Assembly: GCA_951802425.1 (NCBI GenBank)
Contig: OX637799.1
Span: forward strand, 248,001 to 312,000
Direction: 5' to 3'
Length of the DNA stretch: 64,000 nucleotides
Origin: Clavaria fumosa
Taxonomy: Eukaryota; Basidiomycota; Agaricomycetes; Agaricales; Clavariaceae
Positions 1 through 64,000 of this stretch are shown here, in pieces. The notes beneath the pieces were generated by a model. That model was not told the origin of the DNA and made no database searches. It saw nothing but the letters and a program-made list of their open reading frames with translations. Position 1 is the first letter of the stretch. Each line of letters opens with the position of its first letter. The position numbers and the translations under genes are program-made.

Positions 1-67
1 GTCCTAGTTATTGAACAGAGGAGCAATAGTCCGATAATCAAGACAAAGAAACTTGAACACCCTCGAT

Positions 68-2502
68 TCACGTTGCTCGTGGGTCGACTGTTCCTTTCGG
101 ATGGGCAGGAGCTGATGAGGGAGGTGTGAAAAACCCAGCAACTGTGACGCCCATTGCCTCCACACCTGCGCCACTCGACTTGCTCGTTGTGCCTCGGCCC
201 ACAGTAATCGAGCCCCTCCTAGTACCACCCGAGCCAAATGGCCCAGCATTGTCGATGCTGATGATGGACCTAGCCTTCCTGACGGTGTGCCCACCAGCGC
301 CTGCGCTCTCACCGTGGTGGGGTCGCACACCTCCGGCGGCTGCCGGCGTCGGATCTCCAGAGGGGATCCTTCGATGCTTGATTTGGAGCGTCGAGCCGCT
401 ACTGCCGCCAGCGGCATTCATACCAATAGGCATTACGAGCATCGCATCGTCGATGTCCTCCTCTTCGTCGCCGTCGTGCTGGCGGAGAGGTAGCGCTTCG
501 CTCCGGTCGACTACCTCGTCGAACACCTCGTAGTATCGCTGTATGCATAGCTTAATAACCGCGCCGAGAGTCGTCTGGCCTTCAGTTGAGGAAGCCGGAA
601 GGGGCAGTGATTGGGGCTGGGTCTGGGATTGCAGGAATGGCGGGGTGGGGCCACCAGAGACAGAACACATGAAGACATCGCGCGTCGGGTTCGACGACGC
701 GACGAGATTGGGGCAGAGGACGACGGCTAGGTTGTGAGCATCCATGCGATTCGACTGTGAATGCAGAGTCATTTCATGCAGGAGATCTTAGAGGAGCGGA
801 TCACATAAGCGCATGTTGTATATTCGTTGAACTGACTTACGCAAGACGTGACTGAGGAGGATGTAAGCACATGGAGGCACCTCAGTTAGGATGCTCTCCC
901 GAATGTAGGTTATGCTTGACATATCGTTGGGGACATTTGTGATAGGAGGACATCGGCGTATCACAGAGTAAAGTTGTTCAGGGAAAAGAGGCGTCGGCAA
1001 GTCTCGCAGATATTTCTTGAGCAGAACGGCGGCTAGGTGTGCATCGCCAAACGTTTCCAGCGAGACTACGTGTCCTACAAATTAGAGAAATGAGTGTACT
1101 ACACAACCATAATCACGAGTCGGTTACCCCACCTCGATCGTAGGCATCCTTGGCTTGTTTGAGCAGGACAGAGTTGGGTGATCGCCGAAAGATGCCCTCC
1201 TCATCCATTCCTGTGCGCAACCCAGTCAAGATATGAAACTGGTCAGATGGGCGTCGCGCACATACCGGTCTCCCGAACATATTGGATGCAGTCTTTGACG
1301 ACTCTAGGCACGCCACCTTTCTCGCCGTTATAACCCATCAGGTCCTCCAGGGGGACGCCGAACACAGTCGAACGCGTTGGACTGGGTAGCGTAATCTGAT
1401 CTTCATATTTGAGGTTCTCTCTGTTACATTTAGGCCACGTCAATACATTTAATGGACCTGATCCACTGACTGGTAGACAGCGGGAGGTATGTCGATCTGA
1501 GTTATTGGCACTTGGTATGCCAGATCAGAAAGGGTGTTGATATGGGTCAATTTGCGGAAAAATTTCGGACTGCGAGTAACACGGTTAGACAAGTGTAGAG
1601 CGAAGAAGGATTAGTCGTGACCTAATGATAGCTCCAGCCAGGGAGAAAAGCACTGATGACAAACTCAGAAAGCGAATCAATGAAGAAAAGAGAGTGCACT
1701 TTTGGAGAAAAAGCTAGAATGCACGATGTACTACCGTGGCTTGAGTTGTGCAGAGGATTGAGAGTAGATAGACTAACCAGTTGCTTCAAATTCTTGCGGT
1801 ACTTGCGATTCAAGGAGCGGTATGCCTTCCAGATCCAGCTCCAAGCTGGCGTATGTCGCGAGCCGGCGGCGAAGTACACGACAGAGTAATCAGACTCCAC
1901 TGTGGATAACGCTCGGAGGACATGCTACGGTGGAATGTGGTACAGAACCACTCACCATAAAGGTTCAGATACGAGAGGATGCGGCTTTGGTGGATGTTGG
2001 TCGTCAGCTACAGTTATCAATCAAAGAAGGCTTACTAGAACGTACGACAGCAATAAATCATATGAGACCTCCCGAGGATCAGGTAAGGCAGAAGCATTGA
2101 ACACAACCCTACAGCGGCGCATGGTCATGGAAACCGTCAGTTCATCATTGCCGGTGCCACCCACATCGGCCTAGTCCTACCGAAAAATACAAAGTTACAA
2201 GAGTGGAAGGCCAGGCTCGGGGATGATAGGATGGCGACGCACTCAAAATCTACACCCGCTTGAAAAATCATCTTTCCTATGACGTCTTGCACGCGGTCTA
2301 GCATTTGTTGTTCTTCGTCGACGGTGGTGGCACCGTCATCATTCGCCTGTTTCTTGCCGCGTTGCGCAACATTATTAAACTTGCGCCACCGAGTGGGCAG
2401 CGACGGCGACTTTGGGCCACTGCTGGTCGACGAACTGGGAGACGACGAAGCCAAGGAAAGTGTGGCCAGCCGTTGTTTGAGGTTGAGCGCACGAGGAGGC
2501 AT
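68..2502 (-). CDS. CRAL-TRIO plus RhoGAP domain protein (Rho GTPase-activating protein)
   Basis: Multi-exon gene read on the minus strand. The N-terminal half has a Ser/Pro-rich leader and then a divergent CRAL-TRIO (Sec14-like) region. This is recognised from GKMIFQAGVDFE near 2300 and from YFAAGSRHTPAWSWIWKAYR followed by SLNRKYRKNLKQL near 1780-1880. A RhoGAP domain follows: TVFGVPLEDLMG near 1350, the arginine-finger segment MDEEGIFRRSP near 1180-1210, and MDAHNLAVVLCPNLV near 700-745. The order matches p50RhoGAP/ARHGAP1-type proteins, which accelerate GTP hydrolysis by Rho/Cdc42 at membranes. The C-terminal ~170 residues are low-complexity and end at a TGA at 68-70. The start is uncertain. 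ATG 2502 is the first in-frame ATG, but the frame is open and protein-like upstream to about 2580, so a short 5' exon is likely. Confidence 0.85.
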
Positions 2503-2818
2503 TGGTGTCGGTGATGCCAAAGGCGCGTGGGCAATCAAGTCTTCCCACCCTTCGCAGGGTCGTACGCCATTGCACTTCACAATACTACGGATACATCAGA
2601 AAACTAAGAATACCCAAGGCTATCAAAAATCCCTGTTGGCCGTTCTGGGCTAGAGCGAAGCGGGAGGGGCGCTGCTCAAGTCAGTTATCACAGTTATTGA
2701 GATGGCTGAAAACTACGGAAGATCACCCTTAAATGAATTAGGATGAACTCTTGAAATACATACCTAAATTTCTTGAAGTCCACCGAAGGGAATAGCAATA
2801 AAGGAATGCCTGCACTCC

Positions 2819-4283
2819 TTAATGTAGAAACGTAGACTGAAGCTTCTCCATCAAAATGGCCCATTCCACGACGGTGATGCCCAGTCTAAGAGCCTCATCC
2901 TTGAAATCCCTATCCCGCGTCTCCTCGTTCAGGCGAGCCAGCGCTAGCAAGCGCTCCTCTTTTCGTACTCCGAGCGATTCCAAGATGGGGAAGAGATGAA
3001 GGAGAGGCGGCTCGCAAGACGCAAGAAACCGCGCCAGCGAAAGCGAAGGTGGCGACTCGGATGCAGTTTTAATGCTTTGGGCTCGAAAGCTTTCGGTGCG
3101 TTGATAATTATTCGGATTGCCAGCGTCTGTCCCTGACGTTCGGATCTACGCCAGATATAGTAGATGGATCACTGTCTTGAGTACATACATTCGCGTTGGG
3201 TCGACTCACCTCACTTAGTGAGAGCCGGGGGTCGTGGCCAGACCCTCCCGCTTTCCCTTTACGAGCTACAGAAGTCTCGCTGCCGTCGTCTGACACCTTT
3301 CCTCGATCTTTGAGCCGCAATGATTCTTTGACTCTATTTTGCCGAGACGCGGTGGTTTCTCTCCACAATGTGACAGTTTTCACGGGTCCATCCTCAAGCA
3401 CACGATGCTGGACCAATTTGATTTCCCCATCCTCGGTGTCAGCATGTGGGTTGATAACTATGCCCGAGCTCGCGAGTAATGTGGACTCTCTATCGGGTTG
3501 TACCCTCCCCATCTCATCGGTGTAGGTGCCGTACGGTTGTACCCATTCGCTCATGTATTGGTCCAAATCGCGAGCATTCGATTTATCCTGGTAATCCATA
3601 AATCTGAACTGCGTTTATAAGCGATTAAAAATGGCGCGCGACGCACTAGCTCTGGGCCGCGTCTGCTATGCACAGGTGTGAGCCGCTTCGATGTGTCGTG
3701 GGCGTGCTTTCGCCGAATAGTTTTGGAGGGCGCAACAGAATTCTCGTCAGATGTGCCAATGTACTCAGACATGACATCAAAATCCTCATCCAGCGACGTC
3801 GACGTGATCTTGGAATAACGGCGGTGTTCTATCTCGCTCGCAACGCACGAAGTTGGGAAGGAGACAGATTCTACATGATAAGTATCGTCCAGCGTAATGT
3901 TACCTGGGTGCGGGCCAAACGAGCCCTCCGTGTTCCAAGGGTTGCGCGCGGTCCTGGGCGTGGATGTGGCGGCAAAGTTGTTTGAGAGCGCGAGTGGACG
4001 GTGACGAACGGGAGGGGCACTTGACGTCAATGGATCTTCGATATCGGTACGCTGGCTGGCGACACTGAGGGAAGACCCCGTCGCCCGGTCAAAATCGTCG
4101 TTGAGCGCGACGGAAGTGGGCCGCGAATATGGGCGTAGAGCAAGGGTCTTGCCAGGGCTGTTGCGGACGACGAACAGGCTGCTTTCCGTAAGAGGAAGAT
4201 CAGAACGAGAGTGTTCTGGCCGGGTTAAGTAGCCTGTATTGTACGATGGTCTGGTTGTTCAGCTCACTATTCGTGTCGTCCAT
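2819..4283 (-). CDS. conserved-looking protein of unknown function
   Basis: A spliced gene I do not recognise. The long exon (about 3610-4250) is Ser/Thr/Arg-rich and probably disordered. A second exon (about 3200-3605) carries an acidic and charged segment including DQYMSEWVQPYGTYTDEMGR, and a Ser/Arg-rich stretch follows. The last exon (about 2819-3085) has a compact helical segment: LARFLASCEPPLLHLFPILE, then GVRKEERLLALARLNEE, ending in LMEKLQSTFLH before a TAA at 2819-2821. That C-terminal block looks like the one folded part of the protein. ATG 4283 is a tentative start, because joining it to the long open frame needs an unusually short intron of about 37 bases. Function is unknown. Confidence 0.6.
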
Positions 4284-4934
4284 CTTTGACTCCCTAGTCG
4301 GACAAAAATAAGCGAGTTGCGCAGGCACGCCACGACCTTTCCGCACCTAATAGAGACACGGTTTCTGCGAGAGCGCCAGCGTCAACGCCGTAATTGGGGG
4401 TTTCACAACACGTGTCCGAGTCTAGCTAGGGTCGACACCTACGGCTAGAACGGCGAGCCAAGAATAGAGGGAAACATGCCCGTCGACCGAGGCCTGTGTC
4501 AACGCTGCGCACGACGAGTTTGACAGCGCGTTTACTGTAGAGCTTGACGTCGACCTCGCCTGCAAAATCTGCCTCGAATTCAGGCTTCGCAAATGTGTCA
4601 AGATACGGACGGCGACCAGCATTACTGCAATCGCGACGACGGCTCATAGCAGGTGCGATGATGCTGTGTACAACCCATCCGTATTTTCCAGAACTGGGTT
4701 TGCTGCACAAGGCGTTCGTGGCCACCACAACGCCTGAGCAAGCCGGTGATCCCTTTGCCTGGGCTGTAACCATCAATTACGACTCTGCTTTCCTGATCCA
4801 TCAACCTCGATAATCACGTTTCGTCGGGTTTTCTGACCGCCCGACCTCTGTTCTTAACCGATACGGAGAATCCGGGAAATACAAAACAGCTGCAGGGATA
4901 TTTCGACCCTTTTTGGTCGCATGCTCTTGAGGCC
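4284..4934. other. intergenic region without a supported gene
   Basis: This lies between the start of the minus-strand unknown gene and the plus-strand ligase. Open frames here are short and start mostly at non-ATG codons. None shows a domain or a convincing splice partner. It probably holds the two divergent promoters. Confidence 0.5.
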
Positions 4935-4941
4935 TATAAAT
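4935..4941 (+). promoter_or_regulatory. TATA box of the AMP-dependent ligase gene
   Basis: TATAAAT lies 47 bases before the ATG at 4982, a typical distance for a short fungal 5' leader. Confidence 0.5.
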
Positions 4942-4981
4942 TTAACTGATTCAGTGTCCTTCCCAGCGAAGTCTCTCCGCC

Positions 4982-7208
4982 ATGTATATCACATCGAAAT
5001 ACCCAGATATTCCTCCGTATCAAGAGGCGAATATCCACCACTTCCTTCTCAATCGTCCTGATCAGACAAGCTGGGACGACCACATAGTCCTTGTCGATGT
5101 GATCACCAATCGCGAAGTGTCCTTTCCCCAATTTCGGAGACGCGTCTACAATGGAATGTCTGCTCTGGCGCTGCCTACCTCACTCGGAGGCTTAGGATTT
5201 CGCATTGGCCAAAACGAAATAGTAGGAATCATGAGCGAGAACTCAATAGTGAGCCTTTTTCGTTTTTATTGTGGACAGCCAGTTTCATCTTCCCAGGGAT
5301 ACATAGGGCTCGTTCATTCTCTTTTGGCTCTCACGATCCCCTTCGTTTCCTTCGCGCCGTACTCAACCGCGTTCGAGCTAGAACACGCTGTACGCTTGAC
5401 CAAGATCACTAGACTATTTGTGTCTCCGCCGTTGCTTCCCCTCGCTCTTCGTATCTGCATAAAATGTGGTCTTCCAGACGCCAACATATACACTATGAGT
5501 GGCTCTGTCGACGGGCGATTGAGCCTCGAGGCGTTGCTGGATTCTGCGCGCACCCTCCCTCCAGTAGAAATCAAGCCAGCGAAGAGAGATACTCTCGCGT
5601 ACCTGATATTATCCAGTGGTACTACGGGACCCTCCAAAGGTTAATTTTGATTCTATTGTGTGTAGTACTGTGTTCGCAACGTGATGGCAGCCGTCATGAT
5701 CTCCCATGATAACCTGGTATTCACGGTCAAGCAAATACAGGTTGTTTTCAGTCATGTAAGTAGATTGATTCAAATTTCCATAGCATCATTCATCGATACG
5801 CTGGTAGTCTCCGACTCCGAGCTCAACACCAACCCGAGTAGTCAATCTTGGATTCCTCCCGCTTCATCATACGTATGGATTGCAAGCATACTGCATTCGG
5901 CACTTTCTCATGCGAGCAACACTGACCGTAGTCCCCGGGTGGGACACTGATCTTGCACTCAAGACCATAGCCCAGTATATACTTGCTTCTGACTCCACTC
6001 TTTCTGAACCTCATCTTCGATGATTTAGGCGGCGTGTGACCACAATTAACCTGATTCCGTCGTTGATGCATCAGCTTGTCCACCACCCGAAGATATCCGA
6101 GGCGGATTTAAGCTCCTTGGATTTCGTGACCAGCGGAGCGTCATACTTACCTCCGGATCTTGAAAAGAAATTTGCCGCGCTTGGGTCGAAAGAGAGAAGA
6201 TTTGTCAATGGTCAAATAACCGCGTTCTGCTTTGTTTACATGAGTCAGACTAACTGGTGTTTCAGGCTATGGGATGTCAGAGCTGGTCTGTTCTTCTCTC
6301 GTTATTCCCTTCGTTCATCACCTCACAGGAACGGTGCTACCGTTAGACGCTTTCAGCAATATCGACCCCGCCTCCTGGGCTCTTCGGGGGTGATCCCGCC
6401 ATGGTACCGCATGGAAGCAGCGGTATACTTGTGCCGGGTGTCGAAGCGCGCATCTTGCGCGAAGACGGTTCCGAGGCCGATGTGAACGAGATTGGTGAGC
6501 TCTGGCTCCGAGGCCGGAACGTTGCGCTAGGGTACTGGAACAACGAGGAAGCTAACAAGAAGACGTTCGTCCGCGGTTGGTTGCGCACTGGTGACCGCTT
6601 TCGGGCGGACAAGAATGGGTGGTTCTTGTGCGGTGATTCGTCTCAATAGATTGACCGTTATCTGACCATGGCTTGTCCTGTTGTCAGCTTCGAGGATCGA
6701 GCGAAGGTAAGCAACGGCGTTCTTCCCATGTTGCGTCGGTGTTCTGATTTACTGACGCTGCGATACCACTTAGGACACGCTTAAGGTATCCGGGATGCAG
6801 GTGTCACCTCTGGAGATCGAGAGGCTCCTCCTTGCTCACCCAAAGAAGTATGTCGCTGACGCGTCAGTTGCGGGTGTCCGTGGCGGACGCACCTCCGATG
6901 AGCTGAACCCCCGCGCTTGGATCGTCTTGAGCGCGGAAGGAAAGGCAGTCAGTCCCCAAAAGGTCGTAGCTGAGCTGCAGGCGTGGACGCAGGCGAACCT
7001 AAGCAAGTACAAGTGGCTGCGGGGAGGTATCGAGATTATCGACGAGGTAAGGCCCTCCTCACCCCCCCTTTTATTTCTTGGTGTCATTGGGGTGGGGTTG
7101 CACGCTAAATTACTGTTATGCAAGATACCCAAGTCCCCGGTGGGAAAAGTATTGAGGCGCGTTCTGCAAGATCGATATCACGCCGCTTTGCCTAAGGGGA
7201 GGCTTTGA
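4982..7208 (+). CDS. AMP-dependent acyl/aryl-CoA ligase, 4-coumarate-CoA ligase-like
   Basis: Adenylate-forming enzyme of the ANL superfamily, expected to activate a carboxylic acid as acyl-AMP and transfer it to CoA. The AMP-binding P-loop LILSSGTTGPSK is at 5606-5640 and continues across an intron into AVMISHDNL. Then come TSGASYLPPDL (near 6130-6160), the aromatic motif GYGMSE at an exon start near 6267, GELWLRGRNVALGYWN and WLRTGDRFRADKNG (6500-6620). The hinge EDRAKDTLKVSG is rebuilt across an intron near 6700-6790. The C-terminal catalytic lysine sits in SPVGKVLRR near 7140-7160. Its order of motifs is complete. The P-loop reads SKAVMISH where SKGVM is usual. The acid substrate cannot be told from sequence. 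The next gene starts 217 bases downstream. Confidence 0.88.
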
Positions 7209-7425
7209 GCCTGTACTGTAGTTGCATTGTGTACCACCTCCATGGAATCGGTAGAATACCCTTGGAGTGACTACTCGACCTGCACAATAATTTACTTGAT
7301 TCGACCACGTGAATTTTACTACTTCCGTTGCAACTTAGTAGTAAAAGTCTTCTCTCAACATGGAGCTGTCTCGACCGTCTGAAACATTTGACTACGCCTC
7401 CGTCTTGGTATAGACTCAAACGCAA

Positions 7426-10174
7426 ATGTCAACCGTCGTTCGCACGCTGTTCTCACGCAGAGCCTTGGCAGCCGCTGTGGGGGGTACAGGGCTTGCCCTC
7501 GGAGGGACGTACTGGTATCTCAATTCGGGTCCCGCGTACCCGCTCTCAACCAAGCAGACGCGCCGCCCGCCCTCCCCTTGGACGCCCCCATCGCGGGATG
7601 AGATGCTTAATGCACTTAGAGCAGCGTCGCTCACGCAGAACGACCCCTATGGGGACGCCGAGTTTGACCTGCTGATCGTGGGCGGGGGTGCGACTGGCGC
7701 AGGCGTCGCCGTCGATGCGGCGAGCAGAGGCTTGAAGGTAGCCCTGGTGGAACGAGATGACTTCGCCTCAGGTGGGGGACGACGGGACATGCTCTCTCGG
7801 CTCAGGGAACTGATCCATTTATTTTTTCTTCAGGGACTTCGTCGAAGGCTACCAAGCTTGTACATGGTGGCGTTCGGTACCTTCAGAAGGCAGTGATGGA
7901 GCTCGACTACGAGCAGTTCAAACTCGTCCGCGAGGCTCTACATGAACGCCGCAACTTCCTGCACAATGCTCCCTATTTATCGCACATGCTTCCGATCATG
8001 CTGCCAATTTACAAGTAGGCACTTCACTTCGGTGCCGCACGTCAGCTCAAGTGATTACGCTAGATATTGGCAGGTTCCATACTATTGGGTGGGATGCAAG
8101 CTGTATGACGTCCTCGCGGGTAAGGAGAATATGGAGACCTCGTATTTGATGAGCAAGGGCAAGGCTCTAGAGACGTTCCCTATGTTGAAGAGCGATGGGC
8201 TGGTTGGCGCTTTGGTCTATTATGACGGTGCAAATTGCGCTACCTTCTCAATCCCCAGTCTCCCAACTTACGAGGCGTAATAGGGCTGCACAACGACTCA
8301 CGGATGAACGTGGCGCTTATCATGACCGCGGTGAAGCTGGGCGCGGTAGTTGCCAATTATTGCGAACTTACGTCGCTTCGGAAACACCCAACCTCCGGCA
8401 AGTTGATCGGAGCACGCGTCCGGGACAATCTGACAGGCGAAGAATGGGATGTCCACGCCAAGGTACCCCTGTTTTGTCTTCCCTCCCTATAGAACGGCCC
8501 AGACCTCACAGAGTGGATGCCACAGGGCATCATCAATGCGACAGGGCCGTTCACAGACGCGCTGCTGAGCCTCGACAACCCGGCGCACAGGCCGATCGTG
8601 CAGCCGTCGTCTGGCACACACATCACGCTGCCCAACTATTACTCGCCACGGACAATGGGGCTCATCGACCCGTCCACGTCGGACGGGCGCGTCATCTTCT
8701 TCCTCCCGTGGCAGGGGAACACAATCGCGGGGACGACGGACATAGCGGCGGAGGTGACGAGCACGCCGCGCGCGCAGGAGGAGGAGATCAGGTGGCTACT
8801 AGAGGAGGTGCGGCGCTACCTCGCTCCAGACATCAAGGTGCGCCGCGGAGACGTGCTCAGCGCATGGAGCGGACTGCGACCGCTCGTGCGCAACCCCAAC
8901 GCAGCGAGTACGGAAGGGCTCGTGCGCAACCACATGATCCACGTGTCGGACTCAGGACTACTGACGATTGCTGGTGGAAAGTGGACAACGTACAGAGCCA
9001 TGGCGCAGGAGACGGTTGACGAGGCGGTCAGGGTGTTTGAGCTGGAGGACGAGGTGAAGAGCGGTTGTGTCACGGAGAAGCTTAGACTGGTTGGGAGTGA
9101 CGGATGGAGTCGGAATATGTTCATCGGGCTGATACAGAGAGTAAGGGGTCTTCTTTGAAGTTTTTGGCGTGTGACGTGTGCTGAATTTTGTGTGGGGCTT
9201 TAGTTTGGATTGGAGACTGACGTGGCAAAACATCTCTCGGACAGCTATGGCGATCGGGCATGGGCCGTATGTTCCTTTGCTCAGCCGACGGGCAGCAAAT
9301 GGCCATTGCATGGGATTCGTCTTTCGTCCCAATACCCCTGTACGTTTTCGCGTCCTTTGCACAAACAGGCAAGCTGGAAGATGGGATCACAGACATCGAA
9401 GCAGAGGTGATCTACGCCGTGCGAAATGAGTACGCGCAAACAGCGGTTGACGTGCTCTCGCGGCGCACGCGGCTGTCGTTCCTCAATGCGCAAGCGGCGC
9501 TCGACGTTCTCCCGCGTGTGGTCGACCTCATGGCAGCTGAGCTCGGGTGGGACGTGGCAAGGAAGCGGCGCGAGGTCGCAAACGGGGTGGAGTTCCTGGG
9601 GACGATGGGACTCGCGCCGGGCGCTGCGGCTGCGGAGACGCCTCTTGGCGAGCACATGGCGTTGAGGAGCGCGTGGGAGCGCATGGGCGGCGTGTTGTGG
9701 GGAGTTGGAAGGCGTGCGAATTCCGTGGACGAGGCGGGCGGGGCGAGCGTGGCGAAGGCGTATGCTGCGTATGGGCGGGCGCAGTTCGAGACTGGGGAGT
9801 TAGACGCCCTGCAAGAGGCGTTTGAGAAGCGTGCGAAGAGAGTGGTGGTACAAGCAGAGGAGGGGGAGGGGGAGATGATGGCATCCAAGTCGGAGCTGGC
9901 TACGGCGCTGCAGGAGATGCCAGCGTACGAGGGCATCTCGCCGCGCGACTACGAGTACGTGCTTGACGAAGCGGGGTTTCAGGGCCGGGAAGAGCTCAAT
10001 TTCGATGAATTTTTAGAGGTGTGTGTTTCCCTCTTGGTTTGCGAGTTAGACTGCGGTGCTGATTATCTGCAGATTTGCGCTGGCTTGAAAGAAGTGTCAT
10101 TGCCTCCGGTCGATAGCACAGATGCATTTGAGCGGAAGAGGATCCCGGTCGAGAAGAGCGGCGGTGGAGTGTAG
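7426..10174 (+). CDS. GUT2: FAD-dependent glycerol-3-phosphate dehydrogenase, mitochondrial
   Basis: Oxidises glycerol-3-phosphate to dihydroxyacetone phosphate at the outer face of the inner mitochondrial membrane and passes electrons to ubiquinone. The N-terminus has a basic presequence and a hydrophobic stretch ([20 protein letters not shown]). The FAD-binding dinucleotide motif [20 protein letters not shown] is at 7665-7727, then ERDDFASG, spliced to [18 protein letters not shown] (7833-7892). [16 protein letters not shown] follows at 8289-8335, then INATGPF and [15 protein letters not shown] (8697-8740). [15 protein letters not shown] is near 8966-9010. After the intron at about 9340-9387 the frame resumes with [27 protein letters not shown]. 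The C-terminus has the EF-hand-like pair of the eukaryotic enzyme ([24 protein letters not shown]). All family blocks are present. ATG 7426 is the first plausible start. Confidence 0.95.
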
Positions 10175-10994
10175 TTTTGTATTTATGCGCGGGCTAACCA
10201 CGTGACCGTTCCTGCGTTTGGATGCATTGACTCATTTCCGTCCCCCTCTTCCAAATTTACGCGCGCCTTAGCCTCACCGGTGTTCTTCATCGGAGCGGCT
10301 GACCTGCTTGAGTATCGGTCTCCCACTGGTGACTGCAAAGCAACGACTTCTGTGATAGTGGCAAGGCACGTTCCAATCCTAGGGCGGCTCTGTCGTGTAT
10401 CGTGCCGTGTGCCCAAACTGCGCAACACGTTGGTCGTCGCAGGTATCGCGACCCCTGAAGGAAAGAAGCCAGCTTCTCTCGGTGACCAAAACGCTTCTGC
10501 ACTCTTGGCCTGTACTGCCGAGCGCCCACTTGAGATGGTGGCTCAACTGTCGACTGCGCCGATATGCCGGGATACGGGTGCTTTTGCTCTTGGGTTTGAT
10601 GCCTGCGTAATTGACGTGCCGAGTTTGCCCTCGTCGTCAGGTCCAACTGGATGTTCATTGGAGCTGACTACATTCACTGCGGGCGGTGCTACGGATTGCC
10701 CTTGCGCGCTGAGCCTTTTTCCTAGTTGGTACAATGGGGATGGTAGCGGTCTCTGTTCAAATCCCAGATTGGTCTAATGTGATAGTCGTGGAGATGTAAA
10801 TTGCTGTTAAGGTGGGTTCTTCTACAGGGAAAGACACAGCTCAAGCGCTCAGATTTTTTTTGTTTGTTCGCGTGCAGACATCACATGCTGTGCTGCGGCC
10901 CAGTGCCACGTCGATGTCCACTCCCACACGGACAACGTTGGACAGGATTTCGGGCAAGGCTGTTCACTGACGTGTCTGCGGTGCCGGTGAGCTG
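10175..10994. other. intergenic region upstream of the bZIP gene
   Basis: No supported gene. An open frame at 10202-10777 lacks an ATG start and any domain. One perfect GCN4/AP-1 heptamer (TGACTCA) lies at 10228-10234. Confidence 0.5.
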
Positions 10995-11001
10995 TGACTC
11001 A
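10995..11001. promoter_or_regulatory. GCN4/AP-1 binding site (TGACTCA)
   Basis: A perfect match to the bZIP GCN4 heptamer, 52 bases upstream of a TATAAAG. It directly precedes a minimal start-stop codon pair (ATG TGA at 11003-11008). It suggests autoregulation of the downstream GCN4-like gene. Confidence 0.55.
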
Positions 11002-11052
11002 GATGTGACGATGAGCGCTTCTGAGTTTGAAATCGTCGGTCGCCGAAACAGT

Positions 11053-11059
11053 TATAAAG
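11053..11059 (+). promoter_or_regulatory. TATA box of the bZIP gene
   Basis: TATAAAG lies 229 bases before the ATG at 11282. If it is used, transcription starts near 11085-11090 and the leader contains no ATG. Confidence 0.45.
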
Positions 11060-11185
11060 CAGAGCAATCGAGTCACTTTCGTTTTCCCAGTCCAGTGGCA
11101 CTCCTTAACCACCAACCACTACAATCCTTTCCGCAGGCCGTCCTTGTAACCCGTGTTCAAGGACTAGCACAACAACACCACCCTG

Positions 11186-11192
11186 TGAGTCA
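11186..11192. promoter_or_regulatory. second GCN4/AP-1 site (TGAGTCA) in the leader
   Basis: A perfect TGAGTCA heptamer 90 bases before the start codon. The overlapping GTGAGT could instead be an intron donor in the 5' leader. Confidence 0.4.
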
Positions 11193-11281
11193 CATTCCCA
11201 AAATCCATTTCAATTCGTCTTGCTCTGTCCGTGCGCCCGCATCGCCCTCCTCCACTCCACCCCCGTAAGGCACAAATAACA

Positions 11282-12919
11282 ATGTCGTCTACCGCGGCGT
11301 TTACTTTCCGCGCTTCTCCATCGTCATCATCGTCGTCGTCATCGTCGGTATCCGCACGCGATCCGTCGTCGCCGTCGATGTCGTCGCGTGATGACTCATC
11401 TCATTCTCTGTCACCATCTGTCGGGTGGAAGATGGAGCCGGATCCTTGTGTCGTCGCATGCGATCCGAGTGTCAACCTCAGATACCGCGAGATGAACATA
11501 CAACTAACTACCTCGCCATCGTCTCATTCCAGACCCTCTCGGCAGCCGACCGTGCGGCCGCAGACCCATCCCCTCGAGGCCCACTCTCCCACCTTCGCAA
11601 TTTTTCCTCACAACTACAATTACCCAGTCTACAGTCAGCGAGATGTTTCGTCTGTGAACTCCGCGACTGCTCATCGCACGTCCAAGGCCTACAATGCTCC
11701 CGTATCTGCGCCCCTCGAAAGTAGATCGCTTTCAGCTCCAACTAGCTCCGCTTACTATGTCCCCGTAACTCAACTCGAACACCGTCCTCGGACGTCTACT
11801 CAGGTCTTCCACACCATCTCGGATCTCGCCGATCACCATGGTATCCCTCAATTTCTCCCGCCTGTACCTTGTACAACTCCACGCAGTGCTCCTATCGAGA
11901 GACCCGTTGATCCTCAACCTTTTGAAGACACCTTTTCAACCCTCTGCTCCGATTATCTAAATATGTTGTCTCAGACTCCCTCCGATCCTACTCCGCCTGC
12001 AGAGGATCCATCTGACGTCGTCCCCGTCACCGAACCCAAGGACGTGGAGACCGTTCAGGCCCTAATGGAGGTTCTCGCAGGTGAATGGGGTTTGTCATAC
12101 CACAGTCGTCAGATCATTTGTCTGACTCATCCATTTGGCAACCCCGCAGCCTCATCTCCAGAGTTCCGAACCCCGCACGGCCTGTCGGAGTTTATGTCGT
12201 CGCCATTTGACTCGCCATTTGACGACTTTCTTACCACGCCGGCTGACGTGGACCCGACAAGTCCTATGTTGGACTTTAGCGCCAACGACTTGCCACTATT
12301 TAGCGATATGGCCATTGACATGATGTCCAAAGCCGACGAGTGTTCGTCCGCCCCTCCCGTCGCTATCAAAGAAAGCCCGTTCTCGCCCACCATGCAGTGT
12401 ATGCCTTCGCCGTTCTCTCCCGCTCTTGATCCTTCCTCGCTGTATGCATCCTTTGACGAACCCACCGATGCGCCCGCCTCCTTGCCCTCGAGCACCCGCC
12501 GTAAGTCGTCAGCGACTGGCACTCGCAAGAACATCACTCCCGAAGCCCTTGTCCCTGTCGACGCGCCTACCCAATCCCGTCACTACACCATGCCATCTGC
12601 GACATCGCGCAAAGTCATTCCCGCGGTCTTTGCGAGGAAGCGGGCGCGCACACAGGCGTTCGGGGACGACGACGAGCTGGTTGACGAGGTGTTTACCCTA
12701 CCCCCGAACCCGACTGAGGCGCAGCTCATCGAGGCGAAGCGGCGGCAAAATACTGTTGCGGCGCGGCGGAGTCGCAAGCGAAAGCTGGAGTACCAACGCG
12801 AGTTAGAAGAATCAAACCAGCGGCTGGAAGCTGAGCGAGACCAGTGGAAGGCGCGCGCGTTGACCTCCGAGGCCCTGCTCAAGAGTCATGGTCTAGAAGT
12901 TCCACAATTCGATACATGA
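11282..12919 (+). CDS. GCN4/cpc-1-like bZIP transcription factor
   Basis: Nuclear activator. The C-terminal bZIP is diagnostic: PPNPTEAQLIEAKRRQNTVA (about 12700-12760), the basic motif NTVAARRSRKRKLEY, and a short leucine zipper LEESNQRLEAERDQWKARAL. It ends near the C-terminus as in GCN4/cpc-1, activators of the general amino-acid starvation response. The long N-terminal part is Ser/Pro-rich and acidic, with activation-like stretches near 12160-12330 (FMSSPFDSPFDDFL, DMAIDMMSKADE). ATG 11282 sits in ACAATG context, and upstream in-frame codons are non-ATG. A 70-base in-frame segment near 12081-12150 starts GTGAAT and ends CCCCGCAG, so it may be an intron. Five TGASTCA sites lie between 10228 and 12129, three outside and two inside the coding region. 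Confidence 0.88.
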   Translation: MSSTAAFTFRASPSSSSSSSSSVSARDPSSPSMSSRDDSSHSLSPSVGWKMEPDPCVVACDPSVNLRYREMNIQLTTSPSSHSRPSRQPTVRPQTHPLEAHSPTFAIFPHNYNYPVYSQRDVSSVNSATAHRTSKAYNAPVSAPLESRSLSAPTSSAYYVPVTQLEHRPRTSTQVFHTISDLADHHGIPQFLPPVPCTTPRSAPIERPVDPQPFEDTFSTLCSDYLNMLSQTPSDPTPPAEDPSDVVPVTEPKDVETVQALMEVLAGEWGLSYHSRQIICLTHPFGNPAASSPEFRTPHGLSEFMSSPFDSPFDDFLTTPADVDPTSPMLDFSANDLPLFSDMAIDMMSKADECSSAPPVAIKESPFSPTMQCMPSPFSPALDPSSLYASFDEPTDAPASLPSSTRRKSSATGTRKNITPEALVPVDAPTQSRHYTMPSATSRKVIPAVFARKRARTQAFGDDDELVDEVFTLPPNPTEAQLIEAKRRQNTVAARRSRKRKLEYQRELEESNQRLEAERDQWKARALTSEALLKSHGLEVPQFDT

Positions 12920-13483
12920 ATGTCCACCCTTTTATCTTTTTTTGTTCCTTAAAGTTCCTCTCTTTGTCGACTCGTGATCTCGTTGCCGCACATTATCGGT
13001 GACCTTCGACGCTCCGTTGTATTCTACCACCATCCCCCTTCCCCCCATTTGAACTAAGAAGCGACGTCGTAACCCAGCCGTATTCCTTCCTTTTACTCCC
13101 TTGTTGTCGGATTTCTGCTCTCGATATGCTGGTATCTCTTTACCATCTCGTATACCAGATCTATCTCTGTGTCTACTATACCTGAATCTGCTATACCTGA
13201 ATACTGTTGTAGCGGGGTGTTGACAAAATGCACATTTCTTTACCCGCAAAAATCGAGTGACAAATAATAATAACTGTCGCTGTTGCAACACAGCCTCACT
13301 ACACTCAACTTCCATGCCGACCTCATGCGCACGGAAGCGCACGATTCCACCAGCAGTGTGTTAAACCTCGCTGGCATCAGAAGGAGAGCCGTCAACCCTT
13401 ATTCCACATTGCCACCATCGTCACCGAGTACCCCTTACTGCAAACCTGCACCACGGTTGGCCATAGAGAGCCCACCGACACGC
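12920..13483. other. 3' flank of the bZIP gene and 5' flank of the nucleotidase gene
   Basis: T-rich tail after the bZIP stop, then a pyrimidine-rich stretch with short direct repeats near 13150-13205 (TATACC, CTGAATCTGC/CTGAATACTG). No gene is supported. Confidence 0.4.
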
Positions 13484-15477
13484 ATGAAACATACCAAGAA
13501 CACTCACGCACCGTCCGTCTCTCGCCAGAGCGGCGAGCGCCACAGCCAGAGCAGCTACGAGCTGTTAGAGAGCGGCAGCTGCCCTGGCGCCGCCGCCGCC
13601 ACCACAACTACTAGCATGAGCGGAAGCTGGACGCACCGCAGAGTGTGCTGGCAGTGCTGGCACTGGCGCCGCCTCGTCCTGTGTGTAGCCATCCTGCTTG
13701 CGCTCATGTACTTCATGGACCCAGGCGTCTCTCGTGCGCGCACACGCTTGAGCAGTCTGTCTGGTGAGCTGGTCTAACCTCCTCGTTTTTCTTTTTCTTC
13801 GGGTTGTTCCTTGTCTGACTTGAATGGTCGGTCGCAGAGGGGCAAGTACCTATTGAGAAGCCCTCGAAGGAGGAGGACATGCATCCCTCTCTACCACTAC
13901 CACAACTACCGAAACCGCTTGATGACGAGGTCTCGTTACCTCCACCGATGCCGACTACCCCAAGCACCATGACCGCCGCACCACCAATACCACTATCACC
14001 ACAGGCGGAGCCGTGCACCAGGCGCAACTCGTATGCGGTCATGATCGACGCTGGGTCAACGGGGTCGCGCGTGCATGTATATACCTTCCGTCATTGCCGT
14101 GGCGCATCTGCATCCGCGACGTCACCTACGTCCACGTTATCGTCCTCCTTGTCATCGACAGCAGCGACTTCTGCTGCGGAGCCGGCGTACGAGAGCGAAG
14201 TATTCCTCAAGACACAGCCCGGGCTATCCGCTCCCAGCTTTGCAGGGCACCCGGAAGCGGCCGCGGCGAGCCTGGATGTGCTGCTCGACGAGGCGGTGCG
14301 CGTTGTGCCCGCGTCGCAACGTGCGTGTACGCCACTCGCGGTACGCGCGACGGCAGGGCTGAGGTTGCTCGGTGCAACGCAGAGTGCGGCAATCTTGGAC
14401 GCGGTAAGGCGGCGGGTGAGGGCGCGCTATCCATTCGTCGTCGCTGAGGGTGAGGAGGGCGTACGGGTACTAGAGGGCAAGGAGGAGGGCGTGTTTGCAT
14501 GGATGACAGCTAATTATTTGTTGGGCGCTTTTCGGGGGGATGCTGGTGGTGGGACTGAGAGTGGGATGTCATACGCAGTGCTGGAGCTTGGGGGGGCGTC
14601 GATGCAGATTGTGTTCGAGCCCAGGTTCACTCGGCCGGACGGCGCGCTTGCGGAAGGCGAGCACAAGTACGACCTCACGTTCGGAGGGCGGACATACACG
14701 CTCTACCAACACTCATACCTCGGCTATGGACTCATGCGCGCGCGGCTGAGCGTGCATCGGCTCGTGGCGTTTATGGACTCGTTGCGCGCGAAGAATGGAA
14801 AAGACGAGCGGAAGGGGGAGGTGGTGATTGGCAATCCGTGTCTTGCGAAGGGCACCTCTCGCGTCATCAACCTCGACGACGTCACGGGGAATGTCACCAT
14901 GGACGGTGGTGATATCGGCAGCTTTGAGGCGTGCAATCGTGTCATGCAGCTCGTCATGGCCAAGGATGCGTGAGTGCTCTGTTGCTTTCAATTATCGTTA
15001 ATTGATCTCGCCGCTCACAGTATTTGCGAGACAAAGCCATGCTCGTTCGACGGAGTATACCAACCCTCATTCATAGATGCGTTTCAGACAGGCAAGATTC
15101 TGTTACTGTCCTACTTTTACGACCGCATACACCCGCTGCTCCCACCGACACCTACGCCGTCCGCCAGCGGTGCGGAGGACACGATACAGACATTGCCAAT
15201 ATCGACGCTCGCGACGCTCGCACGGCGCGTGTGTCTCGGACGGAGTGTGTGGCAAGAGCACTGGGGCGCGGACGCGGCACTACTGGCGGAGCTGGAGGGG
15301 CGGCCAGAGTGGTGTCTGGATCTGACGTTCATGCATGCGCTGCTGCGGCTTGGGTACGAGTTCCGCGACGAGCGCGAGGTCTCGATCGCCAAACGCCTTG
15401 CGGGGGCGGAGCTGGGATGGTGTTTAGGCGCGACTATCACTTTGGTTGGAGGGGCGGAGGTTAAGTGCCAGGATTGA
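13484..15477 (+). CDS. GDA1: GDA1/CD39 family nucleoside diphosphatase (guanosine diphosphatase)
   Basis: Type II Golgi membrane enzyme that hydrolyses GDP or UDP released by glycosyltransferases, so that nucleotide-sugar exchange can continue. Exon 1 has a short cytosolic tail and one membrane segment (LVLCVAILLALMYF, about 13677-13720). After a Ser/Thr/Pro stem come the apyrase conserved regions: MIDAGSTGSRVHVYTF (14041-14088), VRATAGLRLLG (14341-14373), EGVFAWMTANYLLGAF (14485-14532) and YAVLELGGASMQIVFEP (14572-14622). An intron at about 14971-15020 leads to the last exon, with SFDGVYQPSF and QEHWGADAALLAELEGRPEW. The stop is at 15475-15477. ATG 13484 is chosen because it gives a short basic tail before the membrane segment; an earlier in-frame ATG near 13325 is also possible. 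It could act as a wider-range apyrase. Confidence 0.88.
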
Positions 15478-15617
15478 TGATTATTATTATTACTTTTCTT
15501 TTTTTTTAGACACCCGAGTTACCTGTTAGAGTTATATATCCTCTATTATATGGTCGGAGTGCCGCACATAGGGCGCGGATGATGCCTAGATCGGGAGCGC
15601 GACTGTCTAAAATCATA

Positions 15618-16124
15618 TTATGAGTTCCACCGATGACCGCAGGATGCGCATCTGCAACAAGAGATCAGAAGTTCAGCGACGTAATGTCATGAGATCAGTA
15701 CTATGAGTGACCTATAATCTTGATATTGGGAGGATATCGTTAACGATACTAGTGGAGACGAAACGGGCAAGTCGCTTACAGATTGTCATTGGCTCGTCTG
15801 CGGACCTCGTCTGAATTTGATAGAAATAGGCTCTATCGTGGTTACATTTGTCGCAGGTAGCTGCGAAGTACGTTACCGGGATAGCTTTCCGTTGAACGTC
15901 TGGCAAGAGAGGGAAAAAAAGAACTGACCAGTGGTACAATCGGCGTCTTTCCAAGTCGCGTCGCCGCCGAGCACGTCGTCGACCTTCTTACGGGGCAACG
16001 TGGTGCGGGAAGTCATTTGCTTTGTGATGGGAAACTCGTATGGGCAGGTGTTGCATGCCCATTTGTTGTAGCCCGTCTCAAAAGCGATGATGAGTAGATT
16101 GGCGCACGCTGGGCAGAAGAGCAT
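15618..16124 (-). CDS. RPC11: RNA polymerase III subunit RPC11 (C11)
   Basis: Small zinc-ribbon subunit of Pol III needed for RNA cleavage, proofreading and termination. Four exons join in frame: 15929-16124, 15780-15860, 15712-15718 and 15618-15651 (318 bases, 105 residues), the normal family length. The N-terminal ribbon is MLFCPACANLLIIAFE followed by WACNTCPYEFPI. The C-terminal TFIIS-type ribbon is ATCDKCNHDRAYFYQIQTRS, then ADEPMTIYYRCASCGHRWNS. It contains the RSADE acidic hairpin that completes the cleavage site. Exon 3 is a 7-base microexon; without it the residues YYR and the second CxxC cannot be read. The upstream same-strand gene ends only 76 bases before this ATG. Confidence 0.93.
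15712..15718 (-). other. 7-base microexon of RPC11
   Basis: ATTATAG on the minus strand, bounded by AG upstream and GT downstream. It supplies the last two bases of one Tyr codon, a full Tyr codon and the first two bases of Arg. It links DEPMTI to CASCGHRWNS, exactly as the family motif needs. Confidence 0.85.
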
Positions 16125-16200
16125 TGCTCAGCTGTCATGTGACTCGAAGAGCACACACAAAAATGTGATTTGCTGCAATTTACTGATGTAACAGTCAAGG

Positions 16201-17294
16201 TCAACCGCTCTCCGACTCAACAATGATCTCGATGTAAACATCGTCCGGCTGCTCGTCTTCTTTGTCGGGCTCTTCTTTGTCGCTTTCTTCTGCTTCGCTT
16301 TCCTCTCCCTCAGTCTCGAGGTCTTCGTCATGCTCTACCTCAGTATTGTCTCGGTCACGATCTAACTCCTCATTAACGAACCGTTCGATAATCCTTAGGA
16401 GCAGTATCAGGACAGACAGGATTAGGGCCAAGTTTGGATAAATAATATCTGAACTCACAAATTTAACTCCTCCATTTCACGAACGAATTCAAGCGGTGAC
16501 TTGTCGCCGTTGGCCTGCCTGACATCGACCCAAATATCGGCTGGGATAGGGTCGTCGGCGATGGTCATGGACCCCAGAAGATCCATTGTTTCGAGGCTCA
16601 TGGCGCTGTGCTTGGAGTCTAGGTCGGCATAATCTACCGCTGCTGCTTCGTCAAAGTTGTCGATATCATCGAGTTTCAACGTGAAGCCGAGGGATGAGCC
16701 GTGCAAGCTCTCGACGGTAGTTCTGACGCCCAAAGTTGTCCACTGCTTTAGGTCTGTCCAGGGGAAGAAAGTCGTTGTCTGCAAGGGCTTTCTTTTGGAA
16801 TTAGCGTCTTCGCTAGGAACAGCGATGGGCATCCAGTGCCCAGATACTTCATTTGCGAACGCAGGCGGTTCTTTAGTAACGAAGTGAATCACCAGCTCCT
16901 CGACTGTTGCATCGTCCGGGGCATCGTAGTCGTTGACGACGCGCTCATGCGAGGAGGTGACGAGGCCAACGTATCTGCCAGCGGGAAAGTTAACGAGGCG
17001 CTCGTATGTGTCCGAGTTCTTGGGGAAGCTATTTGCGATGCTCGACACGGAGAGGGCGAAGGCGACATACGTCCCAGGCTGGAGTCTCGGTTTCCAGTGG
17101 GACGAACGCGGGACGAGCGGCGCGCCGAAGGTGTTTGTCGACCAGGCAGACGTGGGTGAGTCCGGCACGCAGACGCCTGGTGTTGGTGGACATATGGCGA
17201 TGCGATAGTCGGGGCTCGCGCAGGCGGGGCTGAGGAGACTGCGGAGGGTTTGGCTGATTGGAGGGAGCTGGGTCAGGTATTCTGGAGGCGACAT
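16201..17294 (-). CDS. unknown protein with strongly acidic C-terminal tail
   Basis: Two exons, about 16458-17294 and 16201-16388. The first begins MSPPEYLTQLPPISQTLRSL and reads as a folded, beta-rich globular region of about 280 residues (for example GTYVAFALSVSSIANSFPKN and PAGRYVGLVTSSHERVVND). It ends EFVREMEELNL. The intron starts GTGAGTTCAG and removes a stretch that, if read through, would look like a membrane helix. The second exon is almost all Asp/Glu (ELDRDRDNTEVEHDEDLETE onward) and ends VESESG. I do not recognise a family. An acidic tail suggests a chaperone-like or nucleic-acid-associated role, but this is only a guess. Its stop lies 76 bases upstream of the RPC11 ATG. Confidence 0.7.
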
Positions 17295-17725
17295 TCTTTT
17301 TCGCCGATGGCTGCTGGGGTGAACAGTGAAGGTTGGTTTGTCCACTTATAACTAAGAGAAGTGGCAAGGTATCTGCGGGTGGTTCAGCGCGCGGTGGCTT
17401 GGGCGGTGGATACCGCAAACCATTCACGCCTGAGTCCACCGTTCCAGAATTCTGGCATTCAGCGGAGAGTGCTATTCCCCCTGTGGACGCCGATCAATCG
17501 GTGACCCCCGAGTCATCCATTTTAAGTAACTGTTATGCTTATATAATACTATCACGTGACATCGCATCGACGCTTTTAAAAAATCTCCTTCGTTTCAACA
17601 CGGGTTTCCCTCAGGCCTTCACCGCCATCATCCGCTCAGAACCCAGCCATCCTCACAGACTACACAGGTAGTTTGAGTTTTTCTCCCCTGATATTCTTTC
17701 CTGTACAAGCCTGACGAAATCTCAG

Positions 17726-20700
17726 ATGGATTTGCAGAGCCTCATCAACGTTTTCACCACCACATTCAACAGCGACCCAAATGTTCGCAAAGCAGGCGAG
17801 CTTCAAATTCGTCAAGTGAGTCAGATTCAATTTCTTGCACTGCCATTTGACCTGTGGATTCTTTATTTTCATGTCATCAGATTGCCGCCCAGGAGGGCAT
17901 GGTGTCCGCGTTGCTCCAGATAATCGCCGCAGATGGTGTTGATATGTACGTGTTAAGCGCGTTTTTTACCCACCTTTCAATTTTTAGCCAACTATCTACC
18001 AGCGCGACGCGTCAGGCATGCTCTGTGTGGCTCAAGAATCGCGTTCACAAAGCATACTTTGATAACGCCGAAGCGACTTCCGCCACACCTGGCGATACGA
18101 CACCTGTTCCTCAAAGCGATCGTGAAGCGATCAAAGGATCCATTCTCCCCTTGCTTGCCGCTTCGCCGACACGTGCCATCACGGTCCAGCTCGCCAATGT
18201 ATTGAGGATCGTCGTCCAGCGTGCCTTCCCCCAACGCTGGCCTGGGCTGCTGGACGAGGTCAGGCGGATGCTCACCAGCGGCGACTCGAGACAGATCGGC
18301 GCTGGGTGTTTGGCCGCGCTGGAATGTGTAAGAGCCTTTAGGTAAGTGTCTACGTGTATTCGTCTTAGCTAAGTCGTCGCTGAATATTGATTGTCAGGTA
18401 TTCTCAATCCCCAGATCCGCTCTCCACAATCATCGAACAACTTTTCCCCATCCTCGTAGCCATCGGAAATGATATCGTGGCTGCCCCGCCCTCCAGTGTA
18501 CAAGACGTTCCTACGATGCTTCATCTCATATTCAAGACATATAAAACGAGCCTCACAAGTCGCCTCAGTGCACACCAGCAGGCCCAAGAAAGCATGGTTC
18601 CGTGGGGCAGGCTGTGTTTTACTGTTGTGCAACTGCAGATTCCACTTGAGGTTGTTCCTGCTGACGAGGAGGAGCGTGAGAAATGTGAATGGTGGAAGGC
18701 GAAAAAATGGGCGTATGGCGTTCTGTGCAGACTCTTCCATCGGTGAGGAATTGTTTTTACGTGGATGTACCACACTAACATCGTGATATGAGCCAGCTAC
18801 GGCAATCCGTCTCAATTACCCAGCCTCCTGAAGGATAAATACCTGGATTTCTCTCAGCACTTTGTCAACAACTACGCACCTGCCATTTTCAAGACTTTCA
18901 TACAGCAAATGGAGGCCTATATGGCTCAGCAGGTCTGGCTTTCGAAGCAGGTACAATACCAGCTTTGTACTTTCCTAATTGAATGGTGTGTCCGGTGACC
19001 TTCATCCCTCGTTCATGTTTCTTATTATACACCCAGCATCAAGCCGGCATCAACATGGGCCCTTCTCAAACCTCAATTCCTCACCCTCGTCTCGTCTTTT
19101 GTGTTCCCCAAGCTCTGTTTTACACAGGAGACGCTCGAGTTGTGGCAAGCCGATCCAGTAGAGTATCTGCGACTTGAGCTTGGTATGAAATCACACTTAC
19201 ATCATCTTGCCTGTCCATATGGTGATCCTCCTGAACCTTCATAGAAGAAAACGATCACTTCCATACGCCTGCGGTTGTCGCGACGTCGTTCCTCCTCTCG
19301 CTTACGACGAATCGCACGAAGTCGACTTTCCTCCCCATTATGACGTTCATTAACGACGTCTTGCGCTCGTGCGTCCCGGACAATCCTTGGTCTTCTCCTT
19401 GGTTCATGCTTCGTCCTGCTGTTTTCTCTATACAGAAACGCAGCGCCTTCTCAGCGATACGGCGCTCTCAAGATGGCTGTCGCTCTGGGCCCTTTGATGA
19501 CTCGTCATCCGCAAGTGAAAAACAGCATGGAGTCCTTTGTCATGCAATATATTGTTCCAGAGATGTCAAGCAGTGATGCATACATGAAAGCAATCGTGCG
19601 TGATCTCGAAACGTACCCTCCCGCGTAAATACACCATTGATCTCTGGATAGGCGATAGAGATGATCGGGACGGTCATAAAGGCAGGGATGCAATGGTCCA
19701 AAGAAGTAAGTCCTTTTCGCCATGTACAGATCCTTCTCTGGGTCTGACTTGCGAGCGTAGAATCTGCACTCCGTCCTCAAGTTAGTAATGCTCGCCGTGG
19801 ACAACCCAGAGCTGCCCGTCAATGTCCCGGCTATTATAGCTCTGACAGAAATTATCACCCATCACGACGAGGGTGCGTACGTTTTGGATTGAGTTGAGAG
19901 AGTAAGGATATCAGCGTTGACACAACCTTCGGTGTAGTGCACGAGGCCGTCTCACCTTCGGTCGGCAAGATCATTCAAGGTTAAATTTGCACTCTAGTCG
20001 AGGGACTCCATTGTCTAACTGCAAGTAACTGGCAGATCTACTTAGGCTATGTGACGAAACAGAGCTGGACGCTCTGAATTACTCCATGGAAGCCTTCGTA
20101 CAGTCATTCCACGAGGAGCTGCAGCCAGTTGCTGCACAGCTGACCAGCCGCTTGGTTGGTGGTGTCTTCATTCAGTTCTGCCCTTCTGATTCTGAACCTG
20201 TGTTGCCAGTGCGACTCGTATGCGCGCATCCTAAAGGAAATAGCTGGTTCAGAAGAGCCCGCCGATGCGGAGGTGGTGAACGTCGAAGTTGCTTTGGATG
20301 GGGATGGTGGTGGTGATAAGGCTTTCACGGCTATGGGTCTGGCAAAGACAATTGGCACGGTGTGTTTCGCTTTGTCATGACATTGGCCTGTAAGCATTGA
20401 CATGCGGGACTCCAGATCATCACATGTGTTGAATCTTCGCCCGAAATTCTCGCCCAAATATCGGAAGTGGTTATCCCGCCGATTATCTTCACACTGGAAA
20501 ATAAGATCATGGGTACGGTCCAAGCCTTGCTCTTGCTTGTTCCTCTCATCGACCATCCGTGTTCCGGAAGATCTTATCGACACGACATATGACCTCATCG
20601 ACAGCATTACCTACAAACTTCGAGCTATCCCGACGAATATGTGGCCCGTTTTAGAGCTGACCTACAAGCTCTTCAAATCCGAGGCGATCTCTTGGCTTGA

Positions 20701-21956
20701 TGGTGAGTAACATTAGTGATTGCTCTCCTTCATTGCTGATATCCGGTGGTGAAGAAATGCTTCCGAGTTTGGATAATTTTGTTTCTTTCGGTACCGAGGT
20801 GTTCAAGGCGAGGCCTGATTACAGACAAATGCTTCTGGACATCTATTCTACATCCATGACCTCCTCGAGCCTGGGCGAGAATGATCGCGTCGAGGGTTGT
20901 AAGTTAGCCGAGGCCATCTTGCTTAATCTCCGAGGCCATGTCGACGAGGCTTTGCAGTCGATCATCTATAATGGCCTTGGCTATCTGGACAAGGCGGAGA
21001 CCCCAGCTTTCCGTTTGACAAACCTCGAAGTTTTGATCAACGCCGTTTTGTACAACCCATCTGCGGCATTGCACTTAATGGAAAGCCACGCCGCTGGTGC
21101 CGCAAGAGTCTTCTTCGACAAATGGTTCATCGCCATTAATGGAGAAGACCAACTCCCAAGGGTCCACGATAAGAAGCTATCTATCATTACGTTGTGCACT
21201 TTGTTGGAAATGGACCCGACAGCAATTCCGGACAGCCTCAAGGATGGGTGGCACGGCATCGTCGCCGGCGCCTTGAAGATCTTCAAGGAGTTGCCGTCTG
21301 CCATCGAACGTACGATGAGATTTGGCTATTTAGTGGGCGAGTGACCTTGCTGACTATACAATTTCCTCTAGATCGCAAGGCACTCGAGGATGCATTCGAG
21401 GATGACGATGAGCAAGACGAGGGAGATGAGCTACTTGAAGGACTGAACATGGACGAGAATGACGGTGGGTGATTCTGAATCTCTTGTCCATTAATAGAAT
21501 TTCAAACACCAGCATGATAGACGATGTTTGGGACCAAGATTCGGCCTACTTGGAAATGTTGGCACGAGAGGTGGGGCTCCTCTTGTGGACGTGACCACGT
21601 AGCTCACGCGACTTTAGGGCGAACGCCTGAGGACCAAGACGGCCAAGCTTGCTAATGGCGAAGACGTCACATACATTGAGGAAGACTCTGATTCTGAAAT
21701 CGAGGAAGAGATAGGGTATATCAGCCCTCTCGACAACGTCGACCCCTACATCTCGTTCAAACAAGCGTTAACCAGTATGTTTTATTTCTAACATTCAAGA
21801 GTCAGGAAGTCCAGACAGCACTTTGCAGCTTTCCAAATGAAAAATGCGCCGAGCTACCAGGCCGCAACGACCATGCTCGATATTGAGCAGCAAACGTTTT
21901 TGATGGAGCTTATGCGGATAGCGGATGAGAATGCTACTTCTACACCTGCGTCGTAG
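17726..21956 (+). CDS. importin-7/8-type karyopherin beta
   Basis: Large HEAT-repeat nuclear transport receptor of the Nmd5/Sxm1 (importin-7/8) group. It binds RanGTP and carries cargo such as ribosomal proteins or TFIIS. The start MDLQSLINVFTTTFNSDPNV is spliced to RQIAAQEGMVSALLQII and then ATRQACSVWLKNRVHKAYF, the importin-beta N-terminal domain. Later blocks include SILPLLAASPTRAITVQLAN, WWKAKKWAYGVLCRLFHRYG (18688-18800) and AIFKTFIQQMEAYM. Still further on are DLIDSITYKLRAIPTNMWPV (20590-20650) and GCKLAEAILLNLRGHVDEAL. Near the end are an acidic loop (about 21380-21470), IGYISPLDNVDPYISFKQAL and a final helix before a TAG at 21954-21956. At least a dozen short introns interrupt the gene. 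Length and block order match a full-length member. Confidence 0.9.
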
Positions 21957-22310
21957 AGTGATCCAAGTGACATCGCATAACGAAACGCGATCTGCAATGC
22001 TAGACTAGAACACCTAATTGTGTTTGCTCTATGTTTTCATGTTTGATTCACAGCTACCTCGTTCAACGACAGTGTTATTGGGCCTCTTGTCGGATGTTAA
22101 TACGAGCATGACTGAATACGACTTAAAATGAGCAGAAATCTGGATTGTCTCCATACGCAAAAAACTTGAATAAAAGGCATAGGTATTAATATGTCCATGT
22201 CCGTCAACGACCATAGAGAGAAGCAATGAAAGTGAAGACATTTCAAATGCCAGTTGCTTTAGCACGACGGAACACGAGAATACCCATGTACGACATATGG
22301 GTCTTCTCCA
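21957..22310. other. convergent intergenic region
   Basis: 354 bases between the importin stop and the 3' end of the minus-strand multi-cysteine gene. It is AT-richer than its surroundings and holds no supported gene. It presumably contains both 3' untranslated regions. Confidence 0.5.
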
Positions 22311-25300
22311 TTACAAGAAACCATGGAATACTATCACCAGGAAGGCTGCCAACTGGCTGAGGTCGGGAAGCACTGCCGTCCCTAGAGCATTGTCGGGCAA
22401 TGCACTGAAGTCCGCGAGAGGAGTTCCAGAGGCACTTGCTGAAGGTTGGGTGCGGGTAGGTGACAATCCGGAAGTTGGAGCTGGGGTTGTTGTAGCGTCG
22501 TCCCAACATTATTTAGCAAGAAATTATGATTAGATTTTTATACTGAGAAAGACGACGACGCTGACCTTGTACAGGAGGAGGTGCGGGAGGAGGCGCGGGA
22601 GGAGGCGCGGGAGGAGGCGCGGGAGGAGGCACGGGAGGAGGTGCAGGAGGAGGCACGGGAGGAGGTGCAGGAGGAGGTGCGGGAGGAGGCGCGGGAGGAG
22701 GTGCGGGAGGAGGCGCAGGAGGAGGTGCGGGAGGAGGCGCAGGAGGAGGTGCGGGAGGAGGTGCGGGAGGAGGCGCAGGAGGAGGTGCGGGAGGAGGCGC
22801 AGGAGGAGGCGCAGGAGGAGGTGCGGGAGGAGGCGCGGGAGGAGGCGCGGGAGGAGGCGCGGGAGGAGGCACGAGAGGAGGTGCGGGAGGAGGTGCGGGA
22901 GGAGGTGCGGGAGGAGGCACGGGAGGAGGTACGGGGGGAGGCACGGGAGGAGGTACGGGAGGAAGCACGGGAGGAGGTACGGGAGGAGGCACGGGAGGAG
23001 GTACGGGAGGAAGCACGGGAGGAGGTACGGGAGGAGGCACGGGAGGTAGCACGGGAGGAGGTACGGGAGGTGGCACGGGAGGTGGCGCGGGAGGTGGCGC
23101 GGGAGGTGCTGCATTCGCATCATAAGCTTCGCACCCATTAGCAACGCTATCCTAGCTGACTCTTACCAGGAGCGGGCTCGGGAGCCGGGGGAGGCGGAGG
23201 TGGTGGAGGTGGAGGCGCCGCCGGTGGCTGAGGAACTATTATTACAGTAGATGGGTAAACAATTCTTAATTCACACAAGAAAGGACAAACCTGGAGCCGG
23301 GGGAGGTGGAGGTGGCGGCGGCGGAGGCGGCGGAACTACCACTTAGGTGGAAAGGAAATCACAACTATTGCAGCTAAGGAAGGGGAATTACAAACCTGGG
23401 GGCGGGGTAATAGGAGGCAGAGGCGGCGGAACCACCACTACGGAAAATGAATCACGACTACTAAAGTTAAGTAAGGGAGGTACGAACCTGGCGGCGGAGG
23501 CGGTGGAATCACTACAGAAAATGAATCACAACCGCAAAAGTTAAGTAAGGGAGGTACGAACCTGGAGGCGGGGGCGGTGGAACCACCACTATAGAAAATG
23601 AATCACGACTACTAAGGTTAAGTAAGGGAGGTACTAACCTGGCGGTGGAGGCGGTGGAACCACTACAGAAAATGAATCACAACTGCTAAAGTTAAGTAAG
23701 GGAGGTACGAACCTGGCGGCGGAGGCGGTGGAACCACTACAGAAAATGAATCACAACTGCTAAAGTTAAGTAAGGGAGGTACGAACCTGGCGGCGGAGGC
23801 GGTGGAACTACCACTATGGAAAATGAATTACAACCGCTAAAGTTAAGTAAGAGAGGTACGAACCTGGCGGCGGAGGCGGTGGAATCACCACTACAGAAAA
23901 TGAATCACAACTGGCTGAGATGAAAAGAGAAATGGAAGACACGAACCGGGCGGAGGATCTAAAGGAGCGAATGAAGGAATGAGTTGAGACGCAAAATAGA
24001 CGATGAGTTGGGAAATATCTTACCTCCGCATACACCATTATTGCAAACTTGGGGAGGGGTACAACAACCATCTCCGCAGAGAGAGGATGGGCTGGGTGGA
24101 AGTGAGATAATGACTAGCAGCTGAAAAAGTGTCAGATACATACGCAGTGCATCTCGCTGGGGAATGACAATCTGTCAGCTCTGGGCCAGCGAGTAAAGGC
24201 GAAACAAAGGGGACGAACCAACACAAGTCTGATTCTGGCATACTTCATCTGCTGTACAGCAAGGTCCGGGTCGGCAGGGAGTAGTTCCACTTAACGAGTC
24301 AAATTATAGGGATCCGAAATATCAGAGTAAACGGAATGGGGAGACGTACGCAATACAGGGAGGGTCTAAGGGAGGGAAAATGGAGTGAATTGAGACGCAA
24401 AATATACAAGTTAGAAATTATCTGACCCCCGCATACACCATTATTGCAAACTTGGGGAGGGGTACAACAACCATCTCCGCAGAGAGATGATGGGCTGGGT
24501 GGAAGTGAGATAATGACTAGCAGCTGAAAAAGTGTCAGATACATACGCAGCGCATCTCGCTGGGGAATGACAATCTGTCAGCTCTGGAACAGCGAGTAAA
24601 GGCGAAACAAAGGGGACGAACCAACACAAGTCTGATTCTGGCATACTTCATCTGCTGTACAGCAAGGTCCGGGTCGGCAGGGAGTAGTTCCACTTAACGA
24701 GTCAAAATTATAGGGATCCGAAATACCAGAGTAAACGGAATGGGGAGACGTACGCAATACAGGGAGGATCTAAGGGAAAATGGAGTGAATTGAGACGCAA
24801 AATATACAAGTTAGAAATTATCTGACCTCCGCATACACCATTATTGCAAACTTGGGGAGGGGTACAACAACCATCTCCGCAGAGAGAAGATGGACTGAGT
24901 GGAAGTGAGACCATGATTAGCAGTCGAACAGGCACCAGATACATACGCAGTGCATCTCGCTGGGTATCACAATCTGTTAGCTTTGGGACAGTAAGTAAAG
25001 GCAAAACAAATCGACGAACCAACACAAGTCTGATTCTGGCATACTTCATCTGCTGTACAGCAAGGTCCGGGTCGGCAGGGAGTAGTTCCACTAAATGGGT
25101 CAAAATTATAGGGATCCGAAACGCCAGAGTAAAACGGAATGGGGAGACGTACGCAATACAGGGAGGATCTAACGGAGGGAAAATGGAGTGAATTGAGACG
25201 CAAAATATACAAGTCAGAAATTATCTGACCTCCGCATACACCATTATTGCAAACTTTGGGGGGGGCACAACAACCATCTCCGCAGAGAGAAGATGGACTG

Positions 25301-27916
25301 AGTGGAAGTGAGACCATGATTAGCAGTCGAACAGGCACCAGACACATACGCAGTGCATCTCGCTGGGTATCACAATCTGTTAGCTTTGGGACAGTAAGTA
25401 AAGGCAAAACAAATCGACGAACCAACACAAGTCTGATTCTGGCATACTTCATCTGCTGTACAGCAAGGTCCGGGTCGGCAGGGAGTAGTTCCACTTAACG
25501 AGTCAAATTATAGGGATCCGAAATATCAGAGTAAACGGAATGGGGAGACGTACGCAATACAGGGAGGGTCTAAGGGAGGGAAAATGGAGTGAATTGAGAC
25601 GCAAAATATACAAGTTAGAAATTATCTGACCTCCGCATACACCATTATTGCAAACTTTGGGAGGGGTACAACAACCATCTCCGCAGAGAGATGATGGGCT
25701 GGGTGGAAGTGAGACAATGACTGGCAGCTGAAAAAATGTCAGATACATACGCAGCGCATCTCGCTGGGGAATGACAATCTGTCAGCTCTGGAACAGCGAG
25801 TAAAGGCGAAACAAAGGGGACGAACCAACACAAGTCTGATTCTGGCATACTTCATTTGCTGTACAGCAAGGTCCGGGTCGGCAGGGAGTAGTTCCACTAA
25901 ATGGGTCAAAATTATAGGGATCCGAAATGCCAGAGTAAAACGGAATGGGGAGACGTACGCAATACAGGGAGGATCTAAGGGAGGGAAAATGGAGTGAATT
26001 GAGACGCAAAATATACAAGTCAGAAATTATCTGACCTCCGCATACACCATTATTGCAAACTTTGGGAGGGGTACAACAACCATCTCCACAGAGAGAGGAT
26101 GGGCTGGGTGGAAGTGAGATAATGACTGGCAGCTGAAAAAGTGTCAGATACATACGCAGCGCATCTCGCTGGGGAATGACAATCTGTCAGCTCTGGGCCA
26201 GCGAGTAAAGGCAAAACAAAGAGGACGAACCAACACAAGTCTGATTCAAGCACACTTGATCTGCCATACAGCAAGGTCCGGGGCGGCAGGGAGTAGTTCC
26301 GCTAAACGAGTTAAGATTATAAGCGCCCGATACACTAGAGAAACGAAACTGGAAAGTTTACTTTGCACAAGGGGGATCTTAGGGAGTGAATAAGTGAGCG
26401 AATTGAGACAAAATATACAACAGGTTAGGAAATATCCGACCGATGCATGTCCCATTACTGCAGATCTTGGGAGGGGCACAACAACCATCTCCGCAGAGAG
26501 AGGATGGGCTGCGTGGAATGGAAGTAAGATAATGATCAGTGACAGAAAAGTGCCATATACATACGCAGCGCATCTCGCTGGAATGACAATCTGTTAGCTC
26601 TGGAACAGCGAGTAAAGGCAAAACAAAGGGGACGAACCAACACAAGTCTGATTCAAGCACACTTGATCCGCCGTACAGCAAGGTCCGGGGCGGCAGGGAG
26701 TGGTTCCGCTAAACGAGTTAAGATTATAAGCACCTGATACACTAGAGAAACGAAACTGGAAAGTTTACTTTGTACAAGGGGGATCTTAGGGAGTGAATAA
26801 GTGAGCGAATTGAGACGCAAAATATACAAGAGGTTAGGAAATATCCGACCGATGCATGTCCCATCACTGCAGATCTTGGGAGGGGCACAACAACCATCTT
26901 CTCCGCAGGGAGAGGATGGGCTGCGTGGAATGGAAGTAAGATAATGATCAGTGACAGAAAAAGTGCCATATACATACGCAGCGCATTTCGCTGAAATGAC
27001 AATCTGTTAGCTCTGGAACAGCGAGTACAAGAAGTGAGTGAACTTCTTACTAGTGCATTGCCCTTCTTCATTACAGGTTTGAGGAGGGGTGCAACAGCTA
27101 TTTGAACCGCAGGCGAAGGATGGGCTAGGTGGAAGTGAGACGATGACTGGCGACTGAAGAAATGCAAACCACATACACAGTGCAATTCGCTGTACATTTG
27201 CAAGAGGAAATCAGGGAGTGAATTTAGGGCTAAGATATACAAAGAGTAGGAAATATTTGACCTGTGCATGTATCTCCATTGCAAATTTGGGAAGGATCGC
27301 AACAATCATTTTCACCGCAAGCGAAGGATTCCCTGGGTGAGTGAGATCGTGACTGGGGACCGTAAACATGCCAAATGCATACCCAGGACAATTCACTGGA
27401 TACAGTTGCAGGAGGGAATGAAGGAGTGAGTTGAGAACCCATATGTACGAAGAAAACGGGACAATATCTGACCTATGCATGACCCTTCCTCAGTGCAAGT
27501 TTGGGTAGGCTGACAACAATTAACAGGACCGCAGATGGAGGATTCGCTAGGTGGAGGTGAGATCGTAACCAGCAGCCATAAAGGCCAGATACCTACCCAG
27601 GACAAGTCCCTGAGATGCATTTGAGAACTCATCAGACGAACGGAAAATGACGAGAATCTGCATACTTCGGCAGAGGCCATCGACGCAAATCTGGGGCTCT
27701 AGCAAAATAAAAGAGTTAATTCCTACACCTTCTCATGCGAGCTCTTGAGAAAGACGCACCTGGGCATGTACCGTTTATGCAGAGACCACCCCTGCTAACC
27801 AGTCTCTGAGCGATTCTTAGCCATCGATCGCTCTCTGCATTGGCGGCGAGGCGAGCTGCGACGTTGCCTAACAGAAAGAAGGTGAGGAGGACGAGAATGA
27901 CCCGTCCTTTGGACAT
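22311..27916 (-). CDS. modular secreted protein: ~18 six-cysteine modules, polyproline stalk, PPPA/PPPV domain, GPI-type tail
   Basis: A gene of about fifty exons with no homologue I can name. Exon 1 (27760-27916) encodes a signal peptide (hydrophobic core [12 protein letters not shown], then AA). About 18 cysteine modules follow with spacing C-x6-C-x3/4-CC-x5-C-x4/5-C. Each is built from a 13-16 base microexon carrying Cys1 and a ~68-71 base exon carrying Cys2-6. Examples are [15 protein letters not shown] followed by [12 protein letters not shown], and [14 protein letters not shown] followed by [11 protein letters not shown]. Next come about ten Pro-rich mini-exons (23170-23960), then one 543-base exon (22566-23108) of PPPA/PPPV repeats. 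The last exon (22311-22480) ends in a hydrophobic tail, [13 protein letters not shown], after small residues, as for GPI anchoring. Introns are phase 1 between modules and phase 2 inside them. It is likely a cell-wall surface protein; function is unknown. Alternative acceptors exist, so exact exon choice is uncertain. Confidence 0.78.
22566..23108 (-). repeat. 12-base coding minisatellite (PPPA/PPPV tetrapeptides)
   Basis: About 44 imperfect copies of a 12-base unit, GGGAGGAGGCGC-like on the plus strand, with variants ending GTGC, GCAC or GTAC. They form a single 543-base exon (181 codons) of the modular gene. Variants are clustered: Ala types dominate one half and Val types the other. The plus strand is extremely G-rich and purine-rich. 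All variation is in whole codons. Confidence 0.9.
23395..23960 (-). repeat. tandem mini-exon/intron array (~75-base period)
   Basis: Six near-identical copies of a unit holding a 24-27 base exon ([12 protein letters not shown] coding) and a ~50-base intron. They start near 23488, 23562, 23638, 23712, 23788 and 23864. More divergent relatives lie at about 23395, 23290 and 23168. Every exon is a multiple of three bases and is flanked by phase 1 introns, so copy number can change without shifting frame. Confidence 0.85.
23990..27040 (-). repeat. tandem ~402-base array, each unit encoding two cysteine modules
   Basis: The same landmark (caccattattgcaaact) recurs at 24033, 24436, 24836, 25239, 25640 and 26045, spacings of 400-405 bases. 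Diverged copies lie near 26450 and 26860. Each unit holds four exons, two microexons and two longer exons, and four introns. Introns are as similar between units as exons are, which points to recent whole-unit duplication or conversion. Confidence 0.92.
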
Positions 27917-29573
27917 CCTTAGAGGGAAAACTAGGGATGAGTACTAGGTGGTCGAAGTCAATCAGGGTTTCTTTTCACAGGGCAAATTCACCCGGTGCTC
28001 ACCCTGTAAAAAACAACGATGGATGGCAACTCCCGTGTCTTCGCCGGATGCAGCGTGGGCGCCGGTCTATTTCAGATCCAGCGCCGGGCGCTCAGCGCTC
28101 AGCGCCTGATCTCGATCTCTCATTTTTCCTAATCCGCATCTGACGGGCGGCGAACAAGCAAAACCCCTTTTCACATGCATCATGATTGTGGTAGATGAGC
28201 ATAAAGGGCTGACAAAAGCGCTTACCAGTTGAACGTTGAACTTTGAACGTTATATTGAATCAAGCTTTTCCCAACACGGGGGTAGACTTTGCTACCTTGA
28301 CAAAGTTTCGTGAAACTGCTGCGACGAGGGTCAGGGTCAGGGCACAAACGGAGTCTAAATTCACATGTACCATACTATATCGGTACAAGTTGCCAGTATG
28401 TTTAGAATAGGACAAGTACGTAGCTGGCACCGCCTTCCTTTCGCTAGGTGTGCATACACCCAAGCGGCTCAAGGAAGATCCTCAGACAATGAAGCTTCGC
28501 TGGTAGGCTCGGAGATTCGTAACGGCAACTCTGAGCATCGCAAGTATTGCCATGGCAACCTAAAAAAAACCTCTTATGCAACTGCCGGCGAATTTGCGAA
28601 CCCGGCTGGGAAAATATGCGGAAAGCACAAGGGAGGGGCCGTCTTTCGACGGCAGAGCCCTTGCTTGCATAAATGAAAGCTTAAATATAGACAATCCCTG
28701 CGTAGCGCTACTACATTATGATAACCCTGCCATATATTCAAAGTGCACTACTTGCTACCATGTAGTTTATATATGTACATAGTTAGATGGACCCCAGACT
28801 TTGTCTTGTCTGTGCACAAGTGTCTGACTGTCTGGGCCATCTTCCTACAGCTTATGCCACTTGTTTCTACACTGAATCTACAGATTATTGCAACCTGCTT
28901 TTGTCTCATTGATAATAAATATTTGTGCAAAGCAATGTCCACCTTGTGCAAGCAAGGGCTGGCACAAGACAGCACTTCCCTAGTACTATTATTTATGTTG
29001 GAAATACCTGACATCATGTGTACTTATCCACATCAGCAGGCCCCCAAGCACAACAAGGGTGGGAACATGTGAACTTATGTGCTTGCATCACACATCAGGC
29101 CCCAAGTGCAGTGAGGGTCGGAGGATCCAGACAACTACACCCAGCCACAGCATACAGGTCAACTGCAAACAACACCCGCACTACCTACTCAGCCCTAGCA
29201 TAGCCCGGGTTAACTGCTAGTGTAACCACAAATTCTCTTGCATGACTGGCGGATACTGGAGCCATCAGGCATGCTCGGTAATAGCGCCCTCTACATTGCT
29301 TCACAAGGGCATGGTCATATTTGTAAAAGGTGACTATAGCAAGACATCTGAGCTCGGCAGAGGTCACTGTTCCATGAACAGTATGAACAACACAATGTGA
29401 CACATTAGACGAGTCCGACTTCGGTATAAAGACAAACATTAGGCGCTCACGGCGCCGGGGAGTTCCGAAAAATTAAGGACAGTGGATGATGGAGCTGCAG
29501 GGTGATGATGTGGGCTTAGGAACGTGCGGCCGGCAAAGAGGGACTCACAGCCGCAGTTAGAAATTTACAAATT
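27917..29573. other. intergenic region with short simple repeats and a possible retroelement relic
   Basis: About 1.66 kb with no supported gene. It includes the promoter side of the modular gene. Near 28080-28105 is a GCGCTCAGCGCTCAGCGCC-like palindromic repeat, and near 28229-28250 three TTGAAC-type repeats. Around 29040-29150 are imperfect copies of a CATCAGGCCCCCAAG-like segment. Near 29247-29280 one frame reads LADTGAIRHAR between stops, weakly like a copia-type protease site. Confidence 0.4.
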
Positions 29574-32500
29574 TTACGAGAAGATCTCCGTGAGGGTTCG
29601 ACGTCGTTCCATCTCGGATATCTGCGAGTGGCCCTGCGACTGGGCACCAAGACGCTCTGTATCCAAAGATCCTCGCGTCCGAAAAGCCAGCGTCCGTCGC
29701 CTCGAATCTTTGTCAGTGTCTGAGCTTGAATGAGACTTCTTGATGGCAGGCGGCGAGGCGGTCGTCGCTTCTCCAGGGTTCGATGATGATTGTGATACCG
29801 TACGCTTCCTGTTGTCTTGTTGCTGGACTCCGCTGAGTGCAGAGATAGAAACGGCGGCCGGGCGCGAGAAGGTGACAGTCTTCGTGCGATAATGCGAACC
29901 CGAGCTGGCTCTGCTCACAGGTGACGGATTGACGTCAGGCGATGAGACAGTATGTGGCGTCACAGCGGTTGTGGCGCCTGGAGTAGCAATAGTGCCAAGG
30001 GTTGGAGGCAAGTGACTCCCACGAGGCACAGTCATGGATACCAGATTGCTCCTGCGACGGAGGCTTTTGTCGGCTCTAGCGTTGGCTCTAGAGGGAGGTG
30101 ATGGGTCTGGCTCTGGCTGCGACAGCCCTGTCCCGAGAGAGAGGTCAAGTAATGTGCGGTCCGACTCTATTCTTTCTGGTGGAGTGGGTGAGGGGGCCAG
30201 AGCGCGTATAGTTGCCGTGGAATCCACGGATTCAGCAAATGATACCCGGGGATCTTGATTGTCGATGTGGTCCTGTATGGCAAAGCGACGCGAAGAAACC
30301 AAGTCTGAGAAATTTCTGCTTGAAGCGGAGGTGATGGAGCGCGGTGGGGGTGAGCGAAGTTCGCGGTAGTCATCCGTACTACTGCGACGGTCCCGATCTC
30401 GGAAGGAGGCGAGGCTTGAAGATGGTCGGGCACTGGGGGTAAGGGTATTCTCTGATCGGGTTGCGAGACGCCTCAGAGAATCGCTTGCACGTTCGCTACT
30501 TCGATGGGAGGCAGCACTTCTTCGTCCCTCTGAGCTCCTATTTTCATCCAAACTCCTCCTCACACTACCAGCATCGGAATGTGCGACATGTCTCTCCTCC
30601 AGATCCAAGCTCACGGTTCGCGCATGAGCCGCCCCATGTTCATTCATTGATACCTCCTTGAGCACCTTTCCCATGTCCAACATGAAGCCGGTGACGGTCC
30701 TGACCAGTTCATCGCTTACCCTCAAAGAATCCCTATAGTTCGAGTGGACCATTCTCCATGACTCAGCACTTATTCTGTCACCCTCGTCCGACACCTCGGA
30801 ATCGATTTGTTCTTGGAGAGCCTTGTTCATCCCTGTTCTGGTGAGCACGTTGACCTTCTCTGTCATGTGGACGACGCTTTGCGCGCTCCTGAACAAGTCC
30901 GATACCGCCGTTGTAGTGGGTAGCCTTAGTAACTGCGATTCAAAAGCTTTCAGGGCCTCCACCATAAGTCGTCCGTGATCAGGATTCGTGTTTTGTGAGC
31001 GAAGATGGAGGCCTGGACTTGGTTGGCGAGAGATCGGCGTACTAGCACCGTACCGACTCAGTACGGTCGAACCGATGTTTAAAGGGGACGTGTAGCGATC
31101 GCGGTCGTAATGGAGCCCTTGACGGCTACCAGCTGCAGACCTAGCCTTGTCCCGTTCCCCCGGGCTCGAAGAAAGGGGCGTCTGGGCGACTTTCATTTGT
31201 AGTGTTTCATTATCCGCGTGCCCTACTTTCGTTTCGTTGGCCCTGGAGGGGGTCCAAGGCCGGGCTGGAGGATAGGAAGGTTGCCGTTCTCCAAAATTCC
31301 CGTCATGATCTCCAACGTCTGGATGCATTTGAGTTGAGGAATGTTCTGTGGGCAGACTTGGTGTTGTGCGACAATCAGATTTGACGTCGAGCCCATTCCT
31401 ACCCTCCATAGCATTGCCCACTGCAATTCCATCGGCGCTTCTCGCATCTCGGGTCGTAGCTTCTCTATTTAGCCAATCTTGAAGATCTCTACCTTTGCCT
31501 TTGCCTTTCGGTCCCAGTATTCCAGCCACTGCGCCAACAACCGAACCCAACCGAGTTCTTTTTCTATACTCCCGAAAGTCAGCAGAAAATACATCCTCTG
31601 ACTCTGCAGTACTACTGCTGGCCTTCCTCAGGATTCCGGCGGCTTTGAGACCCTGCCCAACCAAACTTCTTTTGCCGGTCTGATTATCGAAGGCTTTCGC
31701 TGCTGCACGCCGTTCTGCGGCCAAATTGTCAAGGGGTAAACGTGATACACCCACACCAGAACCCTCTGGTGGCCCCCGTATTGTGTCAGATCGCTTTCTC
31801 GACGAGCCATTGATTGCCCATCTTTCTGCGAATGAGTTTGTACTCCCGTTTAGCGCAAGGGACCTAAAGGACTTCGGTGACGGAGAGGCGTGTGATATCT
31901 GAAAGTTGTGCTCGACATCGTCTATGTGTGGGCGATATTGAGGAGGAATAGGGTTGACAGAAACTGGCTGTGAGGAGACCGTAACGTTAGTGATATAAAT
32001 ACGCTAACAGCTGAAGATATATTCACCCTATCATCGATGCTTTTCCTCTCCCTCGGCGACTCCGTCTCACGGAATTCTCTTGGAATTGCGCTCCTCGGCC
32101 TTAAGCCTGCTCCAATACTTCCACTTTCACGGACAGAAGCCACGGCAGCAAGGGCTGCGGCAGTGACGTCTTTTTCACTCCCCCTGTCTCGATGTCGGTC
32201 CCGATCAAACAAATGATCCACGACAGCCATATTAATTGTCCTCCTAGTTGTCCTCAAGGCGCCATTCATCTCCTTTCTTTCACTGATAGCACTCTGGCTT
32301 GGTAAGGATCTGGTGGGCAAATCGGAAGCGTGCCTCCTCTGTTGGGAAAGAGATCGTGCGATAGCGCCAGTCACAGATGCTTGCGTAGGGCTCTGTTGCG
32401 AAAGGGGGCGACGCGCGGAAGACGATGTGGGAAACTGAGGATATGAAGGTATGGAACGGACATGCGAAGCTGTTGTTGAGGAAGGCGGCGGGCTAAATTC

Positions 32501-33390
32501 GTCGTGAGCCTCGGATATCTCGAGGTTCTCGAGTTCAGTCTCAGAGCCCGAAAGGGCTTGCCTGGGGGACGTGTGCTGCCTTTGCTTGCCCGACGAAGTC
32601 GACGGGTGAGGTGTGTGTGTACGATGGAGAGGCAGGGTAGAGGGTGGGGCTGATATAGGGGAAAGAGAGGATAAACGGGACGGGTACGAGGTCAATCTGT
32701 CCAAAGCCTATCACGTGGGCACAGCGATGGCAAATGTGAGCGCATAACACCAGTGTGTATTTTTTGGTTTTAAGGAGTACATGGACAAAGAAAAGCGTCA
32801 CAACGCCGTCAGCAGGTGTTAGGGAGACAGTGAAATTCACGTACGATTCTATTTCGATGAGCCAGTGTCCTCACACGTTGGAGGGCAAGTACATTTTCGC
32901 CCGGGCTCCTTGCAGATGCAAAACTTGAAGTAGATTGACCCGCCCTGTTGTCTTCCACACGATCGCCATTATGAGCAACTCCACCGGCGGAAGTTAGAAA
33001 ACGAGCGGGAATAACATCTTCATCTTCATCATAGTATAATTTAGCAGTGGCGTTTTCGTTCGTGACCAAAATGTTATGGGTATCGGTTGGATTGAAAGGC
33101 GTATCGGTGGGATTTAGAGGGGGAGGACGCGAGGCCGCACGATCTAGAGATGGCACGGGACGGGAGGTGGTACAATGGTCACCCGTGCTGCCACTCCCCG
33201 TCGAATTCGTGGCAGGAGGTGAGGGCAGACCAGTATGCGTAGAGCGAACGGAAGAAGAAGAGCCGCCTGGGCTCGGAGGTTCAGGAAGCTCGGGTAATTC
33301 AGACGAAGCAGCTCCGCCGATGAAGATTGCAGAGGACGGACGTGGTCGCAAGGTAGACGCTGATAAAGAAGGGCGAGGACGAGGAGTCAT
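29574..33390 (-). CDS. long, mostly disordered protein of unknown function
   Basis: Three exons, about 32840-33390, 32040-32715 and 29574-31960. Exon 1 starts MTPRPRPSLSASTLRPRPSS and ends LQRVRTLAHRNRI. It joins across a GTACGT...GATAG intron to ALDRLTSYPSRLSSLSPISA in exon 2. Exon 2 ends RKSIDDR. Exon 3 continues with NSFAERWAINGSSRKRSD and SRLPLDNLAAERRAAAKAFD. Further on are LVGQGLKAAGILRK and a probable helical region near 30680-30960 (KAFESQLLRLPTT, SWRMVHSNYRDSLRVSDELV). Most of the ~1,150 residues are Ser/Arg/Pro-rich. The joins LAHRNRI-ALDRL and NLAAERRAAAKAFDNQ look like conserved islands. I cannot name a family. A cytoskeletal or polarity scaffold is a possible but unproven role. 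Confidence 0.7.
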
Positions 33391-33800
33391 TTCGAAGCGC
33401 GGGATACTAGTATGTGCATGCGCTGACCACTCATTCAGCGGGCACGTCTTCAGCGACGGCGGCAAGAGCAACCCAGAGGTCCTTGCTGGCTGTCGTAGGA
33501 CAAAGTGTGTGCGCGTGTTTGGCCGATGGGCTCTTGATACAGTTACCAAGAAGGCTACTAAAGTAGTACGTCACTTCAATCTTTTATGCGTGTCTGTTGT
33601 GTGTCCTCGTTTCACTGTTGATATTCTAGTAGTCTACCTTTCATAGCAGGAAGATCCTGTAAGAATGGATATCAAGACATTACAGGTACCAAGAAGATGC
33701 CAGGGCCGTGGGAGGCTGTCAACATGTCCGCCCACCTCTTGATTCTATGGCTAGCAAGTTGCCAGCTAATTTACACCCGGCTCTCGAGCGCTCCAGGTGG
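33391..33800. other. intergenic region
   Basis: About 410 bases between the 5' end of the disordered-protein gene and the 3' end of the mitochondrial carrier. No gene is supported. Confidence 0.4.
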
Positions 33801-34941
33801 TTACCATTGTGTCAGGATATGTAAAGCCCACTCGTACGTTCCTAGGAACACGGCTCCACCAGCAGATATCCACAAAGTCCTGGGGATCACACCGGAGAAC
33901 AATGTTTGAAGCCCTTCTTGAGTGTAGATCTGTTTAAATCTCGTGGGAAATGAGAGGAGCCTGTCTTTGGAGGGGTCCTGAGGGAGTGTCCAGCAGACTG
34001 GCATTGTGACATAGACTTGGACATACTCTTAAGTCTAGCATGACGCGTGTCTTCAGTACATCCAAAGGGGTCGTCAGCGCGGCCGCTATACCACCGGCCG
34101 CGCTGCCACACGCTGCGGCTTCGTATGCATGGAGCCTCTTCCTGTTGGCACGACGAGATAGCCGCGTTTTGAATAACTCGTACAAGGGGAATTGCAGACA
34201 GGTGAATGGTATCTACGCCGCGATTCTCAGTGGGGCCGAGTCCTGGAAAAGCGAAGAGGAAACTATGACGTACGTCGCGCATGATTGTCATGCCAAAGCC
34301 CCGATAAAATCCCCGCCATGAAGCCGTAGACAGAATCATTCGAGCAGAAGATAAGGAGGATCGAGCCAATGATCCGTAAATTGAAGTCTGTGTGCGTGTT
34401 TTGATGACCTCAGTCGGGACACGGATTAAACATGCAATCTAGAAGGCAAAGGGATGATTTAGGTCTGCATGATCGTCACGGTGATGAAAGCGGGCCCTCA
34501 CAGCCTCGGCGACACTAGCGGAGAGTACATGGTTTATGGGCAAAAACTGGCCGCGTATGGGAAGGAGTTCTTTCATTGTCTCATAGGTTGTGAAGAACAC
34601 AGCAGCTTGAGAAGATTACCCATGTTATATTCAGCCCAGCGAGTAACATCTCGCTTCTAGGAGCCAGGAGCACTGACCTCCAGGAGCGCTTCCAACGAGA
34701 ACGCTGCCTACGCCTTGGTAAATGCTTCTGAAACCGCCTGCGCTAGAAAACCCTTGAGCGGACTGCAAACGCGTCTTTACAGTGTCGATTGGGAAGAACA
34801 AAAGATCCACTGAAGTACCAGCAAGCCCGCCAGCCTACAACTATGCAATTGAATAAGGCGCCATAGCTCTGAAAAGAATTGGAAGCGCACGAGAAGCAAG
34901 TGAAAGAAAGATTTATTGCGTTTTGAATCTGCCTCGTCCAT
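33801..34941 (-). CDS. PET8: mitochondrial S-adenosylmethionine carrier
   Basis: Six-helix mitochondrial carrier of the SAM carrier (Pet8/SAMC) group. It exchanges cytosolic S-adenosylmethionine for matrix S-adenosylhomocysteine. The first exon [17 protein letters not shown] joins to [20 protein letters not shown] in exon 2. Its [11 protein letters not shown] is carrier signature 1, followed by [20 protein letters not shown]. The second repeat has SASVAEA, spliced to [19 protein letters not shown] and [16 protein letters not shown]. The third has [20 protein letters not shown] and ends [20 protein letters not shown] before TAA at 33801-33803. The three PxDxxKTR-like motifs are present; repeat 2 reads PTEVIKTR. 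Six or more introns split the gene. The start lies 71 bases from the divergent SEN54 start. Confidence 0.9.
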
Positions 34942-35012
34942 GCTTGTGCTTTCAAGTAAATAACAGAGCCACGAATTTCCTATTCAAGTTGCAACCATAA
35001 TCTTACTCCTCG
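34942..35012. promoter_or_regulatory. 71-base bidirectional promoter gap (PET8/SEN54)
   Basis: Only 71 bases separate two divergent start codons (34941 on minus, 35013 on plus). Both 5' leaders and both core promoters must fit here or overlap the coding regions. No clear TATA box is seen on either strand. Confidence 0.6.
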
Positions 35013-36596
35013 ATGGACGACTCGCTCGACCCGTCCATATACTTATCCCCGATTGCAAGGGACAACGACGAACTCTCTTTAGCTGACGAAGAAAACGGCC
35101 TTGATTGGACGGCTGTTAGGCAAGTATTTCTCTGCATCCGTTTCCTGATCTTACAACTCAACGAGCTCGCAATGCTAGCCTCGCTCGCTGGGTCATACCA
35201 AAGCGTGGCGAAAAGGAGTTCGAGCCCGCAAGAACCTCCGGATCTAACCTCCAGGTCCACAATCTTGAGCGGGCACGGTCTGCTATGTTTGCTACGATCG
35301 GCACGACTCGTTCAATCTCAAGGTACGTGACTATTGGCTAGGTGTAGGTTCTGTGAACCGAGATTTGAGTCCCTTCCACGTGTAGCAAAAATATCAGTCA
35401 TGGAATCTGGTACCCTTCCATTGCGAGAGTGCATGTCTTACAGGCCCGAGGGGTCCACTTCGGGACAGTTGGGCATTCTTTTCCACGAGTTGCGTCAGGG
35501 GGGAGATCAATATACAAACGCTTGGAGCTCCTTCCAGAAGAAGCTTTATATCTGATTGAAAGGGGTGTGCTACTATGTTGGAAGGAGAATATGTGGACCA
35601 TGAACTTCAAGTCCGGCCTACCAGGCATTTGCGGTTCTCCAATGACTGTACAACAAGCCTACGCAGACATGATTGGAACACAGGGGTTAACGCTTGAACA
35701 TTATCAGGTGAATATGCTTCCACCTCATTTTTTCACCCAAATTTACCCAATGTCCAAGGTATACGCCTACTTTAAACGACTTGGCTACTCTGTCATTCGA
35801 GCTCAACCCCTCTCAGAGCACTACCCTGTCACTCCGTCTCCGGCCAAAGTGATGGATTCTCTACCTATTTTTCGAAGACCCATTGGCTTCTTCACCAGAC
35901 AATGTATGAAATTTTTTCAAAATTTCATGCTATGGTCCCAGCGGTGGTGGGTACTTCGGAAATATCAATGCTTGCAGCTTGATAAGAGCTATGGTATACC
36001 GAAATTTACTTGTAATGCTACTACTGACTTCATGTGGCTCCAGCTGCCATCTTCAAATCCCTGCGATCTATGCGCTCCAGCGACCAACATCATCCGACAC
36101 TCCTAGTGAAAGCATCTCGGCACCAAATTTATTTCTCTGTCTATAAACCATCCACTACATTCCGTAAGACAGCGCCACCCCCTCCTGATTACTCAATTGT
36201 CGTGGTTGAGTGAGTCTTTTAGCTTTGGCACAAGGCCTTCGCTTTAATGAAGGTCATTCTGGCAGTGCGCGTTTGACCGGAGTACCATCACTATCTGAAT
36301 TGGGTGCACTTTTTGATGCCTTATCAGAGCTTTCACCACCCATGCCACGTCCATGCTACTCGTTGGCGTCAGTGGCGACAGCAAAACCACGCCAAGTCGA
36401 AGCTTCCTCACCTTGGTGTTTCCTCACACCGGCATACTGGTGGACATCGTCACGGGCTCGCAATATCAGTAAGCCGAATTCCTTTGCATTGCTCAAGGCA
36501 GGGAACAGGGCAATCGTTGTAGCTGTTGTAGATATGGGAACAGTCAGCTTTTTTAGATTCGGGCAAGGAATATTTTCGGAGCTACCAGTGATCTAG
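35013..36596 (+). CDS. SEN54: tRNA-splicing endonuclease subunit Sen54
   Basis: Structural partner of the catalytic Sen2 subunit in the tRNA intron-removing endonuclease. The start is MDDSLDPSIYLSPIARDNDE. After short introns comes the Sen54 N-terminal block: PKRGEKEFEPARTS, RARSAMFATIGTTRSISS, and SVMESG/HGIWYPS-type reading frames across an intron near 35320-35390. Then VHFGTVGHSFPRVASGGRS and LELLPEEALYLIERGVLLCW (35535-35585) follow, the hallmark of the family. HFFTQIYPMSKVYAYFKRLG and YSVIRAQPL follow. The last exon ends ALLKAGNRAIVVAVVDMGTV and SFFRFGQGIFSELPVI, the conserved endonuclease-fold C-terminus. No catalytic triad is expected in this subunit. An upstream tRNA gene with an intron (tRNA-Ala at 44959) is a natural substrate type. 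Confidence 0.88.
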
Positions 36597-36919
36597 CCGC
36601 GCAGTCCATTGGGAAGCTGGGTGATATATTGAATATTTACTATAATCTAGAAGGAATCGGATTCAGGATAGGATGTCAGCGCATGTCAGCGATTGAAAGG
36701 GCATGCATGAGACATGCAGTAGCAGGCCTTGCCACGCGCCGCAGTGCCATGACTTATCAGTTAGGCTTTGAAAATTTGTACAACAGTAACAGTGTTGAAA
36801 AAGTGCATTTTCATATGCCATGCAGCCGACATGTGAATAAATAATTCTGTGTCATAAATCAACGAATTCTACAGCTACTTGATCTCACAAACACTTTGTG
36901 CGGAAAGCATGCATGTAAA
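36597..36919. other. convergent intergenic region
   Basis: About 320 bases between the Sen54 stop and the 3' end of the minus-strand chitinase. No gene is supported. Confidence 0.4.
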
Positions 36920-38464
36920 CTACATATTCAGACCAGCTGCACCTTCCCTAATAGCTTTAGCAAGGGCAAAGTTATGGTCACCCTTGGCATTCCAGACTGC
37001 ATAGCCCGCCATGCCATAACGCTTGGTGAGATCACCCTTGAGTCCTGTATCTGTTTCAGGAATGTGAGTGCTAAACAGGAGGGGGGGGACGCACTGAAAG
37101 ACCTGGGGTTGTCATATGTTATTATTGTGCCCTGACCTGCAGGTTCCTGAGGTGTATACAAAAGTGGCTGAATTCAAAAAGGTCTGTCAGCAAGCACTTC
37201 GCATAAGACTTGCAAGACTGACAGTCTGAGAACACGCATCCCAATGGAACTCTGTGCCTAGCACGGGTACATCATCCGCAGTCAACTTCGCCGGGATACT
37301 AGGACCGTCGCCGAAGAGATGCTTATATGAGGACACGCCCGAGAATCGGTTGGTGGGCTCGTCGCAATTTCCATCATGGGGCTCTGTATCTAGTATATCG
37401 AGTGCAGATCCCTTGGGTATGCTTACCCAGTTCGGATACATTGTCCACCGACCGTCCGGTCCGGGTCGTTGGAATTGCATGTCATCTATTGTATATCTCC
37501 GACCATATGCTGGCACCCCAAGAATAAGCTTCGAAGCCGGGATATTGTGATTCATCCATGCGTTTACACCCGCTTCCACAGTAATAGGCTGAGGTGGGCA
37601 GCCCGCCTGTGTTGATAAAGGTGCATTGGGTCCAACATTTTTGTGTTCGTCAGTGGCAACATTAATATCATAGCCCATAAGTACTGGAGTCAGAAGAGGA
37701 GGTATAAGAAGATTAAATAGAGTCAAGGGGTGTGGAACGCACTAAGGAAATCGAGCTTCGCCGCGACCTCCGCATGAGCCATGCCAGCCCAAGATGCAGG
37801 GTCTATAGGAGCAGCAACTGTTATTTTCTTGTCCGGCGGGAGCTCGTTCTTGAGCCGGGTCAAGAATGCCAAGAAAAGGTTCATTTCATCCGCGTCTGCT
37901 AGACATCTTCCTCTGTTCTTTCCTGGGTATTCCCAGCTGTTTCTGTATTGAGCAAACCTAAGGATGCAAAGAGATATCATGACAAACTCAATGTCAACTC
38001 CGCCAAAGCTATATTGAGTCACTAATGCCTTAATCTCAGATACGAGTTTGTCGAGATGCCGAACAGCATAACGGAAGTGTGGGCTGTTGTTCCATCCACC
38101 AATTGAAACCATGCTTTGGAGTTGCTGACCAGCCAAATATACTTTGTCAAGAGTACGAAATGAGAAGGAGGGAATGAGACAGACATTGTCAGTGATAAAC
38201 TGTTTAAAAGTCCCGAGTGAAGTATCATCTTTTTTAAGACTGCCATCATCTAGCACAGTGCTGTCGAGAAGCATGGTTGGTTATGCTATATAGCCCTGGG
38301 AACTGGCTCACTCACACAAATGCATACAGCACTGTATCATATTGGCCATTCCAAACAGTTTCGGTTGACGGCTCTCCCCAGGATTCCCAGTACGCCCAGG
38401 CAAGTGCCGCAGACGCGAAAGGAAGACAAAGCGAGAGCGAGAGTAGAAAGAGAGAGTTGCGCAT
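36920..38464 (-). CDS. secreted GH18 chitinase (class III type), copy 1
   Basis: Glycoside hydrolase family 18 endochitinase, predicted secreted. Exon 1 encodes a signal peptide (LFLLSLSLCLPFASA) and ALAWAYWESWGEPSTETVW, then VLYAFV spliced to TVLDDGSLKKDD. SMVSIGGWNNSPHF is the SxGG motif. The catalytic motif is split by an intron. Rejoined it reads FGGVDIDWEYPGKNR, so the first Asp of DxxDxDxE is Gly while the acid/base Glu and both later Asp remain. Then LMGYDINVATDEHKNVGPNA, WMNHNIPASKLILGVPAYGR and FHWDACSQT are found. The last exon ends GMAGYAVWNAKGDHNFALAK and AIREGAAGLNM before TAG at 36920. It is paralogous and divergent to the chitinase at 40056, sharing the intron within the catalytic motif. 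Confidence 0.88.
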
Positions 38465-39430
38465 TTCGCTGTGGTGGGCTGCCAGCACCAAGGTTCCCGG
38501 TACTTATGGTGCTCGTCATTCGCCTCAAATGGTTGAAACAAGCCAACAGAAGCCATATTGGCTTGACAATGAGAAGTCGCACTTGTTTCACGGTTGGGAC
38601 AACAGTCGCAAGCGCGTGCATGGCCCGAGCACCAAAGACAGCAAACTGCAGCAAGTGTCATAGTATTAGTAGACAGCGACTCACGAGTGGTCATAGTAAC
38701 TTGTTTCAAGGGCAACAAACCAGCTATCATGTGAGAGATGCGCCGTGCATCGATGAATGCGTAAACTCTGCCCGCTGCAGTAGGTGTCTCAGTTGAGTTG
38801 TTTCTGACTCCGCTCACGATGGTTACTTACTGATGACCAAGGTTGCCCAACACACTGGCAGCAATGGCAATAAGATGGTTTAGAGATATCCTGATACACT
38901 CAACTGCAGAGGCAGAGAATGTGCTGATGAAGTGCTTGCCTGACCTCCTGTAAGTCATTCCCTTGCTTGCAAGGTTCTCACCCCATAATTCTTGTTTTAT
39001 TCATATTACTTGTATATGCAATATCCAAAGTTATACTGAAAGACATGAGATGTTCTAGTGACAAGTGACATGTTTGAACAAAGGAAGGATGTCAAATACT
39101 TGGAGAGCACACAAAAGGAGAAACTCCTCATCTTCCGATGAGAGCAAAGCCACGATAGACTGTGATGTGCAACCCCTCCATGAGAAAGCAGCTCCCTGAC
39201 CCCAAGTTCACAGCACTGCGTGGGAAAAAGGGCATGGCAAATTGCGCGAGACAGAGGAAAGTGACAACTCCACGAAGTGGTAGTGCACAGCCAGTGAGAG
39301 CGCCGGTGCACTGGTTTGGTTGATGACGTGTATTTTCAACTGTTATTGACATCTACTCCCGTGCATCATGATCATGTCATCTCCCGATCATCAAAAAAAA
39401 AAGCAAAAACTTCCTAGTTTTGCCGTAAAG
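38465..39430. other. intergenic region between divergent chitinases, proximal part
   Basis: Open frames here have no domain and mostly overlap the first chitinase exon in other frames. It probably holds the promoter of the minus-strand chitinase. Confidence 0.4.
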
Positions 39431-39916
39431 TCACGTGCCACAATTTTTTGACGCCGTTCACAGCCTAGAACGCTTTCCTTCGAACGACCAAGGAATTTCT
39501 GTGCCCCCTTCGCGCCGATCGCTGAAAAAGAAGGAGTCTTGTCTAGCGGTAGCGCTTTCCCGGACCCGAGCCTTCCGTCGCGGGATTATTTTTTCTTTCA
39601 GGGGGGACTTTGATGCGACACGTGACTGAATTGACCCTTTGGTTCTTCTTTAGTTCTTACGCATTGACTTCGGCATGTCCTGCTAAAGGAGAGACGGTGA
39701 GGAATTTGAATTTTGCAGCTTCGCGGAAGGCATGACACGAAAGTCGCTTGCTTCGTTCTTGCAGCAGAATGCTATTCAACTTGAAGTTTCGTCCCCTTCC
39801 AGTCCCCCCCCACTGTTAAGGATATTGCCACGTTGCCAAAGAGACGGAAAGACTCAATTAAGCGGTGCGAAAAAGGCTTAGTACTTCCAGTCACGTGACT
39901 ATGTAATGTCACGTGA
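39431..39916. promoter_or_regulatory. cluster of four CACGTG E-boxes
   Basis: CACGTG occurs at 39432, 39619, 39892 and 39910. The last two are full TCACGTGA palindromes 18 bases apart and about 140-165 bases before the plus-strand chitinase ATG. E-boxes are bound by bHLH factors (Cbf1/Pho4/SREBP-like). Four in under 500 bases is well above the roughly one per 4 kb expected by chance. Confidence 0.55.
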
Positions 39917-39983
39917 AACCCGCAGGGCCACATGTAAATGGAGCGGTCAATGAATCTTCATCAAGAAATGCCCGCAAGGGAAA

Positions 39984-39989
39984 TATATA
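39984..39989 (+). promoter_or_regulatory. TATA box of chitinase copy 2
   Basis: TATATA lies 72 bases before the ATG at 40056. Confidence 0.5.
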
Positions 39990-40055
39990 GACACCGTGCC
40001 TCCCCATGTGGGCACTAGGCCTTTTGTCCTCCCACCACCCAGTCTTTTTCGTCAA

Positions 40056-41695
40056 ATGCTTAACCTACTACATTCCTTACTTCTTCTTTGCGGTCTGCCC
40101 TATGCCTCAGCCGCGGCGTCTCCTCACTGCGCGCTCAGACCCAGATTGGGAAAACCGGCACCAGCAAGCAGCCAGCTTCCCTTACCGGCACCTGGGCCTG
40201 TCGCCGCCGCGTGGTTCGCGGGTTGGCAAAACTCATATTTCCCTCCTGAGCAACTCAGTTGGAGCAAATACACTCTGGTGCATTACGGATTCGCGTGAGT
40301 GTGGTCCCCGAAATCCTCATGCAAGCTGACTAATGATCCGTCCTGATAAGTGTCACAACATCCGATGGCTCCATATTGGCGTTGCCGGCAGGAGAAGAGC
40401 CCATACTACAGCATTTTGTGCAGGTTGCTCATCAGAACGTATGTTTCATTCCATTCGGTGGTCCTTTGCACCGTCTTACACCAGCGTTTGGTTCAACAGA
40501 ATGTGAAAGCTTCACTTTCCATCGGTGGATGGTCGGGAAGCCGATTCTTCTCCTCTGCTGTCGCAACCGCACAAAGCCGAACGGCACTTGTAGCCGCTGT
40601 CATAGGTTTCGTGAACAAGTACAAGCTGGACGGAATTGACATCGAGTCCGTGAAATCTACTATTTACTCTTGAGAGTTGTGCTGACTGAAGTCGCAGTTG
40701 GGAATATCCTGACAAGGAGGGCATGTGCAACCAGTTTTCACCTCAGGACAGCGCAAATCTGCTCTCATTTCTGGCGCAGCTGAGGAAGGATCCAGTTGGC
40801 TCTCGACTTACGATAACCGCCGCTGTTTCGACTACGCCGTTTACTGGTCCTAGTGGCGATCCGATGTCCGACGTCTCGCAATTCGCCAAGGTTCTAGACT
40901 ACATCGGTCTGTCCCTTCCGTTTAACCGCATCCTGTATCACGCGTTCACCCCCTCCTCCCTCAGCGATCATGGATTACGACGTTTGGGGCCGTTGGACAA
41001 GGCCTGCGTTAGTGGGACCCAACGCTCCTTTGGACGACGCCTGCGACAACCAGCACGCACGACAAGGCTCTGCTGCATCAGCTGTTGCCGCTTGGACCGC
41101 CGCTGGTTTCCCTGCTAGGCAAATTATCCTTGCCGTGGCGGCTTATGGTCACAGCTTCCATGTCGATCCAGCGGCTGCATATCCCAACGGGGATACAACG
41201 CTTGCAGCTTATCCACCATTTGATCCTGCACAGCAGCCGAAGGGAGACAGCAGAGATGCATTAAGCCCTGGTGGCATAGGTCCCTGTGGCACTAGCGAGC
41301 CGTCCGGCTATAGTGGCGTTTTCAGCTTTGCGGGACTGATTGAAGACGGCTTCTTGAAGGATAACGGTGTTAACGCAGATGGGATTGGATATCGCTTCGA
41401 TGACTGCTCTCAAACCGTGCGTCCTTGTGATTCTTGATGGAAGATACCTGACTAATTAAGTTTCCAACTTCAGCCGTATGTGTATAAGAGAGACACCCAA
41501 GTAATGGTATCATTTGATGATGGTAGATCGTTTGGTATGGTCTTCTCTCTTGCCCGAAATTATGTTATTGAAGTAGATGCAGTGGCGAAAGGCAAGTTCA
41601 TCAAGTCCCACGGGATGGGAGGCTTCGCGATGTGGCTTGCTTCTGGGGACCATAACGATATCTTGGTGAACTCAATTCGTAAAGCCCTGTCTTGA
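40056..41695 (+). CDS. secreted GH18 chitinase (class III type), copy 2
   Basis: GH18 endochitinase. ATG 40056 starts a signal peptide (MLNLLHSLLLLCGLPYASA). A Pro/Ala-rich linker leads to VAAAWFAGWQNSYFPPEQLS and YTLVHYGFA. VTTSDGSILALPAGEEPIL and ASLSIGGWSGSRFFSSAV follow after introns. The catalytic motif, rejoined across an intron at about 40648-40698, reads LDGIDIDWEYP, an intact DxxDxDxE. Next come MDYDVWGRW and VGPNAPLDDACDNQHARQG. Then follow ARQIILAVAAYGHSF, FDDCSQT spliced to PYVYKRDTQVMVSFDDGRSF, and finally GMGGFAMWLASGDHNDILVN. All active-site blocks are complete, unlike copy 1. It may remodel the wall or degrade exogenous chitin. The upstream region has a TATA box and an E-box cluster. 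Confidence 0.9.
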
Positions 41696-42093
41696 CGGTT
41701 CCAGGGAAGGTGCAATGGCAGGTTCCCTTGCGGGAGTAATGACAGAGTCATCTCCATCTTGCATACTACATTTATGTCGGTCCTTCAAATGACAGTCCTT
41801 GCCGAGTCTTTCGCTCCGCGAAATCAAATTCAAGTGTCATGACATCACGGGACAGCTTGTTCGATGTATCAAGACTGCAATCTTGCAGCATGAAGCAGCG
41901 GACTGCAACTTGCAAGTAGCCAGTGAGATGAGATAGATTTGCGAGTTTCAACACCTAGGCCTTTTGGTCCCTCGACCCACGGCGGTGTTTCAACAAACAT
42001 GAATTCCAGACATAGTCCGTCCTTGAGATATAGAATGCCAGAGGCTCAAAGGAATAAGAATCACCCAACAAATCAAACCAGAACTTGAGTATT
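41696..42093. other. convergent intergenic region
   Basis: About 400 bases between the stop of chitinase copy 2 and the end of the minus-strand oxidase. No gene is supported. Confidence 0.4.
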
Positions 42094-44620
42094 TCATAAA
42101 TAGCACGAGAAGCGAGGCGATTTGGGATTCCATCCGACTTAAAAAGATAATATGAGCGTGATGTCAGCGCCGAGGAAAACATAAGAAAGGGGCGAATCAT
42201 GCTCACCGCACTGCCAGCAGTCTAACAACCGTTCCGGGTCACTAAATGGGACAAGTAGAATATATAAGGACAGCTTCTATATAGGCGAAAAAGTATCCTC
42301 ACTATTTTTCTTTGATCCTCAAGAGTTCTGGATAATGTCGGCCCCAGAATGCGACTTCCGAAAAAAATAATCAGAATGAATGTTGGAATAAACTACAGGC
42401 GCCTCACCCCTGTAGTTCGGCTCATACACGTCGGCTTCGTTCTGCCCGAAGGGAGATATGAAGATCAGTTGAGGAGAGAGAAGAATAATACGATAACGCA
42501 CAAGATAGGCTGCGTCTGGTGTGATCCTTCTTAAGTTGTCGATTATCTCGCTGGCCTTGTGATAGTGCCCACGTTTCTCCCCGATAGTTGCATTATAATT
42601 CCACTGAGATACCACAGTGACGTGATATACCGAGTCACGCCAAGCATCCGTGACGCTCGTCTTGCCATCGCCAGGAAAAGACGATGGCGGGCTGAGAAGG
42701 ATAAGGAGACCCGGGGCCGCGGTGTCAGCTGCTATAAGGGCAGAGACGAGGGTGGCGCGAGAAGAATTTGTGAAGAAATTAGTTTTGGGGATCAGACGAG
42801 ACGCGAGAGCGACGCTGGAACCGACGATCTATTCATCCAGAGATGAGACGAAGCGTCGAAGAGTAATCGCGACAACTGACCGCTACATGTGACTGTACGA
42901 ACGGCTGGAAAAAGGCGCTCCAGCTCGAATATTCCACGACCTGGAAAAAAGCACCTTTTGCGCCGACCGACTTGAGCCACTTCCCGAAATCAATCAAAGG
43001 CGCCAGAGAGACCGCTGCTTCTTGCTTGTTGAGCTTCGGGGTAAGTAGAATTGCAATCACGGGGGTGACGAAACCACCAAAGCCGTCGTCCGCCCACTTC
43101 AGCCCATTGTCGACGAGAATGTTGAGGAGGCGTTGTGTAAGCGTCGCATTAGGTGCAAATGCGACAGTCACGCTTTGCAGAATCACTCTTGGAGAGGCCA
43201 ACACCGTACTCTCAAGGACCACAGCGAACGTACCACCTCCACCTTCGGTGAATCAGTAAAAGAAGCGAAACGAGCGTAGATAGAAGCACACCTCCGCGAA
43301 GTGCGAAGAATAGATCTTTATTTCGGCAAGCGTTTACTACGCGGTACTTGCCGTCGGGAGTGACGACCCTGTATTGAAGCTATGAATTGGTGAGAACGAC
43401 GTCTGAGAAGTACGCAATTCGACAATTACCACTCGGTCCACCCCCATGCCCATAGTGTTGGTCAGTGCGCCATGCCCGCCACCCTTGCCAGGTTCAAATG
43501 TTGATGAGCAATCAAAGCAAGGCTGCAAACACTAGGATTACTACCTGGAGCCAACCTCCGGAAGTGCCAACAGACTGATCACTCCCTGAGAGGGATCAGA
43601 CAGAGATGTATGAGATAAACTCGAAACCAACCGCCAACAAGTGTGATATTGTTTGCCTCTGCAAACTCATAGGCATCTCCCCATTGCACACCAGCCTACA
43701 TGCGACACCAATAAGTAGGGCTATAACGCTGCACAACAGTAACTTACTCCAAGAGTTACTGCAGGATAAGTGTCCGAGCAACCGTCAGGGGTGAATGTAG
43801 GCGTATAAGACATCTACAGGGCGATTGTAGTGTTTGCAGGAGAATATCAAGTCCACGCCTTACGTTTTTGAGGTTATGAGTCTGCACCTCAAGGTGAGCG
43901 CAGAAAGAAATGGTACATGAAACGAAAGTTTACCCAGAGTGCCAAGGAGTTGGGAGCACTGCTACGCCCTTTATAGTCATGCTAGGCCACGTTAGAACCT
44001 GGTTCAAGGACGAGAGCAGTGGGGAACGCACACCGGTGTTCTTAATCACAAGTGGGATTCTTGTTTTCCTGGAGAATTCGAATGCGGCCACGATATCTTC
44101 AGGTCTCCTGACATCAATCTGCGCGCTGACCGTAAGTGTGATGCCTAGAACTCGAGCGCGATTACCGACATAATTTCGCGATACACTCCCAAGTTGACAC
44201 CTGTTAGGAGGCTCGATAGCAACTGGGTTAGAGGGGTTCGTGTAATCCAACAAGCACTGTTCTCCAGTCAGTTGGCAGGTCTCCCATTGTGTGTTGATGA
44301 ATGAAGGAAAGTTGCTGGAGCGGAAAGCTAAATGTAGTCGGTAACGATCAGCGGGACGAACAAGTCAACTTACATTCCTTCAAATATCCTAATTCAACAG
44401 CTTCACATGATGGCGACGCCTCGACATTTAAGTCGCTGGAAAAACATGGGCTAGCCAAAGGAAATCCTGGATACAATCGGCCAGCCACTCGTTCACGCAA
44501 ACGCCCCCAAGGTTCGTCCAAGACATTCTGCTCGTGTGCGAACGCAGAGCGCACTAGTTGTAGCGTACAGAGGCCACAGAACACGAACACAGGAAGGGAG
44601 TGAGAGAATATGCAAAACAT
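42094..44620 (-). CDS. secreted FAD-linked oxidoreductase, berberine-bridge-enzyme-like
   Basis: PCMH-fold flavin oxidase, likely oxidising a sugar, alcohol or aromatic substrate outside the cell. ATG 44620 starts a signal peptide (LPVFVFCGLCTLQLVRSAFA). Blocks rebuilt across short introns include CQLGSVSRNYV, EDIVAAFEFSRKTRIPLVIK and NTGHDYKGRSSAPNSLALW, whose His is the usual covalent FAD ligand. Further blocks are THNLK, SYTPTFTPDGCSDTYPAVTL, GVQWGDAYEFAEANNITLVG, SVGTSGGWLQGGGHGALTNT and MGMGVDRV. Next are FALRGGG and TFAVVLESTV. The BBE C-terminal block reads NEADVYEPNYR, EVAFWGRHYPELLRIKEKYD and PERLLDCWQCVGWNPKSPRF. The stop is at 42094-42096. The usual second FAD-linking Cys is absent (GSDQSVGTSGG), so a single His link is expected. 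A TATA box lies 49 bases upstream. Confidence 0.88.
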
Positions 44621-44668
44621 GCCGCCAGCTTGCAAACTGAAGTCGAGGGGCCAAAAGTGATGGTGGGA

Positions 44669-44674
44669 CTATAT
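44669..44674 (-). promoter_or_regulatory. TATA box of the FAD oxidase gene
   Basis: TATATA on the minus strand, 48 bases before the ATG at 44620. Confidence 0.5.
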
Positions 44675-44947
44675 AGCTCCTCCCCGAGTTCAATCGGCGA
44701 CGTACGGAATCTCATAACCATCACGAGCAGGCACACGAGGGACTGCATTCCTAGCGTCCCTGAAGACTTCTTTCTTGGGTTGCAGAGAAAGTCCCGAGAG
44801 AAACAATGCAACGTCTATTCGAGGGCAGGCCCAAAGCGTGAGGAAAATGTGCATTCCACAAAATTCTGAAAGTCCATCTGACAAAGACCACAGAGGCAAG
44901 GACGGAGACAAAGAACCAGGGACGGACCGAAGGACCGAAATAATAAT

Positions 44948-44953
44948 AAAAAA
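44948..44953 (-). terminator. RNA polymerase III terminator of the tRNA-Ala gene
   Basis: A run of six T on the minus strand, five bases past the tRNA 3' end. Confidence 0.7.
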
Positions 44954-44958
44954 TGAAG

Positions 44959-45039
44959 TGGACCAACAGGGGATCGAACCCTGGACCTTATACAAATTCA
45001 AGATGCAAAGCATACGCGCTACCACTGCGCTATTGGCCC
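44959..45039 (-). tRNA. tRNA-Ala (UGC) with a 9-base intron
   Basis: An 81-base minus-strand cloverleaf. The acceptor stem GGGCCAA pairs with TTGGTCC and includes the G3-U70 pair that defines alanine tRNAs; the discriminator base is A. D arm: GCGC AGTGGTA GCGC (A box). Anticodon stem TATGC pairs with GTATA, and the loop reads TTTGCA plus T with anticodon TGC. A 9-base intron (TCTTGAATT) follows position 37. T arm: CAGGG TTCGATC CCCTG (B box). The mature length is 72 before CCA. A T6 terminator follows. The 5' end is 93 bases from the divergent FEN1 start codon. Confidence 0.93.
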
Positions 45040-45132
45040 TTAACCATCTTCAATATTATAATTTCATGATCGTTAGCCACCCATGCTCTAAAGCGTCATT
45101 CACACCAACGCGTGAAGCAACATTCACCCCTC

Positions 45133-46914
45133 ATGGGCATCAAAGGCCTCACCGCTCTCATTAGCGAACACGCACCCAAGGCTATCACAGTGCGCCGCAA
45201 CCGTTTATTAACAATGGGTATAGCGAATGAATATTTGTTTTCTTCTAGGAACATGACATCAAATCGCTTTTTGGCCGGAAAGTGGCCATTGACGCGTCGA
45301 TGAGCATCTACCAGTTTCTCATCGCTGTCCGCCAGAAAGATGGGGAGCTGCTCACCAACGACGCCGGAGAAACTACGAGGTTACGTTGCAAACCCCTTTC
45401 TCCTTTCCTCCTCAACTAACCGAAATAACAGCCATTTAATGGGCCTCTTTTACCGTACGCTCAGAATTGTCGAGAATGGCATTAAACCCGCCTATGTATT
45501 TGACGGGAAGCCACCAGAATTGAAAGCAGGCGTCGTAAGCACGTGTATACCATACAGTGTCACCTTGCTAAAACTCTGCCTCGTACAGTTGTCAAAACGG
45601 TTCGAGAGACGACAAGAGGCAGCCGCAGACAACGCAGAGGCCCGAGAGACTGGTACTGTGGAAGAGATGGACAAATTCTCTCGTCGCACAGTAAAGGTTA
45701 CCAAGGAACACAACGAGGAATGCAGAAGACTCCTGAAGTTGATGGGTATACCGTTCGTTATGGTACGGGGCTGTCCATGATAACGCTTTCGTGGAATGCT
45801 GTATCTCGACTATATCAGGCCCCTTCCGAAGCAGAGGCGCAGTGCGCCGCCCTTGCACGCGCCGGCGTTGTCTACGCTGCTGGTTCTGAAGACATGGACA
45901 CCCTGACTTTCGCGTCACCCATCCTCCTCCGTCACCTCACCTTTTCAGAAGCCAAGAAACAACCTATAAACGAAATTAATCTACCCAAGGTTCTAGAAGG
46001 ATTGAAAATGGACATGAACCAAGTAAGTTATGGATCAACATCGACCGTTCCGTGACAACGTAACTGTTGCAGTTTATCGACCTGTGTATTTTGCTCGGCT
46101 GTGACTACCTTGAGCCCATCAAGGGAGTTGGTCCGAAGTCTGCTCTCAAGCTCATTCGTGAACATGGTGATCTGGGAAGTGTCGTGACTCATTTACGAGA
46201 AAAGTGTGTTCCTTTCAGTCAACTCGCGTCATCCAGCATCACTCAGCGAGAATCGGTTCTGGGTTCTCTGCTCCAGGTCTTCGGAGAAGGCGTCCAAGGC
46301 ATCCAAAGCAGCGGCCGGTTCATCCAGCGATGAAGCTCAAGCCCACTCTGGTGATGAAGCTGCTTCTTCGCCCAAACACAAGAAGCGGAAGTCGAAGGCT
46401 CAAGGCGGAGTTCAGGTCCCTGAGGAGTGGCCTTGGGAGGAGGCGAAGAAAGTTTTCCAAGAGCCAGACGTTATCACAGGGAATGAGATCCAGGTCTGTC
46501 ACCCTCCCGCTGTGCTGCAAGAAGGGGTGAATGACACCATATGGTTGAAGTTGGAATGGACGGCGCCAGATGTGGACGGCCTGGTGCAGTTTCTGGTGAC
46601 GGAGAAAGGTTTTAAGTGCGTTCTGTACTTCCTAACTTGCTTGATTTTTACTGGACACAGCGAGGAGAGGGTGCGCAAAGGTGCCGAGAAGTTGTTGAAG
46701 TTCCTTAATTCGAAGCAGCAAGGGAGGCTGGATGGCTTCTTTACTGTGAAGCCAAAGGAGACATCTGACGACAAGTCCAAGCACAAAAAAATCACGAATA
46801 AGCGGAAGCCTGGAGTTGCGTTGCCCCATTTCTCGGATTTTTGCTTGTCTGCTTATTGGTTTCTCATTTCAGGAGGGATCGGGAGCGGCCACAAATAAGA
46901 AGACTCGGAAGTAA
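45133..46914 (+). CDS. FEN1: flap endonuclease 1
   Basis: Structure-specific 5' nuclease (Rad27/FEN1) that removes flaps in Okazaki-fragment maturation and long-patch base excision repair. The start [18 protein letters not shown] is fixed by the family, whose N-terminal residue is catalytically important. [18 protein letters not shown] carries metal-binding Asp. [14 protein letters not shown] and [20 protein letters not shown] follow. Then [13 protein letters not shown] and [20 protein letters not shown] supply the nuclease I domain and the helix-hairpin-helix. An insert of about 45 Ser/Lys/Glu-rich residues (near 46290-46415) comes before [15 protein letters not shown]. The PCNA-binding PIP box QGRLDGFF is near 46719-46742. 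The last exon ends TNKKTRK before TAA at 46912-46914. About seven introns. All catalytic blocks are intact. Confidence 0.94.
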
Positions 46915-47845
46915 CGATTTACAGTACTCCGTCATCTTGAGCATCGATAGGACATGTATTCCGTATTGTGGTCAACTGCAAACCTTGTGCACGACACTTG
47001 TTCCAAATATGTGAAACCCGAATCAAGACTGTAGACTGCTCGATATGGTGCCAAAACGGGCGATCAATGGGCCATAGGCATCGTGATTTGATCGGAACTA
47101 GCGAGGGCAATGCTCCTTGTACAGCACAACGCCTCTCGCCCCTGGGCTGGGCGAAGGTAGCCAGAGGCGGCTGGTCGAGACTGTGTGGCCAACAGACAAC
47201 TTGGCTTCATCCGCCATTTCCTGCTTTAGAATGTGTCTCGAGCCATTTGAGAACGGCGAGATGTGTGGGGCAGATTGTTGACTTCGCGTTATCTCCACTT
47301 TGTTCGTACATCGTTTGACAACAGATATAGAACCGGCGAACGAGTTGGTCGCATTTCTCGGGACTGTAAGTGTTTACTGAGAGACAAGTCTGCAGGGCGC
47401 AGGCTGAAATTTGCACAATTGATCAACTGCGTTGGAGCCACCGAGACAAACGCGACGTTTACCCTCCTTCTGACATGAATTACCCGCCGATGACTGTGCC
47501 CAAAACACAGAACGGCGTTAGCGATACGCACCGGGCGACAGGCGATTACATACCTTTCCCATAATAAGAGATTGTGTGGCGGGGTGGACTGGACGCTGTC
47601 AAAAATGTTCAACCACCGGCACCACATGACCACCACAGCGCGATTATCAATCAATTATTGCACGTTGTACTGTACTGCCTCCACACCCTTGCAAGGCAAG
47701 GCTCCTTACCTCCGCACGCCTGCCCGGGCTATGCCTCCGTGGATCAAAAGGTGTGCGGTGGATGGCTCCACCTTGTGTCTTCTCTGATCCATGCTGCACT
47801 AGCTCGCCCGCGTCTATTTGCGCGTTGTAGTCGGATCAGCCAGAC
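46915..47845. other. intergenic region or unseen 5' exons of the membrane-protein gene
   Basis: No independent gene is supported. Short plus-strand frames near 47570-47840 could hold an upstream exon or leader of the gene starting at 47846, but no signal peptide is clear. Confidence 0.4.
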
Positions 47846-49678
47846 ATGTCACCAGAGGCTACATCGTTCCCCAGCACCCCAGCAAACTTGCAGAATCGCA
47901 GTCCAGTGACAACAAGCGCGATTGCTGGCATTGTCGTCGGGTCCGTCACCGCGTTGATCTTGCTAGTCATTATTGTTGTCCATGTCGCGAGGCGTCGCAA
48001 CAAGGGTGCCATTTACGATTCGGAGAGCACCCAGAACGAGAAGACACAAGATACCCGCTACAACCTTGTTCCTGCACATCGACCGACCCTGTCGGATGCC
48101 GTCGCCACGTCGCCACTACTCGACGCTCCGCCTTCCTTCTCCTATGACTTGGAGCGCCTGGAGAACTACTCCCACTCCCAGCAGAGCTCACACACTACTC
48201 CTCGATCCTTGAATAACGCAACACAAGTTCATCTCGCTTACGATCTCACCGCTTCATCCACCTCTGCTGATTCGCCCGAATACCATGAGCCTCTTCTTTT
48301 TCCTTCTCCTCCACATTCGAGTGCGCAGTTGTGCACCTCCCCGGAGCAGATTTCTAGCGCGCCCTTGCCACAGCATGAGGTTTCTCTTTCGCCCATCCAG
48401 GGATCGAATTCCATGTCTCATAACTCTCGTCCCTCCGCCCTTCGGGATCACGGGCTCGGTCAAGCACATCAATCGCTCAGCACCGTAACAAAGACAGATA
48501 CTGGTCCTGCCCTCTTGAACTTTTCATTCAGTCGAAGAAAAAGCGGAAGCAGCAAACCCAGTACAACGACTCGTGTCAGACAAACGAGTGTAGCCGGGGC
48601 CCAGACTTTCATGCCCTCATCCGGTTTCAGGGACTCTCCTTCAGAGAGACCTGCGTCTACCAGGGCGAACTCCGCTCCGAGTTTGAATCACGCGACGCAA
48701 ACAGCAAACCCGTTACGCCCAGATTCACTCACCGATACAGGGGAAAATGTTGGGTCTACCGTGCCGAGACGCCTCGCGAGGCGCACCAATTCGGAAATGA
48801 CCGCTCAGCAGCTGAGCATTTCGACCCAGGACTGGCCGAGAAGAACCTCGAATTTCGGTGCTGACGCACATGGTTCCATCTTGCCACGAGGTGCTTCTTC
48901 ACGAGCTGTTACAGCAACATCGGAACGACCCACGGTTCCCGCCGGCCCGTTCTCAAACCACACATATTCGCCTTCGCAACAGCCCCAGTTATATCGTCTC
49001 GAATCCCCTCCACCAACACCCAATGAGCCATTGACGAGGGCATTCAGAACCAGCATTCGATCTGAGTCCACAAACGCGTCGTCGACTCCATCCCTGGGTA
49101 CCCTTCGGCATTACCCCTCCATTACAGGCTCGTCCGCGACATATGTGACGGCGCCATCTGAGGCTGCCGACAGTAACGACTGGGATATGTTTCGTGCTGG
49201 GCTTATCGCTGCAAAACACCAGACTCGTAGTCTCGCCTCTAGAGCGAACCAAATACGCGAGATAGACGACCTAGATGGTACTCTGCACAAACCCGTTGGG
49301 GAGCGCACATTGCCTCCGATACGTTTGCCTTCCACGTTGCGCCCGGGAAACGCGAGATCTAGTCCTAGTCAGCTGCACGCGCCATTAGACCTTGACGCTC
49401 CGAGGGCGGCGTACACGCATAAAACGACGGTATCCTCACCGGCAGCCTTACCTCCCGCGCTGCGGGCTGGTGGCGGTAATCGCCTGTCGTTACAAGTGAA
49501 CGCAACAACACCGCATCCGTATGCGCTGCAGCCGGGCAGTGTGGTCGCGACGGAGCCACGACCGCACCGAGCACACCTTCGGACATCCGAGGCGCTGCGA
49601 GTTCGCACAGAGCCGCGCGTTCCCCGCAGTAGTCGCCTCAGGGTTAAAAGCAGTTCCAGCGCGATCATGGAGAGTTAG
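47846..49678 (+). CDS. single-pass membrane protein with long Ser/Thr-rich cytoplasmic tail
   Basis: A single open frame of 610 residues that I cannot assign to a named family. Residues 1-24 are a short Ser/Thr/Asn segment. Residues about 25-47 form one membrane helix (AIAGIVVGSVTALILLVIIV), followed by the stop-transfer basics ARRRNK. The remaining ~560 residues are Ser/Pro/Arg-rich and look disordered. The pattern (G-rich membrane helix, basic stop, long tail) resembles fungal wall-stress sensors (Mid2/WSC type) and other single-pass proteins. It lacks a visible signal peptide and ectodomain, which may lie in upstream exons. ATG 47846 is the first in-frame ATG. Confidence 0.7.
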   Translation: MSPEATSFPSTPANLQNRSPVTTSAIAGIVVGSVTALILLVIIVVHVARRRNKGAIYDSESTQNEKTQDTRYNLVPAHRPTLSDAVATSPLLDAPPSFSYDLERLENYSHSQQSSHTTPRSLNNATQVHLAYDLTASSTSADSPEYHEPLLFPSPPHSSAQLCTSPEQISSAPLPQHEVSLSPIQGSNSMSHNSRPSALRDHGLGQAHQSLSTVTKTDTGPALLNFSFSRRKSGSSKPSTTTRVRQTSVAGAQTFMPSSGFRDSPSERPASTRANSAPSLNHATQTANPLRPDSLTDTGENVGSTVPRRLARRTNSEMTAQQLSISTQDWPRRTSNFGADAHGSILPRGASSRAVTATSERPTVPAGPFSNHTYSPSQQPQLYRLESPPPTPNEPLTRAFRTSIRSESTNASSTPSLGTLRHYPSITGSSATYVTAPSEAADSNDWDMFRAGLIAAKHQTRSLASRANQIREIDDLDGTLHKPVGERTLPPIRLPSTLRPGNARSSPSQLHAPLDLDAPRAAYTHKTTVSSPAALPPALRAGGGNRLSLQVNATTPHPYALQPGSVVATEPRPHRAHLRTSEALRVRTEPRVPRSSRLRVKSSSSAIMES

Positions 49679-49951
49679 GCCAGCACAGATGGACACGGAA
49701 TCCCTACCATTTGCTGACAACGGACATAAGGATAGGACTCACCTCTTACTTTCTGTGATTGTATCTCGACGCTTTGACGCAACATGACGTTTTGACACTT
49801 TTCTAGCCTGTATTTATACCATCAATCGCTGCTCCTTCGACGAGTGTTCTGTTCCAGTTTTGGTAGACTACGTTAGATTTACGTAACATGCACGTGCACT
49901 TTTTTTTTCTGGACTGCAGAGCGCGCGGATACCTTAGCCTTAGCATTACCG
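49679..49951. other. intergenic region
   Basis: 270 bases with no supported gene; 3' flank of the membrane-protein gene and promoter of the TFIIIA gene. A T9 run lies near 49900. Confidence 0.35.
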
Positions 49952-51630
49952 ATGGCAACACCAGCGGTACTCTCATCAAGAACCCTTTTAGGAATTAGGG
50001 CTACAACACTCACGAAATCCTTGGTGCTCCCCCTCTCGTCTAGTCCAGAACCGTCCGACGTGTCTTCCTATGTAAGGGAGCGACGCGTGACAAAACCACC
50101 CTTGCTCATCAATAGCGTGCTTGTCCCCTCCGCGTCGCGTCGTTACAAATGCACAGCCGTGGGTTGCAATAAAGCGTACACCAAGCCATCGCGTTTGGAA
50201 GAACATGAGCGGTCCCATATCGGGCTCGTACGCACCTTTGTGCCTTCAAGCCTTGGGCTTTCGGAACTGACAATACTCCTATATCTATCAGCGACCCCAT
50301 GTTTGCTTGGCCTGCAACAAGGCCTTTTTTCGCGAAACACATCTTCGAGCACACGCACGCGGTCATCTGACGATCGACCAACGGCCGTTTCGGTGCGCTG
50401 AACCTGGGTGCGACAAGCGATTCTGTACTGCACAACATCTAAGGCGGCACGAAGACTTACACAAGGGCGTCAAGCCGTTCGAGGTACGACTTCTCTTTCT
50501 ATCGCGTCTCCCAGCAATCTTCTGAATCGCCCTCCTGTGCATCTGGCGTGCTAGTGCAAGGAGGCAGGCTGCGCAGAGACCTTCGTCAAGCACCACCAAC
50601 TCCGCGCGCATAATTGCGCTGTGCACGCGCCTCCCGGCACGAAGGCCTATTGTTGCACCCACGACGGATGCACCAGTTCCTTTGCGACAGCTCAAAAGCT
50701 TAGGGCCCATGCGAAAACGCATGACGGTTCGCTCTTCTTTATTACCGCCGTAGTGATAAGCCTAAGACGCCTGGTGAGCAGAGAATAGGTACACTTGCGT
50801 GCATATCAATTGCACGCCCCCCCCTTCCTCTCCACGGGTTTATTACCCGACATGGACTGCGCTTCAACACCACGTGCGGACTGCCCATCCGCCAACATGT
50901 CACCGCCATAAATCGCCGCGTATCTTTACGACACAGAAAGGACTCAAAGCACACATGAAAATCTGTGTCGACGACGACGCAGGAGACACGGAAAGCGGCG
51001 CAAAGAGAAAGAGACGTAGAGAAGACGAAGGCGGAGATTGGGCATGCTCCGTCGACGGATGCGAGAAGGTGTTCCAAAGTGTAAGGTCCTTCCCCACTGC
51101 CCTCTTTTAGCTGCCGAGCTCACCTCGAGAAATAGAAAAAAGCCTGCACGATCCACAACTCGGTGATTCACCTTGGCCTTCGCCCATTTGCCTGTCCACA
51201 TGCGGAGTGCAACGGACGAGCGTTTGGGTACAAGCATTTGCTCGGGAGACACCTGGTACGCGCCCATGCCGAGGTCGGCAGTAGTCACAACGCTGGGGTG
51301 GATGACAGTAACGACGATAGTGACGAAAGCGAAAGTGCGGAAGACCCAAGCCAAGTCACTTTGGACATCACCACGATCACCGGTTCAGCGTACGCCGTGC
51401 GCGCTCTGCAGCAGCTACACCGTACGCCTCGAGTGCTGCAATGTCCCTATCCGAATAGTGAGGGCTTGCTCGCCGCCGCGACAGCAGCCCCCGACGGGAC
51501 GCCACAGTGCACCTACGTGTTCACGCGTGCATATGATTTGCGGCGGCACCTCAAAACTGAGCATGCAGTCGAGGTGGCCCGGGAACAGGCAGACGAATGG
51601 GTGGGTGTTCAGAGGACCGTTACTGAGTGA
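49952..51630 (+). CDS. transcription factor IIIA (C2H2 zinc-finger protein)
   Basis: Tandem C2H2 fingers laid out like fungal TFIIIA, which binds the internal control region of 5S rRNA genes and recruits Pol III factors. Finger starts, rebuilt across five or six introns, are YKCTAVGCNKAYTKPSRLEE, HVCLACNKAFFRETHLRAH and FRCAEPGCDKRFCTAQHLRR. These are followed by CKEAGCAETFVKHHQLRAH, YCCTHDGCTSSFATAQKLRA and YTCVHINC...TALQHHVRTAH. A degenerate finger near 50900-50960 (GLKAHMKIC) has Cys in place of the last His. Then come WACSVDGCEKVFQS joined to KACTIHNSVIH, FACPHAECNGRAFGYKHLLG and, after an acidic spacer, a last finger ending TYVFTRAYDLRRHLKTEH. That gives nine fingers plus one separated finger, a layout known in fission yeast TFIIIA. 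Assignment to TFIIIA over another C2H2 factor rests on finger number and spacing. Confidence 0.82.
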
Positions 51631-53123
51631 TGCTAGAGGGGGTTTTGCTCGCGCCATTTAGTGAGTAAAGGGAATGAGGTTACTCTCGAAAAATGAGCAC
51701 GCCAGCTAGTGTATATTTTCGGATTACAACTCTTAACCTTCACTGACTTACCCCACGAACTGAAGTACCATCAGCAATTATTGCAACTTATCCTCTCTCA
51801 CTGCTGCTGGCACCCACAGGCTCCGCTAAGTGTGTGACGTTAGACCTGGGGGTTTGTGACTGCCAGGCGGAAGGAACAAGGGACAGGAGCCGGCTCCGCT
51901 GTAGAAGCCGCCCCACCCCCGCGCGAACGTGGAGAATCGTCTATGCGCCAATCGAGGGTAGCAATAGCCAGTCACGGGTCAATGGCGTTCTGTGTGTCCC
52001 CCGGACACGGCGTTAGGACATCCCCGTTCGTTTCCCACTTCACTATACGCCGTTGCCGTGCGCATGACTCAGGTACTTCCCTGGCACGTTTGTCATCGTT
52101 AGTCGCCGGAGCAATGTGGGCGTCATTTGTGTAAGCCATACGAATTTGCTCGATTTACGTTTTCACTTTGATTTTTACAGAGTCGCCACATGGAATTACT
52201 ACTAAAAATTTTGGGCCCTTCTAAAGGGAAGTGTATGTACTGTACCTGAGATCAAAGAAGTCTCATGATCAAACAAGCTTTAGCTGATCCTATTGTAGAG
52301 AGGCGTGGTTGTCAGGTGGGATTACTATTGGTGGAGGCTAGGAATTCTCTGGCTGGCATTTGACGCCAATAGGGCTTATTCTCGTCTTCATCATTTGCTT
52401 CGCATTCGGGATTGTGCACTGCCGCGGGCGGTGGTGAAGATCGTGAGACTGGAAGCTCCGGTCACAGGCTGGCCTTTCGGGTCTCCGTTTGTGGCCAAAG
52501 TATTGTAAGGTATTACGTGTGTTCTTCATCTCGAAAGCCCAAATGAAGAGACGTAACAAGAACAGCTTCTACACACCGGAAGCGTCGCGTTAAGAGAGGT
52601 TGGTGAGAAAATCTTCGCGAGGCTCTGCCTGAATTGCTTGACTTATTTTAATAAGACGTCGCCGGTTCCTTTGCTAGGCGACCAGCGAGGTGTCCGGTGA
52701 TGTCAACCTTCATATGCGGCACAACCCATGATCCGCTAGCGCTTGGGACTGGCCGTATGCCATCAAGCTGAAGATCCGGGGTCGCACGCGCCCACTCTAC
52801 TACTGAGATGGATCATGGCTGGACCAGGTATGTTGTCCGTTTTTGAAGAGTCTTTTACCGACCCATAAACGATAATTGCGTCAACGCGTCGCAACGATTG
52901 GTGAAACATTCGAGAGGAATCACGCCCACCCCATCGCAACGAAAACACGTAAATCTGAGCCTGTCCTGCGAATACCCGGGATCCCTTGAGGAGCAGCTCA
53001 ACAAGGAAAAAAACAAAAAAAACATAACAGACAGACGTATATTGGCCCTAAAAAGGTCGTGCTCACATGACTTCACCCCTAAGCAGGATCCTCCACTTGC
53101 CCGTCTCCGATGAACTTGGCTTT
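51631..53123. other. long intergenic region without a supported gene
   Basis: About 1.5 kb. Open frames are short, lack domains and show no consistent splicing. The last part (53124 onward) is the promoter of the F-box gene. Confidence 0.45.
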
Positions 53124-53130
53124 TATAAAT
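53124..53130 (+). promoter_or_regulatory. TATA box of the F-box/LRR gene
   Basis: TATAAAT lies 69 bases before ATG 53193. It lies between an upstream in-frame ATG (53067) and 53193, which favours 53193 as the true start. Confidence 0.5.
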
Positions 53131-53192
53131 ATGACCCCTTGCGGTGTCCTCTGCCCCCCTCGACGGCGTCTACAATCTTCCCTCATTTCAAG

Positions 53193-55599
53193 ATGGCCCA
53201 GCGAGAAATTCGCTACCCTCCGGACATCATCCTTTCCATTTGCGCTCACATATACTCCGCTGCTCTTCCCGCACCTTCTCCGTCTCTAGACCCCCTCGTC
53301 GTCCTCGAGACCGACTATCCACCCCCAACGGGATTGCCCTCTACAATTCCACCCGGAAACTGGCCAGAACCAGTTGCCCGCCACACACTTGCCAGCCTCT
53401 GTCTCGTTGACCGTGCTTGGTATACCGGTGCTAAGCCCTGGCTGTGGAGGAGGCTTGAAGTTCGTTTACCCCGCAGTTGGCTTGGTATCGTCGAACAGGT
53501 CGCCTGGGACTTTTACGACCCACCAACTGTCCTCCAAGCCGCCCTTGCCGTCGAAGAATCCATCAAGGCTGCTGCGGATGCTGCCCTTGCTTCTGGCTCC
53601 GTCATATGCTCGCCAGAAACGAAGAAGGTTACAGCAATGCAGCTGGAAGAGCTCATAATGGAAAATTTGAGTGGACCAGACAGCCCCATTCCTTTGGAGT
53701 TGCTTTCCCCACCCGCCAGTCGCGATCCCAGTCCGAGGCGTCTCCGGGCAAAAAGCAAGAGCCCATCCCGCTGGAAGATAATACGCACTATCAACGATGC
53801 TGTTCAAAAGGTGATGCAACATGAAGAACCAGGTGTCTATGGTACGTTCAAAGCTTCTCTTCTTCGGGGTGCATTCTCAAATCGTCAAACAGTCCCTGCT
53901 CCCCATGATCCACGACCCGGCCGTCATGTCCGACATTTAGATTTCAACCATTTCCGTACCATCGGTATGCGCCGGTCTGTAAAAGAAGGGGTTAACAGTC
54001 GCTTTGTGACAGGCCCAAGGCTCGAAGCTGTGCTCAAGGTTTGCCTGTTTACCTGCTGTCACCTCTTATGAAGCTGATACAGCTTCCGGGTAGGAAATGC
54101 CCAACCTTGCTGCGTTTGGCGCGACGGAATACATGGATGGGGCATTGACTTTACCAGTTCTCAAGGAGCTTTTTCTTCGTGGCCCACCATCTCGTGGCCG
54201 GGCACGTACATCTCGCGGACGTGCGTCCCCCGTCTTCGATCCCAATGACAGCGAAGAAGACGACCGCGAACGGCGTCGCGACTGCAAGGTTCTCGAAGCC
54301 GTCGATTTGACCGGTTGTGTCAGCGCCGTCTTCGTGAACGCCCTCACTGACTTTGTTACGGAACTGCTTCTGCCCTCCAACTCTGGATCTGGCAGCAGCG
54401 GCAGCAGCAGCGAGGATGAAGACCCGCCACCCCGTAGGTGCTTTCGTCGACCTCGCGCGCGTGACGAGCCATTGCTGTTCCCTGGACTCGCTCGCCTCAG
54501 CCTTCGCGGCGTCAAGTCTATAGCATCAAATTTTCTTACGCCTTTCGTTCTCTCGTTCCCTTCGCTTACACACCTCGACATCTCATGCACGCGCGCCACA
54601 CCTGCGCTACTTCAGGATCTCGGGAAGTCCTCGAATATACGACTGCGGTCTCTCTCCATGGGCCAATGCGTGTTTCTGACTGGTGCGAGTATCCGTGATT
54701 TCCTCGTGCGCTCGCAAGTCACGCACACGTTGCGCGAGCTCTCGCTCTATGGCGACGCGTTAAACTCGTCTCCGCTCTCGACATATGACCTGCGCGACAT
54801 CCTCATGCTCGCACCGTGTTTTGGGAATGGCGAACTCGTCTACCTTGACCTCTCGAGCGCACCGCTGACGCGCCCGCTTCTTCTGGACTCATGCCCGCCG
54901 CAGCCGCGCCTGCGTTCGCTCGGACTCTCGTACATTCCTGATCTGCCGCTTGCCACAGTCGCCGAGTTTCTGCGCGACAAGACCCCTTGCGTCGAGATTC
55001 TCACTCTCATCGGAACGTCCCCCGAACTAGATCACGGGCCCCGCGCCGGCCCCGCCGCCCCAAGGAGTTCCGCCTGTCAGGCTTCCATCGCGTTGCACAC
55101 ACAGCTCATCGGTCCCCTCTGTACATCCCCTTCTGCGTCGTTCTCCCTGTCTTCCGGTGCCCATCCTCCGGCGCCCCAGCCGCCTCCGTCGCGCATGCGT
55201 GTGATCGAGTTTTCAATACCGTTTCTTGGGAGCCTCGGTGCGGGTGCTGGCACTTGGCGCATCATACGTAGTAAGGGCGGGCGTGGCTGGTACGTTGATA
55301 GCGCGAGCGGGTGGGTTGCATCAGGGGCCTTTGGGGCGGAGTTCCGGCGCAACCTTGAAAAGGATCACCCGTATCGTATGGAACTGGACAGGCTCGCAGA
55401 CGCTAAAGGAAATGTAAGCAGTGGAGTTGGGTGGCATGCCAGGAAGATGGAGGTATGCATTTTCCTTTCTGTGCGCAGTTTTGCACACTGAATATATTAA
55501 ATTGATGTAATTCTTTCTCTCCAGATCCTGCACGGGAATGGCATGCTCGGTCGCGAGGACGGTCTGTACGGCGCAGTTTCTTTTGCTTATCAGGGTTGA
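53193..55599 (+). CDS. F-box-like / leucine-rich-repeat protein
   Basis: The start MAQREIRYPPDIILSICAHI is a degenerate F-box helix, followed by the typical fungal phrase HTLASLCLVDRAWYTGAKPW and LWRRLEVRLP (53385-53470). F-box proteins recruit substrates to SCF ubiquitin ligases. An Asp/Glu- and Arg-rich middle follows. LRR-like segments read HVRHLDFNHFRTIGMRR, LEAVDLTGCVSAVFV, LARLSLRGVKSIASNFL, LTHLDISCTRATPALLQDL, LRELSLYGDALNSS and LVYLDLSSAPLTRPLL. The last exon, spliced at about 55451-55524, ends ILHGNGMLGREDGLYGAVSF and AYQG before TGA at 55597-55599. This C-terminus looks conserved. The frame is also open back to an ATG at 53067, but the TATA position favours 53193. Confidence 0.82.
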
Positions 55600-55724
55600 G
55601 AATCCGAAAAAGACACGGTTGTGTCAAACCTTTGGGTAGCTTTGCCTACACAGCACATACATCATCCACGTATTAGTAGCAGTAGAAACAAAAGGGGAAA
55701 TACTTCATCCTCGTAAGGCGTGAG

Positions 55725-58377
55725 ATGTCACGTGCTGAAAGCGCACTTCCAATGCCACTATCGAAACGGCGTAGACTTCAACACAAGAAGCGTAAAATAT
55801 CAAGCAATGAAGAAAAGCGTCCACATTGCATCAGCCTCTCACACGCTCTCCTGACCCAGGAAATAGATGTTGAGATAGCTCTTCATCAGCGCGTCGCGGA
55901 CGTGATCCAATCCCGCATCACCTGGGCTTTACTTCTGCAGCAATCTCTGACCGCTAAGGTGATTTCCCAAGCAAATCCAAGCAATGTTAAAGACTTCAAG
56001 GACGTCGCCCTCGATGCGTTGATGGCGATTGAGGAACCATGCGAGATTATTTTCAACAAGGAACTCGTGCAAGGAACCTCGCTCTCCAGGGCCGTCCAGA
56101 AACCGTTGCCACAGCGCCGCAGGCCGACTCTCCGTACATCTGGAACAAAACCCAAGCTGCAGAGTTTATTCATTCGAGTTTCCGGGCCCGAACCCTCGTT
56201 CCTGACGCCCCCCACCCTTTCTGCGAATCGTGCGACTGAATCATTGCGTGCGGGAGCACCTTATGATTTTCATATCCTCAAGCTCATCTGCGCGACTTGT
56301 TCACGCGCTTCTTTTGTCTCTCTGCAGGGTCTTCTCAACCATGCTCGGATATCCCACGATATTCAGTATGGCAATCACGACGAGTGTATCGATGCCAGTG
56401 CAGTCCCAGTCACTGATGAGGATGAAATGCTCAGACTTTTAGAAGAAGGAGTCGAGATCGTTCTCGGAGATGGTGGGTTGTGCGGCGTGCCCAGCTTGAG
56501 GAAGCTTTTCGCAAGGGCTGTTGGCATTGATGGTGTCGCAATACAGCTTGGGGACAAGATGCCTTCCAATGCGAACTCCGTATCTGTTGAACGGCCCAGC
56601 TTAATATCTGGCCCTGTTCCTTCGCTCCTAGCGCAAACTCTGGGTTATCACAAAGACACGCCAGCTCTCGCACCCTTCCTCGGCCACGCTCCAAAACGAC
56701 GCTGCATCAATGTATTCGATGAGGACGTGGACGTCGATATCACACATTGCAACTCATTAAGAAAAGCCATCCGGAAAATACCGATTGCGCAAAAAGCGTA
56801 TAATACTTTTGAGACATCTTTTACGCTTTCCCCGTCCGATCCAACTACTATAGAACCGCTCTCGTTGCATTCGGATATGTCCATGGATCCTTCATCCTCA
56901 AATTCACCCATCTTACAGCGTTCCAGATTTTATATCCTTGCACACCTAGCCATCACCGACAGAAGTCTTTGGATTCCGCCTGGTCTGTTTTCTCTTATTC
57001 CCACTTCCTGCACTCTTGACCGAGTTTTGAACAGAGAAACGGCAAGTAGAAGGCGGGCTCGATCAAGAGGGAGATACCCATAATTGGGCACTCAGCATCA
57101 CCTCCCCTTCCTATGTGCGTCTCCTTATGTTTGGGACGTTTCTGCGCCCCTAACCCGAAAGGCAGACACTCCATCACACAACATTCTTGGCTTGTGTGAC
57201 CTTGGTTCGACCCAATCGTCCACCGATCACAATTACTCACCCCCCATTTGTTTACACGGGAACGGCGTCACGGCCATTCCTGGCTCAGCTCCACATGCAA
57301 TGGGTAGGTCCGGGAAACGCGGGTTTAGAGGTGGATCATTGGGTCCACGTATGCCATCGTTTGCGGTGTCGATGTCTCTGCACTCATATCGTTAACTTTC
57401 ACAGATCGATACCAACAAGTCACTCTTTCCTGCCATTGGCCAAGAGCAAATCATCAATGTGAAACTGGATCGCAACACTCCACTTAGACAGGCCCACATG
57501 TATCAAGAACCTACCATGGGCTGGAATCGCCAACTCAGACACAAACGACTGGAAAGGAGGTCTTCAACCGCAGATGAACCCGAATCCCGTAATATGAGTC
57601 CATGCCAATGGCATTGAGGAAATTTCTGATTCAGTGTCATATCTTGTAGAGCCCATCTACGCCAAGCGTCTCCGAGCTCTCCTTCCCTCTTTTCCGCTCA
57701 CACAGAAGAATCTCAAAAGCTATGGATGTTCTGTGACATCAGATCACCTACCGTATAAGCTTGTGCAGAACGAGTCAGCTTTGATTTCTCTCTTGATGGG
57801 TAGAAGAATGGCTATCGAGGTGCATTTCGTAATGAGCATTGCAAACGAGTAAAGCCCTCAACACCGTTTCTTCAGTGGGGGCGCGCAAAAGCTTTGCGAA
57901 ACGCCTACATGCTTGCGCAAGAGGGCGAGACGGCGCCAGAAACGGAGCTTTCGACCGCGGATGTCTTCCGATGGATGTCCAACGAAGGCTTGTTCGCACG
58001 CCCCAATCCGGATGGCGAAGGAGGAGGCGTGGAGCGCGAATCAGAGCCAAGGGCACCCACGACCGAGGACGGCTGGTGTCCCCGCTGTGGCTGCCACCTC
58101 AGCCTGCACCCATCGAAGGCATGTAGCACCGGGCCGCCGCACCTGACTCAGCTGCCGCTCCTGGACATCGGGGCCATGCTGCGGCGCGCCCCCTCGCCCG
58201 CCGCTGCTGCTGCTGCCCCTCTGTCGGGCCAGCACCCGGCCGCGCGCACGGACCCCGCTGCGTGGGTCGCCGCCGTGGATCCCGCGCTCACGCTCGCGGT
58301 CAGAGCCGTCGCGTGCCGGGCCGGCCTCGCGTGTGTGCGCGGCATGCCCGTCGGCCTGGCCCGGCCGACGACGGGCG

Positions 58378-58419
<42 letters not shown>

Positions 58420-58781
58420 GCAGGGCTGCGATCGAGGCGCATCTCGCGCCGTTTGCGCTCCTCGCGGCGGTGGCCCGGTGCCTCGTTGAGAGGATGGTCC
58501 GCGGGGGGGTGGAGGTGATGCTGGCTGTTCCTGTCCCTGGACAGGAGGGGATTGGCGAGCGCATGGGCGGCGCGGAGTCGGAAGACGGGGGGGGGACGAC
58601 GAGACCGAGGTTGCTGGTGCCCAGCCATGTGCTCAACTGGCTGCACGGTGGGCGGGCGAGCTCAAGGACGGCTGTTGGACGGCCGCTGTCCAGTGCGGGC
58701 CGACAATCCGTGGTCCGGAGGGAGAGTCCCCCATCCGTGACTCCACTTGCGGTACACTTGCCGATGGTCGGCGATAGATAG
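55725..58781 (+). CDS. YEATS-domain protein with an AHC1-like zinc finger
   Basis: Chromatin reader protein. The N-terminal exon (55725-57083) has a basic stretch (SKRRRLQHKKRKIS) and a C2H2-type finger, LICATCSRASFVSLQGLLNH and ARISH (about 56284-56355), like those of Ahc1-type HAT-complex subunits. A YEATS domain is then rebuilt: NWALSITSPSY spliced to TLHHTTFLACVTLVRPNRPP, ITITHPPFVYTG, SRPFLAQLHMQWVG and LEVDHWV. IDTNKSLFPAIGQEQIINVK and LDRNTPLRQAHMY follow after an intron. YEATS domains bind acylated lysines in histone tails. The C-terminal part has PIYAKRLRALLPSFPLTQKN, then KALRNAYMLAQEG and the possible zinc site WCPRCGCHLSLHPSKAC (58075-58125). A (Pro-Thr)n repeat (58380-58418) and an Ala-rich helix region follow. 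The stop is at 58779-58781. A YEATS2-like role in a histone-acetyltransferase complex is inferred. Confidence 0.82.
58380..58418 (+). repeat. ACACCG hexanucleotide repeat coding Pro-Thr
   Basis: About six tandem ACACCG units inside the YEATS gene, encoding alternating Pro and Thr. Length changes would stay in frame. Confidence 0.8.
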
Positions 58782-58883
58782 CGTATGACGCAAAGTCTTC
58801 TTCCCGTCTCTCGATCGTGGGCGTACTGTACTGTACTCGTTTTTGTGCTTGAGTGGTTAGTGTTCCACTGTGACCCCCATCCA

Positions 58884-59111
58884 TTATAGTAAGATGCACT
58901 TCCTCTTCTTGGACTCGGCATTGTTGCCCAATTGCATTCTCCGACCATTTCCCCCACTCTGGTGTAAAACTTTGAATAAGATCGGAGTTGACAGAACAGA
59001 AGAAATAGGGTGCCTAAAAGCTAGCACTGGTACCTTTTGAAAATCCAGCCAGTTCATGGATGCTCCTTCATTGACGTTGTCGCTCGAGTGGTTGTCCTGG
59101 GCCTGGGTCAT
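58884..59111 (-). CDS. candidate small protein with a C-terminal CaaX box (CILL)
   Basis: A 75-codon ATG-started frame on the minus strand ends SKKRKCILL directly before TAA (58884-58886). CILL is a good geranylgeranylation-type CaaX motif, and the Lys/Arg run before it is typical of prenylated small GTPases. The rest (starting MTQAQDNHSSDNVNEGASMN) matches no GTPase motif. It may be the last exon of a truncated gene, a short prenylated peptide, or chance. It lies 374 bases downstream of the Ppo stop on the same strand. Confidence 0.25.
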   Translation of the reverse strand: MTQAQDNHSSDNVNEGASMNWLDFQKVPVLAFRHPISSVLSTPILFKVLHQSGGNGRRMQLGNNAESKKRKCILL

Positions 59112-59484
59112 AATGTTCTTCAAGTTATCGGGACGGAGCAATCCCCACTAAGGGCGCCCGACGCTTACAATCCATGAAGTGACTCCACTTCAAGTTGTAG
59201 TAAAGACATCAACATGCATAAGAAAGAAAATATATCATCGAGAGGACACGGGACGGAGAGAAAGTACAGCAGGACAGATCAAATAAAAGAAAGATGGGCA
59301 CGACGAGAGCCTGAGGTCATTCATTACAGCTGTGCACAACGTAGTCCATGTGCCCTAGCAAGGGCAAAAACAGAACAGAGAGAGCGGTAGGGAAGAAAAA
59401 AAAAACATCCAGGTCAGGCAGGGGATAGCTAGCCAACCATCGATCATCTCTCAGCACAGCGTCAACGTGTCGTCACTTGCTTGC
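59112..59484. other. 3' flank of the Ppo gene
   Basis: A-rich and purine-rich on the plus strand. No gene is supported. Confidence 0.4.
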
Positions 59485-62400
59485 CTACTCGTCGTACTGT
59501 GTTGTGTGCGTGCGTGCAAGGGAGACAAAGCCACCATCAACAAAAATGTCGAGAGAGAGAGAGAGCGAAGGAAACAACAGAAAGAAACAACAACGTACCA
59601 CAAGGTGCATCGCGCCCGGCCACGCGCTCGTCGTCCCCTTCGACGTCATATACACATTCGTCTCCGTCTCCATCTCCAGGTGCGTGAACCCAACAAGCCG
59701 GCCCGCATCGCCAGGGGCGCGCCGCATGTTCTTCAGCCCAAACACGACCTTGACAATCTCCGCGATGCAGTGCTCCGCGTACGACACGCCCGGGCACCCG
59801 TGGAACCCGGCGCCGTTGAGGTTGTACAGCGACCGGGGGCGCGTGGGATCTACGCTGGTCGGGTTGGGGAATTCGGCGGGCTGTTCGGCGGCGGGTAACA
59901 AACGGGTCAGCAATTCCATCCAGGGCTCGATAAAAAAGGGCTCAAGACTCACATTGAGATGAGCATTGCGGAAACTACCAAAGATGAGGTCGCCCGCTTT
60001 GACTTTGAGCGGGGCCTTGCCCCCAGCCTGCGGGATCTCGGCGTCGACAGTGGCCTGCCGCCAAAGACCAGTGTACTATAGAAATCAGGGCGCAACGCAT
60101 CAGAGGCCGGCCCATCGCGCCGTCGTGGCGAAGGAAAGAAAGACTCACTTGGGGGTTCAGGCCTGGGGGCGCAAAGTAGCAGGGTCACGGCATTGAGTCA
60201 AGTCAATTCATCAACGAGACCAAAAAAAAAAAAAAAACAACAGGAAACCACTCACGCATGCCCTCACGGACGTATCCGCGCAACAACTCAGCGCTGCGCT
60301 CGTCCGTCTTGTGGATAAGCTGGAGGATCTGGATGTATTCCTTCTCGCGCTTAGGGTCAAGGTAGAAGTCGATAACGTGCACCGCAGCTGCATCCGGAAC
60401 AACATCGTCGTCATCGTCGTTAGAAACACTCAGGCAAAGGAAAGGGCCTCGCATAGACATGCGCCCAGCCCAAAAATGGGGAGAGAGGAGGACGTACCCT
60501 GCGCAAAATTGACCGAGGTGCCAATAGCCAAGCCAACCGTCGTCGCCACAAGCTGGTTAACCGGGCGGCCCGTATCCGCCAGCTTGCTAAGGAACGCATA
60601 GCACGGCTTCTTCGCCGGCGGCCATATATAGCTCCCGACCTGGGTGGCCAGGGTAACCAATGGGTTCTTACAAGCCGCGCAGAGATCAGGAGGGGGGGCA
60701 CACAATCACGGAGATGGGGCAAACACTTGCCCCGGGGGGACGTACCGAAGCACTCTTGGGGGAGATCTCCACGATAGACTTGGACACCAAGGCTTGTGTC
60801 ACACCGAGTGCTTGGGCAGCATCGAAGCGCAGCGAGAATCCGTTCTCTTGCTTTCCAATGCTGAGGAACGACAAGCTGTGCAGGAGAGGGAGGGAGGGAG
60901 GGAGGGGTCATGAGTCGACATGGCGAGCGACTCTAAATCCACTGAGAAACGCACCTGAACTACAAAAAACCCGGAGCACGCTCAGACAAGCCAGGTCCAG
61001 ACACAAGGCAACAGCGACATACCAAAGTCGTAAACATATCATACACCTCGTGCACGGTGTACAAGCCACGAGGGTTCTCCTCCGTCTTCAACGGGATACC
61101 ACACTGTGCAACAGAATGGTGTCCTTCAGCGGGGGGGAACCCAACTAAGAAGAGCAAAAGGGAGCTCACGAGTCTGTCGGCGGCCCAGTGCATAGAAACC
61201 GTATTGACGACGTCGTGGACGATGTCGACGCACATGCCAGGCACGCCGTCGTACCTGCAGCGCCGAGTTAGAGGACAAAGGGACAGGCAAAGAAGACATC
61301 AGACGCGCGCGACTTACTTCCACGACTTCTCCTTGATCTGCTTGATAGTCATATCCTTGTACCACTTCGCATAGTTGGCGAGGGAATCCTTGGTCGGGAA
61401 CATAGCATGCAACGCCTACGTTCATCCCGTTATGAGCAACCGAATGACGGAAAGAGACCGCGGGAGGGAATCTCACCATGGCCTTGTCTGCATCATGCCT
61501 GCGAGCATCAAAAGAAAAAAAAAATCAGCCAAACGCGTACTTCCGCATCTCAAACGACAGCAAGCAATTCATTTTAAAAAGAAGAAAAAACGCACTGAGC
61601 CCTATCATCCATAGCAATAATGAACCCATACCCATTCCCAAGCTTCTTCATATCATACGCCGACTTGAACCGCACCGGGTCGTTGAACGCGACGTTGATC
61701 GCAGTAAAGTCGTGCAGGATCACCGGCCGCGGCGCCGGCACTGGGCGGTCGAACGTGTATCGCTCCGCCAGCCCGAGACGCGTCAGGCTCTCCTTCATCT
61801 TCCTCGGCGTGAAGAACGGGAACACGCCGTACGTGCTGTTCTGCAATGCGCCCCACGCCGAACACGCAGAATGGGTCAGTCAGTCACATCGTCGGTCAGC
61901 CGATCCGGAAAAGCACGGGACGCACGAAAGGATAGAAACGCGGCAGGTGGCGCATGAGTAATTTGGGCACTAAGATTAGCAGCAGAAGCACTCCTCAGAA
62001 CCCACACAACCATATCCCCGAACACAAGACAGAAAACACGCACGCTCTCCGCCCCAACCGCCATTATGCGGGTCGCGCTTGCAGTCGTTGAAGCCCCACG
62101 CCGTCAGCGCAGCAGCTGCCGGCACGGCACACAGTCAAAGAAACAGAAAACAAGTACAACGCGTTTAGCTGTCAGCACAGGCTGGCATGGGGTAGAGGCA
62201 GGGGGGAACCACGAACAAGTGAAGGAGGTCGTGTTGAACCTATCGCCGCGGACCAACGCGATGGCATCGCCAAGCACGGCCTTGGTCATCTGTTGGAAGG
62301 GAGGCAGCGTGAGCAATAGCATAGCAGGCGCCTCGGCGGAGGGGGACGTACGGTGTAACCACACGAGAAACGCAGCCCGCCGCCTAGAGGGAAGTGAATT

Positions 62401-64000
62401 AGCCAGACACCGCGCCCATGCAGGATGACAACCCACTTAAAGGCATGCTAGAAGGGAAATGTAGCTCAGTCGCGTTGCGGAGAAATTAAAAAACTTAAGG
62501 GCTACGTACATGCTCTCGCATTGCAGACCGGTCTAACACCAAGGAATAGAAACGTCAGTGCTATCGAAAGCCAGAACCAAACACGCGCAAGAAAAACGAA
62601 CGTAGAGCTCGAGATGGTCAATGTGTTTGTACAGCCGACGCGCAGTGTTCTAGAAAACAGGATGTGAACACACAAAGGGCGTGGTAAAGAGACGGCCATA
62701 CCGCAATCTCGGGGTCGGGGTTCCACTCTTCAAAGGTCTCAAATTCTGTTCAAAACCACGCGTCAGTCAGTCAGTCCTCCCAGGCACCAAGCTGAACAAC
62801 GCACGTTTAAGGCCCAAAAACTTCCTAAACTCGTTCATCTAGACCCAACCAGTAAACTCCTCATCCACAAAAAATTGCACAGGGGGGAGAGGGGCCAACG
62901 AAAAAAAAAAGACGCACCGTGCAAACACCCCACCGTCTCCCCTGCTCGATACCAAGCATCTCAACAATACGAAGCACAGGCGGCGTCCCCCGCGCACGGT
63001 ACTGCCCCGCCGGGTTCGCCGTCGCATCCTGCAAGATCATCGCAATGTCCTCGTCCGCAAACCGGCCGTCCGCGCCGCGCTTCAGCCTACACACACGCCG
63101 CCCGCGGGTCAGTTCTGCGTAGCACAGCAAGCGCGCACGCGCGCGCCCTCTCACTCACCCGTTGAAGGTGCGCTGCTTCGGGTCAGAGTTGACCTCTTGG
63201 AAGGCCTTCCGCAGGCAGGCGCCAAAGTCTTGCATCGTGAGCTATCCGGACGGGGGGTCAGTCGCGAAACGGAGAGGGACAAACAGCGAGCGTGGGGGCC
63301 GGGGGGGGACCCACCTGGTCGGCTGGCTTGCCGTTGAACACGCGCTCAAAGACGTCCTCGGTCCATTTCTCGTCGGCGGCCGAGACCGTGGTGTGCCACT
63401 ACGTTCAACGCCGTCAATTTCTCCTGTTTCTTTTTTTTGTTGGGGGAGGTGAGGAGGTATAGGAAACGTACGCGGTAGAGCAGGTTGAACTCGACGCTGA
63501 CGTGGTTGCCTTGGCCTCTAGAGACGGTTTTGCCGTTGACAAGGGTGATGGGCTGCACGGTACGACGTTCGTCAGGGGTTGGTTATACTAAGAGAAGTGA
63601 CGCTGACATCAAAGGCGTTCATGTTCCACGCGTTGCCCTCAGACAGGCCCAGGAACCCAGAGACGTAGTCACCCACTAAGAAAATCGTCAGGCAACAGCA
63701 GACAAACCAAAAAAAGGGGGCAACTCAACTGATCATGCTCATGAAATGTCCGCAGCTGCAAAGAAATCAAGCAATGAGTTATACAGCGACCGAACAAACT
63801 AGCCCTTCCAGACCCACTTGACGAGCCGCGCAGTCTGGAAGATCTCCTCATCCTGCTGGGCCAGCAACTTCGCGTCACCCGGGACGGGGTCGGTCCAGCG
63901 CTTGCGCTCGTTGATCTTGAGGAGCATGTCGCAGACGTAGTTGTGGTTGCGGTTGAAGATGACGAGCAGCGCGCTCGCGGCGGGCGGCAGGAAGATGAGG
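59485..64000 (-). CDS. psi-factor-producing oxygenase / linoleate diol synthase (Ppo), partial
   Basis: C-terminal ~four fifths of a fusion of a heme fatty-acid dioxygenase and a P450-type isomerase; the N-terminus is beyond 64000. These enzymes turn linoleic or oleic acid into hydroperoxides and diols that act as sporulation oxylipins. Reading from the window edge: FNRNHNYVCDMLLKINERKR, VGDYVSGFLGLSEGNAWNMN and HVSVEFNLLYR spliced to WHTTVSAADEKWTEDVFERV. The YRWH motif holds the catalytic Tyr and the heme His. Next are NGKPADQLTMQDF, FNGLKRGADGRFADEDIAMI, LGDAIALVRGDRF, WGFNDCKRDPHNGG, YGVFPFFTPRKM, FNDPVRFKSAYDMKKLGNGY and GFIIAMDD. The P450 heme loop is LNGAGFHGCPGVSYAEHC (59795-59850), with its Cys intact. 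The last exon adds YDE after HLV, with TAG at 59485-59487. About fifteen very short introns. Confidence 0.9.

Follow-up and report, generated by a model that had tools for sequence, protein, structure and literature searches.

Two predicted fungal genes for tandem six-cysteine modules joined to a proline-rich stalk and a GPI-type tail

The stretch of DNA analysed here, 64 kb in full and referred to below as the window, carries on its minus strand a predicted gene, gene 1, whose product would run from a signal-peptide-like leader through a four-cysteine half-module, 18 six-cysteine modules and a 289-aa proline stalk to a hydrophobic tail. Its parts, numbered by position in the window, are the following.

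22311..27916 (-): gene 1, whole; 50 predicted exons, 915-aa product
27917..28098 (-): 5' flank resembling that of gene 2; blastn pieces up to 28098, 134 of 186 aligned bases identical in 200 bp
27760..27916 (-): exon 1, leader resembling a signal peptide, with a conserved 11-residue segment; 69% identical to gene 2 over 51 aa
27666..27698 (-): exon 2, end of the four-cysteine N-terminal half-module (gene model)
27051..27609 (-): modules 1-3, each a 13-nt microexon and a 71- or 74-nt exon (gene model)
26578..26990 (-): cassette 1, two modules, exons of 13+71+16+71 nt (gene model, cassette comparison)
26169..26577 (-): cassette 2, exons of 13+68+16+71 nt (gene model, cassette comparison)
25764..26168 (-): cassette 3 (gene model, cassette comparison)
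25363..25763 (-): cassette 4 (gene model, cassette comparison)
24960..25362 (-): cassette 5 (gene model, cassette comparison)
24560..24959 (-): cassette 6 (gene model, cassette comparison)
24157..24559 (-): cassette 7 (gene model, cassette comparison)
24024..24156 (-): module 18, exons of 13 nt and 68 nt (gene model)
23167..23958 (-): ten mini-exons rich in proline codons, each phase 1-1 and 12-69 nt long (gene model)
22566..23108 (-): 543-nt exon with PPPA/PPPV repeats (gene model)
22311..22480 (-): last exon, with a Ser/Thr/Pro segment and a predicted GPI-type hydrophobic tail that shares 42 of 53 aligned residues with gene 2

An initial annotation had traced in-frame exons from a signal peptide at 27916 to a stop at 22311, and this was borne out by the 50-exon, 915-aa chain, in which all 49 introns run from GT to AG (50-85 bp, mean 58). 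The module spacing proposed at the same time, C-x6-C-x3/4-CC-x5-C-x4/5-C in about 18 copies, occurs exactly 18 times in spliced gene 1: seven modules are C-x6-C-x3-CC-x5-C-x4-C, nine have four residues before the cysteine pair, and two have four residues there together with a last loop of five. These modules hold 108 of the 112 cysteines in the product, the other four lying in the N-terminal half-module. The proline-rich mini-exons, PPPA/PPPV domain and hydrophobic tail of the earlier description were likewise recovered, as ten mini-exons, one 543-nt exon and a hydrophobic C-terminus. The second gene, the two-module cassette and the class 1-1 exon code described below were no part of that earlier description.

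When the genome in full (17 contigs, 48.8 Mb) was searched with a module query, the hits were gene 1 and one further locus, on contig C7, where a second gene is predicted; its positions are given within locus L025.

L025 3301-8243 (+): gene 2, complete predicted gene on contig C7; 49 exons, 765 aa
L025 7963-7998 (+): gene 2 exon, part of the final gene 2 model

The gene 2 product has 15 six-cysteine modules (94 cysteines in all), proline mini-exons, and a leader and tail like those of gene 1. The 5' flanks of the two genes are alike over about 180 bp, and the length differences between corresponding exons are multiples of three. Queries of the genome with the leader, tail and modules revealed no third locus among the best-scoring candidates, leaving two loci only, and genes 1 and 2 are a predicted two-member family of disulfide-rich fungal proteins. 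Comparison of the masked 30-kb surroundings of gene 2 with the masked window gave nothing by blastn at 1e-3 or by tblastn of 180 ORFs at 1e-4; because the wider flanks are not common to the two genes, the copy appears to have been dispersed, with no segmental duplication seen. A short direct repeat with GGCGCCCACGCTGGATCTG lies upstream of gene 2 at L025 3080-3180, and a similar stretch is found upstream of gene 1. Six of the 15 gene 2 modules (L025 3995-6006) are of the form C-x3-C, three residues fewer from Cys 1 to Cys 2, and have 10-nt microexons.

Splice signals are well formed in both models, with G at intron position 5 in 46/49 introns and a pyrimidine-AG acceptor in 43/49 for gene 1, and 42/48 and 46/48, respectively, for gene 2. 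A CTRAY branch-like site is present in 22 of 49 gene 1 introns, against a mean of 7.0 in shuffled introns, and in 14 of 48 gene 2 introns, a weaker signal than that of gene 1 (shuffle mean 7.3, maximum 15 in 200 shuffles).

An open reading chain is by itself little proof. The cysteine frame is settled by motif enrichment together with the distribution of stops in the arrays. Across six frames of the window, the motif C-x2-4-CC-x5-C-x3-5-C has 18 matches, all on the minus strand within gene 1, while first-order Markov simulation of 30 windows of 64 kb gave a mean of 0.03 and a maximum of 1. Within the modelled array exons, the cysteine frame is the sole stop-free frame in both genes, having no stops in 506 codons of gene 1 (4 and 20 in its alternative frames) or in 400 codons of gene 2 (15 and 27).

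Splice-site searches made blind to cysteines did not return the whole cysteine chain, either in a first version whose script permitted empty exons (0 of 3 settings) or with exons of at least 9 nt (0 of 5 settings, 0-6 modules recovered), and in the latter the cysteine model scored below the best chain at all five settings. The best chain terminated at 22311 in two of these five, and the five chains contain 43-46 of the 49 acceptors and 33-42 of the 49 donors of the gene 1 model; since the splice sites were mostly recovered, the disagreement lies mainly in the frame. An alternative frame preferred by codon usage was dropped, as the usage table came from one unverified neighbouring ORF and the frame, with the modelled exons, has stops in both arrays. 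The preference of these searches for other frames fits a rival view of gene 1 as a tandem repeat in decay or without coding function, its frame open simply as a result of the repeat period. Such an origin is highly improbable, given a diverged second gene that keeps the plan, leader and tail with matching exons differing in length by multiples of three, the 112 and 94 cysteines of the two genes, and the absence of stops in the cysteine frame against 4-27 in the others.

In both genes, a module is encoded by a microexon carrying Cys 1 followed by a 62-74-nt exon carrying Cys 2-6; the microexons are 13 or 16 nt in gene 1 and 10 or 13 nt, once 22 nt, in gene 2. The exon pair begins and ends in phase 1 and encloses a phase 2 intron, and the proline mini-exons are likewise phase 1-1, so that gene 1 between its first and last exons consists of class 1-1 units. 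There are 31 phase 1, 18 phase 2 and no phase 0 introns in gene 1 and 33, 15 and none in gene 2, which gives 64 phase 1, 33 phase 2 and 0/97 phase 0 introns when the genes are pooled. Because phase 1 introns flank the modules on both sides in the predicted mRNA and phase 0 introns are absent, whole modules can come and go without a frameshift, while single module exons cannot.

The two-module cassette of gene 1 is about 403 bp long. Its seven copies are 78.4-96.6% identical, and a perfect repeat of 210 bp or more occurs in copies 1204 bp apart. The six cassettes of gene 2 are 79.9-94.4% identical, while long array alignments between the genes reach only about 65-67%; the higher identity within each gene suggests separate turnover in each. 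Judged by exon code and cassette identity, genes 1 and 2 seem to have expanded through in-frame duplication of exon pairs, and the approximately 0.4-kb cassettes of class 1-1 exon pairs would let the gene grow or shrink in frame. A review of exon shuffling asks, in the passages cited, why the process is restricted to Metazoa, and describes the shuffled domains as all class 1-1 (PMC8001218). Like the extracellular modules of those animal proteins (PMC8001218), the modules described here are symmetrical phase 1-1 units. Unlike them, genes 1 and 2 are fungal, each module is divided by an inner phase 2 intron and a microexon, and what is seen is internal duplication rather than module transfer between genes. 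As a tentative proposal, for which the case falls somewhat short of even, the fungus may have independently built an extracellular modular protein through class 1-1 exons, with disulfide modules as two-exon units and proline spacers as mini-exons both multiplied by in-frame duplication, giving a new surface family based on a new six-cysteine module.

Selection on the coding sequence was estimated both between and within the genes. The tail appears constrained (dN 0.116, dS 0.413, dN/dS about 0.28) and the leader exon less so (dN 0.19, dS 0.30), and no constraint is apparent from the leader through module 1 (dN 0.229, dS 0.224), where 10/10 cysteines are kept while 60 of 90 aligned residues are identical and 30 different. 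Between genes, introns 1 and 2 (51/60 and 47/55) are marginally more conserved than exon 1 (125/154). First-module exons, compared over three cassettes in each gene, differ at codon positions 1, 2 and 3 by 0.313, 0.363 and 0.358, close to neutral, and second-module exons, compared in the same way, by 0.167, 0.211 and 0.317, mostly at position 3. Within gene 1, cassette exons are 0.922 identical (15 of 21 pairs, the six pairs with cassette 1 being left out for its different length) vs 0.853 for introns (21 pairs), with 64, 35 and 97 changes at codon positions 1, 2 and 3. Within gene 2 (15 pairs), exons at 0.850 are hardly better kept than introns at 0.844, and the changes number 65, 109 and 177. 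The reading of these mixed, small estimates from one gene pair is that the cysteines and the frame are kept while the loops may be nearly free. Purifying selection that is weak in parts again fits a decaying repeat, against which stands the dN/dS of the tail.

Searches for the identity of the modules were consistent with the initial suggestion that they are apparently undescribed, as neither Pfam nor NCBIfam gave an accepted family and single modules gave weak matches only. The gene 1 cysteine region had no Pfam match at E<=1, that of gene 2 matched TRAM alone (E 0.1, below the cut-off), and NCBIfam returned no family for gene 2 in a shortened 365-aa form. At E<=10, 16 single modules gave weak Pfam matches to five families: the Mu-conotoxin family in 3/16 (best E 0.06), together with CFAI_FIMAC_N in 2/16 (best E 0.0052) and three further families in one module each, the Mu-conotoxin match being the one weighed against its family cut-off. 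Stig1 (PF04885) had no match in the cysteine regions of genes 1 and 2 or elsewhere in the genome, although it was silent in the control genomes as well. The module profile (A3) had no significant match in the PDB; the best, at E 0.17, was a mu-conotoxin-like peptide covering part of the module, and omega-atracotoxin Hv2a followed at a non-significant E of 0.45, the five PDB sequences listed all being short disulfide-rich toxins.

Protein-database searches at E<=0.01 found no relative for the N-terminal 405 aa of the gene 1 product (7993 candidates scored) or for the two-gene alignment (7992 candidates; the gene 1 row abridged to 408 aa, with fewer cassettes). A control search with a neighbouring ORF recovered ten proteins, four with named Agaricomycete sources, the best-scoring 38% identical; because the database covers Agaricomycetes but the control gave no near relative, absence of the family there is weak evidence. 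Among the titles and abstract openings listed by searches of open-licence PMC papers with the terms used, none described such a protein. A clear match of the modules to a known domain family, specifically looked for, was thus lacking, with no match passing its cut-off in Pfam, PDB and protein-database searches whose coverage of fungi is partial.

The nearest fungal comparison is with tandem CBM18/hevein-type proteins, and genes 1 and 2 might be a diverged array of this kind, with modules binding wall chitin or foreign chitin. In Batrachochytrium dendrobatidis, many small C-C-CC-C-C domains are likewise arranged in tandem, one gene being reported to have 11 copies, and the printed pattern X3CGX7CX4CCSX4CX6CX3C has the same cysteine order and CC-x5-C loop (PMC3569864); hevein-like peptides, moreover, are described as having a cystine-knot core (PMC5478723). 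The present modules differ in having six cysteines rather than the seven of the printed pattern or the four-disulfide, eight-cysteine core of hevein, in a first loop of six (or three) residues instead of eight, and in a last loop of 4-5 instead of six. Since six-cysteine hevein-like peptides are also without the fourth disulfide (PMC5478723), the cysteine count alone would not exclude a hevein relation. By the chitin-site motif given in PMC5478723, Ser follows the cysteine pair in 2/33 modules, and an aromatic residue stands at CC+3 in 0/33 and at CC+5 in 0/33, in agreement with the earlier remark that the spacing resembles hevein without its aromatics. Neither cysteine array contains Trp or Tyr, and a proline stalk and tail are added. 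PF00187 was not among the five families listed for single modules and a search of the genome for it at E<=10 came back empty, a weak point given that only one of 14 control genomes matched, below the cut-off; no hevein entry was among the five PDB sequences listed for the module profile. The modules are not assigned to CBM18, because the outer loops are shorter, Ser is found in 2/33 and the aromatics in 0/33, and a diverged chitin-binding array is regarded as quite unlikely.

The order C-C-CC-C-C is shared by all 33 modules of the two genes, which were found by that pattern, and no array cysteine falls outside it in either gene (108 = 18x6 and 90 = 15x6). This order is common to cystine-knot alpha-amylase inhibitors and 6C-hevein-like peptides, according to the cited part of PMC5478723, so a cystine knot, with pairing I-IV, II-V and III-VI, is a plausible fold for the module. 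In size, with Cys 1 to Cys 6 spanning 22-26 residues, the modules resemble knottins, 6C-hevein-like peptides and plant alpha-amylase inhibitors, the last two also in cysteine order (PMC5478723), but they gave no significant sequence match in the PDB and occur up to 18 per chain rather than as single peptides. The knottin size and the faint, non-significant resemblance to PDB toxins noted above are compatible with a precursor cut into many small secreted knottin-like peptides acting as antimicrobials, inhibitors or signals. After residue 22, however, each protein has a single dibasic pair, which precedes module 1 or lies at its beginning, with none between later modules, and a peptide precursor would have no evident need of the stalk and conserved tail; processing of this type is very unlikely.

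The initial picture of a modular protein with a hydrophobic leader and tail is supported by hydropathy, which reaches 3.35 over 11 residues from residue 6 of gene 1 and 2.46 over its last 11 residues, with a similar tail in gene 2. The hydrophobic tail of gene 1 is short, at about 13 residues, and looks like a predicted GPI-type signal. N-glycosylation sequons before the stalk number 12 in gene 1 (shuffle mean 4.0, maximum 11) and 11 in gene 2 (mean 4.8, maximum 12) in 1000 shuffles each, counts that the repeats inflate. The gene 1 stalk has 206 Pro in 289 residues, with one Thr and no Ser, and that of gene 2 has 181 Pro in 246 residues, with 12 Ser, four Thr and 13 S/T-P pairs. Extensins are extracellular proline-rich proteins with Ser-(Pro)n repeats, and the initial comparison with an extensin extends to a long run rich in proline in a product predicted to be extracellular but fails on the chemistry of the gene 1 stalk, in which PPPA/PPPV lacks the Ser-Pro glycosylation repeat of extensins and other HRGPs. 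Extensin-type glycosylation therefore does not follow for gene 1. Long proline stretches form a stiff polyproline-II rod of about 0.31 nm per residue. On the strand opposite the PPPA/PPPV repeat, long Glu-Arg-rich and Gly-rich open frames at 22530-23141 (+) and 22565-23125 (+) are most likely by-products of the 12-bp repeat.

Taken together, genes 1 and 2 are probably a real two-member family encoding secreted, probably GPI-type surface proteins with a multivalent disulfide-bead array that expanded by tandem exon-pair duplication, a reading held with moderate confidence. The leader, judged by its hydropathy, would direct the product to the ER, where 18 small domains, each expected to form three disulfides, might fold into a compact bead array; the cysteine pattern is observed and the folding predicted from it. 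The 289-residue stalk could form a polyproline-II rod roughly 90 nm long. A GPI anchor may replace the hydrophobic tail at the C-terminus, in which case the rod would carry the array through the wall. Multivalent display might then make hyphae adhere to one another or to a surface, or provide a protease-resistant shield. Adhesion or shielding is the leading reading because GPI attachment is common among fungal repeat proteins that are not processed, and the number of repeats can determine adhesion, as for Flo1, whose repeat number tracks adhesion in the cited account (PMC5923269). Genes 1 and 2 resemble these GPI-type proteins and Ustilago Rsp3 in being repetitive and secreted, but Rsp3 is described in the same account as having no predicted GPI anchor and one cysteine region beside other repeats (PMC5923269), whereas here the repeat is itself the cysteine module.

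Counting against the favoured reading are the lack of any evident aromatic binding surface on the modules, the shortness of the hydrophobic tail, the codon usage of the neighbouring ORF, which favours another frame, and the weak selection outside the cysteines. A structural wall or spore-coat protein, forming disulfide-cross-linked armour with no specific ligand, would account for non-cysteine residues that are nearly free to evolve while cysteines are kept, and for array lengths that vary between the genes (18 vs 15 modules). The rod-and-tail plan would suit display better, although nothing separates coat from display directly, and a coat function is considered unlikely.

The gene structure may also bear on how such proteins are catalogued. 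Should the predicted transcript prove right, 25 of the 50 gene 1 exons do not exceed 30 nt, and gene finders may split genes built in this way. Families of microexon genes of this kind may then be missing from fungal protein sets, the two genes would offer a fungal test case for class 1-1 module duplication in the building of extracellular proteins, and they would represent an unexplored source of tandem disulfide mini-domains.

Elsewhere in the window, Pfam matches were found to an alpha-glycerophosphate oxidase C-terminal domain at 9260-10174 (+), a bZIP region at 11231-12919 (+) and a GDA1/CD39 nucleoside phosphatase at 13879-14973 (+). An 809-aa open stretch at 29574-32003 (-) has ten relatives at 32-46% identity, four of them with named sources (Hygrophoropsis, Multifurca, Punctularia and Phellinidium), which puts the genome close to the Agaricomycetes, and an array of the hexamer CACCGA (6.8 copies, 97% matches) lies at 58378-58418.
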